Part shown: one piece after another, positions 1 through 63,757 of the stretch | Layout of the letters: each line of letters begins with the position of its first letter | Position numbering within the stretch: the stretch's first letter is position 1 | Origin: Cyanobacteriota bacterium | GTDB lineage: Bacteria; Cyanobacteriota; Cyanobacteriia; CACIAM-69d | Assembly (NCBI GenBank): GCA_022402445.1 | Contig: JAKRSF010000004.1 | Coordinates: 1 to 63,757, forward strand | DNA length: 63,757 nucleotides | Direction of reading: 5' to 3' | Program-made: the position numbers and the translations under genes | The notes under the pieces: generated by a model | Databases searched by the model: none | Told to the model about the DNA's origin: nothing | Seen by the model: only the letters and a program-made list of their open reading frames with translations

Positions 1-29
1 GATTTGGGCTCCTTCTCCTTAAGTTGAAG

Positions 30-58
30 CCCGTGGGGGAAACCCCGCCCCTACGAGG
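30..58. repeat. Interspersed GC-rich palindromic repeat, copy 1
   Basis: The stretch contains the core GGGGGAAACCCCGCCCCTACG. The same core recurs near 10605, 27001, 41231 and 41341, always between genes. It can fold as a short G/C hairpin. No gene is visible in the first 97 bases of the window, so this copy lies just beyond the 3-prime end of the comB gene. Confidence 0.6.
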
Positions 59-97
59 GTTGATGGCTTGAAAGGCGCGATCGCGGCCCAATTGCCT

Positions 98-838
98 CTA
101 AATCGTGCGGGCCACCAGCACCCCCGTTTCCCGCTGGATCGGCACCGTCGGCACCACATCAAGCTGGGCGCAGTAGTCCAGATCCGCCGTATTGCCCAAC
201 CGCAGAAGCCGCTGGCCGTGGCTGGCGAGACGCATCAACTCCGGCAGGCGATCGCGCCACAGCTCAAACAACGCCAACGCCGCGATCGCCTCATCATTGC
301 CCGCCCAATCGTCCTTCAGGTGGGGCAGTAGGGCCGCCGCGATCGCCCCCGCCGCCACCGTATCCTCCAGGGAAAAACTCCCCTCCCAGCCCGAGCCCGT
401 CATCCACACCGTCTGCGGCTGCAACTCCAGCAGGGCATCCACCACCCCATTGCGATTGGTCAGGGCCGCCGTCATCACCGTCGGAGCCGCCGCAATCTTT
501 TCGAGCGATCGCGTCCCATTGGTTGTACTCATAAATAGCCGCCGCCCCTTCACGCGATCGGCCGTGCAGTCCAGGGGAGAATTGCCCAGATCGCAGCCCT
601 CCATCATCTTGCCCCCCCGCTCACCGATGCGGATGCGTCGCTCCGCCGGCCAATCCTCACTCGTCGCCATCAGCACCGACAGGTCACTAAACGCCTGCAC
701 CGCCTCCGCCCCGTTCTGCAGGGCCGCCGCCATCGTCGTCGTCGCCCGCAGCACATCGATCGCGATCGCACAGTCCGGCCTGCAATCCCCCGTCATCTCA
801 GGGGTCAGTTCCGGCGTGTGGTAGACAAACAACTTCAC
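98..838 (-). CDS. comB: 2-phosphosulfolactate phosphatase family protein (ComB-like)
   Basis: The 246-residue product matches the ComB family, which hydrolyses 2-phosphosulfolactate in the coenzyme M pathway. ComB homologues are widespread in cyanobacteria, which do not make coenzyme M, so the physiological substrate here is uncertain. Family signatures visible are DVLRATTTM near the N-terminus, GERGG and GNSPL in the middle, and TTNGTRSL. Length is normal for the family. The start codon is GTG (836-838), giving [10 protein letters not shown]. The gene is divergent from the Crp-type regulator, with about 345 bases between the two starts. The fold assignment is strong; the cellular role is inferred only. 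Confidence 0.9.
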
Positions 839-1183
839 GGTATCGCCTCTCGGGAAATGGACTATGGGCTTGAAATTACCGGAAATCAGGGGACCATGGA
901 GATACGGCCCGCCCCCAGCCCAGATCGAGCCATGGGGCTAGCCGTCAATCTTGGGCCTTGGACGGGGTTCGAGGATGCCGCCAGATGCCGCCGCGATCGC
1001 CGCGCCCCCCGGCCCCGTTCCGGGCGATGCGGACGTAGAGGTGTATGGGACAATGGCCATGGGGGAGCGCCCAGCGCGATCGCCCCCTTGCCGGAACCCA
1101 GGCCCAGTCCCCCCAGCGGACAAAATCACCCCGCCAACCCTGTTAGGCTCGACCTGTCGAATCCCATCATCCCCCCGCCGTTG
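839..1183. other. Divergent intergenic region between comB and the Crp-type gene
   Basis: This 345-base spacer holds the 5-prime flanks of two divergent genes. An open frame runs through it in phase with the Crp-type gene (from 818), but its translation is low-complexity Arg/Pro/Gly sequence unlike any Crp family N-terminus. I see several HIP1 sites and no clear promoter or other gene. Confidence 0.5.
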
Positions 1184-1867
1184 ATGCAGACCGAAGCGTT
1201 TACCGAGCTATTCCCCCTCTTCAATGCCGCCAGCCAAGAAACCCTGGAATGGCTGCTGTCCGTGGCCGTTTCCCATGAATACCCCGCCGGACGGGCGGTC
1301 CTGATGGAAGATTCCTGGGGCAATGCGGTCTATTTCATCGCCTCCGGTTGGGTGAAGGTGCGTCGCCTGTCGGGGGATAAGGATTTTACGCTGGCGATTT
1401 TGGGGACGGGGGACTTTTTTGGCGAGATGGCGATTCTGGATGAGTCGCCGCGATCGACGGATGTGGTGGCCCTCAGTTCGGTGCAATTGATCAGTATTTC
1501 CGCCCAGCGGTTCATCCAAACCCTGTTCAAGGATGCGCAACTCCACCATCGGCTGCTGCAATTGATGGTGCGGCGGGTGCGGGGGGCGAATATTCGGCTG
1601 CAACTGCGGCGCAAGGCTCCGGCCATTAAGCTGGCGAATACGCTGGTGTCGTTGGCGGATCAATACGGCCAACCGGCGGAGCAGGGGCGCGATATTTTCA
1701 ATATCACCCATCAGGATTTGGCGGATGTGAGTGATATTACGGTGGATGAGGCGGCCAAGATCATGGAAAAACTCCAGGAGAAGGGCTGGCTGGCGATGGA
1801 TGAGGGGCAGCAGTTGTTGCATTTGACGGGTCTGAAGCAGTTGTCCCATTTGGCGGTGCAGGGCTAG
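1184..1867 (+). CDS. sycrp1: Crp/Fnr-family cyclic-nucleotide-binding regulator, SYCRP1-type
   Basis: The 227-residue product has an N-terminal cyclic-nucleotide-binding domain (about residues 10-125) and a C-terminal winged helix (about 150-220). The phosphate-binding cassette reads FFGEMAILDESPRSTDV, keeping the Glu and the Arg-Ser pair that contact cAMP in Crp. The segment MEDSWGNAVYFIASGWVKV closely resembles the Synechocystis cAMP receptor SYCRP1, which controls pilus-dependent motility. The ATG at 1184 is chosen because residues encoded upstream are low-complexity and the family begins about here. The pilT gene in the window is a plausible functional associate, but that link is inference. 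Identity as SYCRP1 rather than a paralogue rests on recalled similarity. Confidence 0.8.
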   Translation: MQTEAFTELFPLFNAASQETLEWLLSVAVSHEYPAGRAVLMEDSWGNAVYFIASGWVKVRRLSGDKDFTLAILGTGDFFGEMAILDESPRSTDVVALSSVQLISISAQRFIQTLFKDAQLHHRLLQLMVRRVRGANIRLQLRRKAPAIKLANTLVSLADQYGQPAEQGRDIFNITHQDLADVSDITVDEAAKIMEKLQEKGWLAMDEGQQLLHLTGLKQLSHLAVQG

Positions 1868-1968
1868 CGATCGCGGGGGCGTGGCTTGCGTGATCGGTCA
1901 AAATTCGCGCTCGGTCAAAATTCGTTATCCTCAAGGGCAGATTTTTGCTGTGTCGCCCACGAGTTGCC

Positions 1969-3771
1969 ATGACCATTGCGATCGCCCCGCCCGCCACCGC
2001 TTCTAAAGGGACTGTTCCACCGGCTGCATTGACCTATCGGGTGGATCTGGGCGATCGCGCGGCCCATTATTTGACCTTGACCCTGACGGTGGAGGGGTGG
2101 CCGGAGGCAATTCTGCCGCTGCATTTTCCGGTCTGGACGCCGGGATCGTATTTGGTGCGGGAATATGGCCGCCATGTGCAGGAATTTCGGGCGATGGATG
2201 GGGGCGGCAGTCCCTTGGCTTGGCAGAAAACCGCAAAAAATGTGTGGCAGGTGACGACGGGGGGCGATGGGGGGCCGGTGCAGGTGTCCTATCGCCTGTT
2301 TTGCAATGAATTGACGGTGCGGACGAACCATGTGGATGGCTCCCATGCCTATTTCAATGGGGCTTCGACGTTCTTTTTTGTGCCGCCGTGGCGCGATCGC
2401 GCCACGGCGGTCACCGTGGACCTGCCCGACGGGTGGCAGGCAACGACGGCCCTGGATAAAGTGGCTGGGGATGGCGGTAGCCAAACGTTTTTGGCCCAGA
2501 ATTTCGATCAGTTGGTGGATAGCCCCTTTGAGGTGGGCACCCACGAATTAACGACGTTTGAGGTGTTAGGAAAAACCCACCAAATTGCCATTTGGGGCCA
2601 GGGCAATGTGACGGGGGCGGACCTGACGGCGGAGTTTGAGCAAATCATTGAAACGGAGGCGACGCTGTTTGGCGGTTTGCCCTACGATCGCTACCTATTC
2701 CTCTTGCATTTATTGCCCCAGGGCGGCGGCGGCCTAGAGCATGAAAACTGCTGCTCGCTGCAATATCCCCGGTTTGGATTCCGCGATCGCGAAAAGCGTG
2801 AACGGTTTATGCAGTTGGTGGCCCATGAATTTTTCCACCTGTGGAACGTAAAACGGCTCCATCCGCAGGAATTTGATGTGTTTGACTACGAGGCGGAGAA
2901 CTACACCCCGTCCCTGTGGTTCTGCGAAGGGGTCACGTCCTACTACGATTTGCTGCTGCCCCTGCGGGCGGGGATTTATGATCGCGCCGGATTCCTGAAA
3001 CATTTGGGCAAGGAAGTGACCCGCTATCTCACCACGCCGGGACGCTTCGTACAACCCCTCAAGGAATCGAGTTTTGACGCCTGGGTGAAGCTCTACCGCG
3101 CCGATGCCCACAGCGGCAATTCCCAGATGTCCTATTACCTGAAAGGGGCGATGGTGACGCTGCTGCTGGATCTCTTGATCCGCGATCGCCACGAAAATCA
3201 GCGTTCCTTTGATGATGTGCTGCGATCGCTCTGGCGCGACTTTGGCCAACGGGGCGTGGGTTACCGCCACGATGAATTGGAAACCGCGATCGCGGCGGCG
3301 GCGGACCTCCCCCTGGCGGAATTGCGGCCCCTGTTTGATGCCTGGTTAGGGGGCACCGATCCCCTGCCCCTCGAAGATTACCTCAGTAAATTTGGCCTGA
3401 CCCTTGCGCCGGAGGGCAACCCCCCCGCTCCCCACCTGGGCCTGCGCCTCAAGGACGATCGCGGGCGCACCGCCGTCACCTTCGTCGAGGCGGGCTCCCC
3501 GGCCTATGGCATTGGCCTCGATGCGGGGGATGAATTGCTCGCGATCGCAGAATTGCGCATCGAAGCGGCCACCCTAGAGGCGCGGCTCCGGGACCACCAA
3601 CCGGGCGATCGCCTCACTCTCACCTGGTTCCATCAGGACGAACTGCGCACCGCCGAAGTCACCCTCGCCGAACCGACGCCCAGCCAATACGCGATCGCGA
3701 TCGCCAAGGACGCCCCCGAAGAAGCCCTCCGGAAACTCGACGGCTGGCTGTGGCAGGAACTCGGCCCCTAG
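1969..3771 (+). CDS. M61-family metallopeptidase with C-terminal PDZ domain
   Basis: The roughly 600-residue product is an M61 (glycyl aminopeptidase-like) zinc peptidase. The zinc motif HEFFHLWNVKR starts at His286, and EGVTSYYDLL about 50 residues later supplies the third ligand region. The N-terminal half is the M61 beta-sandwich (PVWTPGSYLVREY, FCNELTVRTNHVDGSHAY). The C-terminus (about 470-590) is a PDZ domain with GIGLDAGDELLAI. Length and order fit the family. The ATG at 1969 is preferred over a TTG at 1945 because it opens a normal cytosolic N-terminus. No signal peptide is seen, so it is likely cytoplasmic. Substrate is unknown. Confidence 0.92.
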   Translation: MTIAIAPPATASKGTVPPAALTYRVDLGDRAAHYLTLTLTVEGWPEAILPLHFPVWTPGSYLVREYGRHVQEFRAMDGGGSPLAWQKTAKNVWQVTTGGDGGPVQVSYRLFCNELTVRTNHVDGSHAYFNGASTFFFVPPWRDRATAVTVDLPDGWQATTALDKVAGDGGSQTFLAQNFDQLVDSPFEVGTHELTTFEVLGKTHQIAIWGQGNVTGADLTAEFEQIIETEATLFGGLPYDRYLFLLHLLPQGGGGLEHENCCSLQYPRFGFRDREKRERFMQLVAHEFFHLWNVKRLHPQEFDVFDYEAENYTPSLWFCEGVTSYYDLLLPLRAGIYDRAGFLKHLGKEVTRYLTTPGRFVQPLKESSFDAWVKLYRADAHSGNSQMSYYLKGAMVTLLLDLLIRDRHENQRSFDDVLRSLWRDFGQRGVGYRHDELETAIAAAADLPLAELRPLFDAWLGGTDPLPLEDYLSKFGLTLAPEGNPPAPHLGLRLKDDRGRTAVTFVEAGSPAYGIGLDAGDELLAIAELRIEAATLEARLRDHQPGDRLTLTWFHQDELRTAEVTLAEPTPSQYAIAIAKDAPEEALRKLDGWLWQELGP

Positions 3772-4003
3772 GCCACGGGCCACAACCCCCCGTCAGCCGC
3801 CCGCCAACCCCAGGGCCGAGGGTGTCGGGCATGACAAGATTAGAAGAGAACCGTCTGTTAGCCTATGGTGGGTTTAGCCGATGGCCGGTCAAGCGAGATC
3901 AAGCAACCGGTTGCGCCATGGGGCCTTTTGAACCATGGACCTAGGCCACAGGGCGGGGCAATCAAGCCGGGTAACTCAACAGCGGAATTGGGTAGGGCAA
4001 TCA

Positions 4004-4447
4004 ATGTGGTGGCGTCGTTCGGGCAGTGCGGTGGAGCAAACCTCTGGCCTTGAGAGTGCCGTTGATCCCCAGGGGGACTATCCCTGTCCCTGTCGCCGTC
4101 GGGGGCGTTTGCAGCCGATCGCCCTGATGGATGTTTTGGGGTGCGATCGCTGCCCGCAGATGTTTAGCCTCCAGCCAACGGAAAACGGCCCCATCATCGG
4201 ATCGGTGCTCACCCATGACGAAGACCGCCGTCGGTGGCGCTGGGATGGGCGCAAATGGCTCCCGACCAAATCCCTAAGCCAGCGCTACTGGCCCGTTCTG
4301 CTGTGCGTTGGATCGTTGCTGTGTACGATTGGGATACCGTTATTCCTACGGAATCCGTGGGGGTTAACGGTGGGCAGTTGGCTCGTGATCGCCCTGGCGA
4401 TCGTCGCAGTGCCAGTGGCCGTGCTGTGGATCGCGGACCGACCCTAG
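4004..4447 (+). CDS. Conserved cyanobacterial small membrane protein with Cys-rich N-terminus
   Basis: The 147-residue product begins with a CPCRRRG...GCDRC zinc-ribbon-like segment (about residues 28-55). A WRWDGRKW stretch follows, then two hydrophobic segments near the C-terminus (about 95-115 and 120-142). I recognise the layout as a family of unknown function seen in many cyanobacteria. The ATG at 4004 is chosen because upstream codons look non-coding; an in-frame ATG at 3935 is the alternative. The gene ends 18 bases before the ProA-like gene on the same strand, so co-transcription is likely. Metal binding is inferred only from cysteine spacing. Confidence 0.65.
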   Translation: MWWRRSGSAVEQTSGLESAVDPQGDYPCPCRRRGRLQPIALMDVLGCDRCPQMFSLQPTENGPIIGSVLTHDEDRRRWRWDGRKWLPTKSLSQRYWPVLLCVGSLLCTIGIPLFLRNPWGLTVGSWLVIALAIVAVPVAVLWIADRP

Positions 4448-4465
4448 CCCATACCTGATCGCCCC

Positions 4466-5737
4466 ATGGATATCCTGCCCCCTTCCCCTTCAGACCCCTG
4501 CGATCTCTTTGCCGTCCTGCGGGCGGCGGGGGCTGCCCAGGAATACCTCGCCCGGAGCCGCAATGCCGAGCGCAGTCGGGTGTTGCATCGGGTGGTGGCG
4601 GCCCTGCGGGAGGGGCGTGATGAAATTTTTGAGGCCAATACCCTAGATCTAGAGGCGAGCCGGGAGCGGGATTTGCCCCCGACGGTGCTGGCGTGGCTGA
4701 AGCTGACGCCGGAGCGCTGGCAGCGGACCCTGGCGCTGCTGGAAAGTTTGGGGGATTTGCCCGATCCTATGCGCCAGGGCAACCGCAGTGGCGATCGCGT
4801 CCACGATGCCCAAACCTTTAGTCAACTGATGCCCCTGGGCACCATCGCCCTGGTGTACGAAATGCTGCCGGAGTTGGGGGCGATCGCGGCGGGCATGTGC
4901 CTCAAAACCGCCAACAGCGCCGTCCTCTACGGCAGCCTCGAAGCCCACCACACCAACCAAGCCATCGCGATCGCGATCGCGCGCGGCCTCGAAGATGGCA
5001 ACTTCCCCACCGCCGCCGTCTCCTTCCTCTCCCCCCTAGCGGACCTCTCCTTCCGCGATCTCGTCGTTCAGGATCGCTACCTCAGCCTGGTCATCCCCTA
5101 CGGTCGCCCCAAACTCGTCCGCCAGGTGGTGCAATATGCCACCGTCCCCACCCTCAAGGCCGCCCTGGGCAACTGTTATCTCTATTGGGCCTTGTCGGGG
5201 GAACTAGATACCGTGCGCTGGATGCTCCTCGACAGCCACCGCAATGAACCGGACCCGGTCAACGCGATCGAAAAAGTCCTCATCAACGAGCAGCACAACC
5301 AATCCACCCTGCGGCTCCTGTTTAGCTCCCTGCGCACGGAAGGGTTCGAGCTCAAGGGGGACGCCCCCCTAATGCAGGAATTCCCCGAACTGGCCCCCGT
5401 CCGCGACGACGAATGGCACCAGCCCTACCTCACCCGCACGATCGCCTTCCGGCGCGTCAGTGGTTTGGATGAGGCGATCCGCTGCATCGGCCAGCACAGC
5501 AGCGGCCACGCCGACAGCATCGCCACGGAATCCTACGCGGAAAGCCACCAGTTTTCCCAGCGGGTCGATAGCGCCTCCATCTATGTCAATGCCTCCCCCC
5601 GCTTCCAACGGAGCGTGCGCGGCAGTGCCTCCGTTTTTCTGGGCATGTCGAACCAAAAGGGCTATCGACGCGGCCCCATCGGCCTCGAAAGCCTCACTAC
5701 CCTCAAGCAGGCGATCCAGGGGGAGGGGCCGCCCTAG
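4466..5737 (+). CDS. ProA-like protein (glutamate-5-semialdehyde dehydrogenase paralogue) lacking the catalytic cysteine
   Basis: The 423-residue product aligns along its length with gamma-glutamyl phosphate reductase (ProA), the aldehyde-dehydrogenase-fold enzyme of proline synthesis. Conserved landmarks are VYEMLPELG, DRYLSLVIPYGR, GNCYLY, ASIYVNAS and GPIGLESLTTLK. The usual catalytic segment TCNTVETLL is replaced by PVNAIEKVL, so the nucleophilic Cys is Val265. The neighbouring Cys of the GVCH motif is kept. IYEARPN is also changed. A true reductase would need another nucleophile, so this is either a non-catalytic paralogue or one with altered chemistry. It probably shares a transcript with the upstream small membrane protein. 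Confidence 0.85.
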   Translation: MDILPPSPSDPCDLFAVLRAAGAAQEYLARSRNAERSRVLHRVVAALREGRDEIFEANTLDLEASRERDLPPTVLAWLKLTPERWQRTLALLESLGDLPDPMRQGNRSGDRVHDAQTFSQLMPLGTIALVYEMLPELGAIAAGMCLKTANSAVLYGSLEAHHTNQAIAIAIARGLEDGNFPTAAVSFLSPLADLSFRDLVVQDRYLSLVIPYGRPKLVRQVVQYATVPTLKAALGNCYLYWALSGELDTVRWMLLDSHRNEPDPVNAIEKVLINEQHNQSTLRLLFSSLRTEGFELKGDAPLMQEFPELAPVRDDEWHQPYLTRTIAFRRVSGLDEAIRCIGQHSSGHADSIATESYAESHQFSQRVDSASIYVNASPRFQRSVRGSASVFLGMSNQKGYRRGPIGLESLTTLKQAIQGEGPP

Positions 5738-6222
5738 GGGGGTGTTCAATGGCCCTGAAACCTTTGCAGTCGATTGAATATGAATAGAGCCGCCAGGGAT
5801 AAAGGGCTCAAGTCCTCTGCCTGACGGGGGTTGGACGATTGGACCCTATGCCGCCGCGATCGCCCCCCACTCGACCGAGCTACCTGGAGCCATCGGAGGG
5901 GCAAATCATCTCATTTCATCAATTTTTATCAACCTTGGCCGGAGCGTTTCTTAAAACAGCTTCCATCACCCAGGGGGCAAGGTCAAAAAATATGAATAAT
6001 TCAATTCCTTCGCGGGGCTAGGGATAGGTTCTGGGAACATCGGGAGGGAAAATTTCTACAATATAGACTCTAGACTTTGAACAAAAAGGCTAGGGGAAGG
6101 TCTAGATCGTATCCTAAAGCACTTGTAGCCCATCAACTGTCCTAGGGACAAGGGCTTAGGTGTGACGATTCAGACATTGCCAATCTGTTCCGCTGCCATT
6201 GCCCTGGGACCATGAACCATCC
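5738..6222. other. Intergenic region upstream of the sensor kinase
   Basis: No convincing gene lies in these 485 bases. A short open frame (5839-6021) has no ribosome-binding site or recognisable product. A 7-base inverted repeat TCTAGAC/GTCTAGA (6069-6075 and 6100-6106) flanks an A-rich stretch and could be an operator or promoter element. The region is more AT-rich than its neighbours, as expected for a promoter. Confidence 0.4.
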
Positions 6223-8181
6223 ATGACCATTCTTCAAATGAGGCTCCGTCGATTGACGCAGTGGGCCACGGCCCTCTTCCTGGTGGCCAGTGCCATGGCC
6301 ATCTTCGTCATGTTGGGATGGATCTTAGATGTGGCGGCCCTCAAACAGGTTTTGCCCGGATTGGTGTCGATGAAGGTCAATACGGCCATTTGTCTGGGGG
6401 CTTTGGGGCTGGGGCTGGCGGCCTGGACCTGGGGGGAGCTTCAGGAGGATGCGCCGATCGCGCGATCGCGGTGGGGCCTGTTGCGCGGGGCCACGGTTTT
6501 TGTGCTGGGTGTGGGAACCCTCACGGTTTTTCAGTATTACTTCAAGGTCAATTTCGGCATTGATGAACTGCTGTTTCGGGATGATGTGGACGCCGTGGGC
6601 ACGTCCCACCCCGGACGCATGGCCCTGAATACGGCGATCACGTTCGTGATTTTGGGCGGTGGGGGGCTATTGCTGTCCCTGAAGCGATTGGCGGCGGCGG
6701 GGTTTCATTGGCTGCAAAGCTTGGCCGCCATCGGTGGGGCGATCGCCCTGCTGGGGTTCCTGGGCTATGCCTATGGGGTCAGGGAATTCTATGGCATCAG
6801 CAGCTATACGAAGATGGCGCTGCACACGGCCATTGCGTTTTTGTTGCTGTCGGTGGGGCTGCTGCTGGCGACGGCCAAGCGGGGCTGGATGGCGGAGCTG
6901 GTGAGCGATCACGCGGGCGGGGTGATGGCGCGGCGACTGATGCTCTATGCAGTGCTGCTGCCGCTGCTGCTGGGGTGGGTGATCCTCAGTGGTTTTCGGC
7001 TGAATTCGTTCAATTCGGCCATGGGCATTGCGCTGTTTGTGGTGATCAATGTGGCGATTTTGATGATCGCGATCGCCCTGGTGTCGCGCCAGCTTAATGG
7101 GGTTGATCAGCAACGGCAGCGGGCGGCGGCCCATACCCGGCAGTTGTATCAAGATCTGGAGTTGAAGGCCCAACTGCTGGAGGAAATTAATCAATCGTTG
7201 CAGCAGGAAATCCGCGATCGCCAGCGGGCGGAAGCCTCCGAAGCGGAACTACAAACCCTGCTGAACCAGTTGAAGGAAACCCAAATTAAGTTAGTGCAAA
7301 GTGAAAAGATGTCCAGCCTCGGGCAACTGGTGGCGGGCATCGCCCATGAAATTAATAATCCCATCAATTTTATCTATGGCAATATCCTACCTGCGGATCG
7401 CTATATCCACGATCTGTTGGAGTTGATTGAACTTTATCAGTTGGAATTGCCCCAGGGCTCCGATGCGATCGCCGATAAGATTGAAGATATTGATCTGGAA
7501 TTCATCGAAGAGGATTTGCCGAAGCTGTTGGGGTCGATGAAATTGGGGGCGGAGCGCGTCTGTGAATTGGTGAAATCCCTGCGGGTTTTTTCGCGCCTGG
7601 ATGAGTCGGAGTTCAAATCGGTTGATTTACACCACTGCCTCGATAGTACCCTCACGATCTTGCGCCATAACCTGAAGGAAAAGCCGGGGCGACCGGGCAT
7701 TATGGTCAAGAAAAGCTATGGAAAATTGCCGATTATTGATTGCTATCCGGGGCCGCTCAATCAGGTGTTTATGAATTTGTTGGTGAATGCCATTGATGCC
7801 CTGGAGGAGCGGGATTCGGCGCGATCGCCCGAGGATAACCAACGATACCCCAGCGAAATTGAGGTGATGACGGAGCTCATCGGTGGCCAGGAGGGCGATC
7901 TGCCCTGGGTGAGGGTGCGCATTGGTGACAATGGCCCTGGCATTGCGGCGGAGCAGCGGACGAAGTTGTTTGATCCCTTCTTTACGACGAAGCCGGTGGG
8001 TAAGGGGACGGGGTTGGGCCTATCCATTAGCCATCAGATTGTGGTGGAAAAGCACGGGGGCCGCTTGATCTGTGAGTCGGTGGTGGGCCAGGGGACGGCC
8101 TTTGTGGTGGAAATTCCCATTAAGCAGGGGGGCGATCGCGCGATCGCGCCGGAAGGTAACCTGGCCATGGACGCTCATTAA
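6223..8181 (+). CDS. Membrane-bound sensor histidine kinase
   Basis: The 652-residue product has an N-terminal membrane region of about eight hydrophobic segments (residues 1-295), then a coiled coil (about 300-355) and a full kinase core. The H-box is SLGQLVAGIAHEINNP with the phospho-acceptor at His375. The ATPase domain shows NQVFMNLLVNAIDAL (N box), GDNGPGI (G1) and TTKPVGKGTGLGLS (G2). This core type is common in cyanobacterial hybrid-like kinases. No receiver domain or adjacent response regulator is present, so the partner is unknown. ATG 6223 is preferred to a TTG at 6199. What the membrane domain senses cannot be read from the sequence. Confidence 0.9.
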   Translation: MTILQMRLRRLTQWATALFLVASAMAIFVMLGWILDVAALKQVLPGLVSMKVNTAICLGALGLGLAAWTWGELQEDAPIARSRWGLLRGATVFVLGVGTLTVFQYYFKVNFGIDELLFRDDVDAVGTSHPGRMALNTAITFVILGGGGLLLSLKRLAAAGFHWLQSLAAIGGAIALLGFLGYAYGVREFYGISSYTKMALHTAIAFLLLSVGLLLATAKRGWMAELVSDHAGGVMARRLMLYAVLLPLLLGWVILSGFRLNSFNSAMGIALFVVINVAILMIAIALVSRQLNGVDQQRQRAAAHTRQLYQDLELKAQLLEEINQSLQQEIRDRQRAEASEAELQTLLNQLKETQIKLVQSEKMSSLGQLVAGIAHEINNPINFIYGNILPADRYIHDLLELIELYQLELPQGSDAIADKIEDIDLEFIEEDLPKLLGSMKLGAERVCELVKSLRVFSRLDESEFKSVDLHHCLDSTLTILRHNLKEKPGRPGIMVKKSYGKLPIIDCYPGPLNQVFMNLLVNAIDALEERDSARSPEDNQRYPSEIEVMTELIGGQEGDLPWVRVRIGDNGPGIAAEQRTKLFDPFFTTKPVGKGTGLGLSISHQIVVEKHGGRLICESVVGQGTAFVVEIPIKQGGDRAIAPEGNLAMDAH

Positions 8182-8322
8182 TTAATGAATTAGTCACCAT
8201 CATTGATTGGTTGATTCATTGGTTCAGCAAATGAAGGCATTATCCAGATCAATCTCGATCAACTTGAGCGAACATTCATGGCCCCATTCCCACCGCTTCA
8301 AGGGATCAATCGACCGCCCAAA

Positions 8323-8352
8323 CTTAATGGGGACTTGATCTCGCCATAACCT
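8323..8352 (+). promoter_or_regulatory. Candidate Pho box (SphR-binding repeats) upstream of phoX
   Basis: Three 8-base units CTTAATGG, CTTGATCT and CATAACCT sit at exact 11-base spacing (8323, 8334, 8345). The cyanobacterial Pho box is PyTTAAPyPyW repeated with 3-base gaps; the second and third units match 7 of 8 positions. A possible -10 (TAGTGT) starts at 8361, close behind as expected for a PhoB-type activated promoter. The start of the PhoX gene is 77 bases downstream. Confidence 0.65.
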
Positions 8353-8428
8353 CATCCTCCTAGTGTCTTGAGTGGTCCTTGGCAGCCCGCCATTTTGCCA
8401 AACCCGTCACCTACTGGGAGCCTGAACC

Positions 8429-10543
8429 GTGCAACGCCGCTTCGATCCATCGCCGACCCCCTCCGAGCCGCCCCGCCCGAGCCGCTTCCCCGGCTTTGCC
8501 CCTGGGTTCGATCCCGATGAAGTGCCCCGCTGCAATCACTCGAATAATCCCGCCTTCGCCCAGATTTTGGGGGGGCGGCTGCGGCGGCGACAGGTGCTGC
8601 GGGGGGGGCTTGCGGCGGCGGTGACGGTGCTCTTTGGGCCGTCTCGCCAGGGGGGTGGGGGGCCTGAGGTTGCTAGGGCCGCGATCGCGCCGTCCGCCAC
8701 CGCCAGCAATGCCCAGGGGATGCGGCTGGGCTTTAAGGGGGTCCCCGTGAGCAGCGCCGACACCTTCGTGGTGCCCGAGGGCTACACGGCCCGCTGGTTC
8801 ATCCCCCACGGGGAGCCAATTACGGGGAATTTTCCCGCCTACGGCCTCGACAATTCCGGCGCGGATCAGGGGATGCAGGTGGGCAGCCACCACGACGGGA
8901 TGCACTTCTTCCCCCTCAATGGCAGTTCCACCGAGGGGCTGCTGGTGTTGAACCATGAATACATTGAGCCGCGCTTTTTGCACCGGGCGGCCATGGGGCT
9001 GCCCCTACAGTCGGGATCGGTGCCCCTGCGGGAGGATGGCCGCCGCGAGCCGGATCAGGTGCTCAAGGAGATCAATGCCCATGGGGTGACGGTGGTGCGG
9101 GTCCGTCGCCGGGGGGATGGGTCTTGGATGGTGCTGCGCGATCGCCACAACCGCCGCATTACGGGCCAGACGCCCATGGAAATTGGGGGGCCGGTGCGGG
9201 GGAATGAGGCGCTCAAAACCCGCTACAGCCCCGATGGCACCCGCACGCGCGGCACGCTGAACAATTGCGCCCATGGGGTGACCCCCTGGAATACCTATCT
9301 CACCTGTGAGGAAAACTGGGCGCGTTATTTTCTGAACCGATCGAAGGGGGCGGACGGGAAGCCGGATCTGCCGCGCGAGCAACGGCGCTATGAAATGTCT
9401 ACGGGGGAAATGTCCCGCTATGGCTGGGAGCGAGCGGCGGACGGGGCCGATGGGTTTGTGCGCTTTGATGTGACGCCGACGGGCGATCGCGCGATCGCGG
9501 ACTACCGCAACGAGGCCAATGGCTTTGGTTGGATCGTCGAAATCAACCCCTTTGATCCCGACAGCGTGCCCGTCAAGCGCACGGCCCTGGGGCGGTTTGC
9601 CCATGAGGGAGTTGTGTTTCAGCCCGCGATCGAGGGGCAGCCGGTGGTGTGCTACTCCGGCGACGATTCCGAATTTGAATACATCTACAAATACGTGTCC
9701 GCCGAGCCCTACCGCCAGCGCACCGCCAACGGCAGCCTCCTGGATGAGGGGACGCTCTACGTGGCGAAGTTTAATGAAGACGGCACGGGGGAATGGTTGT
9801 CCCTGGTGTTTGGACAGGGGGCTCTGACGGCGGCCAATGGGTTCCGCGATCAGGCGGATGTGCTGCTCAATACGCGGGCGGCGGCGGATGCGGTGGGGGC
9901 GACGAAGATGGATCGGCCCGAGTGGGGGGCGGTGGATCCGGCCACGGGGGCGGTCTATTTCACCTTGACCAATAATGCGGATCGGACGGCGGAACAGGTG
10001 GACGCGGCCAATCCCCGGCCGGGGAATCGGACGGGGCAGATCATCCGCTGGCGGGAGCGGGGGGATGATCCGACGGCGATCGCGTTCGAGTGGGATCTCT
10101 TTCTGCTGGCGGGGCCGCCGGACAATAGCCGCACCCTTGATGGGCGATCGCTCGATGCCAGTAACCACTTTTCGAGCCCCGATGGCCTGTGGTTTGATGC
10201 CCTGGGTCGCCTGTGGATCCAAACGGATATGAGTGAGAGTGTCCTCAACCAGGGGGACCATGCCCAATACGGCAATAACCAAATGCTGGTGGCGGATCCG
10301 CGATCGGGGGAGGTGCGCCGCTTCCTGACGGGGCCGATCGGCCAGGAGATCACGGGGGTGGTGATGACGCCGGACCAGCGCACGATGTTTGTGAATGTGC
10401 AGCATCCGGGGGCCACTACCCCTGGGCCGGAGTTCGCGGCGGGGCAGGTGCGATCGCGCTGGCCGGAGCAGGTGGACAGCCGCTATCCGCGATCGGCAAC
10501 GGTGATCATCACCAAGGATGATGGGGGCATCATCGGCACCTAA
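8429..10543 (+). CDS. phoX: PhoX-family alkaline phosphatase with Tat signal
   Basis: The 704-residue product is a DUF839/PhoX phosphatase, a calcium/iron-dependent exported enzyme that releases phosphate from organic esters. A twin-arginine signal RRRQVLRGGLAAA lies at about residues 52-64, after an N-terminal extension that keeps the GFDPDEVPRCNHSNNP segment typical of the family. LNHEYI and NNCAHGVTPWNTYLTCEENW carry the conserved metal-site Glu and Cys positions. The start is GTG 8429. A three-unit Pho box lies upstream and the sphR-sphS-phoU genes are 5-10 kb away, so induction by phosphate starvation is likely. Confidence 0.93.
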   Translation: MQRRFDPSPTPSEPPRPSRFPGFAPGFDPDEVPRCNHSNNPAFAQILGGRLRRRQVLRGGLAAAVTVLFGPSRQGGGGPEVARAAIAPSATASNAQGMRLGFKGVPVSSADTFVVPEGYTARWFIPHGEPITGNFPAYGLDNSGADQGMQVGSHHDGMHFFPLNGSSTEGLLVLNHEYIEPRFLHRAAMGLPLQSGSVPLREDGRREPDQVLKEINAHGVTVVRVRRRGDGSWMVLRDRHNRRITGQTPMEIGGPVRGNEALKTRYSPDGTRTRGTLNNCAHGVTPWNTYLTCEENWARYFLNRSKGADGKPDLPREQRRYEMSTGEMSRYGWERAADGADGFVRFDVTPTGDRAIADYRNEANGFGWIVEINPFDPDSVPVKRTALGRFAHEGVVFQPAIEGQPVVCYSGDDSEFEYIYKYVSAEPYRQRTANGSLLDEGTLYVAKFNEDGTGEWLSLVFGQGALTAANGFRDQADVLLNTRAAADAVGATKMDRPEWGAVDPATGAVYFTLTNNADRTAEQVDAANPRPGNRTGQIIRWRERGDDPTAIAFEWDLFLLAGPPDNSRTLDGRSLDASNHFSSPDGLWFDALGRLWIQTDMSESVLNQGDHAQYGNNQMLVADPRSGEVRRFLTGPIGQEITGVVMTPDQRTMFVNVQHPGATTPGPEFAAGQVRSRWPEQVDSRYPRSATVIITKDDGGIIGT

Positions 10544-10559
10544 ACAAATATGGCGTCGG

Positions 10560-10635
10560 GCTGGGCGGGGGATGTCGGTGGGGGCTGGGCGGGGGATGTC
10601 GGTGGGGGCTGGGCAGGGAAACCCTGCCCCTACGG
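10560..10635. repeat. 24-base tandem repeat joined to interspersed palindrome, copy 2
   Basis: The unit GCTGGGCGGGGGATGTCGGTGGGG is repeated with a 24-base period (GCTGGGC at 10560, 10584 and 10608). It ends in the palindrome GGGCAGGGAAACCCTGCCC plus CTACGG, another copy of the dispersed element. It lies between the convergent PhoX and Gfo/Idh genes. Confidence 0.75.
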
Positions 10636-10690
10636 GTTATCGGTTGAGGGAAGGGGATGGTCTGGGTTGTGGGTGAATGGATGACACGCC

Positions 10691-11788
10691 CTAATCGTCT
10701 ACCTCGACCCATGCGCCCCGTTCGTTAGAAAGGTGGGTTAGATCCATCAGGCGCTGGCTGGCGATGCCTTCCGTGAGGGATGGGGCGATCGCGCGGCCCG
10801 CCTCAATGCCCTGGACCCACGCATCCACCACCCGCAAAAAGGGCGCTAAACGGCCATCCTCATAGGTTTTGGGGAATTCGAGGCGATCGGGAATCGGCAC
10901 CGGCTCCAGGGGATTTTTGCCCGTGGCGGCCAGGATTTTGAAGCCATGAACATAGTCCGCCTGGTTGTCGCTGCCCAAGATGGCGGTGCCGCGATCGCCA
11001 TAGACCTCAACCCAATGGCCGCGCCCGTTGTAGGTGGTCGAACTGAGGCACACCTGCACCGGCGTCCCATCCACCAACTCCAGCACCAGATTGCAGATGT
11101 CATCGGACGTGACGGGCCGTAGCTGCCCATCGGCGGGGTCCGGACGCTCCTTGATGGATGTGGTGAGCTTGGCGCTCAGGCGCTGCACCGGCCCGAATAG
11201 CCAGTGGATGTAGTCAAAGGTATGGGAACCGATGGCCCCGAGGGCTCCTCCCCCCTGCTCCCGCTGGGCGTACCAATTCCAGGGGCGGCTGGCGTCGGCG
11301 CGGCTGGCGGCCATCCAGTCAATTTTGATCAGGCGGGTTTGGCCGACAAATCCCTCCGCCAACAGTTCCGCAAACCGCTGCCATGCGGGCACGTAGCGAA
11401 ATTCAAAATCAATGGCCACGATCGCGCCGGTCTCGGTGGCAATGTCCTGGAGCCGCTGGGCCTCGTCCCCATTGAGGGTGATGGGTTTTTCTAGGAGCAC
11501 ATGCTTACCGGCCTTGAGGGCGGCGCGGGCCATGGGGAAGTGCAAAAACGGCGGCGTGGAAATGCTCACGGCCTGCACGTCCGGATGCTCCAGGAGCGCA
11601 TCAAAATTGTTGGAGGCCAGGGGAACCCCATGGGTCGCCGCGATCGCCTCGGCCCGGTTCAGATCCCGGTGATAGATGGCCACCGGTTCCGTGCGGTGGT
11701 GGATCTGAAAGGCGGGCAGATGAATTTTTTGGCCGAAGCCAGTCCCGGCGATCGCAACGCCAAGGGGAGCGGACGGAAAAGCAGCCAT
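10691..11788 (-). CDS. Gfo/Idh/MocA-family NAD(P)-dependent oxidoreductase
   Basis: The 365-residue product has an N-terminal Rossmann fold (GVAIAGTGFGQKIHLPAF, about residues 8-25) and the family motif LLEKPITLNGDEA near residue 95, which places the catalytic Lys-Pro. The C-terminal alpha/beta domain includes GGGALGAIGSHTFDY with the usual catalytic His. Such enzymes oxidise or reduce sugars, inositols or biliverdin. The sequence does not identify the substrate. The ATG at 11788 gives a standard N-terminus; an in-frame start nine codons upstream is possible. It is convergent with phoX. Confidence 0.88.
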   Translation of the reverse strand: MAAFPSAPLGVAIAGTGFGQKIHLPAFQIHHRTEPVAIYHRDLNRAEAIAATHGVPLASNNFDALLEHPDVQAVSISTPPFLHFPMARAALKAGKHVLLEKPITLNGDEAQRLQDIATETGAIVAIDFEFRYVPAWQRFAELLAEGFVGQTRLIKIDWMAASRADASRPWNWYAQREQGGGALGAIGSHTFDYIHWLFGPVQRLSAKLTTSIKERPDPADGQLRPVTSDDICNLVLELVDGTPVQVCLSSTTYNGRGHWVEVYGDRGTAILGSDNQADYVHGFKILAATGKNPLEPVPIPDRLEFPKTYEDGRLAPFLRVVDAWVQGIEAGRAIAPSLTEGIASQRLMDLTHLSNERGAWVEVDD

Positions 11789-11912
11789 AGCAGAACGGGG
11801 ATCGAATGGGATCAAAACGGGATCAACGCGGGTGCATCACCAGCCCATTGTGAAGCGGCCCTGACCCGGATGCAAACCATGGCCCCGCGATCGCCCCTAA
11901 GCGCCACCGTGC

Positions 11913-12611
11913 CTAATAGTCGTAATCCCCATAGCCCCCCTGGCCATTGGGCGATCGCCGCTGGGTGGCAAACTCTGGCGGCGTGCGACCGGGCAAATAG
12001 GTCGGCACCACCCGAATCGGCGGATAGCTCGGCGGATACACCGGCGGATAGGCCGACGGCGGCGGTCCCCCCTGGAGGCGGCGATCGCGCGTCGTACTGG
12101 CAAACACCCCCGCCATCACAATACTGCTCACCGTCAGGACCATGCCCCCCGCCGCCCAGAGCAACCCCTGCAACCAGGACGGCTGCGATGCGCCATCCCC
12201 GCGATCGGCCACAATCCGCGCCACCCGATCCTCCAGGGCCATCGACGCTAGGGTCGTATCCTGGCCGCTCAGGCGCTCCTTGAGCTTGTCAATATCCTGC
12301 CGCTGGACCTTGAGATCCTCCTGGATCTGCGCGATCGCCTCGCGATTTTTCTCCGTTTGGCCCCGCAGTTGCGTTTCTAGCTTTTCAATGGCACTCGGCG
12401 GCATCTGCATCGGCGCGATCGACTCCGCAGGCGGCGGCGGCGGCGGCAACTGGGGCGCATCGAGCCGCTCCTCCCCACCGCCCAAAAAACTAGGCAACTG
12501 CGCCAACTCCGGCCCCGGTGCCCCCAGGGCAATCCACCCCTTCGCCACCGCAAAGGCCACCGAGCCCGTCACCGCACAGCCCGTCAGAAACGCGATCCGA
12601 CTATTTGCCAT
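11913..12611 (-). CDS. Hypothetical membrane protein with coiled coil and Pro/Tyr-rich tail
   Basis: The 232-residue product is not recognised as a named family. It has an N-terminal hydrophobic segment (about residues 7-27), a Pro-rich linker (PPPPPPAESIAP) and a coiled coil (about 75-130, IEKLETQLRGQTEKNREAI). A second membrane segment follows (about 150-175), then a short Pro/Tyr-rich tail ending GYGDYDY. The layout suggests a bitopic or hairpin envelope protein with an extracytoplasmic coiled coil. The ATG at 12611 is preferred to one 18 codons upstream because the hydrophobic segment starts directly after it. Function is unknown. Confidence 0.6.
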   Translation of the reverse strand: MANSRIAFLTGCAVTGSVAFAVAKGWIALGAPGPELAQLPSFLGGGEERLDAPQLPPPPPPAESIAPMQMPPSAIEKLETQLRGQTEKNREAIAQIQEDLKVQRQDIDKLKERLSGQDTTLASMALEDRVARIVADRGDGASQPSWLQGLLWAAGGMVLTVSSIVMAGVFASTTRDRRLQGGPPPSAYPPVYPPSYPPIRVVPTYLPGRTPPEFATQRRSPNGQGGYGDYDY

Positions 12612-12879
12612 ATTCCTTCGCCTAGCCCTTGCTGCCTCTGAAACGGGATGTGAATGACCGTCCAATGACCGTCAACTGCCTGGATTTTGCCCAATTTTCC
12701 CACGGTTTGCCGTGGGCGGCGGCGGCCAGGGGCTGGGCAGCAGTTTTCCCAACGCTCGGTTCCCCCCAAAGGCCGATGGCCATGGCCATTACCGCCCTTA
12801 TGCTAGCGGACCCCCCCGGAAAACGGTAGTCAAACGCACCCCCATCCCGCCGCCCCCTACGGATCTTGCCCCGGCTGCC

Positions 12880-14043
12880 CTAGTCCGCCTGCAACAGCAA
12901 TTCCGCGATCGCGCGGCCCTCCTCCGTCTCATCGGGGCGCAGCACCTGGCGCGTATCCGTAATCAACCAATCCAGCGCCGCCGCCTGCACATCAATCGTC
13001 GCCCCCGTCTTATCCACGCAGTAGCGGCCAAACACCAGCTTATCCACCAGGCGCACCCCCGGCCCCAGGCGCGAATATTCAAAAATCACGCTATTTTCCA
13101 CCGTCGCGCCGCTGCAAATGTGGCAATTTTGGCCGATCGCGGTGGGGCCAATAATCGTCGCCCCATCCTCAATCCGCGTCATGCTGCCGATGTAGACCGG
13201 CCCGCGCACATCCACCCGATCCCAATTCACCGACACATTCAGGCCCGTATGGATCCCTGGCCGCACCTGCCGCCCCGGAATCTCCACATTTTTCACTTCT
13301 CCCGCCAGCACACTGCGGATCGCCCGCCAATAGTCCGGCACCTTGCCGATATCCACCCACTGGAAGTCCATCGACACCCCATAGAAGGGCGCATTCATCT
13401 CCACCAGTTTCGGGAACAGGTCGCCGCCAATGTCGTACTCGCACCCGGCGGGAATGTAGTCAAAAATCTCGGGCTCAAAAATGTAAATGCCCGTGTTGAT
13501 ATCCGTGCTGAGGGCCTCTTCCACCGAGGGTTTTTCCTGAAAGGCGCGGATCCGTCCGTCCTCATCCGTCACCACCACGCCATAGCTCGACACCTCCTCG
13601 CGCGGTACGGATTTCATCACGATCGTGGCGATCGCCCCCCGCTGCCGATGAAATTCCAGGGCCGCCGTCAGATCCAGATCAATCAACGCATCGCCGCACA
13701 GCACCACAAACGTCTCATCAAAAAAGGGATGAAAATCCTGGATGCGCCGCAGGCCCCCCGCCGACCCCAACGCCTTGCCGATCAGTTCCCCATCCTGGAC
13801 ATAGCCCTCGAAGGAGTAGCCAATTTCCACGCCAAAGCGCTGCCCATCGCGGAAATAGTCCTCAATTTCCTTCGCCAGGTGGCTGACATTCACCATGATT
13901 TGGTCAAAGCCATGCTTGCGCAGCAGCTCCAGCAGAAATTCCATTACCGGCTTTTGCAGGATGGGAATCAGGGGCTTGGGGATGGTGAAGGTGATGGGAC
14001 GGACTCGCGTTCCCTTACCGGCGGCAAGGATCATGGCTTTCAT
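12880..14043 (-). CDS. Sugar-phosphate nucleotidyltransferase (mannose-1-phosphate guanylyltransferase-like)
   Basis: The 387-residue product has an N-terminal nucleotidyltransferase domain with AGKGTRVRPITFTIPKPLIP (residues 8-27) and LCGDALIDLDL (Mg-binding Asp). A C-terminal left-handed beta-helix of hexapeptide repeats (about 260-360) follows, with RIEDGATIIGPTAIGQNCHI. This two-domain layout fits GDP-mannose or glucose-1-phosphate pyrophosphorylases that supply sugar nucleotides for glycans and lipids. The exact nucleotide and sugar cannot be told from the sequence. No other glycan gene is adjacent. Confidence 0.9.
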   Translation of the reverse strand: MKAMILAAGKGTRVRPITFTIPKPLIPILQKPVMEFLLELLRKHGFDQIMVNVSHLAKEIEDYFRDGQRFGVEIGYSFEGYVQDGELIGKALGSAGGLRRIQDFHPFFDETFVVLCGDALIDLDLTAALEFHRQRGAIATIVMKSVPREEVSSYGVVVTDEDGRIRAFQEKPSVEEALSTDINTGIYIFEPEIFDYIPAGCEYDIGGDLFPKLVEMNAPFYGVSMDFQWVDIGKVPDYWRAIRSVLAGEVKNVEIPGRQVRPGIHTGLNVSVNWDRVDVRGPVYIGSMTRIEDGATIIGPTAIGQNCHICSGATVENSVIFEYSRLGPGVRLVDKLVFGRYCVDKTGATIDVQAAALDWLITDTRQVLRPDETEEGRAIAELLLQAD

Positions 14044-14492
14044 GGGCGTTCTCCCGAGGGGTGATTGTTTGGGTTGCGGTCGGTTCAGAAACGGAGGATC
14101 CGGGGATCATCTAGGGGCATGGTGGGGGATGCCGGGGCCGCGATCGCGCCGTGCTTGGGACCGATGACAGGCCGCGATCGCGCCCTAGGGGGCCGAGGGC
14201 GAGGGCTGCCCGGTCCTGCGGTAGCCAGCAATGACCCCCCAAGGTCCGCAGTACGGAGATGGCTCCACGGGGCATCGGCGCAACGGATGCCCCCAGGGGG
14301 GACCGGATGGGAAATGGACCAGACGCCGCTGATCGGGGGATCGGAGGGCATGGCATCACGATAATCGCCCGCTATTCTAGCGGCGAATAGTTGATGGCAA
14401 TAATGAATGGCGAATGGAATCACCCACGGCACCGGTGTTCTCCGTTGCCTTGAGGGGGGCGGGGGGGCGGGGCAGGGGCTCAGGGAGGGGCA
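14044..14492. other. Intergenic region between divergent genes
   Basis: These 449 bases separate the nucleotidyltransferase gene (minus) from the AEC transporter gene (plus). All open frames look like shadows of GC-rich DNA. A purine-rich ribosome-binding site (GGGAGGGGC) lies just before 14493. I see no other element. Confidence 0.4.
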
Positions 14493-15470
14493 ATGGCGGG
14501 ATGGACGGAGCTGGTGCTGCTGTACGGCAAGCTGGTGGGGGGGGTGGGCCTGGGCTGGGGGCTCGGGCGCGGGCTGCCGGGGCCGATCGCGGCGCGCCTA
14601 GCGTCAAATCTGGGCAAGTTTTTGTATTGGTTGGGCATTCCCGTCAGTTGTGTGGCCTTTGTGCGGCGGGCGGAACTGACGGGGGATCTGTGGCGCGGGG
14701 CGATTGTGGCCTGGGGGGCGGTGGCCCTGGCGTTGGTGCTGGCGACGGTGTGGATGTGGGGGGGCGATCGCGGCGCGGCTTCTGGCCATGGCAACGGTGA
14801 CGACGGGGGGAGCCTGTGGCGATCGCGCGGCAGCCGGGGCAGCTTTTATCTGGTGGCCGCCTTTGGCAACACGGGCTATCTGGGCTTTCCGGTGGCGTTG
14901 GCGGTGGTGGGCGAACGGTTCTTTAGCTGGTCCTTGATCTACGACCTGCTGGGGACCACCCTGGGGGCCTACGGCCTTGGCTCGGCACTGGCGGCGAAAC
15001 TCGGCGGCCAGTCCGTCAGTGTGGGGCGCGTCCTGGCGGCGGGATTGCTTAATCCCACGATTCTGGGGGTGGGCCTGGGGCTCGCGTCGCGGCCCGTGGG
15101 GTTGCCGATCGCTATCGAAGAAGCCCTGCAACTGGCCGCGTGGATCGTCATTGCCCTGGCCCTAGGGTTGATCGGCCTGCGGCTGGCAACCTTGCCCATG
15201 GGGCGATCGCTCAGCCGCGCCCTGCCCGCCCTGGCCCTCAAAATGCTGGTGGTGCCCCTGGCGATCGGCCTGGGGTTAACGGCGGTGGGCTGGACCGGCC
15301 CCGCTCGGCTGGCCCTCGTCCTCCAGGCCGCCATGCCCCCCGCCTTTGCCACCCTGGTCCTGTCGGAAACCTACGGCCTCGATCGCGACCTGGCCGCTGC
15401 GGGGGTGGCTGGCGGTGCGATCGCCCTGCTGATCCTGCTGCCCCTGTGGCTGACGCTCTTTGCGCCCTAA
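14493..15470 (+). CDS. AEC-family (auxin efflux carrier-type) membrane transporter
   Basis: The 325-residue product is almost wholly hydrophobic, with about ten predicted membrane segments. The pattern YLVAAFGNTGYLGFPVALAV followed by a second half ending in VLQAAMPPAFATLVLSE is characteristic of the AEC (PF03547) family. Members export organic acids or related compounds. Substrate is unknown. The ATG at 14493 follows a GGGAGGGGC ribosome-binding site. The gene converges on phoU with a 23-base gap. Confidence 0.85.
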   Translation: MAGWTELVLLYGKLVGGVGLGWGLGRGLPGPIAARLASNLGKFLYWLGIPVSCVAFVRRAELTGDLWRGAIVAWGAVALALVLATVWMWGGDRGAASGHGNGDDGGSLWRSRGSRGSFYLVAAFGNTGYLGFPVALAVVGERFFSWSLIYDLLGTTLGAYGLGSALAAKLGGQSVSVGRVLAAGLLNPTILGVGLGLASRPVGLPIAIEEALQLAAWIVIALALGLIGLRLATLPMGRSLSRALPALALKMLVVPLAIGLGLTAVGWTGPARLALVLQAAMPPAFATLVLSETYGLDRDLAAAGVAGGAIALLILLPLWLTLFAP

Positions 15471-15493
15471 TGCCTAATGCCTAACCTAATTCC

Positions 15494-16171
15494 CTAGCCC
15501 CGCCGCCCCGTCACGATGTAGGACGCCCGCTGGGCAATATTGGTCGCATGGTCCGCCATCCGTTCCAGGTGACGAATCGCCAACACCAGCAGCACGATCG
15601 GCTCCACCGGCCCCACCACATCCCGCTGGTGCGCCAGACGCTCATAGAGGCGATCGTGGTCATCATCCACCGCATCGTCCTCCCCCTTGAGCCGCGCCCC
15701 CGCCGTCGGATCGAGCTCCACCAGGGCCGCCAAACTCAAGGCCACCATCCCCTGGGCGCGGCGGGCCATGGCCTCCACCTCCGGCAGACAGGGGTGGGGC
15801 GGATAGGGAAACAATTTCACGCCAATTTCCGCCAAATCCTGGGCATAGTCGCCAATGCGCTCTAGATCGCGCACCAACTGCATCAGGGCGCTGAGCCAGC
15901 GGCAGTCCTCCGCCACGGGGGCGTTGAGGGTCATGGTGACCACGCAGTCAAATTCGATTTGCCGATAGAATTCGTCGATGCGCTTTTCGAGGGATTTGAT
16001 CCGTTCTAGGGCTCCCAAATCCCGCGCAAAGAGTGCCCGGTTGCTCCAGCGCATGGACTCTTCCACGAGGGCTCCCATCCGCAATACATCCTGGCCGACG
16101 CGCTTAATCTTTCGCTCGACCACCGATAGTTTCAATCCGGTTGCTGGGGGGGTGGGTTGGATGGCGACCAT
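15494..16171 (-). CDS. phoU: Phosphate signalling regulator PhoU (SphU)
   Basis: The 225-residue product has the two three-helix PhoU repeats. Acidic metal-binding signatures are DLERIGDYAQDLAEI (about residue 105) and HLERMADHATNIAQR (about 205). PhoU links the Pst transporter to the histidine kinase and keeps the Pho regulon off when phosphate is ample; in cyanobacteria the protein is called SphU. The ATG at 16171 gives the usual family length. Upstream on the same strand lie sphS and sphR, so the order is sphR-sphS-phoU, with a 468-base gap before phoU. No pst transporter gene is in the window. Confidence 0.92.
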   Translation of the reverse strand: MVAIQPTPPATGLKLSVVERKIKRVGQDVLRMGALVEESMRWSNRALFARDLGALERIKSLEKRIDEFYRQIEFDCVVTMTLNAPVAEDCRWLSALMQLVRDLERIGDYAQDLAEIGVKLFPYPPHPCLPEVEAMARRAQGMVALSLAALVELDPTAGARLKGEDDAVDDDHDRLYERLAHQRDVVGPVEPIVLLVLAIRHLERMADHATNIAQRASYIVTGRRG

Positions 16172-16639
16172 GGGATCTGTTCCGCTGGGTGGATTGACGA
16201 TGGGGGGCGGCGCGATCGCGCCTTGGCTCCTTGGCCTCTGGGGCTGGTGTCTGGGGCTCAATCGCAACGGCACTGCCCCCCTAGATTGGGATGTCCTCGG
16301 GGGAGGTGGGGGGCCGGACACGGGCTTAAATCAGGTCAGCTTCGGACGGAAACGGGGGCATATGGGGGCTAACGGGGCGATCGCGGCGGGTGGGTTTTGG
16401 AGCCCATTTCTAAGTACCCAAAATCGTGGGACTACTCCCATGGTATAGTCCGCAAAAAGATTGTGTAAAGATCGGTAAATTCCGTTTAGATAAATTTAAC
16501 CTCCCCTTAGGAAGGTCCGATGATTTCATCCCTTAGGGGGGGATGATTTTAGGGGGTTTCAGTAGCAATGGCGACGGTTTTTGGGGCAGGAATTCTTGAG
16601 GGGAAGGGTGCCCATGGCGATCGCCGTCGGGGGGATGGG
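16172..16639. other. Intergenic gap between sphS and phoU
   Basis: These 468 bases hold no supported gene. An AT-rich stretch at 16455-16515 contains TTTAACCT (16495-16502), an exact Pho-box unit, with weaker units 11 bases on either side (16484 and 16506). It reads away from phoU, so its role is doubtful. Imperfect repeats of CCCTTAGG(G/A) occur at 16505-16555. Confidence 0.4.
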
Positions 16640-18010
16640 TTAGGGGAGATCGTCCGGCTCGTCCGGGGGGTCATCGGGGGGCGGACAGGGAAGGCGCACC
16701 TGCATCCAGGCTCCGGCGTCGGGGTGGTTGCGGGCGCGGATGGAGCCCCCGTGGAATAGGGCAATTTGCTGGGCGATCGCGAGGCCGAGGCCACTGCCGG
16801 TGCTGCGGGCTTCGAGGGCGAGGCGGGCGGGGGTGTCGGTTTGGGGGGGGCGGGCGCGGGAGGGATCGCCGCGATAGAGCCGATCAAAAATGTGGGGCAG
16901 ATCGTCGGGGCTGATGCCTTGCCCCTGGTCAATGAGGTCAACGCGGGCGTAGTGCCGTCCGTCCTCGGTGGCTTCGATCGCCAGGTCGATGCGGATGGTG
17001 CTGCCCTTGGGGCTGTATTTGATGGCGTTGTCGATGAGGTTGATGAAGAGGCGGTAGAGCTTGCCGCCGTGGCCCGCGATCCAGAGTTCCTCGGGGCCGC
17101 TGTAGGCGCACTGGAGTTCCTTGCGATCGCTCAGGGGGGTCAGGGCATTCCAGACGCTGCTGAGCAGGCTGGGCAGGTCCGTCGGTTCCGCCTCGGGGGC
17201 CAGGGTGCGATCGCGGTCCAGTTGCGTCAGATCTAGCCAATCCCGCACGAAGGCCATCAGCCGCTGCACCTCCGGCAGGGCGCGATCAACCCATTCCCGC
17301 AGGGGGGGCTCCAGGCGCTCCTGTAGGGTTTCAAAGACCAGGTGGATGGAGGTGAGGGGGGTGCGCAGTTCGTGGGCCAGGTCGCTGGTGAGGCGATCGC
17401 GGCTGCGTTCGAGATCAATGATCGCCTGTCGATTTTCCAGGAACACCACCGCATCCCCATTGGGCAGCAGTTCCGCCCGCCCCGCCAGGGCAATGCCGTC
17501 ATCCCGCAGGGGGCGATCGCCCAGGGTGGCCAGGGGATTGGCGCTGATGTCCCCCACCTCCACCGCATGGTAGGTCCAGGCCCGTTCACTGGGGCGATGC
17601 TGCTCCCGCGCCCGCTGCACCAGGCGATCCAACTCATAGGACCGCACCACCTCGATCAGCAGCCGCTGCCGCTCCAACTGCTCCGGGGCAATTCTCAGGA
17701 GCGATCGCGCCGCCCCATTGCACCACACCAGCACATTGTCTTGATCCACCAGCAGCGTCGCCAGGGGAGAGCTTTCGAGGATCCGCTGCCAGCTTTGGAG
17801 TTCCGTGGCCAGCCGCTGCTGCTGCTCGCGCGCCTCGGTGACCCCCCGCCGCACCAGCGATTCCAGGGACAGATCCACCTGGGACGTGTCCGCCGACAGC
17901 ACCATCAAACTCTGGACGATGCGCCGATGCGATCGCCACCGCTGCCAGCCCCAGAACGCCAACCCCGGCCCCAGGCCCAGCGCAAAACTCAGTAGGTCGA
18001 ACCTAACCAA
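16640..18010 (-). CDS. sphS: Phosphate-sensing histidine kinase SphS (PhoR-type)
   Basis: The 456-residue product has a short hydrophobic N-terminus (FDLLSFALGLGPGLAFWGW), a PAS-like domain (about residues 70-180) and a kinase core. The H-box is SDLAHELRTPLTS with His213. The ATPase motifs are NLIDNAIKYSPKG, DQGQGI and GSGLGLAIAQQI. Cyanobacterial SphS has this single membrane-associated segment and PAS domain. Start: TTG at 18010 overlaps the sphR stop by eight bases (TTGGTTAG), a typical coupled start; longer frames upstream only retranslate sphR. It phosphorylates SphR and is restrained by PhoU. Confidence 0.9.
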   Translation of the reverse strand: MVRFDLLSFALGLGPGLAFWGWQRWRSHRRIVQSLMVLSADTSQVDLSLESLVRRGVTEAREQQQRLATELQSWQRILESSPLATLLVDQDNVLVWCNGAARSLLRIAPEQLERQRLLIEVVRSYELDRLVQRAREQHRPSERAWTYHAVEVGDISANPLATLGDRPLRDDGIALAGRAELLPNGDAVVFLENRQAIIDLERSRDRLTSDLAHELRTPLTSIHLVFETLQERLEPPLREWVDRALPEVQRLMAFVRDWLDLTQLDRDRTLAPEAEPTDLPSLLSSVWNALTPLSDRKELQCAYSGPEELWIAGHGGKLYRLFINLIDNAIKYSPKGSTIRIDLAIEATEDGRHYARVDLIDQGQGISPDDLPHIFDRLYRGDPSRARPPQTDTPARLALEARSTGSGLGLAIAQQIALFHGGSIRARNHPDAGAWMQVRLPCPPPDDPPDEPDDLP

Positions 18011-18761
18011 ATCGATAGCCAAATCCCCGGACCGTGACAATATATTCCGGTTTGCTCGGATCGATCTCGATTTTCTCCCGTAGCCAGCGGATATGCACAT
18101 CCACGGTTTTGCTATCGCCAATAAAGTCCATGCCCCAAATCTGCTCCAGCAGGCGATCGCGCGACCACACCCGCCGGGGATGTTTCATGAACAGTTCCAA
18201 CAGGCGAAATTCCTTCGGCGACAGGGCCACCTCCTGCCCCTTCACCAGCACCCGACATTCCTGGGAATAGAGGCTCAACTCCCCATGCTGCAACACGTCC
18301 GGCGGCTGAAATTGCCCCATGCTCTGGCGGCGCAGCAGGGCGCGGCAGCGGGCCACCAACTCCCGCATACTGAAGGGTTTTGTGAGATAGTCATCGGCCC
18401 CCACCTCTAGGCCAATGACGCGATCGGTTTCGCTGGCCTTGGCGCTGAGGATCAAGATCGGTACGGGATTATTGTGCTGGCGCAGCAGGCGGCACAGGTC
18501 GAGGCCATTGACCTGGGGCAGCATCAAATCCAAAATCACCAGATCCAGCGGCGGGGCGGGGGTGGCGCTGCGATCGAGGTTCAGCAGGCGCACGGCATCC
18601 TGGCCCGTCGGCGCGACGCTCACCTCATAGCCCTCGTCCCGCAGGGCCGTCGCCACCATGTCGCGAATCAGCAGCTCATCCTCCACAATCAGGATGTGTT
18701 TGCGCTGGGTGAGGCTCGCTTCGGCGATCGCGGTTCCGGGTGCGTTGGCCAGCATATTCAT
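18003..18761 (-). CDS. sphR: Phosphate-starvation response regulator SphR (PhoB-type)
   Basis: The product is an OmpR/PhoB-class regulator of about 252 residues. The receiver domain has IVEDE, the phospho-acceptor in LVILDLMLP (Asp78) and DYLTKPFS. The C-terminal winged helix has VALSPKEFRLLELF and SKTVDVHIRWLREKIE. It activates Pho-box promoters such as that of phoX. The ATG at 18761 is chosen; an in-frame TTG at 18800 would add 13 residues. The gene overlaps sphS, so the two are translationally coupled. SphR identity rests on the sphS/phoU context and the PhoB-like sequence. Confidence 0.9.
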   Translation of the reverse strand: MNMLANAPGTAIAEASLTQRKHILIVEDELLIRDMVATALRDEGYEVSVAPTGQDAVRLLNLDRSATPAPPLDLVILDLMLPQVNGLDLCRLLRQHNNPVPILILSAKASETDRVIGLEVGADDYLTKPFSMRELVARCRALLRRQSMGQFQPPDVLQHGELSLYSQECRVLVKGQEVALSPKEFRLLELFMKHPRRVWSRDRLLEQIWGMDFIGDSKTVDVHIRWLREKIEIDPSKPEYIVTVRGFGYRFG

Positions 18762-18941
18762 CTCATCCGATGCGGATGACTCCGGGGGTGAAGTGGTCAA
18801 GGTTTTATTAGGTATCTATCACTACCATATCGCCCCTGGTTCGTTCGATCGACTCCGGTATGCCATGGGACGATCGCGGGGGAGTTTGGGCCTGCCGTGG
18901 GGATGACCCCAGACTAAGCTAGGGGGAAATGGCGGCTTTTG

Positions 18942-18971
18942 CATTAACAAACTATTAAAAATCCATTAATT
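18942..18971 (+). promoter_or_regulatory. Candidate Pho-box-like triple repeat upstream of sphR
   Basis: CATTAACA, TATTAAAA and CATTAATT lie at exact 11-base spacing (18942, 18953, 18964). Each contains the TTAA core of the cyanobacterial Pho box, but the flanks match only partly. The site lies in the divergent region between sphR (starts 18761, minus) and the leader RNA promoter (19012, plus). Either could be the target; autoregulation of sphR is a guess. Confidence 0.4.
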
Positions 18972-19011
18972 TAGGGCGACCATGAAGGAATGGGCTAGGG
19001 CGATCGCACCT

Positions 19012-19040
19012 TTGTCAAAACTTTATGGTTTGCCTATGGA
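19012..19040 (+). promoter_or_regulatory. Sigma70-type promoter of the 19-kb leader RNA
   Basis: TTGTCA (19012-19017) and TATGGA (19035-19040) are separated by 17 bases, the consensus distance. A transcript would start near 19046-19048. It lies immediately before the structured RNA and its terminator. Confidence 0.55.
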
Positions 19041-19045
19041 AGCTT

Positions 19046-19212
19046 GATGGGGGAGGGGGTTGGGTTGGGGCATTGCTCCGATAGGCTTGAAGCAGAAATT
19101 CTTGGCCTGTGCCAAGGTCTCTCGTCTAGCGGTGAATCTGATGGCTTGACGGCCGAAGGTTCGAGGCAACTCAATACAACTCTTTGGTGGGGGCTAGACG
19201 AGCCCCTTTTTT
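19046..19212 (+). ncRNA. Structured leader or small RNA with terminator and competing antiterminator
   Basis: A roughly 167-base transcript is bounded by a consensus promoter and an intrinsic terminator. It contains a hairpin CTTGGC-CTGT-GCCAAG (19101-19116) and a long-range pairing GGGTTG (19062-19067) with CAACTC (19167-19172). CTCGTCTAGC (19121-19130) is exactly complementary to GCTAGACGAG (19193-19202), which overlaps the terminator stem and loop. The RNA can therefore form either the terminator or an antiterminator. It may be an attenuator or riboswitch for the creatininase gene 54 bases downstream, or a free small RNA of about the size of 6S RNA. No known riboswitch class was recognised. 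Confidence 0.5.
19190..19212 (+). terminator. Intrinsic terminator ahead of the creatininase gene
   Basis: GGGGCT (19190-19195) pairs with AGCCCC (19201-19206) around the loop AGACG and is followed by six T residues (19207-19212). The stem is all G/C except its closing T-A pair. It lies 53 bases before the creatininase start codon, which suits premature termination control. Confidence 0.75.
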
Positions 19213-19265
19213 ATGGGCCGTTGGGGCCATACCCTAGAAGATTAGGGCGTTATGGAGGGGTTGTG

Positions 19266-20018
19266 ATGCTGTTGCACCATTGCACGTGGCCGGAGGTGGA
19301 GGCGTATCTGACGCGATCGCGGGGGATCATCATTCCCATCGGTTCGACGGAGCAGCACGGGCCGACGGGGGCGATCGGGACGGATGCCATCTGTGCGGAG
19401 GCGATCGCGCGGGGGGTGGGGGAGGCGACGGATGCCCTGGTGACGCCAACGATTTCCGTGGGCATGGCCCTGCATCACCTGGCCTTTGCGGGGAGCATGA
19501 GCCTGCGGCCCGAGACCCTGATGGCGGTGGTCCAGGATTGGGTCACGTCCCTGGCGCGCCATGGGTTTGAGCGGTTTTTCTTCATCAATGGCCACGGGGG
19601 CAATATGGCGACCCTGAAGGCGGCCTTTGCCCAAACCTATCAGGCGATCGCGGATCTCGGTACGGTGCCGGGGGGCGATCGCGTGCGCTGTCGGCTGGCG
19701 AACTGGTATATGACGCGCGGGGCCTATCAACTGGCGAAGGAGCTCTACGGGGACGCCGAGGGCAGCCACGCGACCCCCAGCGAGATTGCCGTGACCCTGT
19801 TTGTCCATCCCCCCCTGAAGCGGGAGGTGCCCCTGGAGCCCGCGATCGCCCCGTCTGGCCGTGCGATTTATGGGGCGGCCGCGTTTCGGCAGGCTTACCC
19901 CGACGGGCGCATGGGCTCGAATCCGTCCCTGGCAACGGCGGACCATGGGCAGCAATTCTATGGGGCGGCGGTGCGGGAACTCAGCGAGAGCTATCGGGCC
20001 TTTCTGGCGGAACCGTAA
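19266..20018 (+). CDS. Creatininase-family amidohydrolase
   Basis: The 250-residue product belongs to the creatininase/creatinine amidohydrolase family, which also includes MftE peptidases and FAPy deformylases. Metal-binding signatures are IIPIGSTEQHGP (about residues 20-31), GTDAIC and FFINGHGGNMATL, and EGSHATPSEIAVT contains the late Glu-x-x-His. The family chemistry is hydrolysis of a cyclic amide or C-N bond at a binuclear metal centre. The substrate is not predictable here. The ATG at 19266 follows GGAGGGG. A longer in-frame reading from 19044 covers the leader RNA and is rejected. The upstream terminator suggests conditional expression. Confidence 0.88.
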   Translation: MLLHHCTWPEVEAYLTRSRGIIIPIGSTEQHGPTGAIGTDAICAEAIARGVGEATDALVTPTISVGMALHHLAFAGSMSLRPETLMAVVQDWVTSLARHGFERFFFINGHGGNMATLKAAFAQTYQAIADLGTVPGGDRVRCRLANWYMTRGAYQLAKELYGDAEGSHATPSEIAVTLFVHPPLKREVPLEPAIAPSGRAIYGAAAFRQAYPDGRMGSNPSLATADHGQQFYGAAVRELSESYRAFLAEP

Positions 20019-20043
20019 GGGCGATCGTCAAGGGGGCTAAACC

Positions 20044-20538
20044 CTAGGGGGTGTTTGGGGGATCTTGGGGGCGTTCGTTGGCCTGGACCGCTTGGCTGAG
20101 GCGTTCCTTGGCGATCGCGCCGCTGCCGGATTCCCCCGTGGCCGTGGTTCCCTGGCGATCGCGCAGAATCCCGTCAAGGCTCCAGGGGCCGCCCCCTTGC
20201 AGCGCCAGCCACAGGAAGCAAACGATATAGAGGGCGCTGGTTTCCCAGGATGCGCCGCCGAAGGATTTGACCAGCAGGGCATGGGCTAGGGTGAGGGCCG
20301 CGATCGCCCCGAGAACCCCCGCCACGGGCCGCACCCACAGCCCCAGCGCGATCGCCACCGCCCCCACCACCTCGATCGCCGCGATCGTCACCCCCCACGG
20401 ATCGAGGCCCATCGGATGCACCGTCGCCCACTGCTCCAGGCGTCCGAAGCGCACCAGGCCATGGCCCAGCATCAGACCGCCCACCGCCAAGCGCAGCAGG
20501 GTTTGGGCAACGGTGGATTTGGTGGTTGCAATCGCCAT
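20044..20538 (-). CDS. DoxX-family membrane protein
   Basis: The 164-residue product has four hydrophobic segments (about residues 10-30, 48-70, 73-92 and 100-115). The DoxX signature RLAVGGLMLGHGLVRFG and the later GASWETSALYIVCFLWLAL are present. DoxX proteins are small integral membrane proteins, some tied to thiol or redox homeostasis. The C-terminal 45 residues are polar and low-complexity. The gene converges on the creatininase-family gene with a 25-base gap. Confidence 0.8.
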   Translation of the reverse strand: MAIATTKSTVAQTLLRLAVGGLMLGHGLVRFGRLEQWATVHPMGLDPWGVTIAAIEVVGAVAIALGLWVRPVAGVLGAIAALTLAHALLVKSFGGASWETSALYIVCFLWLALQGGGPWSLDGILRDRQGTTATGESGSGAIAKERLSQAVQANERPQDPPNTP

Positions 20539-20653
20539 GGCAATCGGCCCCTGAAAGCTCGCTAGTTTTACGATTTTTTTGGTCTAATTCCTGACCTTAC
20601 GGTAGCGCACCTCCCCCAGGGCACCGCGATCGCGGCTTCCTAGCCCCTACCCC

Positions 20654-21190
20654 CTAGCCCATGGCCTGCCCCCAGGTGGTCACCACAAACACAATCATCG
20701 CCACCAGGGCCAGCACCCCCTGCACCACATTCCCCAGGAGTGACCCCAAAATGATTCCCAGGGTCGCCTTCGCCGATGTCTTGGCCCGTTCCCCCAGGGG
20801 CGTCGCCCGCCGGTAAATAAATTCCCCCAGAAAGGCACCGATCGCGGGGCCAAACAGCACCCCCAGCAGCGGCCCCCCCACCGGCAGCGCGGGCAACAGC
20901 CCCAGAAAACCCGCCACCAACCCCGCGATCGCGCCAATTTGCCCCCACTGGCTCGCCCCCGCCCGCTGAGCCCCCCAAATGCCCGACAGGGTATCGATCG
21001 CCACACTCGCCACCAGCACCACCACCGTCACCGCCAGGGCCACCGTCACGGACCCAAACCCCTTCAAAAAGCCCCAGACCAAAACGGCGATCAAAATCAG
21101 GCTCGAACCGGGCAGGGCCGGCACCAGCGCGCCAATGCAGCCCACCAGCATCACGAAGATTAGCAGCCAGTAGATCAAAGCTTCGGTCAT
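20654..21190 (-). CDS. DUF456-family membrane protein
   Basis: The 178-residue product is strongly hydrophobic with about four to five membrane segments. The pattern LVGCIGALVPALPGSSLI near the N-terminus and GPAIGAFLGEFIYRR near residue 120 is typical of DUF456. Function of the family is unknown. The ATG at 21190 is chosen because the first hydrophobic segment follows directly; an earlier in-frame ATG at 21262 adds 24 non-conserved residues. Confidence 0.82.
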   Translation of the reverse strand: MTEALIYWLLIFVMLVGCIGALVPALPGSSLILIAVLVWGFLKGFGSVTVALAVTVVVLVASVAIDTLSGIWGAQRAGASQWGQIGAIAGLVAGFLGLLPALPVGGPLLGVLFGPAIGAFLGEFIYRRATPLGERAKTSAKATLGIILGSLLGNVVQGVLALVAMIVFVVTTWGQAMG

Positions 21191-21497
21191 GGCAGCGCCC
21201 AGGAATGGATTGAAGTGGATCGAGATTGGTTCGATTGTAGAAGACGCGATCGCCCCCGCCACCCACCCCAGCGGTTAACCGAACCGTTTTTTACGGTCGC
21301 CGCCCGCCCCCGCCGTTGCCACCGCACGGATCCCATCCCCAACCCAATCGCAAGCAAAAGACAACCCAAATAAACACACAATAAAAAACCGAAAGGTCGC
21401 CCTCCCGGTTTTTCTATGGTGCGTTGGATTAACGAAAACCTGCGAAAATCTATGACGAAATTGCGCAAGGTGTAGATGATCCCGCCGCGATCGCGGC
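21191..21497. other. Intergenic region between pilT and the DUF456 gene
   Basis: These 307 bases contain only overlapping shadow frames, plus the terminator-like inverted repeat at 21384-21413 listed separately. No gene or promoter is obvious. Confidence 0.4.
21384..21413 (-). terminator. Terminator-like hairpin downstream of pilT
   Basis: AAAAACCG (21384-21391) pairs with CGGTTTTT (21406-21413), with an inner AGG/CCT helix around TCGC. Read on the minus strand the stem is followed by a T-rich tract, as expected for an intrinsic terminator. It lies 85 bases past the pilT stop. Confidence 0.6.
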
Positions 21498-22979
21498 CTA
21501 CATCCGTCCCCGTAGGAATTGGGCCATTTCATTCGGCGTCGGCGAATTTTCTAGGGCCGTCTCCTCCGTAATGCGCCCCTCCTCATAGAGCGCAAACAGG
21601 GCCTGGTTCATCGTAATCATGCCATCAAAGGCCGACTTCATCATCACCTGCGTAATTTCATCGAGCTGGTTTTTGACGATATATTCCTTGATCGCATCCG
21701 TCGCAATCAAAATATCGTGATAGGCCGCCCGCTTCCCATCCGTCGTCTTACACAACCCCTGGGCAATCACACACACCAGCGACTCCGCCAAACTAGCCCG
21801 AATCGCATCATGCTCATGGGGCGGGAACATCCCCATAATCCGCTCAATGGTCTTCACGGCGCTGTTCGTGTGCAGCGTCCCCGCCACCAGGTGACCCGTT
21901 GAGGCCGCCTTCAGGGCAATCTTCATCGTTTCGCCATCGCGGATTTCCCCCACCAGCATCACATCCGGATCCTGCCGCAGGGCACCCTTGAGGGCATTGA
22001 AAAATTGGTGGGTGTGGCGGCCCACCTCCCGGTGTTTAATTAAACTCTTGCGGCTGACGTGGACGAATTCCACCGGGTCTTCAATGGTGATGATGTGCCG
22101 CGCCATGTGCTTGTTCATGTAGTCAAACATGGCGGCCATGGTGGTGGATTTCCCGGAGCCCGTCGGGCCGGTCACCAGGATCAAGCCCTTGTGGTGGTGG
22201 CAAACCTCCTTGAAGACGGGGGGCAGGTTGAGCTGCTCCATCGTCAGAATGTCCGCGCCGATCAGTCGCAGCACCATGGCGGGACCGGCGAGGGAATCAA
22301 AGCAGCTAATGCGGATTCGCACAAAACCGAGGTTGGCGGCCCCGTCATAGTCCAGCTTTTCCTGGAACATGCGGATGTGCTCGTCGCTCATGACCTCCTG
22401 CATCCAGCTCATGAACGTGTCCACGTCGGTGATGGGCCATTCCGTGGGTACGATGTCGCCCCGTTTGCGCAGGCGCGGGGTTTCGTTGACGCCGAGGTGG
22501 ACGTCGGAGCAGCCTTCCTTATCGGCGCGCCGCACGATTTCTACGAGGGTGGGTTGCCCTGGGGCGGGGCCGCGCCCTCGGATGGGTAGGACGGCGTTCC
22601 AGTTGTCGGTGGAGTATTTGCCGTCGGGGCCGGGTTGGGGGTTGGGGGGGCCGAGGTCTGCGCCGACGGATTTTTGGGGGGTGGCGATCGCGGCGGGCGG
22701 GGAGATCACCGTAGCGGCAACCTGACTGGCGGCCGGGGGCGGGCTCGGGGGCCGACTCACCTGGGGCGTTGCGCCCATGGGCATGGTGGCGTCATTGGCG
22801 ATCGCGGGGGGCATCAGGGTTTGGGTGGCCCCTTCCGGCGGTGGCGGTGGCGGGGGCGGCGCGGCCAGGGGCTGTCCGGGGGCCGGGGGCCGGGGCACCG
22901 CCGGGGCAGCGGGGGGACGACCCGGAACCGGAGGACGCGGCGGCGGCGGCGGCGGAACGGGCGGGCGCGAATTGGTCAT
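21498..22979 (-). CDS. pilT: Type IV pilus retraction ATPase PilT with Pro-rich N-terminal extension
   Basis: The 493-residue product is a PilT-type secretion ATPase that powers pilus retraction and twitching motility. The Walker A motif GPTGSGKST has Lys277, and the Walker B/Asp-box segment is DVMLVGEIRDGETM. The C-terminal region has MFPPHEHDAIRASLAESL and MTMNQALFALYEEGRIT-like motifs of PilT. The first 120-130 residues are a Pro/Ala-rich low-complexity extension absent from standard PilT proteins of about 370 residues. The extension is in frame and the first ATG is used. The gene stands alone on the minus strand. Confidence 0.92.
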   Translation of the reverse strand: MTNSRPPVPPPPPPRPPVPGRPPAAPAVPRPPAPGQPLAAPPPPPPPPEGATQTLMPPAIANDATMPMGATPQVSRPPSPPPAASQVAATVISPPAAIATPQKSVGADLGPPNPQPGPDGKYSTDNWNAVLPIRGRGPAPGQPTLVEIVRRADKEGCSDVHLGVNETPRLRKRGDIVPTEWPITDVDTFMSWMQEVMSDEHIRMFQEKLDYDGAANLGFVRIRISCFDSLAGPAMVLRLIGADILTMEQLNLPPVFKEVCHHHKGLILVTGPTGSGKSTTMAAMFDYMNKHMARHIITIEDPVEFVHVSRKSLIKHREVGRHTHQFFNALKGALRQDPDVMLVGEIRDGETMKIALKAASTGHLVAGTLHTNSAVKTIERIMGMFPPHEHDAIRASLAESLVCVIAQGLCKTTDGKRAAYHDILIATDAIKEYIVKNQLDEITQVMMKSAFDGMITMNQALFALYEEGRITEETALENSPTPNEMAQFLRGRM

Positions 22980-23174
22980 AGATCGAGTCCTTGCAACGGG
23001 GCGATCGGAGGCAAATGGGAACGGGCGCGCGATCGCGGAACCAGCCTAGGGTGCCGCCAGCGGGCCGGGGCTCGGTGGGTCAGTATCATCCATCGCCGCC
23101 CCGGTATTTATTGTGACTCAAGTGCGCCTGATCGTTCCAGTGGCTCCGGTGCAAAGATGCCGCCGCCGCTGCCC

Positions 23175-23834
23175 CTAGAGCCAGTCCTCCAGCAGTTCCC
23201 AGCCAGCCCCCTTGCGGATCAGTTGGGGTTCGGGGCCGGTCAGGTCCACGATCGTTGAAACCACATGGCCCGGTTTGCGATCGTCATCAATGGTCAGGTC
23301 TACCAAATGGGCGAAGCGATCGTATAAATCCGCCGCCGTTTCGCAGATTTTCGGGTCCATTTCATCCCAGGGGGGCGCTTCCCCCTGGTCGGGAATATTC
23401 GCCGAGGTGGAAATGATCGGATTGCCCAGGGTTTCCAGCAGGGCCTGACAGATGGGGCTATCGGGAACGCGGATGCCCGTGTGTTTGCGCTTGGGGTCCA
23501 TCACCAGGCGGGGCACCAATTTGGTGGCGGGCAAAATGAAGGTGTAGGGGCCGGGGAGGACGCGCCGCATGAGCCGATAGGCCGCGTCACTGACGATCGC
23601 GTAGTCGGCAATGTTAGAGAGGGAGGAACATAAAAAGGTTAGGGGTTTGTCGTTCGAGAGGCGTTTAATTTGGCGCAGACGCTTGATGGATTGGGGGGCG
23701 GTGAGATCGCAGCCGATCGCGGGGACCGTATCGGTGGGATAGAGCATGAGTGCCCCTTGGCGCAGTTCGCGGCAGATTTGATCGATGTCGCGTTGCTGGG
23801 GATTTTGGGGATGTATGGCGTATTGGCGGGCCAT
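23175..23834 (-). CDS. Sua5/YciO/YrdC-family threonylcarbamoyl-AMP synthase-like protein
   Basis: The 219-residue product has the YrdC fold. Landmarks are GALMLYPTDTVPAIGCDL (residues about 27-44), RLRQIKRLSNDKPLTFLC, RVLPGPYTFILPAT, GIRVPDSPICQALL and ISTSANIPDQG. Family members make threonylcarbamoyl-AMP for the t6A37 modification of tRNAs reading ANN codons. YciO-type paralogues share these motifs, so the enzymatic role is likely but not certain. The ATG at 23834 gives the family length; an in-frame upstream extension to 24077 looks non-coding. It is divergent from larC. Confidence 0.85.
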   Translation of the reverse strand: MARQYAIHPQNPQQRDIDQICRELRQGALMLYPTDTVPAIGCDLTAPQSIKRLRQIKRLSNDKPLTFLCSSLSNIADYAIVSDAAYRLMRRVLPGPYTFILPATKLVPRLVMDPKRKHTGIRVPDSPICQALLETLGNPIISTSANIPDQGEAPPWDEMDPKICETAADLYDRFAHLVDLTIDDDRKPGHVVSTIVDLTGPEPQLIRKGAGWELLEDWL

Positions 23835-24053
23835 GGTTTTGCGATGGGGGCGGGATTTTTTATAGGAGTAGGAACGGATGGGCGCGATCGCGCTGGTTTT
23901 GTTATGAAAGGGGCCGATGGTGGTGCGGGCGACGGAGCCTGCGGACCCTTGGGGGTTAGTTTTAGCTGATAATTCCATCATTTCACAGGTCTCCGGGGAT
24001 TGGCGTTGGTGATGAAGCGGGATAGGGGTGATCGCGGCGATCGCGGGGGAAGG

Positions 24054-25739
24054 ATGGGTTTGATCGCCTATTGGCAATGTCCGACGGGGATTTCGGGGGA
24101 TATGTGTTTGGGGGCGCTGGTGGATGCGGGGGTGCCGCTGGACTATTTGCAGACCCAGTTGGGGACGATCGCGGGTTTAGAGGGGGCGTTTCGGCTGCGA
24201 TCGCGATCGGTGTTGCGCAATGGGATGCGGGCGCTGAAGGTGATGGTGGATCTGCGCGATCGCGAGGGCTCCTGGGGCTCGGAGGGGCCGGAGGGTTCCT
24301 GGGAAGACATTAGTGGCCATTCTCACAATCACGATCACGGGCACGACGATCACGACCACGGCCACCACGACCATCACCACGGGCGTGATCACGACCACCC
24401 TCACGATCACGATCACGGCCATCATCACGATCACGGCCATTCCCATGGGCATGGTCACGGCCATCACCACGGCCACGGGCATGATCGCGATCGCGACCAC
24501 GGCCATCACCATGGGCCTGAATCGGATTCGATCTCCGGGTGCTATTCCCCCCTTCAGGGCGATCGCGCGGCCATCCGTACATTTCCCGCGATCGCGCAAC
24601 TGCTGACGGACTCGGGCCTGCCGGAACGGGTGAAGGCCATGGCGATCGCGGTGTTCCGGCGCTTAGCGGAGGCGGAGGGGGCGGTCCATGGGGCGGCCTA
24701 TGATCAGGTGCATTTCCATGAGGTGGGGGCGATTGATGCGATCGTCGATATCGTCGGCACCTGTTTGGGGCTCGATTGGCTGGGGGTCGAGCGGCTGATC
24801 TGTTCGCCGTTGCCCTTTGGGGGCGGGACCGTGCGGGCGGCCCATGGGCGGTTGCCGGTGCCGGTGCCTGCGGTGATTGAGCTATGGCAGCGGCGCGGGG
24901 TGCCCACCTACGACAACGGTATCGATCGCGAACTGGTCACCCCCACGGGAGCCGCGATCGCCACGGCCCTGGCGGAATCCTTCGGACCCTTGCCGCCCCT
25001 GGCGGTCCAGCGGGTGGGGTTGGGGGCGGGATCCCTGGATCTGCCGCTGCCCAATGTCCTGCGGCTCTGGCTGGGAACGCCCTACGACGGCAAGCCGGTG
25101 GAGAATTCAGGGGAAACCGTCACCCTGCCGCCTCTGGAGCCGCGATCGCCCCAAACCACCCATCCAAACCCTGAACCAAGTCCTGAAAACCCTGATCGCG
25201 CCGCCCTAGAACCGGTCATCCTCCTGGAAACCCAACTGGATGACCAAAGCCCCCAGGCGATCGCCTACACCCTAGAACAGCTCCTCAATGCCGGAGCGCG
25301 GGACGCCTTTTCCTATCCCGTCACCATGAAAAAAGGCCGCCTCGGCACCGCCGTTACAGTGGTCTGCACCCCTGAGTCCGTGGACCGCTGCGAGGGCATT
25401 TTGTTCCGGGAAACCACCACCCTGGGCGTCCGCCGTAGCTCCCAATTGCGCCACTGCCTCCAGCGGCGGATCGATCGCGTCGAAACCCCCCACGGCCCCA
25501 TCCGCGTCAAGGTGGCCTGGTTCGAGAATGGAGAATTGACCGGCGAGCAAACCGGCGATCGCGCCCCCCTCAACGTCCATCCCGAATATGCCGACGTGGC
25601 CGATCGCGCCCGCGCCACCAACACCCCCTGGCAAACCGTCCACCACCACGCGATCGCCGCATGGCACACCCAGCAGCAGCAGATCGCCCCCGGCCATCCC
25701 AGCGATCCCAGCGGTCCCCCAGCGCAGTATTCTGACTGA
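24054..25739 (+). CDS. larC: Nickel-pincer cofactor biosynthesis protein LarC with His-rich insert
   Basis: The roughly 561-residue product matches LarC, which inserts nickel into the pincer nucleotide cofactor of lactate racemase. The N-terminus YWQCPTGISGDMCLGALVDAGV is diagnostic. Later segments GAAYDQVHFHEVGAIDAIVDI and ETQLDDQSPQAIAYTLEQL mark the C1 and C2 halves, here in one frame without the programmed frameshift found in Lactobacillus. Residues about 87-156 (24312-24520) are a His/Asp/Gly-rich loop of over 30 histidines, probably a nickel store. No larB or larE is nearby. The ATG at 24054 matches the family start. Confidence 0.9.
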   Translation: MGLIAYWQCPTGISGDMCLGALVDAGVPLDYLQTQLGTIAGLEGAFRLRSRSVLRNGMRALKVMVDLRDREGSWGSEGPEGSWEDISGHSHNHDHGHDDHDHGHHDHHHGRDHDHPHDHDHGHHHDHGHSHGHGHGHHHGHGHDRDRDHGHHHGPESDSISGCYSPLQGDRAAIRTFPAIAQLLTDSGLPERVKAMAIAVFRRLAEAEGAVHGAAYDQVHFHEVGAIDAIVDIVGTCLGLDWLGVERLICSPLPFGGGTVRAAHGRLPVPVPAVIELWQRRGVPTYDNGIDRELVTPTGAAIATALAESFGPLPPLAVQRVGLGAGSLDLPLPNVLRLWLGTPYDGKPVENSGETVTLPPLEPRSPQTTHPNPEPSPENPDRAALEPVILLETQLDDQSPQAIAYTLEQLLNAGARDAFSYPVTMKKGRLGTAVTVVCTPESVDRCEGILFRETTTLGVRRSSQLRHCLQRRIDRVETPHGPIRVKVAWFENGELTGEQTGDRAPLNVHPEYADVADRARATNTPWQTVHHHAIAAWHTQQQQIAPGHPSDPSGPPAQYSD

Positions 25740-25821
25740 CAGGATTGGGCCGCGCGCCTTGATCCTTAACGACCCCTTAACCGGTGAGGGTTTCGGGGTT
25801 TTCCACCTAGCCCCTACCCCC

Positions 25822-26955
25822 ATGCGTATCGCCCTATTTACGGAAACCTTTTTGCCCAAGATCGATGGCATCGTCACCCGACTGCGCCACACGGTCGAAC
25901 AGCTCCAAAAGCTCGGCGATGAGGTGATGGTGGTCTGCCCCGACGGCGGCCTGACGGAATATGCCGGTGCCCGCGTGCTGGGGGTGCCGGGGGTGCCGCT
26001 GCCCCTCTACCCCGAGCTAAAAATGGCGTGGCCGGGACCGAGTGTGGGGCGATCGCTTGATCGCTTCCGGCCCGATCTGGTCCATGTGGCAAATCCGGCG
26101 ATTTTGGGGCTTGGGGGAATCTATTATGCCAAATCCCGCCAGGTGCCCCTGGTGGCGTCCTACCACACCCATTTGCCCCAATATTTGCACCATTACGGCC
26201 TGGGGATGCTCGAAGGGCTCCTGTGGGAACTGCTGAAGGCGGGCCACAATCAGGCGGCGATTAATCTCTGTACCTCCAGCGCCATGGTGCAGGAACTGTC
26301 GGACCACGGCATCGAGCGGACGGCCCTGTGGCAGCGGGGGGTGGATACGGAAACCTATCAACCGTTCCGCCGCAGTGAGGCCATGCGCGATCGCCTGACG
26401 GAGGGCCACCCGGATGCGCCGCTGCTGCTGTATGTGGGGCGGCTGTCGGCGGAGAAGGAGATTGATCGGATTCGGCCCGTGCTGGAGGCGATTCCGGGGG
26501 CGCGGCTGGCGTTGATTGGCGATGGGCCGCACCGGGCGGAGCTGGAAACCCTGTTTGCGGGGACGGCGACGTTATTCGTTGGCTATCTGCGGGGAATTGA
26601 GCTGGCGACGGCCTATGCGTCGGCGGATGCGTTTATTTTTCCGTCCCGGACGGAGACGCTGGGCCTGGTGCTGCTGGAGGCGATGGCGGCGGGCTGTCCG
26701 GTGGTGGCGGCGCGGGCGGGGGGCATCCCGGATATTGTGACGGATGGGGTCAATGGTTATTTGTTTGACCCGGCGGATGAGGGGGGCGCGATCGCGGCGG
26801 CGCAGCAACTGTTGGCGGATGAACGGGGGCGCGATGCCCTGCGCAAAAATGCCCGGACGGAGGCGGAACGGTGGGGCTGGCCGGCGGCGACGCGGCAACT
26901 GCGGCGCTATTACGATCGCGTGGCGGCGGCGGGGATTGAGGATCTGGCGGCCTAA
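25822..26955 (+). CDS. sqdX: Sulfoquinovosyltransferase SqdX (sulfolipid synthase)
   Basis: The 377-residue GT-B glycosyltransferase resembles cyanobacterial SqdX, which moves sulfoquinovose from UDP-sulfoquinovose to diacylglycerol. Visible landmarks are ALFTETFLPKIDGIVTRL at the N-terminus, SYHTHLPQYL, ALWQRGVDTETYQP, LLYVGRLSAEKEID and the nucleotide-sugar motif FPSRTETLGLVLLEAMAAG. Length is as expected. The ATG at 25822 is the only start giving the family N-terminus. Sulfolipid replaces phospholipid during phosphate starvation, which fits the phosphate genes in the window, but no Pho box is seen here. sqdB is not in the window. Confidence 0.85.
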   Translation: MRIALFTETFLPKIDGIVTRLRHTVEQLQKLGDEVMVVCPDGGLTEYAGARVLGVPGVPLPLYPELKMAWPGPSVGRSLDRFRPDLVHVANPAILGLGGIYYAKSRQVPLVASYHTHLPQYLHHYGLGMLEGLLWELLKAGHNQAAINLCTSSAMVQELSDHGIERTALWQRGVDTETYQPFRRSEAMRDRLTEGHPDAPLLLYVGRLSAEKEIDRIRPVLEAIPGARLALIGDGPHRAELETLFAGTATLFVGYLRGIELATAYASADAFIFPSRTETLGLVLLEAMAAGCPVVAARAGGIPDIVTDGVNGYLFDPADEGGAIAAAQQLLADERGRDALRKNARTEAERWGWPAATRQLRRYYDRVAAAGIEDLAA

Positions 26956-26979
26956 TCCGTCCTTGATGGTCCCAAGGTT

Positions 26980-27115
26980 GAACGGGTTTGGGGCGATCGG
27001 TGGGGGCTGGGCGGGGAAACCCCGCCCCTACGATGGTCGGGGCGATCGCGGCAATTTCTGAACGGGTTTGGGGCGATCGCGGCAATTTCTGAACGGGTTT
27101 GGGGCGATCGCGGTG
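26980..27115. repeat. Dispersed palindromic element, copy 3, with 31-base tandem repeats
   Basis: GAACGGGTTTGGGGCGATCG occurs at 26980, 27061 and 27092; the last two copies are 31 bases apart and each continues into a HIP1 site. Between them lies GGGCTGGGCGGGGAAACCCC (27004-27023) plus GCCCCTACG. A diverged relative of the whole block, including the leading AAGGTTGAACGG, lies at 41310-41372. Confidence 0.7.
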
Positions 27116-27116
27116 A

Positions 27117-28898
27117 TTAGGACGATCGCGGCGATCGCACGGACCGGCGGAACCGGCTGGCGCTGGCGCTGTCCCCGAACCCCTGGGCGATGCCGCGTCC
27201 CACGAGGCCCAGGGCACGGCCGATCGCCTGGAGCAGATACAGCGCCCCCCGCCCGATCCAGGACACGGCCCCGCGCACCTGGGGAGCGAGGGCATCGCGG
27301 GTTTCTAGCAGCAGGGTAATCGCCAGGGGAAGGCCCCGCAGGGTGCGCAGTTCTTCGTTGCGGGCGGCGTAGATGGCTGATCGCGCGATCGCCCCATCCC
27401 GCACGGTCAGCAGGTGATAGCGGCTCTCGAACATGGCCGTGGGTTCATCAAAATAGCGCTCCCGGCGATAGGTCCAGGACAGATCATTGCGGAACCGTTC
27501 CAGTTCGCGGGTGCCCAGCCAGCGCCGCTCGAAGAATTGATATTTGATGGCCTCCACGTCGCTCAGGCGATTTAGTAAAGGCTGAATGACGGCATTGGCG
27601 AGGCGCAGGATCCAGTTTTGTAGCAATGCTTCGGTGCGGACGATCGCGGCGACGCTGCCCGGTTGGTGGGTTTGCCCTTCGATCCAGAGGGGTTGACCGG
27701 CCACGAGGTGCCCCACGAGGGCGTCAAATAAAATGGCGCGATCGCGTAGGGCCGGGGCGATCGCGGGCCATTCTTCCTGCAAGAGGGTAGCGACGACGAT
27801 CGGCTCACCGCTCCAGTTCACCGTGTCGTAGCGGCCAAAGAATTGTTCGATCGTGGCCCCCCAGATGTCGTACATGAGGGCGGCGATCGCCTCGGGCCGT
27901 TTGGCATCGGGGACGCGCCCCTTGGCGATCGCGGTGGCGAGGGCGTTGAAATAATCCTGGGTTTGGGCGATCGCAATGCCCAGCAGCCGTCCGCGACTGT
28001 CTAGGCTCAGGATTTCTAGCTCTAGGGGCCGCTGGCTATGGTTGTCTAGCGCTTCCGTCAGCAGCAGACTGCCCACCCGCTCGAATACATAGGCCCGCAG
28101 GGTGGGGCCATCGGCGATCGCGTCGCTGATGGGGTCGATCGCGGCGATCGCGGCGCGGGCCAGGGCTCCGGCGGTGGGATTGGACGGGGGCCGGTTCGGG
28201 GTGGGGGTGCCACTGGGCGGAGGCGGCGTACCCGAGGGGGACTGATCGACATCCGCGATCGCCCCGCTGCCGCCCGCCATCCACAGGACAATCCGCCGCG
28301 CCATCCGCAGTTCCCGCCGCCGCCCCGCCGCGATCGCCCGGTCCAGGTTCGACAGTTGCGCCAGGGTGAGCCATTGATCGACCGCCTGCAAGGATTGCTC
28401 GATCCGCACAGCGCCGGGAGTGAATAAATTCCTGCGCCAGGGGGCCACCGATCGCGCGATCGCCGCCGGGGCCGGGGCCGTGTCCTGGGGGGTGGGATCC
28501 GTCGCCCCGTCCCACCGCTGGGTTCCCGCGATCGCCCCTTCGAGGGCCGTCAATAAATCCGCAATGGCGATCGGTTTGCGGCAGAATCCCGCCAGGTTTG
28601 CCCCGCGTGCGGCGGCGAGATCCTCTGCGGTGCCGTCGGCGCTGATGATCACGATCGCCACGGCGGCCCCAAATCGCGATCGCAGCGGCCCCACCAGGGT
28701 GTCTAGGTCAGCGCGATCGCTCCCCGTCCAATCCCACAGGATCACATCCGGCGGCTCCCCATCCCCAGCGGTCAGGGCGGCGGAAATGGACTCCACCACC
28801 GCCAGCGCGCGCGATCGCGTCCCCAGACAGGCCCGAAGCCCCGCCCGGAAAATCGGATCCGGGTCGATCGCAAGAACGGTGAGTAGACGATCGGCCAT
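27117..28898 (-). CDS. Ycf55-type response regulator (receiver plus DUF3685)
   Basis: The 593-residue product starts with a receiver-like domain (VLAIDPDPIFRAGLRACL, VILWDWTGSD, FCRKPIAIADLL; residues about 6-125). A Pro/Ala-rich linker follows, then a long DUF3685 domain (about 200-590) with WTYRRERYFDEPTAMFESRYHL split by normal spacing and a C-terminal hydrophobic stretch WIGRGALYLLQAIGRALGL. This layout matches the cyanobacterial and red-plastid Ycf55 family, of unknown function. The aspartate position reads DWTGSD rather than D-x-x-x-P, so phosphorylation is uncertain. Partners are not evident. Confidence 0.8.
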   Translation of the reverse strand: MADRLLTVLAIDPDPIFRAGLRACLGTRSRALAVVESISAALTAGDGEPPDVILWDWTGSDRADLDTLVGPLRSRFGAAVAIVIISADGTAEDLAAARGANLAGFCRKPIAIADLLTALEGAIAGTQRWDGATDPTPQDTAPAPAAIARSVAPWRRNLFTPGAVRIEQSLQAVDQWLTLAQLSNLDRAIAAGRRRELRMARRIVLWMAGGSGAIADVDQSPSGTPPPPSGTPTPNRPPSNPTAGALARAAIAAIDPISDAIADGPTLRAYVFERVGSLLLTEALDNHSQRPLELEILSLDSRGRLLGIAIAQTQDYFNALATAIAKGRVPDAKRPEAIAALMYDIWGATIEQFFGRYDTVNWSGEPIVVATLLQEEWPAIAPALRDRAILFDALVGHLVAGQPLWIEGQTHQPGSVAAIVRTEALLQNWILRLANAVIQPLLNRLSDVEAIKYQFFERRWLGTRELERFRNDLSWTYRRERYFDEPTAMFESRYHLLTVRDGAIARSAIYAARNEELRTLRGLPLAITLLLETRDALAPQVRGAVSWIGRGALYLLQAIGRALGLVGRGIAQGFGDSASASRFRRSVRSPRSS

Positions 28899-29312
28899 GG
28901 CTAAGACACCAGCTACGCTTAGGGTTTACGGCGACGGCTAACGGCAATGGTTACCGCATGGGGTGGACAGGTCCGTTAGGTGTACTCATTTGCCCCAGGG
29001 GTGAATCTGGGGAAGGGTTGGGGGCGCTTTAGAAACGCTGTGGAAACGGGGTGGCTAGGAAACGGTGGGTTGGCGGTGGAGGTGCGGCCCTAGTAAGGGG
29101 TTCGGGGGGCGGGCTCTCCACGGGCTCAACCCGATGGTGGATGGGGGGGCGGTGGCCCGTCGCGGCGAGGGCCATTAAATTCCATCCCAAAAACCTATCA
29201 AAGTTTCGCGCTTTCGGGGCGATGGGTGGGGGCTTTGCCCCGATCGCGGGGGACAGGGTTGAAAAAAACGACGCCTACGGTGTTTTCGGGCCGTGTTTTC
29301 GGATGGTGGGTT

Positions 29313-29750
29313 TCAGGCGGTTTCGGTGCGCGATCCTGGGGTGGGGTGGCCGAAAAAGTCGATGCGATAGGTGGTGATTTTGAGGCCGGTTTGCCGTTCG
29401 ATCTGGGCGATCTGCTCGGGGGAGAGGGTGATTTCGATGTCGGTGATGCGGCCGGTGTCGAGGCAGTTGACGTGGCTGTGGGGGGCGGTGAGGTTGCCGT
29501 AATGTCGCCCGTCGGCCCGGTCGATGCACTCGATGATGCCTTGGCGGGTGAGGGCGTCGAGGTTTTGATAGACGGAGGTGTGGCCGATCGCTTTGCCCTG
29601 CCGCTTGAGGCGATCGTAAATTTCGCGGGCGGTGAGGTGGTCTTGGGTGTCCCACAGCAGTTCGAGGATGAACCGTCGCTGGCGGCTGACGCGCATTCCG
29701 AGGTGTTGGCAACGGTTGAGGGCGTCGGCAAGGCTGGTGATGGGGTTCAC
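29313..29750 (-). CDS. Fur-family regulator, PerR-like
   Basis: The 145-residue product is a Fur-family repressor. The winged helix (about residues 10-85) includes RVSRQRRFILELLW, LTAREIYDRLKRQGKAIGHTSVYQNLDAL. The dimer and metal domain includes RHYGNLTAPHSHVNCLDTGRI. In Fur and Zur that last segment is C-x-x-C; here the second Cys is Thr (CLDT) and no C-terminal CxxC is seen. The form resembles the cyanobacterial PerR-like group that senses peroxide through metal-bound His/Asp. The start is GTG at 29750. PerR identity is by resemblance only. Confidence 0.75.
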   Translation of the reverse strand: MNPITSLADALNRCQHLGMRVSRQRRFILELLWDTQDHLTAREIYDRLKRQGKAIGHTSVYQNLDALTRQGIIECIDRADGRHYGNLTAPHSHVNCLDTGRITDIEITLSPEQIAQIERQTGLKITTYRIDFFGHPTPGSRTETA

Positions 29751-29924
29751 TGGGGGGGCGATCGCGGTGCGGGGGCTATTGAATGTTGGCCCTATCCTAA
29801 CGTGTGGTTTTGGAGGTGCGGGTTGGTGGCCCTAGGGGCGATCGAGGTGTGGCGATCGCGATCAAAGAGCCTGGGTGACTGTGCGTCCATAACCCTAGCT
29901 GCGGCAAAAGCCCTACAATTGGGA

Positions 29925-30015
29925 GTGTTGTCCCGCAGGTGCAGGATAACGACGTAATACCGGACTTAGGCCGCAGTTGCTGGACAACACCCATCTGGGG
30001 AAGATTATCCTGCAC
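29925..30015. repeat. Two interleaved inverted repeats
   Basis: GTGTTGTCC (29925-29933) is complementary to GGACAACAC (29982-29990). GTGCAGGATAA (29939-29949) is complementary to TTATCCTGCAC (30005-30015). The order is a-b-a'-b', so both helices can coexist only as a pseudoknot, or they are alternatives. This is unlike a simple transposon end pair. Confidence 0.75.
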
Positions 30016-30039
30016 GTGCGGTCTAATACATAGTTATGC
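29944..30039 (+). other. Degenerate attC-like recombination site at left edge of the island
   Basis: GGATAAC (29944-29950) can pair with GTTATGC (30033-30039) as outer R boxes with one mismatch. TTAGGCCGCA (29966-29975) pairs fully with TGCGGTCTAA (30017-30026), allowing one G-U pair, as inner L boxes. The spacers are unequal (15 and 6 bases), which is atypical. The site shares GTTATGCCGCTTAG with the right-hand site. Confidence 0.35.
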
Positions 30040-30046
30040 CGCTTAG
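30033..30046 (+). repeat. 14-base direct repeat flanking the island, left copy
   Basis: GTTATGCCGCTTAG is identical to 33551-33564. The two copies bracket the AT-rich, HIP1-poor island of about 3.5 kb and coincide with the R boxes of the attC-like sites. Confidence 0.8.
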
Positions 30047-30176
30047 TCCTCGGTTGGGATGCGACCGGAAGGTTGTTTGTCAACGTTCAGGATTAAGTTA
30101 ATGAGAGATGAGTGGAAAGAGGGTGCTTAAAGATGACTGATGGACAAGGGGATTGAATTCAGTCCCATCTTCATTT

Positions 30177-30240
30177 TTTCAACAACATTGGGCATTTTAT
30201 GTGAAGGCAGTTTTTTATCTGTCTTGCTATGTTGTTGAAA
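30177..30240 (+). promoter_or_regulatory. Long hairpin in the leader of the TerB-like gene
   Basis: TTTCAACAACAT (30177-30188) is perfectly complementary to ATGTTGTTGAAA (30229-30240). Inside, GGCAG and CTGTC arms flank a T-run (30211-30216). The hairpin ends 60 bases before the start codon at 30301. It may be a terminator, an operator for a dimeric regulator, or a barrier to read-through. Confidence 0.6.
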
Positions 30241-30300
30241 GCAACTACCGCTTTTTCAATCCAAGAATACAAGATTATCCGTAGCGGAGGATACGTTGTA

Positions 30301-31209
30301 ATGAATGAAACACTCGATCTTGCTAAAGTGTCTGAAAGCGATCGTCTTGCCTTCTATGGTGCGCTCTTTGCGATCGCATTTGCAGACAATTCCATTGATA
30401 AAGAAGAAGTTGAATTGATTTTCGGCATGATGGATTTGGAGGGAATGACTGAATCTGCGAAAAGACAAGTACAGTCGTATATCATTGAACCTCCTTCGTT
30501 GTGGGCGTGTTTAAGATCCTTGGAAGTGGCGGATGAACAGTTACGCTACGGTCTCATGATCAATCTAGTCGATACTGCCTGGGCAAATGATGAACTAGAT
30601 TCAAATGAAGAAGAAGCGATTATTTTGGCACAGCGCGAACTAAAGATCTCAAATGAACAATTAGACGCAATTAAGAAATTTATTCAGAAAGTTCGAGAAA
30701 TTCGGGTGCGTGGATTAGATGATAACTATGCGGCTGATGCTATAAAAACAGCGGCGGCAGGTCTTTCTGCTGTGGGGGTTCCCGTGGCGGCTGTCTGGTT
30801 TTCTGGTTCAGTTATTGGATTGAGTGCAGCAGGAATTACATCTGGGTTAGCTGGTCTTGGAGCACTAATCGGTATTGGAGGGATGATTCCTGGTATTGGC
30901 GTTGCTATTCTTTTAGGTACTGGCATTTTTATGGGTGTTAATGCCCTACTTGATACAGGAGACAAATCCAAGAAGGCACAGTTACAAGCTGAAAAAGAAC
31001 GTAAGGCGCAGCTAGTGATTAAAAACATGCAAGGAGCTATTAATCAGTTAGTAGAGCAAATTGCAGGTCTTCAAGAAAAAGCGATTAACCTTGAGGTTAG
31101 TGCTTCTGATGCAGCAGCAAATCGTGAAGCAATCAGACTATTGACTGAGCGACTGAAGTTTATGCAGCAATCAATTGCCAAGCGGAAGCAAGCCTTTGGA
31201 GCAGCCTAA
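30301..31209 (+). CDS. TerB-like domain protein with hydrophobic core and C-terminal coiled coil
   Basis: The 302-residue product has an N-terminal TerB-like all-helical domain (about residues 12-130) with the repeated acidic pattern ALFAIAFADNSIDKEEVELI and LVDTAWANDELDSNEEEAI. A long Gly/Ala-rich hydrophobic stretch (about 150-230) could form a membrane hairpin, and a coiled coil (about 235-300) ends it. TerB domains occur in tellurite resistance and in predicted phage-defence and stress modules. The ATG at 30301 follows GGAGG. One base separates this stop from the next gene, so they form an operon. Codon use is AT-rich, unlike the flanks. Function is unknown. Confidence 0.75.
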   Translation: MNETLDLAKVSESDRLAFYGALFAIAFADNSIDKEEVELIFGMMDLEGMTESAKRQVQSYIIEPPSLWACLRSLEVADEQLRYGLMINLVDTAWANDELDSNEEEAIILAQRELKISNEQLDAIKKFIQKVREIRVRGLDDNYAADAIKTAAAGLSAVGVPVAAVWFSGSVIGLSAAGITSGLAGLGALIGIGGMIPGIGVAILLGTGIFMGVNALLDTGDKSKKAQLQAEKERKAQLVIKNMQGAINQLVEQIAGLQEKAINLEVSASDAAANREAIRLLTERLKFMQQSIAKRKQAFGAA

Positions 31210-31210
31210 G

Positions 31211-32698
31211 ATGCTTTCTGACAAAGCTATTGTGGAGCTTGGCATTGCTTTACAAGCCCAAAATCGTGTTCTCCAAGAACTTGAATTAGCAGTTTCTGAA
31301 ATAGATGTTAGCTTGACAGGATCTGCCCAAAAGCTCTCTAGTGTTAGTGAAACAACACATCAACTTAGAGAACTTGAAGCTTTAATGGATGAGCTTGAGG
31401 CTGATCAGGGTTGGATTGAGGAAGAAGACTTTGGCGATTTCGATCCAAACCAAATTTCAAGTCTCTATGAAAATCGCCAGCAATCTGTTTTTCAAGAACT
31501 AACTAAAATTGGGTTCAAAGATTGGGATAGCTTTGTAAGGCAATGCCAAATCTATGTGTTATCTCAGGGAGGCGATCCGTTAGCTCCCTATGAGGCTTTT
31601 TTAACAGAAGCAGATCTGAAAACACTTCAGGCGGAATCCTATGGTGCTCAATATAAGTGGGATAAATGGGATTACATTTTTGTTGGGGCTACTGGGGTTC
31701 TTGCGTCCTTAACTGACTATCTCCTAGTTAAAATTCCTACGACATTAACAACAGGCAAATATGCTGGGCAAGCAGGTAGCCCCCTAACTGAGTGGCTGAA
31801 GAGCTATGACACTACAAAGTCAAACGATTGGTTTGCTCAGTGGGCAGAAAACCTTTCTGAAACTTGTAAGGTTCCTTATGACTCAATGAGCTACGCAGGT
31901 GCAGGCGGAGTTGAACGTATTGCTGGAATGTTTCCTAAATCCCATCGCTTTCAATCTTTGGGGCATGATCCAGTTCTCGGCTTTGTTTTTGGTGTTTTAG
32001 ATATTATGCGAGGAACGATTAGTGGTTTCTCCTACGATAATCTGACCCATACCCATACATGGATGCAAGGAACCGTTTGGTCTAATCTTGAACCTGTGGG
32101 ACTCATTGAAGCAATCCTTCGCCAACTTGGACACCTGATTTCTGACGTGGCTACACCAATGGGTTTACCAGCACCCTTCATGACGTTAATTCAGGGGATT
32201 AATATTGGTAGCTTTGGAGAGAAGGGGCGCACAGTTGGAGAGATTGCTCGATGGATGTATTTAAATGGATACGATTTCAGGCATTTTCTAGTTTCTGGAA
32301 TTACACCTGCGGTTATCGAAATTGCTCTTCGTGCCTATATTATGTTGAGGCATTATTCTGAATATGGGGAAACGAAATTTGATCTCGCCTCTCATCCAAA
32401 GTACCGAACAATGCTACTCATGGCTCATGGTATTGCAACGTTAGGGAATGCTGGCAAAATTGTATTGATGCAGGGCAATCCCTTAGCAATTAACTACGCA
32501 GAGTGGATAGCTTTTATTCGGTATCTTATTCCAAGCATCAAATATTGGGTGTTTGACCAACACCAGTTACGAATGGAACATCTGGAGCACATTAACGAAA
32601 CTGGATGGGATCAGCTATTGCAGAGTAGCGATCAATTACTTACAACTGTTACAAAACTTGACTCTTCAAAGATCATTCTGGGAACGACACAGGATTAG
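31211..32698 (+). CDS. Uncharacterised 495-residue protein paired with the TerB-like protein
   Basis: I recall similar proteins annotated only as hypothetical, found scattered in bacteria, but no function. The N-terminus (about residues 1-75) is coiled coil, followed by an acidic stretch (EADQGWIEEEDFGDFD). The middle and C-terminal parts contain several hydrophobic helices, for example YIFVGATGVLASLTDYLLV, and the ordered segments SLGHDPVLGFVFGVLDI, LPAPFMTLIQGINIGSFG and LNGYDFRHFLVSGITPAV. These Gly-His-Asp and Arg-His positions look conserved-family-like. It starts one base after the TerB-like gene, so the two products probably act together, perhaps at the membrane. Confidence 0.7.
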   Translation: MLSDKAIVELGIALQAQNRVLQELELAVSEIDVSLTGSAQKLSSVSETTHQLRELEALMDELEADQGWIEEEDFGDFDPNQISSLYENRQQSVFQELTKIGFKDWDSFVRQCQIYVLSQGGDPLAPYEAFLTEADLKTLQAESYGAQYKWDKWDYIFVGATGVLASLTDYLLVKIPTTLTTGKYAGQAGSPLTEWLKSYDTTKSNDWFAQWAENLSETCKVPYDSMSYAGAGGVERIAGMFPKSHRFQSLGHDPVLGFVFGVLDIMRGTISGFSYDNLTHTHTWMQGTVWSNLEPVGLIEAILRQLGHLISDVATPMGLPAPFMTLIQGINIGSFGEKGRTVGEIARWMYLNGYDFRHFLVSGITPAVIEIALRAYIMLRHYSEYGETKFDLASHPKYRTMLLMAHGIATLGNAGKIVLMQGNPLAINYAEWIAFIRYLIPSIKYWVFDQHQLRMEHLEHINETGWDQLLQSSDQLLTTVTKLDSSKIILGTTQD

Positions 32699-32766
32699 TA
32701 GGTATAATTAGAGCAATGCTTTCAGTTTGAAGCCTGCGCTAATAGTCGCTATATGGAGATTGAATT

Positions 32767-33096
32767 GTGAGTCTTTTTTTGGAGTGCGAATCCCCACCAC
32801 TTAGGGAAGATGAAACAGGAGCAATTCGGATTGGTGATTCAAGGGTTTTGCTAGAACTGGTGATCCGAGCATTCCAGGATGGTGCTTCTCCAGAAACCAT
32901 TGTGCAAAGATATTCAACGCTTTCTCTATCTGACCTTTACATCACGATTGGTTATTATCTTCGGCATCAGCAAGAAATAGAATCTTATCTGACCGAGCGC
33001 GAACAGTTAGCAGAATCCGTTCGTCAACGTTTTTCAGTAATTCAGCCTGACCTGAGCTTGATTCGATCCAGACTTTTAGCACAACAAACTCTCTGA
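32767..33096 (+). CDS. DUF433 antitoxin-like protein
   Basis: The 109-residue product carries the DUF433 pattern IRIGDSRVLLELVIRAFQDGASPETIVQRYSTLSLSDLY split over residues 20-58, which is a short winged helix-turn-helix. DUF433 proteins usually precede DUF5615 PIN-like proteins and are taken to be antitoxins and autorepressors. The start is GTG at 32767 behind TGGAG. The stop is eight bases before the DUF5615 gene, so they form one operon. GC content is low, as in the rest of the island. Confidence 0.85.
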   Translation: MSLFLECESPPLREDETGAIRIGDSRVLLELVIRAFQDGASPETIVQRYSTLSLSDLYITIGYYLRHQQEIESYLTEREQLAESVRQRFSVIQPDLSLIRSRLLAQQTL

Positions 33097-33104
33097 GCCT
33101 TGTT

Positions 33105-33455
33105 ATGCTGAGGCTACTGAGTGATGAAAATTTTAATGGCGACATTGTGCGAGGATTGTTTCTTCGCCAACCGACTCTTGACTTATTACGTGTTCAGGAT
33201 GTTGGGTTGCGAGAAGTGGATGACCCAGCAATTCTAGATTGGACAGCAAGCAATGGGCGCATTCTCTTAACTCACGATCGTGCAACAATGCCAGACTTTG
33301 CTTATGAGCGATTATCTCAAGGACAGCAAATGTCGGGTTTGTTTGTGATTAATGATCGGATGCCAGTTAGGCAGGTAATCGATGAATTGCTACTACTGAA
33401 TGATTGTAGTGAACAAGACGAGTGGAAAGGCATTGTCCTGTACTTGCCCTTGTAA
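33105..33455 (+). CDS. DUF5615 PIN-like toxin candidate
   Basis: The 116-residue product has the Mut7-C/PIN-like DUF5615 signature: LLSDENFNGDIVRGL at the N-terminus, DPAILDWTASNGRILLTHDRATMP in the centre (acidic active-site residues), and a C-terminal ILYLPL-like end (GIVLYLPL). These proteins are presumed RNases neutralised by the adjacent DUF433 protein. It is full length for the family. The gene ends 17 bases before the attC-like site, the usual position of a cassette gene relative to its recombination site. Confidence 0.85.
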   Translation: MLRLLSDENFNGDIVRGLFLRQPTLDLLRVQDVGLREVDDPAILDWTASNGRILLTHDRATMPDFAYERLSQGQQMSGLFVINDRMPVRQVIDELLLLNDCSEQDEWKGIVLYLPL

Positions 33456-33472
33456 ACTGAGTAGCGATCGCG

Positions 33473-33557
33473 GCATAACAAATCGATGGAGCCGACCGCC
33501 GAGAGGTTATCTCTAAGCATCAAAGGAATCTGCGGCGGCTCATCTCAGCCGTTATGC
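33473..33557 (+). other. Integron-type attC site candidate
   Basis: The outer R boxes GCATAAC (33473-33479) and GTTATGC (33551-33557) are fully complementary. Inner L boxes are GAGCCG-A-CCGC (33489-33499) and GCGG-CGGCTC (33532-33541), pairing along ten bases and leaving one extrahelical A at 33495. Spacers between boxes are nine bases on both sides. Complementary R and L boxes with an unpaired base in one L arm are the hallmarks of attC sites recognised by IntI. The central loop contains a small GAGA/TCTC hairpin. No integrase gene is in the window. Confidence 0.65.
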
Positions 33558-33564
33558 CGCTTAG
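33551..33564 (+). repeat. 14-base direct repeat flanking the island, right copy
   Basis: GTTATGCCGCTTAG is identical to 30033-30046 and forms the right edge of the island. Past this point GC content and HIP1 frequency return to the level of the rest of the window. Confidence 0.8.
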
Positions 33565-33722
33565 CCCCCTTCAGACCTCACCGAAATTCCCTTGCAGCAT
33601 GGGCGATCGCGCTGATCTTGGGTGGCCGGTGCGTTCGGGATGAATAGCGATCGCGTTGACCTAAGCCGTACCGAACGCACCCTACCGGTGTTTGATTGAT
33701 TATTGAATTGTCATTGAATCGA

Positions 33723-35003
33723 TCAATCCGCCGGACCCACCGCCGCCGCCGCCGCCGCGATCGCGATCGCCCCGTGGGTCCAGTGGGTACCGCCCTGGAA
33801 ATAGGCCACATAGGGTTCCCGCAGCGGCCCATCCGCCGACAGTTCCGACGTACTGCCCTCAATGAACGTCCCCCCCGCCATCACCACCTGACTTTCATAA
33901 CCGGGCATCGCATCCGCGATCGGCTCCACATAGGAATCAATCGGCGACCACTGCTGCACCGCCTTACAAAAGTCCAGCACCTTCCGAGCGCTGCCCAACT
34001 TAATCGCCTGAATAATGTCCCGGCGCGGCGCGATCGGAGCCGGATTCACCCCATAGCCCAAATCCGCAAACACCTGCGCCGCCAAATGGTTACATTTCAT
34101 CGCCTCCCCCACCATCTGCGGCGCAAGGAATAGCCCCTGAAACAGCAGCCGGTGTTGATCAAACGCCGCCCCGCCCGCCGAACCAATCCCCGGAGCCGTC
34201 AACCGACAGGCCGCCCGCTCCACGCAGTCCGCCCGACCGGCCACATAGCCGCCCGCCGTGACGATCGTGCCGCCCGGATTCTTGATCAGCGAGCCCGCCA
34301 TCAGATCCGCCCCCACCGCCGTCGGTTCGCGATCTTCGACGAACTCCCCATAGCAGTTATCCACAAAACAAAGGGTGTTCGGGTTTTGCCCCTTCACGAT
34401 CGCGATAATCCGCTCAATTTCCGCGATCGCCAAACTCGGCCGCCAGTCATAGCCACACGATCGCTGGATCGTCACCACCTTCGTTTCCGGACGGATCGCC
34501 GTCGCCAGCCCATCCCAATCAATCGTCCCATCCGCCAACAGGGGCAACTCCCGATAGGACACCCCAAACTCGCGCAGGGAACCGCTGCCCGAGCCACGGG
34601 TGCCGATCACCTCTTCGAGCGTGTCATAGGGAGCCCCCACCACCGACAGCAGCTCATCCCCCGGCCGCAGCAGCCCAAACAGACCGCACGCGATCGCATG
34701 GGTACCCGACACAAACTGCACCCGCACCGCCGCCGCCTCAGCCCCCATCACCCGCGCAAACACGCGATCGAGCGCATCCCGGCCCGCGTCATCGTGGCCG
34801 TAGCCCGACACCCCCGCAAAATGGTGCGCCCCCACCCGCTCCGCCCGGAACGCCTCCAGCACACGCCGCAAATTCCCCTGCACCTGCCGGTCGATCGCCG
34901 CAAACTGGGGCTGCAACGCCGCGATCGCGATCGCCACCCGCTCCTCCGCCCCATCCCCCAACGGCAACGCTACACTAGGCAAAGGCCCAGCGGCCCCAGA
35001 CAT
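33723..35003 (-). CDS. Methionine gamma-lyase family protein (aluminium-resistance family)
   Basis: The roughly 426-residue product is a PLP enzyme of the Met_gamma_lyase/aluminium-resistance family. Landmarks are HFAGVSGYGHDDAGRDALD, QFVSGTHAI, RSCGYDWRPS, CFVDNCYGEFVE and the PLP lysine segment AGSLIKNPGGT. The C-terminus FQGGTHWTHGAIAIA is typical. The family is related to Cys/Met metabolism enzymes; the real substrate is not established. The ATG at 35003 is used; an in-frame TTG at 35069 would add 22 low-complexity residues. It is divergent from the desaturase gene. Confidence 0.88.
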   Translation of the reverse strand: MSGAAGPLPSVALPLGDGAEERVAIAIAALQPQFAAIDRQVQGNLRRVLEAFRAERVGAHHFAGVSGYGHDDAGRDALDRVFARVMGAEAAAVRVQFVSGTHAIACGLFGLLRPGDELLSVVGAPYDTLEEVIGTRGSGSGSLREFGVSYRELPLLADGTIDWDGLATAIRPETKVVTIQRSCGYDWRPSLAIAEIERIIAIVKGQNPNTLCFVDNCYGEFVEDREPTAVGADLMAGSLIKNPGGTIVTAGGYVAGRADCVERAACRLTAPGIGSAGGAAFDQHRLLFQGLFLAPQMVGEAMKCNHLAAQVFADLGYGVNPAPIAPRRDIIQAIKLGSARKVLDFCKAVQQWSPIDSYVEPIADAMPGYESQVVMAGGTFIEGSTSELSADGPLREPYVAYFQGGTHWTHGAIAIAAAAAAVGPAD

Positions 35004-35173
35004 CGCACCCCCAACAGAAGACCCATCGGACAATCCAGCAGACACGGGGACAGAACCACTCACGGGCAAAGTTGCTCCAAAGTCTAAAAAAAGTACGAAT
35101 TCTTAATGTTCTCTCAGGAAAGAACAATCAGAAATGATACGCTGATTTAGCGCATCGACGATTAGGTGTATAA

Positions 35174-36007
35174 ATGACTGTTGCAGCGTCTCAGGACAAA
35201 CTCCCCCTAGATTGGGGCGTAGTTATCTTCATGGTGGTGGTGCATAGCGCCGCCATTTTTGCATTTTTACCCAGTAATTTCAGTTGGACGGCGGTCGGTG
35301 TTGCGCTGTTTCTCCACTGGCTCACGGGCGGTTTGGGCATCACCCTAGGCTGGCACCGCCTGGTGGCCCACCGGAGTTTCCAGGTGCCCAAATGGCTGGA
35401 ATATCTCCTGGTGTTCTTCGGAGCCCTGTCCTGCCAAGGGGGACCGACCTGGTGGGTGGGTCTGCACCGCCATCACCACAAATTTTCCGACACCGATCCC
35501 GACCATCACGATTCCACCAAGGGCTTTTGGTGGAGCCACATGGGCTGGTTGCTCCATGAGGTGCCCGCCGAAACCGAGGTGAAGAAGTTCACCCAAGACA
35601 TTTGGGACGACCCGTTCTACAAGTTCCTCGACAAGTATTTCTTGGTGCTTCAGTTTGCCCTCGGTGGCCTGCTCTACGCGATCGGCGGCTGGCCGTTTGT
35701 GGTTTGGGGCATGTTCGTGCGGTTGGTGGCCGTGTTCCATGCCACCTGGTTTGTCAACAGCGCCACCCACAAGTTCGGCTACCGCAGCCACGAGTCGGGC
35801 GACAATTCCCGCAATTGCTGGTGGGTTGCCCTGATGACCTACGGCGAAGGCTGGCACAATAACCACCACGCGTTCCAGTATTCGGCGCGCCATGGCCTGA
35901 AATGGTGGGAGGTGGATATGACCTGGATGACGATCCAATTCCTGGGGATGCTGGGGCTGGCGAAAAATATTAAACTCCCGAAACTGGAGGCCACGAAGGC
36001 GTCCTAG
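35174..36007 (+). CDS. desC: Acyl-lipid delta-9 fatty acid desaturase (DesC-type)
   Basis: The 277-residue membrane di-iron enzyme has the three histidine boxes HRLVAHR, HRHHHKFSD and HNNHHAFQY. It also has the conserved GDNSRNCWWVALMTYGEGWHN segment ahead of the third box. Four hydrophobic segments are visible. DesC introduces the first double bond into acyl chains of membrane lipids and sustains growth in the cold. Length fits the family. The ATG at 35174 is the first in frame. The 170-base divergent spacer upstream includes an imperfect GTTCT/AGAAC inverted repeat, but no regulator can be named. Confidence 0.93.
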   Translation: MTVAASQDKLPLDWGVVIFMVVVHSAAIFAFLPSNFSWTAVGVALFLHWLTGGLGITLGWHRLVAHRSFQVPKWLEYLLVFFGALSCQGGPTWWVGLHRHHHKFSDTDPDHHDSTKGFWWSHMGWLLHEVPAETEVKKFTQDIWDDPFYKFLDKYFLVLQFALGGLLYAIGGWPFVVWGMFVRLVAVFHATWFVNSATHKFGYRSHESGDNSRNCWWVALMTYGEGWHNNHHAFQYSARHGLKWWEVDMTWMTIQFLGMLGLAKNIKLPKLEATKAS

Positions 36008-36094
36008 GGGCAAACGGCGGACGATGTAGCTTCGCCGGACGGATTCTTTTGGACAAATCCTTTTAAGTTAATCCCCTGGTCTGACGGGGTTGAA

Positions 36095-39010
36095 TCAAGC
36101 GTTCCTTTCGATTGGCGAGGGGACGCTTGCTTGCGTTTGGGGGGGGGAGGTGACCAGGTGGGGGCGCGGGCGGCGATCGCGCAAGGGTCCCTGGGGGCGG
36201 GGCAGGGCGGGATAGTGCTGGAGCCAGTCGGTGCCGGTGGCTGGGGTGGGCCGGCCCAGCCAATAGCCCTGGCCGTAGTCACAGCCTTCGCGCCGCAGGA
36301 AGGCGGCCTGATCGTGGGATTCGATGCCTTCGGCAATGACCCGCAGGTTGAGGCCACGGGCGAGGGCGATCGCGGCGCGCACCAGACTGACCGATTCGCG
36401 ATCGCGCGGCGCACCGCAGACAAACGAGCGATCGATCTTCAGGGCACTAAATTTCAGCTTTTTGAGGTAGCTCAAGGACGAATAGCCCGTCCCGAAATCA
36501 TCCAACACCAGCTCAATGCCCAGGCGATCGAGGCGATCCGCCGTCTCCTGGGTACCGGGCCAATCCTCAATCAAGAGCTGCTCCGTCACCTCCAGTTCCA
36601 ACTGACCGGGCAAAATGCCATAGGCCCCCATCAGCCCCTCCAGCAGCGGCACAAAACCGGGCTCGCGGAACTGGCGCGGCGACACATTCACCGCCAGCCG
36701 CTCCGGCCCCACCCGCCGCCGCCGCCACATCTGAAAATCCTTGAACGCCTGCTCTAGCACCCACTGGCCGATCGCAACGATCGCGCCGGTCTCCTCCGCC
36801 AGGGGAATAAAATCCGCCGGTGACAGCGGCCCCCCCTCCTGGGAATTCCAGCGCAAGAGGGCTTCGGCGGCGGCGGCGGGGCGATCGGCCCCCTGCTGGA
36901 GATGCACAATCGGCTGATACACCAGGGACAGTTCCTGGCGGGGAATGGCGTGGTGCAACTGATTTTCCAGACTCAGCCGCCGCTGGGCCGCCTGCTTGAG
37001 ATCCCAGCTAAAAAACACCGCTTGGTTACGGCCATTTTGCTTGGCGCGATACATGGCCGCGTCCGCGTGGCGCATCAGGGCGCTGGGGCTGCGGCCATCC
37101 TGGGGGAACAGGGCAATGCCAATGCTCGCCCCCACAAAGGCTTCTTCCCCATCTAGGGAAAAGGGGGCCGAGAGGGTGCCAATGCAGCGCTGGGCGATCG
37201 CCTGGACCGTCGTGCGATCAACCTCTGGCCCCAGGATCAGGGCAAATTCATCCCCCCCGAGGCGGGCCACCACATCCTCGCAGCGCACCGCATTGATCAG
37301 CCGTCGGGCCGTTTCCTGCAATAGGCGATCGCCCATGTCATGGCCGAGGGTGTCGTTGACGGTTTTGAAGCGATCGAGATCCACAAACAGCACCGCCCCC
37401 GTCACCCCCGTCTGTTCCGCCTGGGCGAGGCGATCGCGCAGTTGCCGCCCCAACTCCGTGCGGTTGGGCAAGTCCGTCAGGCCGTCGTAGCGGGCCTGGT
37501 GTTCGAGGGCCGACTGCTGCGCCTTGCGGACGGAAATGTCTTCTTTGACGGCGACGTAGTGGGTGATGATGCCGTCGCGATCGTAGATGGGCGAAATGGA
37601 CGCATGTTCCCAAAACAGGCTGCCATCCTTGCGGCGGTTATGAAATTCCCCGTGCCACTCCTGCCGCGACAGCAGGGTTTGCCACATCTGCCGATAGTCC
37701 GCCGTTGACATCTGGCCGGACTGCAAAATGCGCGGATTTTGGCCGATGACCTCCTCGCGGCTGTAGCCCGTCACCTGCTCGAACTTGGGATTGACGTATT
37801 GGATCGTGGCGTCGGCGTCCGTGATGATGATCGAGACGGGGCTATGCTCCGACGCTTGCCAAAATAATTTGAGGGTTTCCTCACTGCGCTTGCGGGCGGT
37901 GATATCAACGCACAGGGCGATCGCATGGGCCACCGTCGCCACGATCGCGGGGGCGCAGTGAAGCGGCACAAACTGCACATCAAACCACCGGGGGCCGCGT
38001 AGGGTCTGGAGCAGCACCTCGATTGGCCCATCCGCCGCGATCGTTCCCTGCTGGTGGGCGCGGTAGAGCGATCGCAGCGCCGTAGCCGGATGGCCCATGG
38101 CCTGATCAACGGTCCCCCCCCTGCGGGAACCCGCCGCCCCCGCCGCCCCCACCGCCGCCGCATTCAGGGCCAGGGCCGTCCGCACCGCCACCCCCGTCAC
38201 CGGATTGGCCCTGGGGAGCGCCCCGCCGCCGCCGCCGCCGCCGTCCCCCTGCTGCTCCCGCTGTGCCCCAAAACTGCGCAGGGCCGCCCCATTCATCCCC
38301 ACCGTTTGCCCCCGCCGATCCAGCAGCAGCACCGGATCCGGAAAACTCTCGAACACCGCAAAATACTGCGCCGCCGCCTGCTTCGGAGCCGCGATCGCCC
38401 CATCGCCGCCCCCCTGGGCTCCCTCGTCCCCCCCCCGGCCCAGATCCGCGATCGCCGCCCCAGGATGCCCCAACTCCACCGGCAACGCCAGGGTCTCCAT
38501 CAGGGTCGAAGCCACCGTATTCGTCGTGCTACCAAGGGCAATCCACTCCGTCGAAAGACCCACCTCAAGGCGATCAAAAAAGCGCGTAACAACCCACCGC
38601 AACTCCCCCTCAATCTGCTCCCATCCCGTCACATCCTTCCCCAAATCCAAGCAATCTCCATAGGCACGGCGGTACGCCGCCACCTCCCCCAATAGCCGCT
38701 GAATCGATGTGCCCGTCCCCTGTCCATTGCGGGCCATTTCAATGCCCAATTGCTGCGCCTTTTCAAACAGCGGATCCGCGCGATCTCCCCGCCCCTGACA
38801 CCCCTGCCACCCCTCCCACAGGGCCGCGATCGCCAGGGACAGGCGCTGCACCCGACCACGCCAAAGCCCCACCGCCGTGGAGTTATAGACCACACCCCCC
38901 AACCGCTGGGCATGGCCCAAAGCCCGATGCACGAGCCAATCTTCTTTTTCAACAATCAGTAAGCCTAGGGGCACCCATTGCTGATCGCTCGAAACCTGCG
39001 AACGAACCAT
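36095..39010 (-). CDS. PAS-GGDEF-EAL c-di-GMP signalling protein
   Basis: The 971-residue product has an N-terminal region of unknown type (about residues 1-175) and a PAS-like domain (about 215-370). A second PAS domain follows (about 385-505; SPVSIIITDADATIQYVNPKFEQVTGYSREEV is split over its first half). Then come an intact GGDEF domain (RLGGDEFALIL) and an EAL domain (AEALLRW, EVTEQLLIED, DDFGTGYSSLSYLK, EGIESHDQAAFL). Both catalytic signatures are present, so it could make and degrade c-di-GMP. No membrane segment is seen. An 18-base palindrome lies about 100 bases upstream. Confidence 0.92.
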   Translation of the reverse strand: MVRSQVSSDQQWVPLGLLIVEKEDWLVHRALGHAQRLGGVVYNSTAVGLWRGRVQRLSLAIAALWEGWQGCQGRGDRADPLFEKAQQLGIEMARNGQGTGTSIQRLLGEVAAYRRAYGDCLDLGKDVTGWEQIEGELRWVVTRFFDRLEVGLSTEWIALGSTTNTVASTLMETLALPVELGHPGAAIADLGRGGDEGAQGGGDGAIAAPKQAAAQYFAVFESFPDPVLLLDRRGQTVGMNGAALRSFGAQREQQGDGGGGGGGALPRANPVTGVAVRTALALNAAAVGAAGAAGSRRGGTVDQAMGHPATALRSLYRAHQQGTIAADGPIEVLLQTLRGPRWFDVQFVPLHCAPAIVATVAHAIALCVDITARKRSEETLKLFWQASEHSPVSIIITDADATIQYVNPKFEQVTGYSREEVIGQNPRILQSGQMSTADYRQMWQTLLSRQEWHGEFHNRRKDGSLFWEHASISPIYDRDGIITHYVAVKEDISVRKAQQSALEHQARYDGLTDLPNRTELGRQLRDRLAQAEQTGVTGAVLFVDLDRFKTVNDTLGHDMGDRLLQETARRLINAVRCEDVVARLGGDEFALILGPEVDRTTVQAIAQRCIGTLSAPFSLDGEEAFVGASIGIALFPQDGRSPSALMRHADAAMYRAKQNGRNQAVFFSWDLKQAAQRRLSLENQLHHAIPRQELSLVYQPIVHLQQGADRPAAAAEALLRWNSQEGGPLSPADFIPLAEETGAIVAIGQWVLEQAFKDFQMWRRRRVGPERLAVNVSPRQFREPGFVPLLEGLMGAYGILPGQLELEVTEQLLIEDWPGTQETADRLDRLGIELVLDDFGTGYSSLSYLKKLKFSALKIDRSFVCGAPRDRESVSLVRAAIALARGLNLRVIAEGIESHDQAAFLRREGCDYGQGYWLGRPTPATGTDWLQHYPALPRPQGPLRDRRPRPHLVTSPPQTQASVPSPIERNA

Positions 39011-39369
39011 AGGACAAGGTTAGAAAGTCGTGGACGTGTCTTAAATCAATCTGCCCCCACCTTTAATCTTAAGAGGATCAACGGTTAATCTCGACACAAT
39101 TTGGCGGCATCAATGTATATTGATGTGGACTTAAATATTCTTTTGCAATTCAAAGATTAAGTTTTGTAACTATATTTCAGATTTTTTTGTGGTCAATGGT
39201 TTGGCCGGGGGTATTTTTATTTAGGGTCTCTTTAGATTTCTGCGAATTAGGGTGTTTGGGGCCGTGGGTGAAACGGTGGGGGTGGCGATGGGGTTAACCT
39301 TGGGCGATCGCCTAGGGGATTTGCCCATGGCCCGTGTCAGCGCTGGGTGGGCCTGGAGGAGGGGTGGAC
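39011..39369. other. AT-rich divergent region with an 18-base palindrome
   Basis: The 359 bases between the GGDEF-EAL gene (minus) and scpB (plus) are unusually AT-rich. CATCAAT-GTAT-ATTGATG (39108-39125) is a perfect palindrome and a plausible operator. GGAGGAGGGG just before 39370 is the scpB ribosome-binding site. No gene is seen. Confidence 0.5.
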
Positions 39370-40011
39370 ATGGGAACTGAGGCTGGGCTGGGGGCGCGAT
39401 CGCTCGCCAGCACCCTAGAGGCGATTTTGTACCTGAAGGGGGAGCCGGTGCCCCTGGGGGAGTTGGTCGATGGGGCGGGCTGCACCCGGGAGGCGGCCAA
39501 GCGTGCCCTGAAGCAACTGATGGCGGCCTATGGCGATCGCGATGGGGCCTTGGAGGTGGTCAAAACGCCCCAGGGGTACTGTTTGCAGTTGCGCGCCGCC
39601 TTTGAGCCGCTGGTGGAGCAGTTGGTGCCAGCGGATCTGGGGGTGGGGGCCCTGCGGACGTTGGCGGTGGTGGCCCTCAAGGGACCGGTGGCCCTGGCGG
39701 AGTTGGTGGAAATTCGCGGTTCCGGGGCCTATCAGCAGGTGCAGGATTTGGTCGATCGCGGCTTTGTGAGCAAACGTCCCCAGCCCCAGGGGCGATCGTC
39801 CTGGGTGCAGGTGACCGATCGCTTCCACCGCTATTTCCAACTGGCCCCCACCGATGAGGGGGACGGCCAACAGCTACGGCTTCTGCTCCAGCGCTATCGG
39901 GCAGAGCTGGCCCCGGAGGCGGATCTGGAGGCAGATCCGGACCTAGATCCAGAAGCCGATCCAGACGCGGCCCCGGAGGCGTTGGAACCGGTGGCGGATC
40001 CGGCCCCGTAA
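39370..40011 (+). CDS. scpB: Segregation and condensation protein B (ScpB)
   Basis: The 213-residue product has two winged-helix domains typical of ScpB, the kleisin-interacting partner in the SMC-ScpAB chromosome condensation complex. Landmarks are LASTLEAILYLKGEPVPLGEL near the start (residues 12-32), TVVALKGPVALAELVEIRGSG-like sequence in the second domain and LVDRGFVSKRPQPQGRSS. The last 35 residues are an acidic Asp/Pro/Ala tail absent from most homologues. The ATG at 39370 follows GGAGGAGGGG; a GTG at 39334 is possible. The DnaJ-family gene is 131 bases downstream. Confidence 0.85.
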   Translation: MGTEAGLGARSLASTLEAILYLKGEPVPLGELVDGAGCTREAAKRALKQLMAAYGDRDGALEVVKTPQGYCLQLRAAFEPLVEQLVPADLGVGALRTLAVVALKGPVALAELVEIRGSGAYQQVQDLVDRGFVSKRPQPQGRSSWVQVTDRFHRYFQLAPTDEGDGQQLRLLLQRYRAELAPEADLEADPDLDPEADPDAAPEALEPVADPAP

Positions 40012-40142
40012 CCGACCTTGGCCGGTTCGGACATTTCCCCACGGGTCGCCGGTTTTGACCCTCGCGATCGCGCCCCGGCCCGTCTACCCTGAAAAGAAGG
40101 GGCTTCGAGAGCATTTCCGTTAAGCAAGAGGGAATTGAGGGA

Positions 40143-41204
40143 ATGGCAACGACGGATTTTCGGGATTACTACGCCATTCTTGGGGTCGCCAAAGGGGCCA
40201 GCGGCGACGAGATTAAGCGCACCTACCGTCGTTTAGCCCGCAAGTATCACCCCGACCTCAATCCGGGCAATCAGCAGGCGGAGGCGCGCTTCAAGGAAAT
40301 CAATGAAGCCTATGAGGTGCTGTCGGACCCGTCCAAACGCAAGAAGTATGACCAGTTTGGGCGCTATTGGCAGCAGGCCGATCGCATGGGCGGCCCGACC
40401 GGCGGCTGGCCGGGGGGCGCGGCGGCGGGCAATGGGGGGTTTGAGGATTTTGAGTTTGGCCGCTACGGCAGTTTTGACGATTTCATTAATGAACTGCTCG
40501 GGCGCTTCGGTAATGCGGGGCCGACGGGGCGATCGCCGGGGGCGGCGTCCGGGCGATCGGCCTACAGTAGCTACCGGGCGGCTCCGGGCGGTGGGGCGGG
40601 GGCGGGTTTTTCCGGCTTTGGCAATGATTTCAGCGGCGCGGGTTTTAATCCTCAGGGCTCCGTGGGCAATGGCGATCGCGAGGCGTCCATCACCCTTTCG
40701 TTTGCGGAAGCGTTCAATGGCACCCAAAAGCGCTTGAGCGTGGGCGGCGAGACCATTAATGTGCGCATTCCACCGGGGGCGAAACCGGGCAGCAAGATCC
40801 GTCTTCGGGGCAAGGGCGACCCGACGGGCTACGGCAGCCAGCGGGGGGATTTGTACCTGAAGGTGAATCTGACGCCCCACGAGTTTTTTGAATTCGAGGG
40901 GGATAATTTGATTTGTGAGCTGCCCCTCGCGCCGGATGAGGCGGTCCTGGGGGCCAAGGTGGAGGTGCCGACGCCGGATGGCCTGGTGACGGTGAGTGTG
41001 CCGCCGGGGATTCGCTCGGGCCAGTCCCTGCGGCTGCGCGGTAAAGGCTGGGTGAAGGGGGATGGCAGCCGCTCGGATCAGGTGGTGCGCGTTGCGATCG
41101 CCACGCCGAAGGATCCAACCATGGCGGAACGGGAAGCCTACGAACAGGTGCGGGCGGCCCGGAAGGCGGATCCGCGATCGCATTTCAAGCAAATTAAGCT
41201 CTGA
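40143..41204 (+). CDS. DnaJ-family (CbpA-like, type II) J-domain chaperone
   Basis: The 353-residue product has an N-terminal J domain ([20 protein letters not shown] near the start, then YHPDLNPGN with the HPD triad). A Gly/Phe-rich linker (about residues 80-175) and a DnaJ C-terminal substrate-binding domain follow. The C-domain shows [34 protein letters not shown] and [16 protein letters not shown]. The CxxCxGxG zinc fingers of type I DnaJ are absent, so it is a CbpA-like co-chaperone that stimulates DnaK. It lies downstream of scpB. Confidence 0.92.
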
Positions 41205-41230
41205 TCCGTTGGTCCGGTTCGTCAATCCTT

Positions 41231-41372
41231 CGTAGGGGCGGGGTTTTCCCGCCCAGCCCCCACCGGAACCCCCGCCCCTGTAATTCCAGCCCCCGCGATC
41301 CCTTTGATTTCCAAGGTTGAACGGTTTTTTGGCAATCGGCTGGGCTCGGGTTGGGAGACCCAACCCCTACGG
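41231..41372. repeat. Two copies of the interspersed palindromic element
   Basis: GTAGGGGCGGGGTTTTCCCG (41232-41251) is an inverted copy of the element at 27004-27030. GGGTTGGGAGACCCAACCCC (41348-41367) plus TACGG is a diverged palindrome with compensating changes (GGGTTGGG/CCCAACCC). The stem is kept although its bases differ, which suggests that the structure matters. Confidence 0.65.
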
Positions 41373-41429
41373 GGACGGCAATGACGATATTCCCCGACCT
41401 GGTTCGCCGCCGCTGCGATCGCGGAGGGC

Positions 41430-43103
41430 CTAGAACCGGAAGGTGGTGCGGAGGGTGCCCACGACGATCGCGTCATTGTCCCCATCATGTTCAGGGTTGA
41501 GGACTACGAATACGCCGGGGGTGAGGCTCAGGCGATCGCTCAGGCGAAATCGATAGAACGTTTCAATGTGGAGGGCCGTGTCGCGATCGCGTTGGACATC
41601 GCGCCCGCCATTGAGCCGCAGGGGTTGCCCGACAATCAGGGCCAGCAAATCCCCCTCCCGGCCAAAGGGATCACTCCAGGCGATCGACCCGGCATAGGTG
41701 CTGGCGCTGGCGTAGGCGTCGCTGTCGATATAGTCGGTCAGCACCCAGCCCCCCCAGGCCCCTAGGGTCACCTGGGGTGACAGACGCCATTGCACCGTGC
41801 CGCTGACCGCGTGGCTGGTGGCGGGGGCGTTGCGATCGCCGGACAAATCCGCATTGAGGCTGCCCGTGAAGGTATTGAGGTGGCCGTTGTCCGCGTAGGC
41901 ATTGAGGTAGGCCAGCCCCACCAGGAGCGTCTCGGCGGGCTTGAGGAGCAGTTGCACCCCGGCGGCGGAGCGATCGCTGCCCGCAATGCCCTGGTCTGGA
42001 TCAGCGCTATTGCCCGTGCCGTAGGCCATCTGGAGCCGCACGCGATCGCCCAGGAGAAAATCCGCCCCAAAACCCGCATCCAGCGCCCCGATTTTGAACA
42101 GGGGGCTCGCCTCGGCGAAGCGGGAAATGGCCCCGCGTCCGGTGTCAAAAAAGCCCGAGTTGGCCGTCAACACGCTGCTCAGGTCAAACCCCACGGGCCG
42201 CACGATGAACACCGCGCGATCGCCCAGGGCCGCAAACCGATAGTCCACCAAATCCAGGGCGAATTTATTTTGGGTATCCCCCTGGTAGGACAGGCGGGCC
42301 ATGTCGGTGCCCAGGGCGTCCGGATCCGCAAAGCCGCCCCCCTCAAAATTGCTGGCGGACAACTGCACCCGCAGGCGATCGCGCCCCGTAAACGACGACA
42401 CCAGTTGCAGCCGCGTCAGGTGGCTAAACGTGGCCTGGGGATCGCCCGCGCCGGGGCCATCATCACCGCCCGCCGCCGCCGCCAGGGCAAAGATCACCTC
42501 ACCCCCCATCACCGTCGTGGCGGAAAACTGCTGATCCGTCAGGGTTTGGGTCCGTTCCTCTAGGCCATCGATCGCCGCGATCGCCCCGGCCAATTCCCCG
42601 CCAAATTCCCCCTGGAGCCGCTGGATCACCAATAGGTCATCTTTTTGGAGCCGGTCCCCCGTTTCTGCCGTGAGGCGATCGCCCAGGGCCGCCAAACAGG
42701 CCGCCAGCCCCGCCGCAAACTCGTCTCGGGTCAGGGCGCGATCGCCCCGGAATGCGCGATCGGGATAGCCCGACAGGCAGCCGTAGCGCTCCACCAAATT
42801 TTGCAGCGCCTGGAATGCCCAGTCCGTCGGCTCCACATCCGCAAGCTGGGCCACGCTGGTGATCGGTTCCTCGATGAATTCCGCGATCGCGCCCTCGTCA
42901 AATTCACGGGCCAGTTCACCGGCAGATTCATCACCAACTTCAAACCCATCATCACCCCAGGGGGCCGCAGACTCCGGTTGAGGATCCGCCATCCCCTCCG
43001 GTCCCATCTCCGTCGCCGTGGCGATCGCCGTTGCCGTCGCCGCCGCCCATAGGATTGATCCCGCGATCGCCCGCGCCGCCACCAAAACCCCAGCCCTTGC
43101 CAT
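41430..43103 (-). CDS. Cyanobacterial SLH-domain OprB-type porin (iron uptake porin family)
   Basis: The product is about 557 residues with an N-terminal Ala-rich signal peptide (ARAGVLVAARAIAGSILWAA). An SLH-like domain (VEPTDWAFQALQNLVERYGCLSGYPDRAF is split over about residues 95-125) anchors it to peptidoglycan. A coiled segment and a carbohydrate-selective OprB-type beta-barrel follow (LTRLQLVSSFTGRDRLRVQL onward), ending in Phe (TLRTTFRF), as outer-membrane proteins do. Members form the abundant cyanobacterial outer-membrane channels for ions and iron. The ATG at 43103 is chosen over an upstream TTG because the signal peptide starts there. Confidence 0.9.
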   Translation of the reverse strand: MARAGVLVAARAIAGSILWAAATATAIATATEMGPEGMADPQPESAAPWGDDGFEVGDESAGELAREFDEGAIAEFIEEPITSVAQLADVEPTDWAFQALQNLVERYGCLSGYPDRAFRGDRALTRDEFAAGLAACLAALGDRLTAETGDRLQKDDLLVIQRLQGEFGGELAGAIAAIDGLEERTQTLTDQQFSATTVMGGEVIFALAAAAGGDDGPGAGDPQATFSHLTRLQLVSSFTGRDRLRVQLSASNFEGGGFADPDALGTDMARLSYQGDTQNKFALDLVDYRFAALGDRAVFIVRPVGFDLSSVLTANSGFFDTGRGAISRFAEASPLFKIGALDAGFGADFLLGDRVRLQMAYGTGNSADPDQGIAGSDRSAAGVQLLLKPAETLLVGLAYLNAYADNGHLNTFTGSLNADLSGDRNAPATSHAVSGTVQWRLSPQVTLGAWGGWVLTDYIDSDAYASASTYAGSIAWSDPFGREGDLLALIVGQPLRLNGGRDVQRDRDTALHIETFYRFRLSDRLSLTPGVFVVLNPEHDGDNDAIVVGTLRTTFRF

Positions 43104-43330
43104 GACCTTCACCACCGTTCTTCGTCCCCTCACCGCAAATCGCGATCGGCATCCTTCAAAAATCGTTGAGAAAAGCGCTTGAGAAAGCAATTGAGATCCA
43201 TGGCCCCAAAACGTGCCCCCACCGTTGACGGGACCGGCGATGCAAAGCTGACCCCGAAGCTAGCACGGCCGTTGGGCTAACTCACAATCTTTCCTGGGTT
43301 TGGCGCGATCGGGGATGGGGTGGATCGGCC

Positions 43331-44494
43331 CTAGCGCCGGGGTGGATCGCACCGATCGCCCAGGAGCACACTGCCACAGCCGCCGGAGGGGCGATCGCGC
43401 AGCATCGAGCGCACATCGAACGTGAAGGCGTCATAGATATCCTCGATCGTATCCGCCCGATCCTTACCATCAAGGCCAGCGGCGATCAGGCTCTCGGTGA
43501 CCGGTGGATCGGCGTAGTCCAGGGTGAGGCGGGCGGATTCGGCGGCGTTGAGAAAATGCAGGGTTTGCATCCCGCAACTGGTGCGCTCGGCCAGTTGTTG
43601 GGGATCAATCGGCGGCGCTGGGGATGGGGATGGGGTTTGGGCGCGATCGCGGCTGGCCCCGCGTCCCTTATCGGTGGCCGCACCCCCCTGCGCCTGCGGC
43701 GGCTGCACCAAATCCACCAGCGGTTCCGCCAACTCCTGACAGGCCCCCTCATCGCCACGCCCGCGCCCGTGGATACCGATCAACTCCCCCGCCGCATTGA
43801 GCACCGGGCCGCCGCTCATGCCCCGCCGCGTTGGGTTGTCGTAGAGGACGCTGTAGCCCCCGTCGCGGATGGGTGTCGGCTGCACCCAGGCGATTTGGCC
43901 ATCCGCCGAAGTCCGCTGGCGGCGGGCGGTTTCATCCCCCGGATCGGGCCAGCCGGATACCACCACGCGATCGCCCAATTGCAGGGTTTCCGAATTGCCC
44001 ATGACCGCCACGGGATAGGCGCGATCGCTCTGGAAACGCACCAGGGCCAGATCCAGCCCCTCGATCGCCGTGCCCAGATCATCCGCCTCCCGCCCGAAGG
44101 GGATGATATTGGTGCTGTCCGCCTCGTCATCGATAAAATGCACCTCGCCATCACTGGTGCGAATGCCGTAGACCACCTGGCGGGTGCGGACCACATGGAG
44201 GGCCGTCAGGGCGTAGTAGGTGTTGCCGGAGCGGGCCACCAGGACGCCGGAACCGGGGTTCCATTCCATCTGCGCTTCGATGTCCCCCTTTTGGAGCCCC
44301 TGGGCAATGACCACGGTCACCTGGGAGGCCACCGCGTCCACCTGGTCGTAGGTCAGGGCTTGGACGGCCCAGGTGGGGACGATCGCAATGATCGCGGCGG
44401 CCACGGCCCAGAGGATCCACCGCAACCACCGTCGGCGGGGCGATCGCGATCGCGCCCTTGGCCTTTGTTTCCCCTCAATCCTGCGCACGGCCAT
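43331..44494 (-). CDS. Membrane-anchored trypsin-like serine protease
   Basis: The 387-residue product starts with a basic stretch and one membrane segment (about residues 24-44), so it is probably anchored facing the periplasm or lumen. The chymotrypsin-fold triad is visible: His in YALTALHVV, Asp in GLDLALVRF and Ser in RRGMSGGPVLN. No PDZ domain follows, unlike Deg/HtrA proteases. The tail is a Pro/Ser-rich linker and a short C-terminal region with three Cys residues. Substrate is unknown. It lies next to the SLH porin gene on the same strand, 227 bases upstream. Confidence 0.85.
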   Translation of the reverse strand: MAVRRIEGKQRPRARSRSPRRRWLRWILWAVAAAIIAIVPTWAVQALTYDQVDAVASQVTVVIAQGLQKGDIEAQMEWNPGSGVLVARSGNTYYALTALHVVRTRQVVYGIRTSDGEVHFIDDEADSTNIIPFGREADDLGTAIEGLDLALVRFQSDRAYPVAVMGNSETLQLGDRVVVSGWPDPGDETARRQRTSADGQIAWVQPTPIRDGGYSVLYDNPTRRGMSGGPVLNAAGELIGIHGRGRGDEGACQELAEPLVDLVQPPQAQGGAATDKGRGASRDRAQTPSPSPAPPIDPQQLAERTSCGMQTLHFLNAAESARLTLDYADPPVTESLIAAGLDGKDRADTIEDIYDAFTFDVRSMLRDRPSGGCGSVLLGDRCDPPRR

Positions 44495-44929
44495 CTGGTA
44501 AATGGATCAACCCCTTGCAATGACATGAATGCGATCAACCCCCATCCCCGATCTCGTCGCCCTTAGGGAGTGGGGGAAGCCAAGGAAAATCGCCGTTGTC
44601 GAGACTTCCGCTTCTTTCGGTTCCCCGAGGGGGTCCGCAGGACGCATGGCAAAACGGCGACAACGGCGATCGCGAGGTCGGTTTCTTCGCGCATCCGTTC
44701 AACTCCTTTCTAAAGCCCTAGGACGCTGGGCTTGGGGGGGATGTTTCGCGATCGCGGGCGGGTGCGGCCCAAAACTCCGGGGGTAGTCCATTGGCGGCGG
44801 GTTGAGCATTTTGAGGATAATGGACCGGCTCTGGCTGTGGTCAGGGTCAACCTTGGCGATCGCAGTTTGGCGATTTTTTACTAGGGATGTGGGGCTGCCT
44901 CGGCGGGCCGCACTCCGGGATCTGGAACC
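44495..44929. other. Intergenic region upstream of dnaX
   Basis: These 435 bases separate the protease gene (minus) from dnaX (plus). A short open frame (44529-44786) encodes a basic, Arg-rich peptide without a ribosome-binding site and is not accepted as a gene. No structured element is obvious. Confidence 0.4.
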
Positions 44930-47176
44930 ATGGCTTACGAACCGCTCCACCATAAATATCGCCCGCAAACCTTTGGCCAGTTGGTGGGGCAACAGGCGAT
45001 CGCCACGACGCTCATCAATGCCCTGCGGCAGGAACGGATCGCTCCGGCATACCTATTTGCGGGGCCGCGCGGCACGGGTAAAACGTCGAGCGCCCGCATT
45101 CTGGCGAAGTCCCTCAATTGCCTCAGCAGCGATCGCCCGACGGAGGCTCCTTGCGGCGTGTGTGAGGTCTGCCGCGCGATCGCGAATGGCTCGGCGTTGG
45201 ATGTGGTGGAAATCGACGCGGCCAGCAATACGGGGGTGGACAATATCCGCGAGTTGATCGAGCGCGCCCAGTTTGCGCCGGTCCAATGCCGCTATAAGGT
45301 CTACACGATCGATGAATGCCACATGCTCAGTAATGCGGCGTTCAACTCGCTCCTGAAGACCCTCGAAGAGCCGCCCGATCGCGTGGTGTTTGTCCTGGCG
45401 ACGACGGATCCCCAGCGGGTGCTGCCGACGATTATTTCCCGCTGTCAGCGGTTCGATTTTCGCCGCATTCCCCTGGAGGACATGGTGGCGCACCTGGGGA
45501 CGATCGCGGCTAATGAGGCGATCGCGATCGCGCCGGAGGCGGTGACGTTGGTGGCGCAAATCGCCCAGGGAGGTTTGCGGGACGCGGAAAGCCTGCTCGA
45601 TCAACTGAGTTTGCTGCCGGAGGGGGTGTCCGTCGAGGCGGTGTGGGATCTCGTGGGGGCGGTGCCGGAGCGGGATTTGCTGGCCCTGGCGGAGGCGATC
45701 GCGGATAGTCAGGCGGAGGCGCTGATCGACTGTGCGCGGCGGCTGATGGATCGGGGCCGTGAACCGCTCATGGTGCTCCAGAATTTGGCGAGTTTCTATC
45801 GCGATCTGCTGGTGGCGAAACAGGCCCCGGCGCGATCAGATCTGGTGGCCCTGACGCCGCCCACCTGGGAACGGCTGTGTGCGTTTGTGCAGAGGCTGGA
45901 CCTGGGCACGATTCTGCACGGGCAGCAGCATTTGAAGGCGAGCGAGGTGCAGCTCAAAAATTCCACCCAGCCGCGTTTATGGCTTGAGGTGACGCTGTTG
46001 GGTCTGTTGCCGGAGGCGTTGCCGCGATCGCAGGAATCTACCCCGGTTTCAAGGCCAACGACTCGATCTGTCGCTGCACCAACGCCGACGCCCGCCCCCG
46101 CCGCGCCCGTTGCCCCAGCCGTTCCAGCCGCGCCCGCGCCCGCACCCGTCCCAGCCGTTCCAGTCGTTGCCGTTTCGCCCGCCGCGCCCGTGGTTTCGGG
46201 GGATGCGACCGATCGCCTAGCGCATTTGTTGGCGGATTTGTGCGATCGCCACATGATCGGCATTGAAAACGAAGACCTCCAGGCCCTGACGGTCACGATC
46301 GCCAAGGAAGCCCAGACCGACCCCGCCTTTGCGGCCCAGATGCTCACGGCGGTCCAGGGGGTTCTGCAAGGATCTCAAGGATCCATCCAGGGGGAGGGCG
46401 GGCCGGGAAAGCCGTCAGACGATAGGACTGCGATCGCCCCGGAGCGATCGCCCAGTCCTCCCCCGTTGGCCCCAGCGCCCCTGCCACCCCCGGCGGCGAC
46501 CCATGCCCCGGAACCCGCCCCGGAACCCGCCGCCGCCCCCGGCCTCTACGATTTGGCAGCCATTTGGCAGGCGATCGTGCCGCAGATCCAGCCCCACGCT
46601 GCCCAAATCCTGATCCGGCAGATGGCGCGTTTGCAATCGTTCGATGGGGCCACCGCGATCGTGGCGGTCAACGGTGCCAAGTGGGTGTCGCGGATTGAGG
46701 AAAAACGCCCCGCCCTCGAAGCGGCCCTCAAAAATCACTTCGGAACGGCCGTGCGGGTGCGGGTGCAAATCGGGACCGATGGATCGGCCACCAATGGCAA
46801 CGGCTCCAGTGCCAATGCAACGTTGGCGGCCCTGCCCACGCGATCGCCCGTCCCCGGACCGCCCCCTGCACCGGCTCAGACCATTGCGCCAGCGGTGGCA
46901 CCTGTGGCCGCCCCAGCACCGCCCATGGCCGATTCCGCCGGAACGATCGCGCCGCCGCCCCCCCGCCCAATCCAATCCAATCCAGTCCAGCCCAGTCCAG
47001 TTCCATCCAGTCCCAACCCGCCCCGCCCAGTCCAGGCCAGCCCCGGCCCAACCCATCCCGCCCCCGCCCCCGGCCCCGATGACGACGTGAACCGCGCCGC
47101 CCGCAACCTCGCCGACTTCTTCAATGGCGAAGTGGTCCACTTCCCCGACGACGGCGGCGATCCGGCCCCCTTTTAG
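44930..47176 (+). CDS. dnaX: DNA polymerase III subunits gamma and tau (DnaX)
   Basis: The 748-residue product is the clamp-loader ATPase. Domain I has KYRPQTFGQLVGQ, the Walker A motif GPRGTGKTSS, zinc-binding cysteines CGVCEVC, the DEC(H) box YTIDECHML and the sensor SRC motif IISRCQRF. Residues about 370-540 and 630-735 are Pro/Ala-rich linkers flanking a conserved C-terminal domain (about 555-625). Unlike several cyanobacterial dnaX genes, the P-loop region is uninterrupted, so no intein is present. The ATG at 44930 gives the family start. Confidence 0.95.
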   Translation: MAYEPLHHKYRPQTFGQLVGQQAIATTLINALRQERIAPAYLFAGPRGTGKTSSARILAKSLNCLSSDRPTEAPCGVCEVCRAIANGSALDVVEIDAASNTGVDNIRELIERAQFAPVQCRYKVYTIDECHMLSNAAFNSLLKTLEEPPDRVVFVLATTDPQRVLPTIISRCQRFDFRRIPLEDMVAHLGTIAANEAIAIAPEAVTLVAQIAQGGLRDAESLLDQLSLLPEGVSVEAVWDLVGAVPERDLLALAEAIADSQAEALIDCARRLMDRGREPLMVLQNLASFYRDLLVAKQAPARSDLVALTPPTWERLCAFVQRLDLGTILHGQQHLKASEVQLKNSTQPRLWLEVTLLGLLPEALPRSQESTPVSRPTTRSVAAPTPTPAPAAPVAPAVPAAPAPAPVPAVPVVAVSPAAPVVSGDATDRLAHLLADLCDRHMIGIENEDLQALTVTIAKEAQTDPAFAAQMLTAVQGVLQGSQGSIQGEGGPGKPSDDRTAIAPERSPSPPPLAPAPLPPPAATHAPEPAPEPAAAPGLYDLAAIWQAIVPQIQPHAAQILIRQMARLQSFDGATAIVAVNGAKWVSRIEEKRPALEAALKNHFGTAVRVRVQIGTDGSATNGNGSSANATLAALPTRSPVPGPPPAPAQTIAPAVAPVAAPAPPMADSAGTIAPPPPRPIQSNPVQPSPVPSSPNPPRPVQASPGPTHPAPAPGPDDDVNRAARNLADFFNGEVVHFPDDGGDPAPF

Positions 47177-47257
47177 AACCCGCCAGGGCCATCCAGATTC
47201 AAGACCCCGGTGCCAATGCCGTTAGGATGTGGCCGTAGCCACCGGAGCTTTGCCACC

Positions 47258-48733
<1,476 letters not shown>

Positions 48734-48805
48734 AGCATTGACCCCAAACCAACCGCCCCCACAATGAAATAATCAACCTTCTTCACCAGGAGTTTTACGC
48801 CACCA

Positions 48806-49486
48806 ATGCCAACAGACACCACAGGTGATGGCCCCATCAACCCATCAATCAATCTATTAATTGTTGATGACCATCGCCTCATGCTGGATGGAACCGCAAC
48901 CCTACTAAAACATCACTTTCCCCTGGGCATCATTCAAACGGCGCAAAGCGTCATGGAAGCCCGTGAACGGATACAACAACGGCCGCCAGATCTACTGCTC
49001 ATTGATCTTTGCCTACCCGAACAATGGGGCGATGAAGCAACGATTACCACCGGCCTTGAATTCCTTCAGGAATTGATGGGCCAGTATCCGGACTTGAATC
49101 TCACCATCCAAAGCAGCAACCTCAAAGCCCTAATCCGCATCCTCCCTGACCTGGACTCGCACCACGGGGGCTTAACCCTCGTCGATAAAAGCTCCTCCCC
49201 CGAGGAACTGCTCAGAAAGGTTGATTGGGCTATCAATGGTATTACCCACACCAAAGAAATTCAAGGGAATCTAGAATTTCGTCCAGAGTGGCTTCATGTG
49301 CTGCATCTGGCCTTTGAGCAGGGGCTTCAGGATAAGGCGATCGCGCGGGAGATGAATCGATCTGAGCGCACCATCCGTCACTATTGGTCAAAGATTCAGG
49401 ATGCCCTATCGATCTATCCCGAGTCAGAGCACAACATGCGATCCCTAACGCAAATTCGAGCCCGTGAGGTGGGATTAATTGATTGA
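48806..49486 (+). CDS. NarL/LuxR-type response regulator
   Basis: The 226-residue product has an N-terminal receiver (LLIVDDHRLMLDGTATLL; phospho-acceptor in LLLIDLCLP; Lys in LTLVDKSSSP). A C-terminal LuxR-type helix-turn-helix follows (FEQGLQDKAIAREMNRSERTIRHYW is split over about residues 170-195). A short insertion sits between the acceptor Asp and the next helix (EQWGDEATITTG). It is followed 190 bases later by a histidine kinase on the same strand, its probable partner. The two genes have fewer HIP1 sites and lower GC than their neighbours. Confidence 0.88.
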   Translation: MPTDTTGDGPINPSINLLIVDDHRLMLDGTATLLKHHFPLGIIQTAQSVMEARERIQQRPPDLLLIDLCLPEQWGDEATITTGLEFLQELMGQYPDLNLTIQSSNLKALIRILPDLDSHHGGLTLVDKSSSPEELLRKVDWAINGITHTKEIQGNLEFRPEWLHVLHLAFEQGLQDKAIAREMNRSERTIRHYWSKIQDALSIYPESEHNMRSLTQIRAREVGLID

Positions 49487-49676
49487 TTTTAAGATCATTC
49501 AAGCCCAGGAAAGGTCTTGAAAAAGGTCGCCAATTTCTCCATTTTTTTCTTGAGTCAAACCTGAATTGATCGCGTCACTTGGATGAAGATCATTGCTTGT
49601 GTTGAAAAATCACTCGAAATACATGACAGCAAGGTGCGATCACAAGTGCAGTAAAACCATCATCTAAATTCACCCC

Positions 49677-51053
49677 ATGACCATTACCCTAGAGTCCCAC
49701 CATGCCCTAATGCGGCGGCTCGTATTCAGTATTTTGAGCGTCGTTGCCCTATCCAGCGCCATGGCAACCCTACTGCATTACCTTGAACCCGCCACGGCTC
49801 CCATTAATCTCATTGCACCGCCATTCTTATTCTTAAATTCAATTGTCCTATCCCTCTATCTTTACCGATATCCTCACCAGATTGCGCGAGTGGTCAATCT
49901 GGCCTGCCTCGGGGGAATTTTGCTCGTTGCGGGACCAAGCTGGTGGTTCACCCTGAGGGCTTTTCTGAATACGGAAGTAACGCTAATCCATACCCTGCCC
50001 CCCTTAACATCGGCCTTATTTTTACTGGATATTCTCCTGCTGATTGCCCTGCGACCGCAACACTTGATCTGGGCGGCAACTGTGCTGTGGGGCGCGATCG
50101 CGGGGCCAGTGCTAGTTTATCTACTGCTTAATCCGAGGGAATTACTAGCAATGAGAGGATTGGATTTATCCATCTCTCTGGGGCCGGCAATGGTCATTCA
50201 ACTCATTTTGATCAGCTTTTATAATCGTCTGCGACAAACAATTGAATGCCTTTATGCCGAACGCCTCCACTACGCCAATAAAATCCTTGAACGGCAAATT
50301 ATTCGACGACACGCGATCGAACAGGTTCGCGATCAACTTCATAATGGTCCCCTGCAATCCCTGGCCATACTTCTGCGGGATCTTCAGAGTCAACCCCTTT
50401 CAAGGGAAGAGATCGTAGAACGTTTAGGCTGTTTGAATTCAGAACTTCGCGCAGTTGGTCGTATCTCAACGGGGAAAACTACAGTCAAGCCCGAGATCAT
50501 CAATGACAGTTCACCAAAAGGCCATAGCTATAGTCAATCTTGGCTAGATATCGATACATTAGTACGTCAAGTCTTGCCCGAAGCAAGCGACCACATGCTA
50601 CGACTTGGGGAAGGGAGCAAAGTTGACCTCAGTCGGTCACTGCATTATCTGCTGACGGAGGTCTACGTCATTACAGTCAAACGCCCTTTGCCCCATTTTC
50701 AAACTATTGACATTAAAGTCCGAAATTTTGCGCCCTTTGCGGATGACTTCCTCAATTTCGACATGAAACGAGATATCTGTCTGTGGCTAGAGGAAGCCCT
50801 ATGCAATGTTGGTAAACATGCCTGCGGTGCGACGCGATTGACAGCGATCGGTCACTATGATGACGTTCATCAGCGGTATTGTCTGAGTGTGCGGGACAAT
50901 GGTACTGGGACCATTCCACAGGACCGACCGGCACGCCTTGGCGATCGCCTTGCGATGCAGCTAGGCGGCCAGTTCCATTGGCAAAATCTCGACGGCGGTG
51001 GAGTGCTTTGCCAACTGACCTGGCCGGTGGATGTGTCACAGCCCCAGGCTTGA
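49677..51053 (+). CDS. NarX/DegS-type (HisKA_3) membrane histidine kinase
   Basis: The 458-residue product has an N-terminal membrane domain of about six hydrophobic segments (residues 12-185). A dimerisation helix follows with the phospho-His in RDQLHNGPLQSL, then a weakly conserved ATPase domain. The N box is EEALCNVGKHA and the G1 box VRDNGTGTI. A region of about 120 residues separates the His helix from the ATPase domain, longer than usual. It probably signals to the response regulator encoded just upstream. The stimulus is unknown. The tail-to-tail neighbour is the RTX-CHRD gene, 69 bases away. Confidence 0.82.
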   Translation: MTITLESHHALMRRLVFSILSVVALSSAMATLLHYLEPATAPINLIAPPFLFLNSIVLSLYLYRYPHQIARVVNLACLGGILLVAGPSWWFTLRAFLNTEVTLIHTLPPLTSALFLLDILLLIALRPQHLIWAATVLWGAIAGPVLVYLLLNPRELLAMRGLDLSISLGPAMVIQLILISFYNRLRQTIECLYAERLHYANKILERQIIRRHAIEQVRDQLHNGPLQSLAILLRDLQSQPLSREEIVERLGCLNSELRAVGRISTGKTTVKPEIINDSSPKGHSYSQSWLDIDTLVRQVLPEASDHMLRLGEGSKVDLSRSLHYLLTEVYVITVKRPLPHFQTIDIKVRNFAPFADDFLNFDMKRDICLWLEEALCNVGKHACGATRLTAIGHYDDVHQRYCLSVRDNGTGTIPQDRPARLGDRLAMQLGGQFHWQNLDGGGVLCQLTWPVDVSQPQA

Positions 51054-51122
51054 GCCAAGGCCTCCTAGGTGTTTTGGCCGGAGGATGCGATCGCGGCGGC
51101 CATGGAGCATCAGCCACAAGCC

Positions 51123-52400
51123 CTAGACTTTCGATACATCAATTTCATTGAGCTTACCGCGCACATCGCCAAAATAGGTTTGACTTGTCGTGTGGAGATT
51201 GAAGTACAGCTCCCCCTTCTGGGCAATTTGGTACATCCCCGCGATCGTCTTCACCTTATCTGGCAGTCCCGGAATGATCGGACATCCAGCGGTAAATGCC
51301 CCAACAATTCCTTCTCCGGCCGCCGTTGTATTTTCGATGTCCTCATTCAAAATGGTCAAAGAAAAGCGACCATCATCTCTGAAATTTTCCTGGACATCCC
51401 CCATCAAATCAAAATTCACCATAATTGGGCCGAGTTGATCCGGCAGCCCACAGTGAATGTGGAACATTGAAATCTTATTAATGTCGATGTTTTCCACCTC
51501 CACATCAACATAGGCTTTTGACAAATCGTTGCTAAAGCGCAGGATGCCATGCCCCCGAGAAAGACGCTCATTGCGCGGGGTTGAAGGCTCGGTTGATTTG
51601 AACTGCTCCGGCGTGAGGGGAGGCGTATCTTCCTCTTCACCCGGCTCCTGTTGAGGGCTCAAAAATGCTTCATAGGCAAAGCCAATTGAATCCCCTTGGG
51701 CGGGATTGAGGTCAATATTCAAGGGTGGGGTGTTGGTGTCAGCCACGCGGCCGATCGCGCCATGGCCGTCGGAGCCTCCACCCATGTGATGACCACCCGA
51801 TGCCGTACCCATGAAATCACTGACCTCTAGGGTGCCCAGGAGCGTATTTTGGAGGAGAAGAGCCGTGTTCCTAGGGGTGCCTGATGGGTCGCGTGGGGTG
51901 ATGCGAACATCGCCACCAATCTGTTCTAGGATCAGATCATTAAAGGTAATATCCGTTGGAAGATGGATATGATCTTCGCCATCCGTAAAGTCGGTGATGA
52001 CGTCAATGGTTGGCAGGGGATCAGCACTACTGAGGTGGAAATGATCGCGCCCTGCACCGCCGGTTAGGATGTCGTTGCCGAGATCGCCATACAGGGCATC
52101 ATCACCGCTTCCGCCGATAAGAATATCGCTATCTTTGCCCCCTAGGAGGGTGTCATTGCCGTCACTGCCAATGAGGGTGTCATTGCCCCGATTGCCGCTG
52201 AGGATGCGAGCATTTCCCGCATTGGCCGCCAGATCATCGCCATCAAGCAGCAGGAGAAGATCGGGAAAAGGTGAAGCCTGGGCTGCAATGATGAATGGGA
52301 TTTGTTGAGGTAATGGCGGGCTGAAGTTCCAGATGTCGTTTCCTGGAGTTCCTTGAATAATGTCAAAGGGGGTCTGGGGGGTGCCGAGTAGTATTTCCAT
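51123..52400 (-). CDS. Secreted RTX (hemolysin-type calcium-binding) protein with CHRD domain
   Basis: The 425-residue product has N-terminal RTX nonapeptide repeats (about residues 75-125) such as GNRGNDTLIG, GNDTLLGGKDSD and GGSGDDALYG, which bind calcium. A linker follows, then a C-terminal CHRD domain (about 270-420; ISMFHIHCG, GELYFNLHT, FGDVRGKL). There is no N-terminal signal peptide, as expected for type I secretion substrates, although the RTX repeats are unusually at the N-terminus. It may be an extracellular or cell-surface protein. It converges on the two-component kinase gene. Confidence 0.85.
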   Translation of the reverse strand: MEILLGTPQTPFDIIQGTPGNDIWNFSPPLPQQIPFIIAAQASPFPDLLLLLDGDDLAANAGNARILSGNRGNDTLIGSDGNDTLLGGKDSDILIGGSGDDALYGDLGNDILTGGAGRDHFHLSSADPLPTIDVITDFTDGEDHIHLPTDITFNDLILEQIGGDVRITPRDPSGTPRNTALLLQNTLLGTLEVSDFMGTASGGHHMGGGSDGHGAIGRVADTNTPPLNIDLNPAQGDSIGFAYEAFLSPQQEPGEEEDTPPLTPEQFKSTEPSTPRNERLSRGHGILRFSNDLSKAYVDVEVENIDINKISMFHIHCGLPDQLGPIMVNFDLMGDVQENFRDDGRFSLTILNEDIENTTAAGEGIVGAFTAGCPIIPGLPDKVKTIAGMYQIAQKGELYFNLHTTSQTYFGDVRGKLNEIDVSKV

Positions 52401-52935
52401 GTTACTTTCTCGAAAAATCAGGCTGGTATGGGGCGTTCAGGGGAATCTAGCTATATTTCCTTCAGGGAACTCTGAAGTGTAGGGAAAAATTGTGATACCA
52501 AGGCCAGGTTGACCCTGGAATATATAGGGCACTGATGCTCCCTAATGGGCAGATTGCCAAGCTGGGTTGGGTTGCTAAGACGCCTGCCTTGGCGATCGCC
52601 TTAGGGGTGTTGTGGCGACGATTTTGATTGGATGATTTTGATTTTAAGGAGCGGGTTTGCTGGCGTCATTACTGATTGCGGCAAGATTACTTTGCCGTTT
52701 TCGGCAATGGGGTTTTATGGCTGCGTCTATTCCCTGAGGCCAGCGCGATGAATGGGGGCGATCCGGTTATGGATGCCCGTGGCTTTTCCGCTTGATGGAG
52801 AGGCGTGATGGGGAAGCGGCTGGGGATGGGGGGGTGACGCGTTGCCCACGACAAAGCCCCTCAGGCGCTGGCTGGTGTGCCGTGGCCTAAGGGGCTCCAT
52901 GGGGGGATGTTGTTTAGGGGGCGGCGCGGATGCCC
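52401..52935. other. Intergenic region with one terminator
   Basis: These 535 bases hold the 5-prime flank of the RTX-CHRD gene and the 3-prime flank of the next minus-strand gene. T-rich stretches (52610-52650) resemble promoter DNA. The only clear element is the hairpin at 52855-52896. No coding sequence is supported. Confidence 0.45.
52855..52896 (-). terminator. Hairpin terminator downstream of the Pro/acidic hypothetical gene
   Basis: AGCCCCT-C-AGGC (52855-52866) pairs with GCCT-A-AGGGGCT (52885-52896), an 11-pair stem with one internal mismatch. On the minus strand the stem is followed by TTTGT. It lies 40-80 bases past the stop codon at 52936. Confidence 0.6.
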
Positions 52936-54249
52936 CTAGGGTTTGCGGGGGGGGCGATTGCCCGTGCGTTCCGGCCGTTCTGAGCGTTCTGGCCGGTTAG
53001 ACCGGTTGCCGGTGCGGGGCCGATCTTCCCGGGGGCCGCGATCGCCGCGCTCATCCTGGGAACGGGGTTTACCCTTGGGACCGCCCTTCTGGAACGGTTT
53101 GCGCTTTTGGGGGGGCAGCGGCGCGATCGCGGTAGCCGCCACCAGCGCCAGTTGATTGCCCCGCCGCTCCGCCACCAGATCCCAGAAATAGCCCGTGGGC
53201 CGCTCGCTCAACTGGCCCTCTAGGCGAATTTTGAACGCCTTAGCCTTTTGCTTCTCTGATCGCGGCGTCTGGCGGATCTTAACCGTCACACAGGATTCCT
53301 CCTGGGACTGGTGGACCACCGCCCCCCGAATCGAAAACTGATTTTCGCCAATGGACTGGAGGGGCGCGATCGCCGGAGCCGCCTGGGCATTGCCGTCCGC
53401 CCCGTCATCGGTCGTTGCACCGGTCCCCTCACCGGCCTTGTCCTCAACGGTTGCGTCGGTTGTTGCGTCCGCCTTCCCATCGGCTTGGTCGGCGATCGCT
53501 TCATCGGGGGAGCCGTCAGCCTTCTCGTCCGCCGGGGTCACCGCCTCCGGATCCGCCACCCCAGGGGCACTAGGGCTCGGGTCCTCTGCCCCTTTAACTT
53601 CAGGTTCAGCTTCAACCTCAGCCACCGCCTCCGTTGCCGCCGCCCGGTCTGCCCCCCCCCGTTTCAGGGTTTCCGGCTCCCAAATCCCCACGATCTGCAC
53701 ATGGAGATCCTCCGTCCGGGTGCGGGGATAGGCCACCCAGAGGTGATCCACCTCCAGATCCACATGGTTGCGGATTAGGCTCATCACCCGCCCCAGCAGC
53801 ACCGCATCGATTTCCGTCCCATCCGCCGCCAGCACCTTCCCTTGGGTGAACTGCTCCTCCGACGGCACATAGCGCCCCCGCACCAGGCCGATCGCCCGGT
53901 ACTGCATCGGCTCACTCGGCGGCGGCACCGGACAGGCATCCGCCGTCACACCGGGCAGGGTTTGGGCTCCGAGGGCCAGGGCCTCCGCCGTACTGGGCAG
54001 GTGGGTCACCTCCGGCAGCCGCTTGGGCATGGGGCGACTGGGCTTCGGGCGACCGGGCATGGGGCGCGGGGTGGCGGCGCGATCGTCCGTGGCGGGGGTC
54101 GCCGTCGCTGCGGCGGGGGCCGGGGGCGTTGCGGCCTTTTTCGGAATCACCTCCCGAATGACCGGCGGCTTCGGTGGCTTCGGCGGCACCGGACGCTGGG
54201 GCACAGACGGATTCGAGGCGGAGGAAGATGGATCGGAAGCAGGGGACAT
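52936..54249 (-). CDS. Conserved cyanobacterial protein with Pro-rich and charged low-complexity arms
   Basis: The 437-residue product has three parts. Residues 1-85 are Pro/Lys/Ala-rich. Residues about 105-205 are an ordered domain (MQYRAIGLVRGRYVPSEEQF, AVLLGRVMSLIRNHVDLE, HLWVAYPRT, HVQIVGIWEPE). Residues 210-290 are acidic, and the last 140 residues end in a strongly basic Arg/Gly-rich tail. I recall the middle domain in other cyanobacteria without a known function. The basic tail and the KIRLEGQL-type beta segment suggest RNA or nucleic-acid binding, but that is inference. The start ATG (54249) has an ideal AAGGAGG site. Confidence 0.65.
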   Translation of the reverse strand: MSPASDPSSSASNPSVPQRPVPPKPPKPPVIREVIPKKAATPPAPAAATATPATDDRAATPRPMPGRPKPSRPMPKRLPEVTHLPSTAEALALGAQTLPGVTADACPVPPPSEPMQYRAIGLVRGRYVPSEEQFTQGKVLAADGTEIDAVLLGRVMSLIRNHVDLEVDHLWVAYPRTRTEDLHVQIVGIWEPETLKRGGADRAAATEAVAEVEAEPEVKGAEDPSPSAPGVADPEAVTPADEKADGSPDEAIADQADGKADATTDATVEDKAGEGTGATTDDGADGNAQAAPAIAPLQSIGENQFSIRGAVVHQSQEESCVTVKIRQTPRSEKQKAKAFKIRLEGQLSERPTGYFWDLVAERRGNQLALVAATAIAPLPPQKRKPFQKGGPKGKPRSQDERGDRGPREDRPRTGNRSNRPERSERPERTGNRPPRKP

Positions 54250-54676
54250 AGAACCTCCTTGCGGTGTCAGGCAGACGAACCAGTGGACCTGCGATCGCCC
54301 GAGTTCGCCAACTGTCCCCCCGATCGCCCAGCAACCGCACCATCACCGGCCTTGAAACCAGTGCAGCAGTGAGCGGGGCAACAGGGCCAGGGCCTAGGTC
54401 AGCGCAGGGGCGATCGCCGTCAAAACGGTCAAAACGCTTGCCAAATGGTAGGAAAACGTTCGTCAAAATTGAAGCAACCAGTTTGCCTATTCTACTGAAT
54501 CCATGTTGCCGCCACGCAGGTCCGCAATCCCTGGCGGATTTTTGGCCGTTTTCGCCCCCGCCGCCGGTCGCCGCGCCCCGCGATCGCCCCGCCGCCGCCC
54601 CCCCGATCGCCCCCGGATCACCCTAAGATGGGCCAAGACCCAGTAAACCCCTAAGCAATCCAAAGGCAGAACAACC
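54250..54676. other. Divergent intergenic region
   Basis: These 427 bases lie between the minus-strand hypothetical gene and the TPR gene. AAGGAGG at 54253-54259 (read on the minus strand) is the only clear signal. Open frames here look like shadows. Confidence 0.4.
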
Positions 54677-55570
54677 GTGACCCAGGGACGGCGACGTTGG
54701 TTCACCTCAAGCGTACTCGTGGTGGTGCTGTTGGCCTTTTTGGGGCTGTCGGCCCTGCCCCTGATCGGCGGCCTCAACAAACCCCAGGCCCCCGATGCGG
54801 GCACCGCCGCCGCCACCGATGCCCGCCGCAAACTGGAGGCGGAGGCCGCCGCCTTTGAGGGCATCCTCCAGCGGGAACCGAACAACGAGGCGGTCCTGCG
54901 GAGTCTGCTGCAAACGCGCCTGCAATTGGGGGATGTGGCCGGTTCGATCGCCCCGTTGGAAAAACTCGCCGCCCTCAAGCCCGAGGAAACGGACTACAGC
55001 ATTCTCCTGGCCCAGGCAAAACAGCGGGTGGGGGATGGCGAGGGGGCGGCGCGGGTCTATCGCGGCATCCTCGATCGCAACCCCCTGGATGTCAAAGCCC
55101 TACAGGGGCTCGCGGAATTGACGGTCGATGCGGAACGCCCCCAGGCCGCGATCGGTTTGGTACAGGGGGCGTTGGATAAGGCCGTGGAAGCCAACGCCAA
55201 GGAACCCAACAGCGCCGATACCCTCTCGATGCGGATGCTCCTGGGGCAGGTCTATGCGGAACTGAAGCGCTATGACGAGGCGATCGCCGCCTACGACGCG
55301 GCCCTCAAGGATGATCCCAAAAACTTCCGTCCCATCCTCGGCAAGGCGATTGTCATCAAAGCCCAGGGCGATACCCAACGCGCCAACCAACTCTTCGCCA
55401 CCGCCACCAGCCTCGCCCCCGAACGCTTCAAGGACAGCATCCGCCAACTGGCCGCCGAAGACCCCAGCGCCGCCACCGGCCTCCAACCCCAGGTGGACGC
55501 CAAACCGGGCGAGCCCGCCGCCACCAGCCCCAGTCCCACGGCCACCCCTAGCCCCAGCCCCAGCCCCTAA
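54677..55570 (+). CDS. Membrane-anchored tetratricopeptide-repeat protein
   Basis: The 297-residue product has one N-terminal membrane segment (WFTSSVLVVVLLAFLGLSAL, about residues 8-27). Several TPR units follow between about 45 and 255, for example LLQTRLQLGDVAGSIAPLEKL-like and LKRYDEAIAAYDAALKDDP repeats. A Ser/Pro/Thr-rich tail (SPSPTATPSPSPSP) ends the protein. It is likely anchored in the plasma or thylakoid membrane with the TPR domain outside the cytosol, where it would act as a protein-binding scaffold. The start is GTG 54677. The FemAB-like gene follows 109 bases later. Confidence 0.8.
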   Translation: MTQGRRRWFTSSVLVVVLLAFLGLSALPLIGGLNKPQAPDAGTAAATDARRKLEAEAAAFEGILQREPNNEAVLRSLLQTRLQLGDVAGSIAPLEKLAALKPEETDYSILLAQAKQRVGDGEGAARVYRGILDRNPLDVKALQGLAELTVDAERPQAAIGLVQGALDKAVEANAKEPNSADTLSMRMLLGQVYAELKRYDEAIAAYDAALKDDPKNFRPILGKAIVIKAQGDTQRANQLFATATSLAPERFKDSIRQLAAEDPSAATGLQPQVDAKPGEPAATSPSPTATPSPSPSP

Positions 55571-55679
55571 AATTCAGATCGCTGAACTCCAAAAAACCGC
55601 CCCAGCCCCACCCTCCGGGGACGTGCTCTACCCTAGAACTCGAAACGGTAAAGAATCGTAAAGCACCCGAGGGTATCCC

Positions 55680-56912
55680 ATGGCCGTCTCCCCCGCCGCC
55701 GATCCGCAGCATCCGGCCCCCCGGCTGGTCTGGAGCAACCGCATCGCCGACCTTCCCCAGGATCAGTGGGACGCGCTGGCGGTGCCCCTGGGGACGCCGT
55801 TTTTGGAATGGCACTGGCTCCATAATCTGGAAAGTTCGGGCAGTGCGGTGCCCCAGGAGGGCTGGCTGCCGAACCATCTCACCCTCTGGCGGGGCGATCG
55901 CCTGGTGGCGGCGGCGGTGCTGTATGTCAAGGGCCACAGCTACGGCGAATTTGTGTTCGATCACCAGTGGGCGGAATTGTCCCACCGGCTGGGCCTGAGC
56001 TATTACCCGAAGCTGGTGGGCATGGCTCCCTTTACCCCGGCGGAGGGCTATCGCTTTTTGGTGGATCCGAAGGAGGATGAGGCGGCCATTACGGCGATGC
56101 TGCTGGCGGAAATTGACCATTTTTGCGATCGCAACCGCCTGTCGGGCTGCCATTTTTTGTTTGTGGATCCCACCTGGCGATCGCTGGTAGAGGCCCAGGG
56201 ATATTTGCCCTGGAAGCACCATAGCTACATTTGGACCAACCCTAACTATCAAACGTTTGAGGATTATTTAGGGGCATTTAACGCTAACCAGCGGCGCAAT
56301 ATTAAGCGGGAATGTAAGGCCATTGATAAGGCGAATCTGGTGCTGAAGGTGCGCAGTGGCGATGAAATTCCCCACGGCTATTTCCCTAAAATCTACGATT
56401 TTTATAGCGGCACCTGCGATAAGTTTTGGGGCGGCAGTAAGTACCTAACGCGCACCTTTTTTAAGCAGCTCCATGGGCACTACCGCGATCGCGTGGTGCT
56501 GGTGACGGCCCACCCGGCGGACTATCCCGACGATGACCCCATTGCCCTGTCCTTTTGTATTCGCAAGGGCGATCGCCTCTATGGGCGCTACTGGGGCACC
56601 GAGCTAGAAATTGACGCCCTCCATTTCAATGCCTGCTACTACAAACCCATCGAATGGGCGATCGCCCAGGGCATCAAACACTTTGACCCAGGGGCCGGGG
56701 GACGGCACAAACGGCGGCGCGGCTTCCCGGCAACGCCAAACTACAGCCTCCATCGCCTCTATTCCCAGCGGCTGCGCCAGATTCTCACCTCCTACATCGA
56801 GCAGGTGAATGAGCTTGAGCAGCAGCAAATCGACGCGATCAACCAAGACATGCCCTTCAGCAAAACCCACCCCGATCTAGGGCTGTTTTTGCCCGGAAAC
56901 GTTTCTCCCTAG
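55680..56912 (+). CDS. FemAB-like GNAT-family N-acyltransferase (DUF482)
   Basis: The 410-residue product matches the PF04339 FemAB-like group. Landmarks are TPFLEWHWLHNLESSGSA near residue 40, KGHSYGEFVFDHQWAEL, YYPKLVGMAPFTPAEGYRFL is split over about residues 105-124, LSGCHFLFVD, and HFDPGAGGRHKRRRGF near residue 340. The fold is a duplicated GNAT domain. Family members are annotated as peptidogalycan or amino-acyl transferases, but substrate is unproven. Length fits. The ATG at 55680 is the first good start. Confidence 0.85.
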   Translation: MAVSPAADPQHPAPRLVWSNRIADLPQDQWDALAVPLGTPFLEWHWLHNLESSGSAVPQEGWLPNHLTLWRGDRLVAAAVLYVKGHSYGEFVFDHQWAELSHRLGLSYYPKLVGMAPFTPAEGYRFLVDPKEDEAAITAMLLAEIDHFCDRNRLSGCHFLFVDPTWRSLVEAQGYLPWKHHSYIWTNPNYQTFEDYLGAFNANQRRNIKRECKAIDKANLVLKVRSGDEIPHGYFPKIYDFYSGTCDKFWGGSKYLTRTFFKQLHGHYRDRVVLVTAHPADYPDDDPIALSFCIRKGDRLYGRYWGTELEIDALHFNACYYKPIEWAIAQGIKHFDPGAGGRHKRRRGFPATPNYSLHRLYSQRLRQILTSYIEQVNELEQQQIDAINQDMPFSKTHPDLGLFLPGNVSP

Positions 56913-57112
56913 GGCGCAATTCCCCAGGGACCGCCCCCCGGATCCCCACTGGAAACCCCTTGGCCCTTGGCTTGGATCAATAAAACTGTTGTCTTTAATA
57001 CCAAATTCCAGGGTCGATCTGGGGATAAATAGCAACAGGGGCATTGTCGCGTGATTAGGCTGTCGGGATAACGCGATCGCGCCGAAGCCACCCAACCGTC
57101 GCGCATTGCGGT

Positions 57113-57134
57113 TTTGGTGGAGCTTGCTAGACTA
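57113..57134 (+). promoter_or_regulatory. Possible promoter of the 57-kb structured region
   Basis: TTGCGG (near 57107-57112) and TAGACT (57129-57134) are separated by 16 bases. A transcript would begin near 57141, at the first hairpin. The match is moderate and unproven. Confidence 0.3.
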
Positions 57135-57310
57135 AAAATACCCCTTCGGGGGATTGTCTAAATCGGCAACTAGGGGCAGTGGTGTGACCCTAGGGACTAA
57201 CTTTTGATACTCAGTGCTGCGCCCTGTACGCAGGGCACCCCGCGTCCCATTGGGCGATAGGGGATGGGCCGCCATTCAAGCTCTAGGGACACTTTCCCTT
57301 GAACTTAAGA
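57135..57310 (+). ncRNA. Candidate structured RNA in the spacer before the PATAN gene
   Basis: Five short helices lie in about 170 bases. CCCC-TTCG-GGGG (57141-57152) carries a UUCG tetraloop. CTAGGG (57170-57175) pairs with CCCTAG (57188-57193). GCCCTG-TACG-CAGGGC (57221-57236) is perfect. GGGAC (57193-57197) pairs with GTCCC (57244-57248) around that hairpin. AGGGA (57285-57289) pairs with TCCCT (57295-57299). No known RNA family was recognised and no poly-T terminator follows. It may be a leader of the PATAN gene or a separate small RNA. Confidence 0.4.
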
Positions 57311-57913
57311 ACCGGCGCATTTCTCATCTGAATATCAGTTCAACTAATCAGTCTAGTGAATTTTAGTGATTGCCCTTGGAACACTGCCGCCCATGGATCC
57401 TGGTCAAGGCTCTGCCGCAGCCCTTTGGGGTCTATGGGGGAGGTGCGATCGCGATCGCGGGGGCAGTCGATGGCCTGGGGTGGCGGCGGGTGTCGGGAAT
57501 GCGGATCCGGCCGCGATCGCGGCGGAAACTGGGCCATGGGGATCAACCCATAAGCCCCTTAAACCCCACGGACAACGCCGCGATCGGCCCCCCAGACCCT
57601 CCAGGGTTTTTCTTATAGAACCATTTAGATTGTTTTAGATCGTTTGAGATTCCCTAATTTTCGAGGCCATTCAGCCGATCCTAGTTGAGCGGGCTCCCCA
57701 AACCAGCAACGGATCCACCCACTCCCCGGTCCACCCGTGCCCCCCTTTCCACCCGTCCACCTTCGCTCCCCGTTTGAGGTTGCCCATGTCTCTCGCCGAC
57801 CCCTAGCCCACCGGATTGGTTCAGCCACGCCCCGAAGGGCCAACACGGTCTACCCGTCAGACCACCGCAAGGGATCTTGCTACGCCATCTTTTAGGAGGA
57901 ATTGGGTAAGCCC

Positions 57914-59227
57914 ATGACCAGCGAACGCAATTGGGGGCTCAAAAAGGTTGCCCGGGCGATTTCCACCATTGCCCAAAAGCAAGCCACGGGTGAGTTACGG
58001 CTCACGGCGGGCCAGGAGCAATGGTCGCTCCATTTCCGCCAGGGCTGTTTGCTGCTCGCCATTGCGCCCATCCATCGCGTGCGGCGGTGGCAGCGGGCCT
58101 TGCGCCATGGCAAGGTGCAGTTTGTGCCGCCTGCGGGGCCGCAACTGTCCCATCCCCTGTGGGAGTGCCATTGGTTGCTCCAGGGTCTCTGTCAGCAGGC
58201 GGTGACGCCGGATCAGGCGAAGGCGGCGCTGGCCTATGTGTTTTGGGAGGTGGCGTTTTTGGCGACGGCGAACCCGGAGGTGGTGTGCCATTGGTCGTCC
58301 CACGCGATCGAGTTTGATGCCCTGACGTTGCCGGCGGCGTTGATTGATTCCCTGGGGTTGACCTGGCCGGATCTGGAGGTTCAGTTGCGGGAGATCCATC
58401 GGCTGCAACTGCGCTGGGCGGCCCTGGAGATGGATCTGGCCTGGGGCGATCGCGCGCCGATTCTGCGGGAGGTGGAGTGGTCCACTTCTGCCCAGGCCCA
58501 GACGGATTCGACCACGTACTTGAGTTTGCGCCCCTTGCTCAATGGGCAGCGCACCACCTGGGACGTGATGATGATTATGCGCCAGCCCCCGGCGATCGTG
58601 GCCCATATCTTGCACCATATGGTTCAGCAGTCGTTGCTGGAATTCCGCGCCATTGGGGATGTGCCCGTGGCTCAACTGCTGCCGACGGAGCGGCAAACGG
58701 CCGGTGCTGAGGCGGTCCAGGAGGGGTTGGGGCCGTCGTCTCCGGAGGGGCCGCCGCCGCTGGTGGTGTGCATTGATGACAGCCCCCAGGTGTGCCGTGA
58801 GATGGAGCGCATTATCCGGGGGATGGGCTATCGGTTTATTGCGATCCAGGATTCCGTGCGGGCGCTGCCGACGTTGATTGAGCACAAGCCGGATTTGATT
58901 TTTTTGGATTTGATTATGCCCATTGCCAATGGCTATGAGGTGTGTAAACAAATTCGGCGGGTGAAGGCGTTGGAGGCGACGCCGGTGGCGATTTTGACGG
59001 GGAATGATGGGGCGATTGATCGGGTCCGCGCTAAGGTGGTAGGGGCATCGGATTTCCTCGCGAAGCCGGTCAGGAGCGATCGCATCCATGCGGTGCTGCG
59101 GAAGTATTTTGCATCTACGAGATCCTATCCTTCGCCCGGTACGACGGTGCTGGGGGAGCCGCCGACGGGCCGCTTGCCGACGGTGGGAGATGGGCCGGGT
59201 ACGGCGGATTCGTTGGCGATCGCGTGA
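57914..59227 (+). CDS. PATAN-domain response regulator (PatA/PilG/PixG-type)
   Basis: The 437-residue product has an N-terminal PATAN/DUF4388-like region (about residues 8-100; TGELRLTAGQEQWSLHFRQG) and a helical middle section. A C-terminal receiver follows (VVCIDDSPQVCREMERII, phospho-acceptor in LIFLDLIMP, AILTGNDG, DFLAKPVR). This is the layout of the PatA, PixG and PilG proteins that steer phototaxis and type IV pilus motility in cyanobacteria. An AGGAGG lies 15 bases before the ATG; a TTG at 57902 sits too close to it. No che-type cluster is adjacent. Confidence 0.85.
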   Translation: MTSERNWGLKKVARAISTIAQKQATGELRLTAGQEQWSLHFRQGCLLLAIAPIHRVRRWQRALRHGKVQFVPPAGPQLSHPLWECHWLLQGLCQQAVTPDQAKAALAYVFWEVAFLATANPEVVCHWSSHAIEFDALTLPAALIDSLGLTWPDLEVQLREIHRLQLRWAALEMDLAWGDRAPILREVEWSTSAQAQTDSTTYLSLRPLLNGQRTTWDVMMIMRQPPAIVAHILHHMVQQSLLEFRAIGDVPVAQLLPTERQTAGAEAVQEGLGPSSPEGPPPLVVCIDDSPQVCREMERIIRGMGYRFIAIQDSVRALPTLIEHKPDLIFLDLIMPIANGYEVCKQIRRVKALEATPVAILTGNDGAIDRVRAKVVGASDFLAKPVRSDRIHAVLRKYFASTRSYPSPGTTVLGEPPTGRLPTVGDGPGTADSLAIA

Positions 59228-59522
59228 GGTGTGTCCCGGTGAGCTTTTGAATGGGCTCTGGGGATGGGGCGCGATCGCGGCGGGGAATGAATTTGTTCTT
59301 TGGGTTTGGTGTTCAAGTTCGCGGATTGGGTTTGTTGCTTAGGTTTTTTGTTGCTTAGGTTTATGGATATCGGGCCATTGGCCCGCAACTGACGCGATTG
59401 ATCGCGATCAATGCGATCCGAGTGATTCGACTGATGAATTGATGATGATCCCTATGTTCGGACCCTAACCAAGCCAGAACCTGGGGACCAATCGGCTATT
59501 GGGGTTTAGGAGGGCGAAGGCG

Positions 59523-62500
59523 ATGGCTGGGAGCGAGCAGGATCGGCTGGTGCATCGGCAATGGCTGCGGGGGGCGAAACAGGGGGATCCCCAGGCGATC
59601 GCGGCGTTGGTGCAGGCGTGGCTTGCGCCTCGGGCGGCGGTGTCGGTGCGGGCGGCGGTGAAGGAGACGTGTTTGTACCTGTTGCTGTCGGCGGAGGGGG
59701 TGACGCCGGATCGGGCGATCGCGCGGACGGTGGAGCAGCTTTTGGTGGCGTTGGCGAATCAGGGGATGCCGACGGATCTGTTGAGGACGGCGCGCATTGC
59801 GGGGCAGCGGCGGGGGGAGACGATGCCGTCCTGGTGTGTGGCGGTGACGCTGCCGGAGATGGATGCGGAGATGGCGGCGATCGCGGCGGCGTTTGCCCTG
59901 CCGGAGTCTGAGGGGCCAGAACCGGAAGAAGCTGAGGCTGAATCGATTGAATCGGATGGCCCGGACCTGGAGCCGGTGGCTGAATCGGAACCCGAGGCTG
60001 CGCCAGAACTGGAGCCGGTGGCTGAATCGATTCCAGAACCTGAAGTTGAAGTTGAACTGGAATCCGCCGTTGAGCCTGAACTTGAGCCTGAGCCCGAAGT
60101 CGAAGCTGCACTGGAATCCGCCGTTGAGCCTGAGCCCGAAGTTGAAGCTGAACTGGAATCCGCCGTTGAGCCTGAGTCTGAACCAGAGCCTGAACCGGAA
60201 TCCGAAGTTGAAGTTGAAGCGGCACTGGAATCCGCAGTGGAGCCTGAACCGGAGCCCGAAGTTGAAGCGGCACTGGAACCTGAAGTTGAGTCTGAGCCGG
60301 AAGGGGAACTGGATTCTCTAGAGTCTCTGGACTCTGAAGTTGAGCCTGAGTCGGAACCGGTGGCTGAACTAGAGGAGGAATTGGCCCCAGAGCCTGAGGC
60401 TGCTTCGGAGCTTGGGGCTGGTTTGGATCTGGCATCCGTCCCTGAACCGGAGTTGGAGGGCGCACCGGAGGCGGATACGGAACCCGAGCCGGTGGCTGAG
60501 GATGCGATCGCGGTGTCCTCCCCCGAAGTCCAGGGTGAGATGGGGACAATCCCGACCCCAGATTTGCGCGGGGCGGTGGAGTCGATTGAACGGTTGGCAT
60601 CGAGCCTAGAGCGGGCGGTGGCATCCATGGCGGATCTGGCCCTGTTGCGCCGGTCGATGGGGGCTGTGTCGGAAGTTGCTGCGCCGGAAGTTGCCGCGCC
60701 GGAACCGGAGGCGATCGCGCCTGAGCCTGTTGATGAATTGCCCGAGGAGGTTTCTGAGGCGATCGCGCCTGAAGCTGTTGATGAATTGCCTGAGGAGGTT
60801 TCTGAGGCGATCGCGCCTGAACCTGTTGATGAGCTAGAGGAGGTTTCTGAAGCGATCGCGTCTGAAGCTGTTGATGAATTGCCTGAGGATGTTTCTGAGG
60901 CGATCGCGGACGATCTGGGTGACGAGCTGGATCTCGGGGACTCGTTGGCGGAGGAGACCGCATCCCCGTTCGATACGGCCCTTTTGGATGAGGCCATGGC
61001 CCATGACGCGATCGTCGATGCCGCCCCTGCTTCGGAGGAATCCCCCGATGGCGAGGCCGATGGCGTTCTGGAGCTAGAGCCCGTTGAAGCCCCCGCGCCG
61101 GAACCCGCTGCGGAAACGGCCCCGGATTTGGAGGAGCCCGCGATCGCGGTGGACGAGCCAGAGGTCAGTGAACCCGAACCGGACGAAGGGGAAAGCGTGA
61201 TTGCGCCGCCCGTCGCCGGTCTCTCGCCGGATCAGCTCAACACCCTGGTGCAGGCCATGGCGGGGGCGATGGAGCAACTGTTGTCGCGCACCCTGGGCCA
61301 AGCTAAGGCGGAACCGGCTACGGATCACGGTGCGTCCGAGGTGGGTGCCCCGGCGGCGTTGGAGTCTGAAGCGATCGCGCCGGTGCCTGCGCCCGAAGTG
61401 GGAATGGGGGCGGGGGACGAACCGGATGCGGACCTGGCTTTGGATCCCGTTGAGCTTGGGGAGCCGGAGGATTGGCCGACGCTAGAGGATCCGGAAGTCG
61501 AGGCGATCGCGGACGAATTCCCAACCGTCGAAGCTGAAGCCCCAGCGGATGAAGAACTCCCAGCCGTCGAGGAAGTTGAAGAATCTGTAGAGATCGAGGC
61601 GATCGCGGATGAACTCCCGACCGTCGAAGCTGAATCCCCAGCGGATGAAGAACTCCCAGCCGTCGAGGAAGTTGAAGAATCCGTAGAGGTCGAGGTGATC
61701 GCGGATGAACTCCCAACCGTCGAAGCTGAAGCCCCAGCGGATGAAGAACTCCCAGCCGCCGAGGAAGCTGAAGAATCTGTAGAGGTCGAGGCGATCGCGG
61801 ATGAACTCCCAAATCTTGAAGCCGAAGAATCCGTAGAAGCTGAAACTCCGGCGGACGAACTCCCAGCCGTAGAAGCCGTTGAAGAGTCCGCAGAGGTCGA
61901 AGCCGCCCAAGTCACCGAAGGCCCAGCCGCGATCACAGAGCCCTCGCCCCGCGACAAGCTCATCGACACGATCACGCGCCTCACAACCCTCGCCACCACC
62001 CGGTCTGACATCGATCTCAACGCCACCTTGCAGGCCATCAGTCAGCTTTCGGCCCTGCTGCCTACGGCGACTCCGCCCGCCGCGATCGCGTCCCCAGCCC
62101 CGGAACCGGTCGCCCTGGAGGAACCCGAGGCGGCTGAGGAGCCATTGGCCACTCCGAACGACCCCGAAACGACTGAATCGGCCCTAGAACCGGTTGATTT
62201 TGCGATCGCTGAGGAGGAACCTCTAACCCTTAATGAGTCCGATGAGCAAGAGCCCGAACCGCTGGATTTGGCAGATCTCGGTGAACCTGAATCGGCTGCA
62301 TCGACGCTAGAGTCGGTTGATTTTGCGATCGCTGAGGAGGAATCCCTAACCCCCGAGGAATCTGAGGAACCGGAGCCTGAACCGCTGGATTTGGCAGATC
62401 TCGGTGAACCTGAAGTCGCAGAACCGGCGCTGGAACCGGTGGATGTAGCGATCGCTGAGGAGGAACCCCTAACCCTCGATGAACCCGAGGAGCCGGAGCC

Positions 62501-63757
62501 CGAACCGCTGGCTTTGGCAGATCTTGGTGAACCTGAAGTCGCTGAACCGGCGCTGGAACCGGTGGATGTGGCGATCGCTGGGGAGGAACCCCTAACCGTC
62601 GATGAGCCCGAGGAGCCGGAGCCCGAACCGCTGGATTTGGAAAATTTCGGCGAACCCGAAGCCCCGGAACCGGAGCCCGAACCGCAAGAGCCAGACCAAC
62701 CGCAGGACGTACCTCCCCCGGTCAGCGCCCCGGCCCCAGAACCCTTTGACCGCACCCGCGCCGCCATGGATGCGATCGGTCAACTCCTCGCCGCCGCCGC
62801 CCACCGCCCGGACCTTGACGTGAATGCGGCCCTGCAAACCATCGCCAGCTTGGCCGGACTCGCTGCCCCCGCCGCGATCGCACCGCCAGAGCCACCGCCC
62901 GCAACCGATACGGCGTCAGCACCCGAGCCAGAGCCAGAGCCAGAACCGGAATCCACCACTGCGGAAGAAGCACCCGAATCGACCATGGAGACGGCTCTCG
63001 ATCTGGATGGAGACCTGGCCATCGAGCCAGAGCCAGAGCCGGAACTGGATCTGGAGCTAGATCTAGAGCCGGAACCGGAGCCGTCCCCCGCGATCGCGAT
63101 CGCGCCCACCGAAGCACCCACGGACGACGCTGTGGATGAATTGGCTGAGGAATCTGCTGAGGAACCTATCGAGGAATCCCTAGATTTTCTGCCAGACCTC
63201 CCGGACCTCACCCCCCCGGAAGCCCCATCCCACGAACCCGCCGCCACCAACGGTTTTGTTGAACTGCCCGCTGATCCGCCCGCGCCCGAGCCCGAACCCG
63301 CCGCCGATGTCGCCCTCGCCGCGATCGCGCAACTGCTGGGCCAAAGCCTCAAGGGCGATCCCCAACAACTGCCCACGGCCCTGGCGGAAATCGGGCGCAT
63401 CGTTGGCGTCGAAATTCCCATCGCGCCGCCCCCGCCCCCCCCGGAACCCGCAGACCCTGAGGCCGTAGAGGAAATCCCTGAGGACGCGATCGCCCCCGAT
63501 GAACCCCCAGCAGCCCCAGCGATTGCAGACCTTCCAGAAGCTCCAGAGGCGCTCGATGCCCCTGAGGATCCAGAGCCCCTCGAACCCCTTGATTTAGATG
63601 ATCTTCCCCCCCTCGATCTGGGTGGTGACTCGCTGGATGAGCCCGCCGCCGAGATTCCAGAAGCTCCAGAGGCGCTTGATGTCCCCGAGAATCCAGAGCC
63701 CCTCGAACCCCTTGATTTAGATGATCTTCCCCCCCTCGATCTGGGTGGTGACTCGCT
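59523..63757 (+). CDS. Giant acidic Glu/Pro-rich repeat protein, partial (continues past the window)
   Basis: An uninterrupted frame of over 1,411 codons starts at ATG 59523, eight bases after AGGAGGG, and runs off the window. Residues about 1-115 resemble a small domain I recall in many cyanobacterial proteins (AKQGDPQAIAALVQAWL, ETCLYLLLSAEGV, GQRRGETMPSW). The rest is Glu/Pro/Ala-rich and strongly acidic, with tandem repeats of 16, 32 and 41 residues. About five helical modules interrupt it, for example LNATLQAISQLSALLP and VNAALQTIASLAGLAA. No signal peptide or membrane segment is seen. It may be a large disordered scaffold; function is unknown. Confidence 0.75.
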   Translation, partial: MAGSEQDRLVHRQWLRGAKQGDPQAIAALVQAWLAPRAAVSVRAAVKETCLYLLLSAEGVTPDRAIARTVEQLLVALANQGMPTDLLRTARIAGQRRGETMPSWCVAVTLPEMDAEMAAIAAAFALPESEGPEPEEAEAESIESDGPDLEPVAESEPEAAPELEPVAESIPEPEVEVELESAVEPELEPEPEVEAALESAVEPEPEVEAELESAVEPESEPEPEPESEVEVEAALESAVEPEPEPEVEAALEPEVESEPEGELDSLESLDSEVEPESEPVAELEEELAPEPEAASELGAGLDLASVPEPELEGAPEADTEPEPVAEDAIAVSSPEVQGEMGTIPTPDLRGAVESIERLASSLERAVASMADLALLRRSMGAVSEVAAPEVAAPEPEAIAPEPVDELPEEVSEAIAPEAVDELPEEVSEAIAPEPVDELEEVSEAIASEAVDELPEDVSEAIADDLGDELDLGDSLAEETASPFDTALLDEAMAHDAIVDAAPASEESPDGEADGVLELEPVEAPAPEPAAETAPDLEEPAIAVDEPEVSEPEPDEGESVIAPPVAGLSPDQLNTLVQAMAGAMEQLLSRTLGQAKAEPATDHGASEVGAPAALESEAIAPVPAPEVGMGAGDEPDADLALDPVELGEPEDWPTLEDPEVEAIADEFPTVEAEAPADEELPAVEEVEESVEIEAIADELPTVEAESPADEELPAVEEVEESVEVEVIADELPTVEAEAPADEELPAAEEAEESVEVEAIADELPNLEAEESVEAETPADELPAVEAVEESAEVEAAQVTEGPAAITEPSPRDKLIDTITRLTTLATTRSDIDLNATLQAISQLSALLPTATPPAAIASPAPEPVALEEPEAAEEPLATPNDPETTESALEPVDFAIAEEEPLTLNESDEQEPEPLDLADLGEPESAASTLESVDFAIAEEESLTPEESEEPEPEPLDLADLGEPEVAEPALEPVDVAIAEEEPLTLDEPEEPEPEPLALADLGEPEVAEPALEPVDVAIAGEEPLTVDEPEEPEPEPLDLENFGEPEAPEPEPEPQEPDQPQDVPPPVSAPAPEPFDRTRAAMDAIGQLLAAAAHRPDLDVNAALQTIASLAGLAAPAAIAPPEPPPATDTASAPEPEPEPEPESTTAEEAPESTMETALDLDGDLAIEPEPEPELDLELDLEPEPEPSPAIAIAPTEAPTDDAVDELAEESAEEPIEESLDFLPDLPDLTPPEAPSHEPAATNGFVELPADPPAPEPEPAADVALAAIAQLLGQSLKGDPQQLPTALAEIGRIVGVEIPIAPPPPPPEPADPEAVEEIPEDAIAPDEPPAAPAIADLPEAPEALDAPEDPEPLEPLDLDDLPPLDLGGDSLDEPAAEIPEAPEALDVPENPEPLEPLDLDDLPPLDLGGDS
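60708..60944 (+). repeat. 48-base coding tandem repeat (16 residues)
   Basis: GAGGCGATCGCGCCTGA-type units start at 60708, 60756, 60804, 60849 and 60897. Spacing is 48 bases, except one unit of 45 that lost a codon. Each unit contains a HIP1 site and encodes E-A-I-A-P-E-x-V-D-E-L-P-E-E-V-S. Confidence 0.8.
61526..61813 (+). repeat. 96-base coding tandem repeat (32 residues)
   Basis: CGTCGAAGCTGA begins units at 61526, 61622 and 61718, exactly 96 bases apart, with only a few substitutions between them. Each encodes VEAExPADEELPAVEE followed by VEESVEVEAIADELPT. High DNA identity points to recent duplication. Confidence 0.85.
62202..62693 (+). repeat. 123-base coding tandem repeat (41 residues), four units
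   Basis: GCGATCGCTG occurs at 62202, 62325, 62448 and 62571, exactly 123 bases apart. Each unit encodes AIAEEEPLTLDEPEEPEPEP followed by LDLADLGEPEVAEPALEPVDV with small variations. Confidence 0.85.
63532..63757 (+). repeat. Second 123-base coding repeat array, cut by the window edge
   Basis: TTCCAGAAG starts units at 63532 and 63655, again 123 bases (41 residues) apart. The protein unit includes PEAPEALDVPENPEPLEP then LDLDDLPPLDLGGDSLDEP. Its sequence differs from the 62202 array although the period is the same. The second unit is truncated by the end of the window. Confidence 0.85.

Follow-up and report, generated by a model that had tools for sequence, protein, structure and literature searches.

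Immediately upstream of a creatininase-family gene in a 63,757-nucleotide stretch of cyanobacterial DNA (the window) lies an intergenic segment containing an apparent intrinsic terminator and a second sequence able to pair with it, and this raises the question of whether the segment encodes an RNA that controls the gene, a small RNA of its own, or no regulated RNA at all. The reading that we tentatively favour, from the sequence and its predicted folds, is that it is a lineage-specific attenuator leader ahead of the creatininase-family gene (Table 1). The RNA layout is unusual and plausible as a lineage-specific switch, not a demonstrated one; transcription from this point, use of the switch and control of the downstream gene are our inferences. 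The product of that gene matches the Pfam Creatininase family with high significance (E 4.3e-68), and because it scores under every NCBIfam equivalog cut-off listed, its substrate is not assignable from sequence comparisons. The divergent side of the locus encodes a PhoB/SphR-like regulator (sphR), a PhoR/SphS-like kinase, and phoU. As sphR is transcribed away from the creatininase-family gene, a terminator on the + strand here can serve only transcripts that start in the intergenic region or antisense within sphR.

Table 1. Coordinates of sequence features at the sphR–creatininase locus (window positions; a dot indicates no strand assignment)
Feature	Position	Strand	Remarks
PhoB/SphR-like response regulator, divergent	18003..18800	-	
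Three TTAA cores, 11-base spacing, Pho-box-like; possible SphR site	18944..18969	.	Pattern match
Candidate promoter, weak	19012..19040	+	TTGTCA 19012-19017, 17-base spacer, TATGGA 19035-19040
Putative leader RNA or sRNA, 167 nt	19047..19213	+	Sequence, folding; no Rfam match
Antiterminator 5' arm, CTCGTCTAGC	19121..19130	+	Exact complement of 19193-19202
Candidate anti-Shine-Dalgarno arm	19175..19185	+	Pairs with 19255-19265 in read-through RNA; predicted
Intrinsic terminator	19190..19212	+	Stem 19190-19195/19201-19206 and six T
Antiterminator 3' arm, GCTAGACGAG	19193..19202	+	Overlaps terminator stem and loop
Shine-Dalgarno region (GGAGG, GAGGGGTTGTG context)	19255..19265	+	Directly 5' of start codon; sequence
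Creatininase-family gene	19266..20018	+	PF02633

The terminator with its six T residues, the exact 10-base competing pairing and the 167-nt extent of the segment, all reported in an initial annotation of the window, were confirmed by script at their coordinates. The terminator (GGGGCT-AGACG-AGCCCC) has six pairs and a 5-base loop followed by TTTTTT at 19207-19212, and is situated in the 5' leader about 50 nt ahead of the gene start. Bases 19193-19195 and 19201-19202 are common to the terminator and the antiterminator, and the two helices are therefore mutually exclusive. By itself the terminator is no rarer than chance genome-wide, as a strict search of 400 kb on both strands identifies three distinct sites and four Markov simulations yield 1, 4, 0 and 0 per strand. 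The competing helix, in contrast, exceeds chance expectation. With the hairpin fixed and the preceding 142 nt dinucleotide-shuffled, a complement of at least 10 bases arises in 43 of 20,000 shuffles, and when 84 terminator-like sites from 400 kb of this genome are compared over the 150 nt upstream of each, the competing arm of the leader is the longest, with a length of 10 bases occurring at 1/84 sites and of 9 bases at 3/84.

These figures bear directly on the simplest alternative, that a G-rich intergenic stretch happens to hold a hairpin resembling a terminator and, by accident, a complementary 10-mer, with no regulated RNA. The random level of strict terminators fits such an origin, as does the selection of this candidate out of 64 kb; however, the scarcity of the 10-mer among shuffles, its first rank among the 84 sites, and its position in a divergent intergenic stretch right before a gene do not, and we consider pure chance an unlikely origin of this bistable attenuator anatomy. 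The overall folding energy is more in keeping with chance. Although the leader folds with lower energy than shuffled sequences (z -2.96, 2/200; z -2.5, 9/500 in a second run), the opposite strand folds comparably (z -2.66, 6/500 shuffles), and the signal is lost when the terminator is removed (z -1.03, 76/500 shuffles).

Comparison of the alternative folds suggests that the leader is bistable, with the antiterminator favoured in the terminated RNA, and the terminator, together with a helix that covers the ribosome-binding site, in the read-through RNA. The predicted energies of the two folds lie near each other. For the terminated RNA they are -66.3 kcal/mol with the antiterminator versus -61.6 kcal/mol with the terminator enforced, corresponding to a predicted equilibrium probability of 0.94 for the antiterminator. 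This helix is dominant for five of six assumed 5' starts, with the sixth (19100) giving 0.46 versus 0.54 for the terminator. The 3' antiterminator arm is transcribed ahead of the last bases of the terminator, and in truncated folds seven of the ten antiterminator pairs are present from 19199 onward. In the read-through RNA the predicted preference is for the terminator (-97.6 versus -90.4 for the antiterminator in RNA 19047-19290), which has a predicted probability of 0.99 in RNA 19047-19330, the reason being that 19175-19185 can in this RNA base-pair to the Shine-Dalgarno region at 19255-19265. If the transcript starts at 18979 the terminator and antiterminator folds are equal (-121.8 and -121.7).

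The equilibrium dominance of the 10-bp helix in the terminated RNA would equally suit a stand-alone terminated sRNA of ~167-235 nt, in which this helix is part of the mature fold and the creatininase-family gene is merely a neighbour with its own promoter. Against this, a 10-bp helix that forms early would oppose termination, which is unfavourable for a plain sRNA gene, and a promoter scan identified none between the terminator and the gene (19213 to 19266); such an sRNA also lacks a homologue in the genomes searched and an Rfam match. We regard the stand-alone sRNA as a close rival of the attenuator leader, if a somewhat doubtful one.

As an attenuator leader, the nascent RNA would form either the terminator hairpin or the 10-bp antiterminator (19121-19130 paired to 19193-19202). 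Where a read-through RNA carries the terminator, 19175-19185 could also mask the Shine-Dalgarno region, and as the antiterminator would exclude the Shine-Dalgarno helix in a nested fold, transcription and translation could both follow from a single choice of helix. Masking of the Shine-Dalgarno region in the predicted read-through fold has modest support: the helix occurs by chance in 86 of 5,000 shuffles of the nearest 27 nt and in 246 of 5,000 when 59 nt are considered, and the region is covered as fully in 2.7% of 150 shuffled leaders, whereas wider duplex tests give no significance (302/2,000 and 1,573/2,000). Some attenuators block the ribosome-binding site as well, and the leader resembles this class in its predicted terminator-state fold, but differs in that the support is modest and disappears in the wider tests.

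Assignment of the 5' end is less straightforward, the promoter being the weakest element of the layout. The initial annotation described a promoter with 17-base spacing, and the hexamers and their spacing do exist; however, they match the consensus at 8 of 12 letters, the -10 box is without its final T, and a consensus promoter scan of 18800-19400 calls none. An alternative reading places the hexamers TTAACA and TAATTT at 18944-18972. With several promoter readings possible, the 5' end of the putative leader is therefore not fixed.

No similarity to a catalogued RNA was identified. Rfam searches of the whole window give no match at the gathering level, and at permissive settings the best match, a Burkholderia sRNA, scores 15.8 bits against a cut-off of 48; neither threshold yields a catalogued riboswitch aptamer, in agreement with the earlier impression that no known riboswitch consensus is present. 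ARAGORN finds no tRNA or tmRNA genes in the window. A 6S-type RNA had been raised as a different explanation, and the likeness to 6S RNA (RF00013) is one of length only: there is no covariance match in the window, and the only 6S match in the genome is on another contig (G000:C9:486028-486214, 89.3 bits). The 6S identity is excluded as far as tested, and we consider 6S or any other catalogued RNA the least probable of the explanations. The proposal that the substrate or product of the hydrolase might act as a ligand likewise found no support, nor did a metabolite ligand for the leader more generally. Terminator/antiterminator attenuators, such as the expression platforms of riboswitches, have in common with the leader the exact and exclusive helices, the six T residues and the location just before a gene, but the leader differs in having neither a recognised aptamer nor homologues, and its transcript is putative.

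We also considered whether the segment could encode an N-terminal extension of the creatininase-family protein, as the creatininase reading frame is open for 89 codons upstream and is stop-free from 18999 to 19266. The third-position GC of 19047-19265 is 0.51, however, versus 0.82 within the gene, nearly all orthologues start at the position corresponding to the ATG at 19266, and that ATG has a GGAGG close ahead of it. A coding role is thus highly improbable, and we reject it.

The creatininase-family gene is widespread, with a member present in 52 of 59 genomes (own included), and the leader is not. Our sample of its own order is six genomes in three genera, with its own genus represented by the source genome alone. 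DNA searches of the 59 genomes identify, beyond the leader itself, only 22-31 nt fragments in three genomes, and within the order only 19-26 nt fragments. The matches reported by nhmmer over 124 loci are three copies of the window itself, and blastn over these loci adds short chance pieces, the best being 32 columns in L004 (E 0.001) involving the G-rich 5' part. A single-sequence covariance model, R1, built on 19098-19213, finds only itself in 145 class genomes, where the stricter filters applied at this size make weak matches losable, and only itself in 62 sources (L015, L054, L062 and L066-L115 left out).

A terminator scan covered 60 of 110 creatininase loci (L006-L065, with L066-L115 left out), from which we removed L015 (too short), five duplicate upstream regions, L054 (match at a contig end) and L006 (the window), leaving 52 other distinct orthologues. 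In none of the 52 does a terminator lie in the 130 nt before the start, and terminator-like sites closer than 400 nt are present in three (L010 at -196, L025 at -221, and L044 at both -338 and -134). In the two genomes of the same order with a close orthologue (G001 and G003) a different gene precedes the creatininase gene and sphR is on another contig; neighbours of the creatininase gene are not conserved in the order, and no version of the leader is recognisable by eye when the sequences preceding sphR are inspected in five relatives.

On the evidence of these searches the leader is an orphan, recognised in the source genome alone, and as it is without homologues among the genomes searched, base-pair covariation has no alignment behind it. 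The description of the locus as a textbook switch is partly borne out: the exclusive terminator and antiterminator are present in the sequence, and the leader is absent or unrecognisable in the relatives searched. Loss of the competing helix from related genomes had been offered as an outcome that would count against the switch, and here it is the whole leader that is missing or unrecognisable, which bears weakly on the point and does not contradict the helix base by base. Absence of conservation in the relatives, order and class genomes searched counts against the attenuator reading and in favour of a chance origin, and the lack of a terminator within 130 nt in all 52 orthologues, which also counts against the attenuator, is compatible with a stand-alone sRNA in that it leaves such an RNA with no tie to creatininase. 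The non-conserved neighbours, the weak promoter and the equal fold signal on the opposite strand likewise speak against the attenuator. Separately, we note that one relative contains a 39-residue fragment with 77% identity to the creatininase N-terminus (G013:C4:296924-297040) just upstream of its full copy (297393-298130), perhaps a partial duplication.

A Pho-box-like repeat with a period of exactly 11 bases is located between sphR and the leader. According to two published accounts, the Pho box of cyanobacteria consists of three TTAA-core repeats in tandem, with a period of 11 bases (PMC1906773, PMC11126600), and one of them states that autoregulation of sphS/sphR is no general rule among cyanobacteria (PMC1906773). 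Relative to the SphR (PhoB) Pho box as given there, the repeat shares the three TTAA cores, the 11-base spacing and the location adjoining sphR, and differs from CTTAACCT in the flanking letters. The exact TTAA triple occurs once in the genome, at 18944-18969, versus seven occurrences of a reversed control pattern, and with one mismatch there are 10 matches versus 27 for the control, so there is no genome-wide enrichment. Because the control patterns outnumber both the exact and the one-mismatch matches, it is by position only that the repeat is suggestive of a candidate SphR site. By eye, neither strand has a TAN3T/A -10 box ~10 bases downstream of the repeat.

Since the three-TTAA repeat adjoins sphR, the attenuator leader is possibly phosphate-linked. 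In the simple option, phosphate would set the amount of RNA through the Pho-box-like repeat, and read-through would be fixed or kinetically tuned. The repeat lies equally upstream of a stand-alone sRNA and to that extent is in favour of one. A more elaborate version of the attenuator, in which a genus-restricted, dual-acting switch governs both termination and exposure of the ribosome-binding site, is transcribed from a promoter under phosphate control by SphR, and possibly senses a metabolite, seems to us very unlikely as a whole. If the attenuator reading is correct, the cyanobacteria would gain an orphan attenuator leader, and a widespread and uncharacterised creatininase-family gene its first regulatory handle; at present the leader is a candidate from one genome.

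We also note two further features. Three loci from relatives (L126 on the reverse strand, L128 and L129) have by eye a common stretch upstream of sphR, TTGGTATCGT...CGTATACC...TACGAAA, which is missing from the sphR of the window. Elsewhere in the window, a 579-aa open reading frame (24000-25739, + strand) contains a long histidine-rich stretch and is presumably similar to the nickel-insertion protein LarC, and just 3' of its end at 25739 there is a two-repeat YTTAAY Pho-box-like match on the + strand (25765-25781).

Follow-up and report, generated by a model that had tools for sequence, protein, structure and literature searches.

The hairpin at 33470-33560 of the window, the 63,757-nucleotide stretch of cyanobacterial contig JAKRSF010000004.1 that was analysed, is a genuine attC site by its architecture, by two covariance models, by covariation and by a class-wide association with intI. 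Very probably it belongs to a chromosomal integron with one cassette and a lost integrase. The following features were assigned at this locus.

About 29846-29890, minus strand: intI stub, a start codon plus about 14 codons (MDAQSPRLFDRDRH), assigned by homology to the remnant on contig C12 of the same genome
29891-30036, plus strand: attI site, defined by homology and ending at the core GTTATGC (30033-30039)
30033-30046, plus strand: left core-site repeat GTTATGCCGCTTAG, the 5' boundary of the cassette
30034-33551, plus strand: gene cassette, 3518 bp, 41-45% GC
30229-31209, plus strand: BnzA-like gene (Bunzi defence, TerB-like domain; PADLOC BnzA, 4.8e-43)
31175-32698, plus strand: BnzB-like gene (Bunzi defence; PADLOC BnzB, 1.4e-82)
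32767-33096, plus strand: DUF433 protein, antitoxin-like (PF04255, 7.9e-6, over the cut-off)
33105-33455, plus strand: DUF5615 protein, PIN-like toxin candidate (PF18480, 5.2e-11)
33470-33560, plus strand: attC site (from sequence, single-stranded DNA folding, covariance models R1 and R2, and covariation), with boxes R'' 33473-33479, L'' 33485-33499, L' 33532-33544 and R' 33551-33557

The left arm of the attC consists of GCGGCATAAC (33470-33479), a spacer and the L'' box GAT-g-GAGCCG-a-CCGC (33485-33499); after a 32-nt loop, the right arm continues with GCGGCGGCTCATC (33532-33544), a second spacer and GTTATGCCGC (33551-33560). The R boxes GCATAAC and GTTATGC are fully complementary, as a preliminary description of this DNA had stated, and lie inside ten perfect pairs with the AAC end and GTT start of attC R boxes. 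The L boxes and spacers also conform to attC sites, but their details differ from that description, which had given ten L-box pairs, A33495 as the single extrahelical base and symmetrical nine-base spacers. There are 13 L-box pairs, with two unpaired bases (G33488 and A33495) located six pairs apart on the L'' arm and three pairs (GAT/ATC) outside G33488, and the unpaired spacers are 5 nt (AAATC) and 6 nt (TCAGCC). aadA-type attC sites have the identical layout of L-box pairs, extrahelical bases and spacers. As single-stranded DNA, each strand of the site folds better than dinucleotide shuffles, with a z score of -2.62; 4/200 and 1/200 shuffles folded equally well for the two strands.

A BLAST search of 59 cyanobacterial genomes with the 91-nt site returned near full-length copies of 83-91% identity in members of several other families. 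In an alignment of 34 such sites from which the window site was left out, 80 L-box cells were changed on both sides, compared with a shuffled mean of 38, the covariation score was 0.323 versus 0.127 after shuffling, and 87% of L-box cells were paired, versus 26-51% with the partners slid. The A at the position of A33495 is invariant across these 34 sites. A covariance model built from this alignment and thus trained without the window (R1) scored the window at 92.9 bits (E 1.7e-22) on the plus strand and at 12.9 bits on the minus strand. Because the R1 training sites had been found through their similarity to the window site, a second model (R2) was built from 11 attCs adjoining intI genes. 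A single array (G038:C20) supplied nine of the 11, and all had been located with R1, so R2 is not fully independent. R2 scored the window attC at 59 bits (E 7e-14). The G038 array contains an intI of 320 aa, and its attCs all lie on the same strand, 0.5-1.4 kb apart.

The association with integrases was evaluated in 194 genomes of the class, using R1 attCs at E 1e-6 and intI genes or fragments at E 1e-20. R1 attCs were present in 138 genomes and intI or a fragment in 94, 64 of which had an intI over the cut-off; 88 genomes contained both, 50 attC only, 6 intI only and 50 neither. Co-occurrence has an odds ratio of 14.7 (Fisher p 3e-12, uncorrected for kinship of the genomes). The attC-type recombination site of the preliminary description is thus upheld by its architecture, by two covariance models built here, by covariation in 34 relatives and by the association with intI.

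The cassette was delimited in three ways. GC content falls to 41-45% from about 30000 to 33500, compared with mostly 60-68% outside; the 14 bases of GTTATGCCGCTTAG at 30033-30046 recur identically at 33551-33564, one copy at each island edge; and a scan of 28-33.6 kb for the 5' end expected of a cassette, the reverse complement of its own R'' box, had its two best matches at 30033 and at R' itself. These results place the cassette at 30034-33551 (3518 bp). The flanking genes are 3974 bp apart in the window versus 197-388 bp in three genomes of another genus of the same family (G002, G004 and G005), which points either to an insertion in the window or to a loss in those genomes; the stub and attI are also part of the DNA that they are missing. 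A member of another cyanobacterial family (G045) carries the cassette from 30255 to 33555 at 94.3% nucleotide identity, with proteins 92-96% identical to those of the window, and the homology ends at the attC core (the left end is a contig end in G045). The methionine gamma-lyase beside the island has just 77-80% identity within the window's own family. The left part of the cassette is also present in G013, at 86-90% identity; that copy begins at the same core behind its own attI-like DNA, beside which no intI stub was found, and is without the DUF433/DUF5615 genes and the attC. The core repeats, the empty locus in relatives and the G045 copy agree with an attC that forms the 3' end of a mobile cassette.

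Right after the core, a conserved leader of about 60 nt, roughly GTTAgaCCGCTtAGtctTCGGTtGGGAc...ACC-AAGgTTATCTGT, recurs in many cyanobacterial cassettes that have little else in common (window 30033-30110; L054:10839, L106:5892(-), L063:9210(-) and L071:17045(-)). Four genomes have a solo attC in which one and the same repeat-like sequence (about GGCGTAGCCTCTCCGTAGGAGTT) takes the place of the R'' box and spacer, with an identical junction (L064:4884(-), L065:10492(-), L046:1568(-) and L070:10054(-)).

The cassette encodes a predicted Bunzi-like phage-defence module and a putative DUF433/DUF5615 toxin-antitoxin-type pair, both functions being assigned from protein profiles. As in the Bunzi system, both components are adjacent and are matched by PADLOC models, but the BnzA match is partial, spanning profile positions 150-446 of 544 with positions 1-149 unmatched and an uncertain start codon, and the genes lie inside an attC cassette. 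The BnzA-like protein also has a weak TerB match, slightly below the Pfam cut-off. The DUF433 and DUF5615 genes are adjacent, each with a Pfam match over the cut-off, as in toxin-antitoxin pairs of this type; in the G039 array, too, an attC follows such a pair. BnzB does not appear to be generally cassette-borne, since R1 found no attC near the BnzB relatives (33-73% identity) at the tested loci of named genomes. The cassette may have arisen by fusion, with loss of an inner attC, because 3.5 kb and four genes are long for one cassette when compared with the spacing in the G038 array.

The left edge of the cassette is an attI directly behind an intI, the arrangement of a complete integron, but only the stub of the gene is present at the locus. 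The segment 29846-30036 is 93% identical to G000:C12:118050-118250 in the same genome; used as a query, the latter also has 73-76% identity to segments at C13:86802 and C12:2564. The stub peptide MDAQSPRLFDRDRH matches the start of the C12 intI remnant MDVPQPPKLLDRVRQ. At C12:2564, 39 aa of the remnant match TIGR02249 positions 1-39 within a 70-aa frame. attI and intI 5' remnants are present at four loci of the genome. The remnant series, MDVPQPPKLLDRVRQAIRF... (C12), MDAQPPRLFDRDRQTARFRHLSR (second C12 locus), a C13 copy with a stop and a frameshift, and MDAQSPRLFDRDRH (window), suggests a single gene that decay has shortened to varying extents. Homologues of the window attI lie next to the intI remnants of C12 and C13 and, without intI, in G004 and G005; the window attI ends CGGTCTAATACATA/GTTA and resembles attIs adjoining intI in G011 and G042. 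No intact intI of the window attI's own subtype was recovered, and no match in the genome reached the TIGR02249 cut-off (265 bits). The lack of an integrase in the preliminary description, which had proposed looking for intI elsewhere, therefore holds for intact genes throughout the genome, although the window does contain the 14-codon stub.

A PF13495 and TIGR02249 match on C9 (G000:C9:227884-228700, about 304 aa, with relatives in G001-G005) is a XerC-like tyrosine recombinase without the extra segment found in IntIs, and was rejected as an IntI. In the intI-adjacent attIs of G011, G042 and G020, core-like units (such as GTTATGCCGAATCATTCTGCCTA) are directly repeated between intI and the insertion point, at L109 about 9600-9850, at L107 about 5000-5183 and at L103 upstream of 2345. 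A self-mobilising intI-attI unit was considered for the three G011 copies of 94-96% identity. One of their sides is bounded by the attI core, but the other has no sharp common end, and such a unit is therefore not supported.

Searching the genome with R1 identified six attCs (the window, C11:444793, C13:88161, C12:119029, C12:6849 and C9:81054), with scores ranging from 92.9 down to 29.4 bits; the same six were scored by R2, the C9 site at only E 0.066. A loose R-box pattern was uninformative genome-wide, with 76 matches per strand versus 208 for a reversed control. All six attCs lie at the edge of a low-GC island, and five of the six islands (the exception being C9) start with an attI or attI-like site. 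At C12:118k and on C11, the cassette's own R'' predicts a start that is present there with a single mismatch. The island contents include, on C11, methylase and restriction enzyme genes; at C12:118k, a T5orf172 protein; and at C12:2.7k, a cytochrome c peroxidase-like gene. The window attC, earlier taken as a lone site or part of an integrase-less cluster, is accordingly the only attC in the window and without an integrase, but it is one of six in the genome and closes a cassette that has attI and the stub 3.5 kb upstream.

The C11 attI sits behind a transketolase-like gene. An attI recurs behind this gene at the orthologous place in the sister genus, followed by different DNA: G005 has the gene and an attI without intI, and G002 the gene and the 5' half of the attI, each with downstream DNA that differs from C11, while G004 has a 3' fragment of the gene, an attI, another methylase gene of restriction-modification type and an attC. 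Next to the intI-less attI, the transketolase-like gene has part of its 3' end duplicated downstream or elsewhere, which makes the site look like a point of repeated insertion (L197, G002:C12, 6547-9078; L193, G005:C56, 6796-7893; L192, G004:C53, 8686-8991).

A decayed single-cassette integron would have arisen as follows. As suggested by the activity of its family, an IntI would once have inserted the cassette, as a 3.5-kb circle, at the adjacent attI through attI x attC recombination. In this reaction the bottom strand of attC is folded, and the cut within GTTATGC falls between G and TT. Such recombination would leave a core-site copy at each cassette end, at 30033 and 33551. The cassette would have brought the predicted defence module and toxin-antitoxin-type pair, whose expression, like the past activity of IntI, we infer. 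The intI gene would afterwards have decayed to the 14-codon stub, and the cassette would therefore now be fixed unless IntI were supplied in trans.

The attC could also be all that is left of a longer array, a degraded attC cluster from which the other cassettes were deleted. R' is followed by TTATGCCGCTTAG, which starts the window cassette and is a common start among other cyanobacterial cassettes, and this may thus be the trace of a second cassette. Against such an origin, neither R1 nor R2 detected a second attC within the window, and the five other loci of the genome also carry one attC each. We regard an array remnant as possible but doubtful; it is compatible with, not opposed to, the single-cassette decayed integron. 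The intI-less attIs, such as those behind the transketolase-like gene, may have been loaded in trans or may simply have lost their intI. It is rather unlikely that the intI-less attIs represent dispersed, inherited docking sites in this cyanobacterial family, each taking one (often defence-related) cassette with IntI acting in trans.

It is highly improbable that IntI put a solitary cassette off-target, into a secondary site other than attI (attG), at a locus lacking an integron platform. A single attC without a neighbouring intI is the SALIN pattern (PMC12690207), and the intergenic locus is empty in relatives; however, an attG is neither attI nor attC, and the left edge here consists of an attI and intI stub that are 93% identical to another copy in the genome and belong to the DNA that the relatives are without, so that this origin is already contradicted. 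The stable inverted repeat directly 3' of the toxin-antitoxin operon has a negligible chance of being an ordinary transcription terminator or other hairpin, which is likewise already contradicted by the absence of any terminator-like site (a G+C-rich stem with a T run) at 33300-33750 and of any Rfam family match to the hairpin, by the conserved extrahelical bases and attC-type spacers, by a model match confined to one strand and by the same-strand arrays beside intI in relatives. The preliminary description had named a low model score and a terminator without cassette association as grounds for abandoning the attC assignment; the scores are high, no terminator-like site is present and the hairpin lies at cassette ends.

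Several components of this locus are already known separately: intI in Cyanobacteria (PMC2426708), where a taxon-specific attC covariance model has been published (PMC8352920), frequent intI inactivation (PMC3108266), and attC sites without integrase, termed CALIN, or SALIN if there is a single attC (PMC9024848, PMC12690207). Defence cassettes have been described in Vibrio chromosomal integrons and in mobile integrons (Darracq 2025; Kieffer 2025; reviewed in PMC12409362), and that review characterises integron defence systems as streamlined to small size. The locus resembles cyanobacterial chromosomal integrons in its attC architecture, its attI, its TIGR02249-family intI (here a remnant) and its cassettes in one orientation, but it lacks a functional intI, each attI has a single large cassette of several genes, and there are several attI units dispersed over the chromosome. 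It has the single attC and lack of a nearby intI gene of SALIN/CALIN elements, but the opposite cassette end still has attI and an intI stub. Phage-defence genes form an integron cassette as in Vibrio and mobile integrons, but here a two-gene Bunzi-like module and a toxin-antitoxin-type pair are predicted within one 3.5-kb cassette. Several dispersed intI-less attI-cassette-attC units in one genome appear undescribed, no description having been found in the open-access literature.

The window locus presents integron decay in readable form, with the platform stub, the docking site and the stranded cassette all remaining; in addition, the site is empty in relatives, and another family has a nearly identical cassette. 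Of the 138 attC-bearing genomes sampled in the class, 50 gave no match to intI at E 1e-20, and many loci of this kind would therefore escape surveys in which intI or a cluster of attCs is required. The cassette suggests that, in Cyanobacteria, defence modules of several genes move as one cassette. The locus also raises the question of whether attI sites that outlive their integrase still take up cassettes; if intI-less attIs are indeed loaded in trans, the loss of intI would not end cassette exchange.
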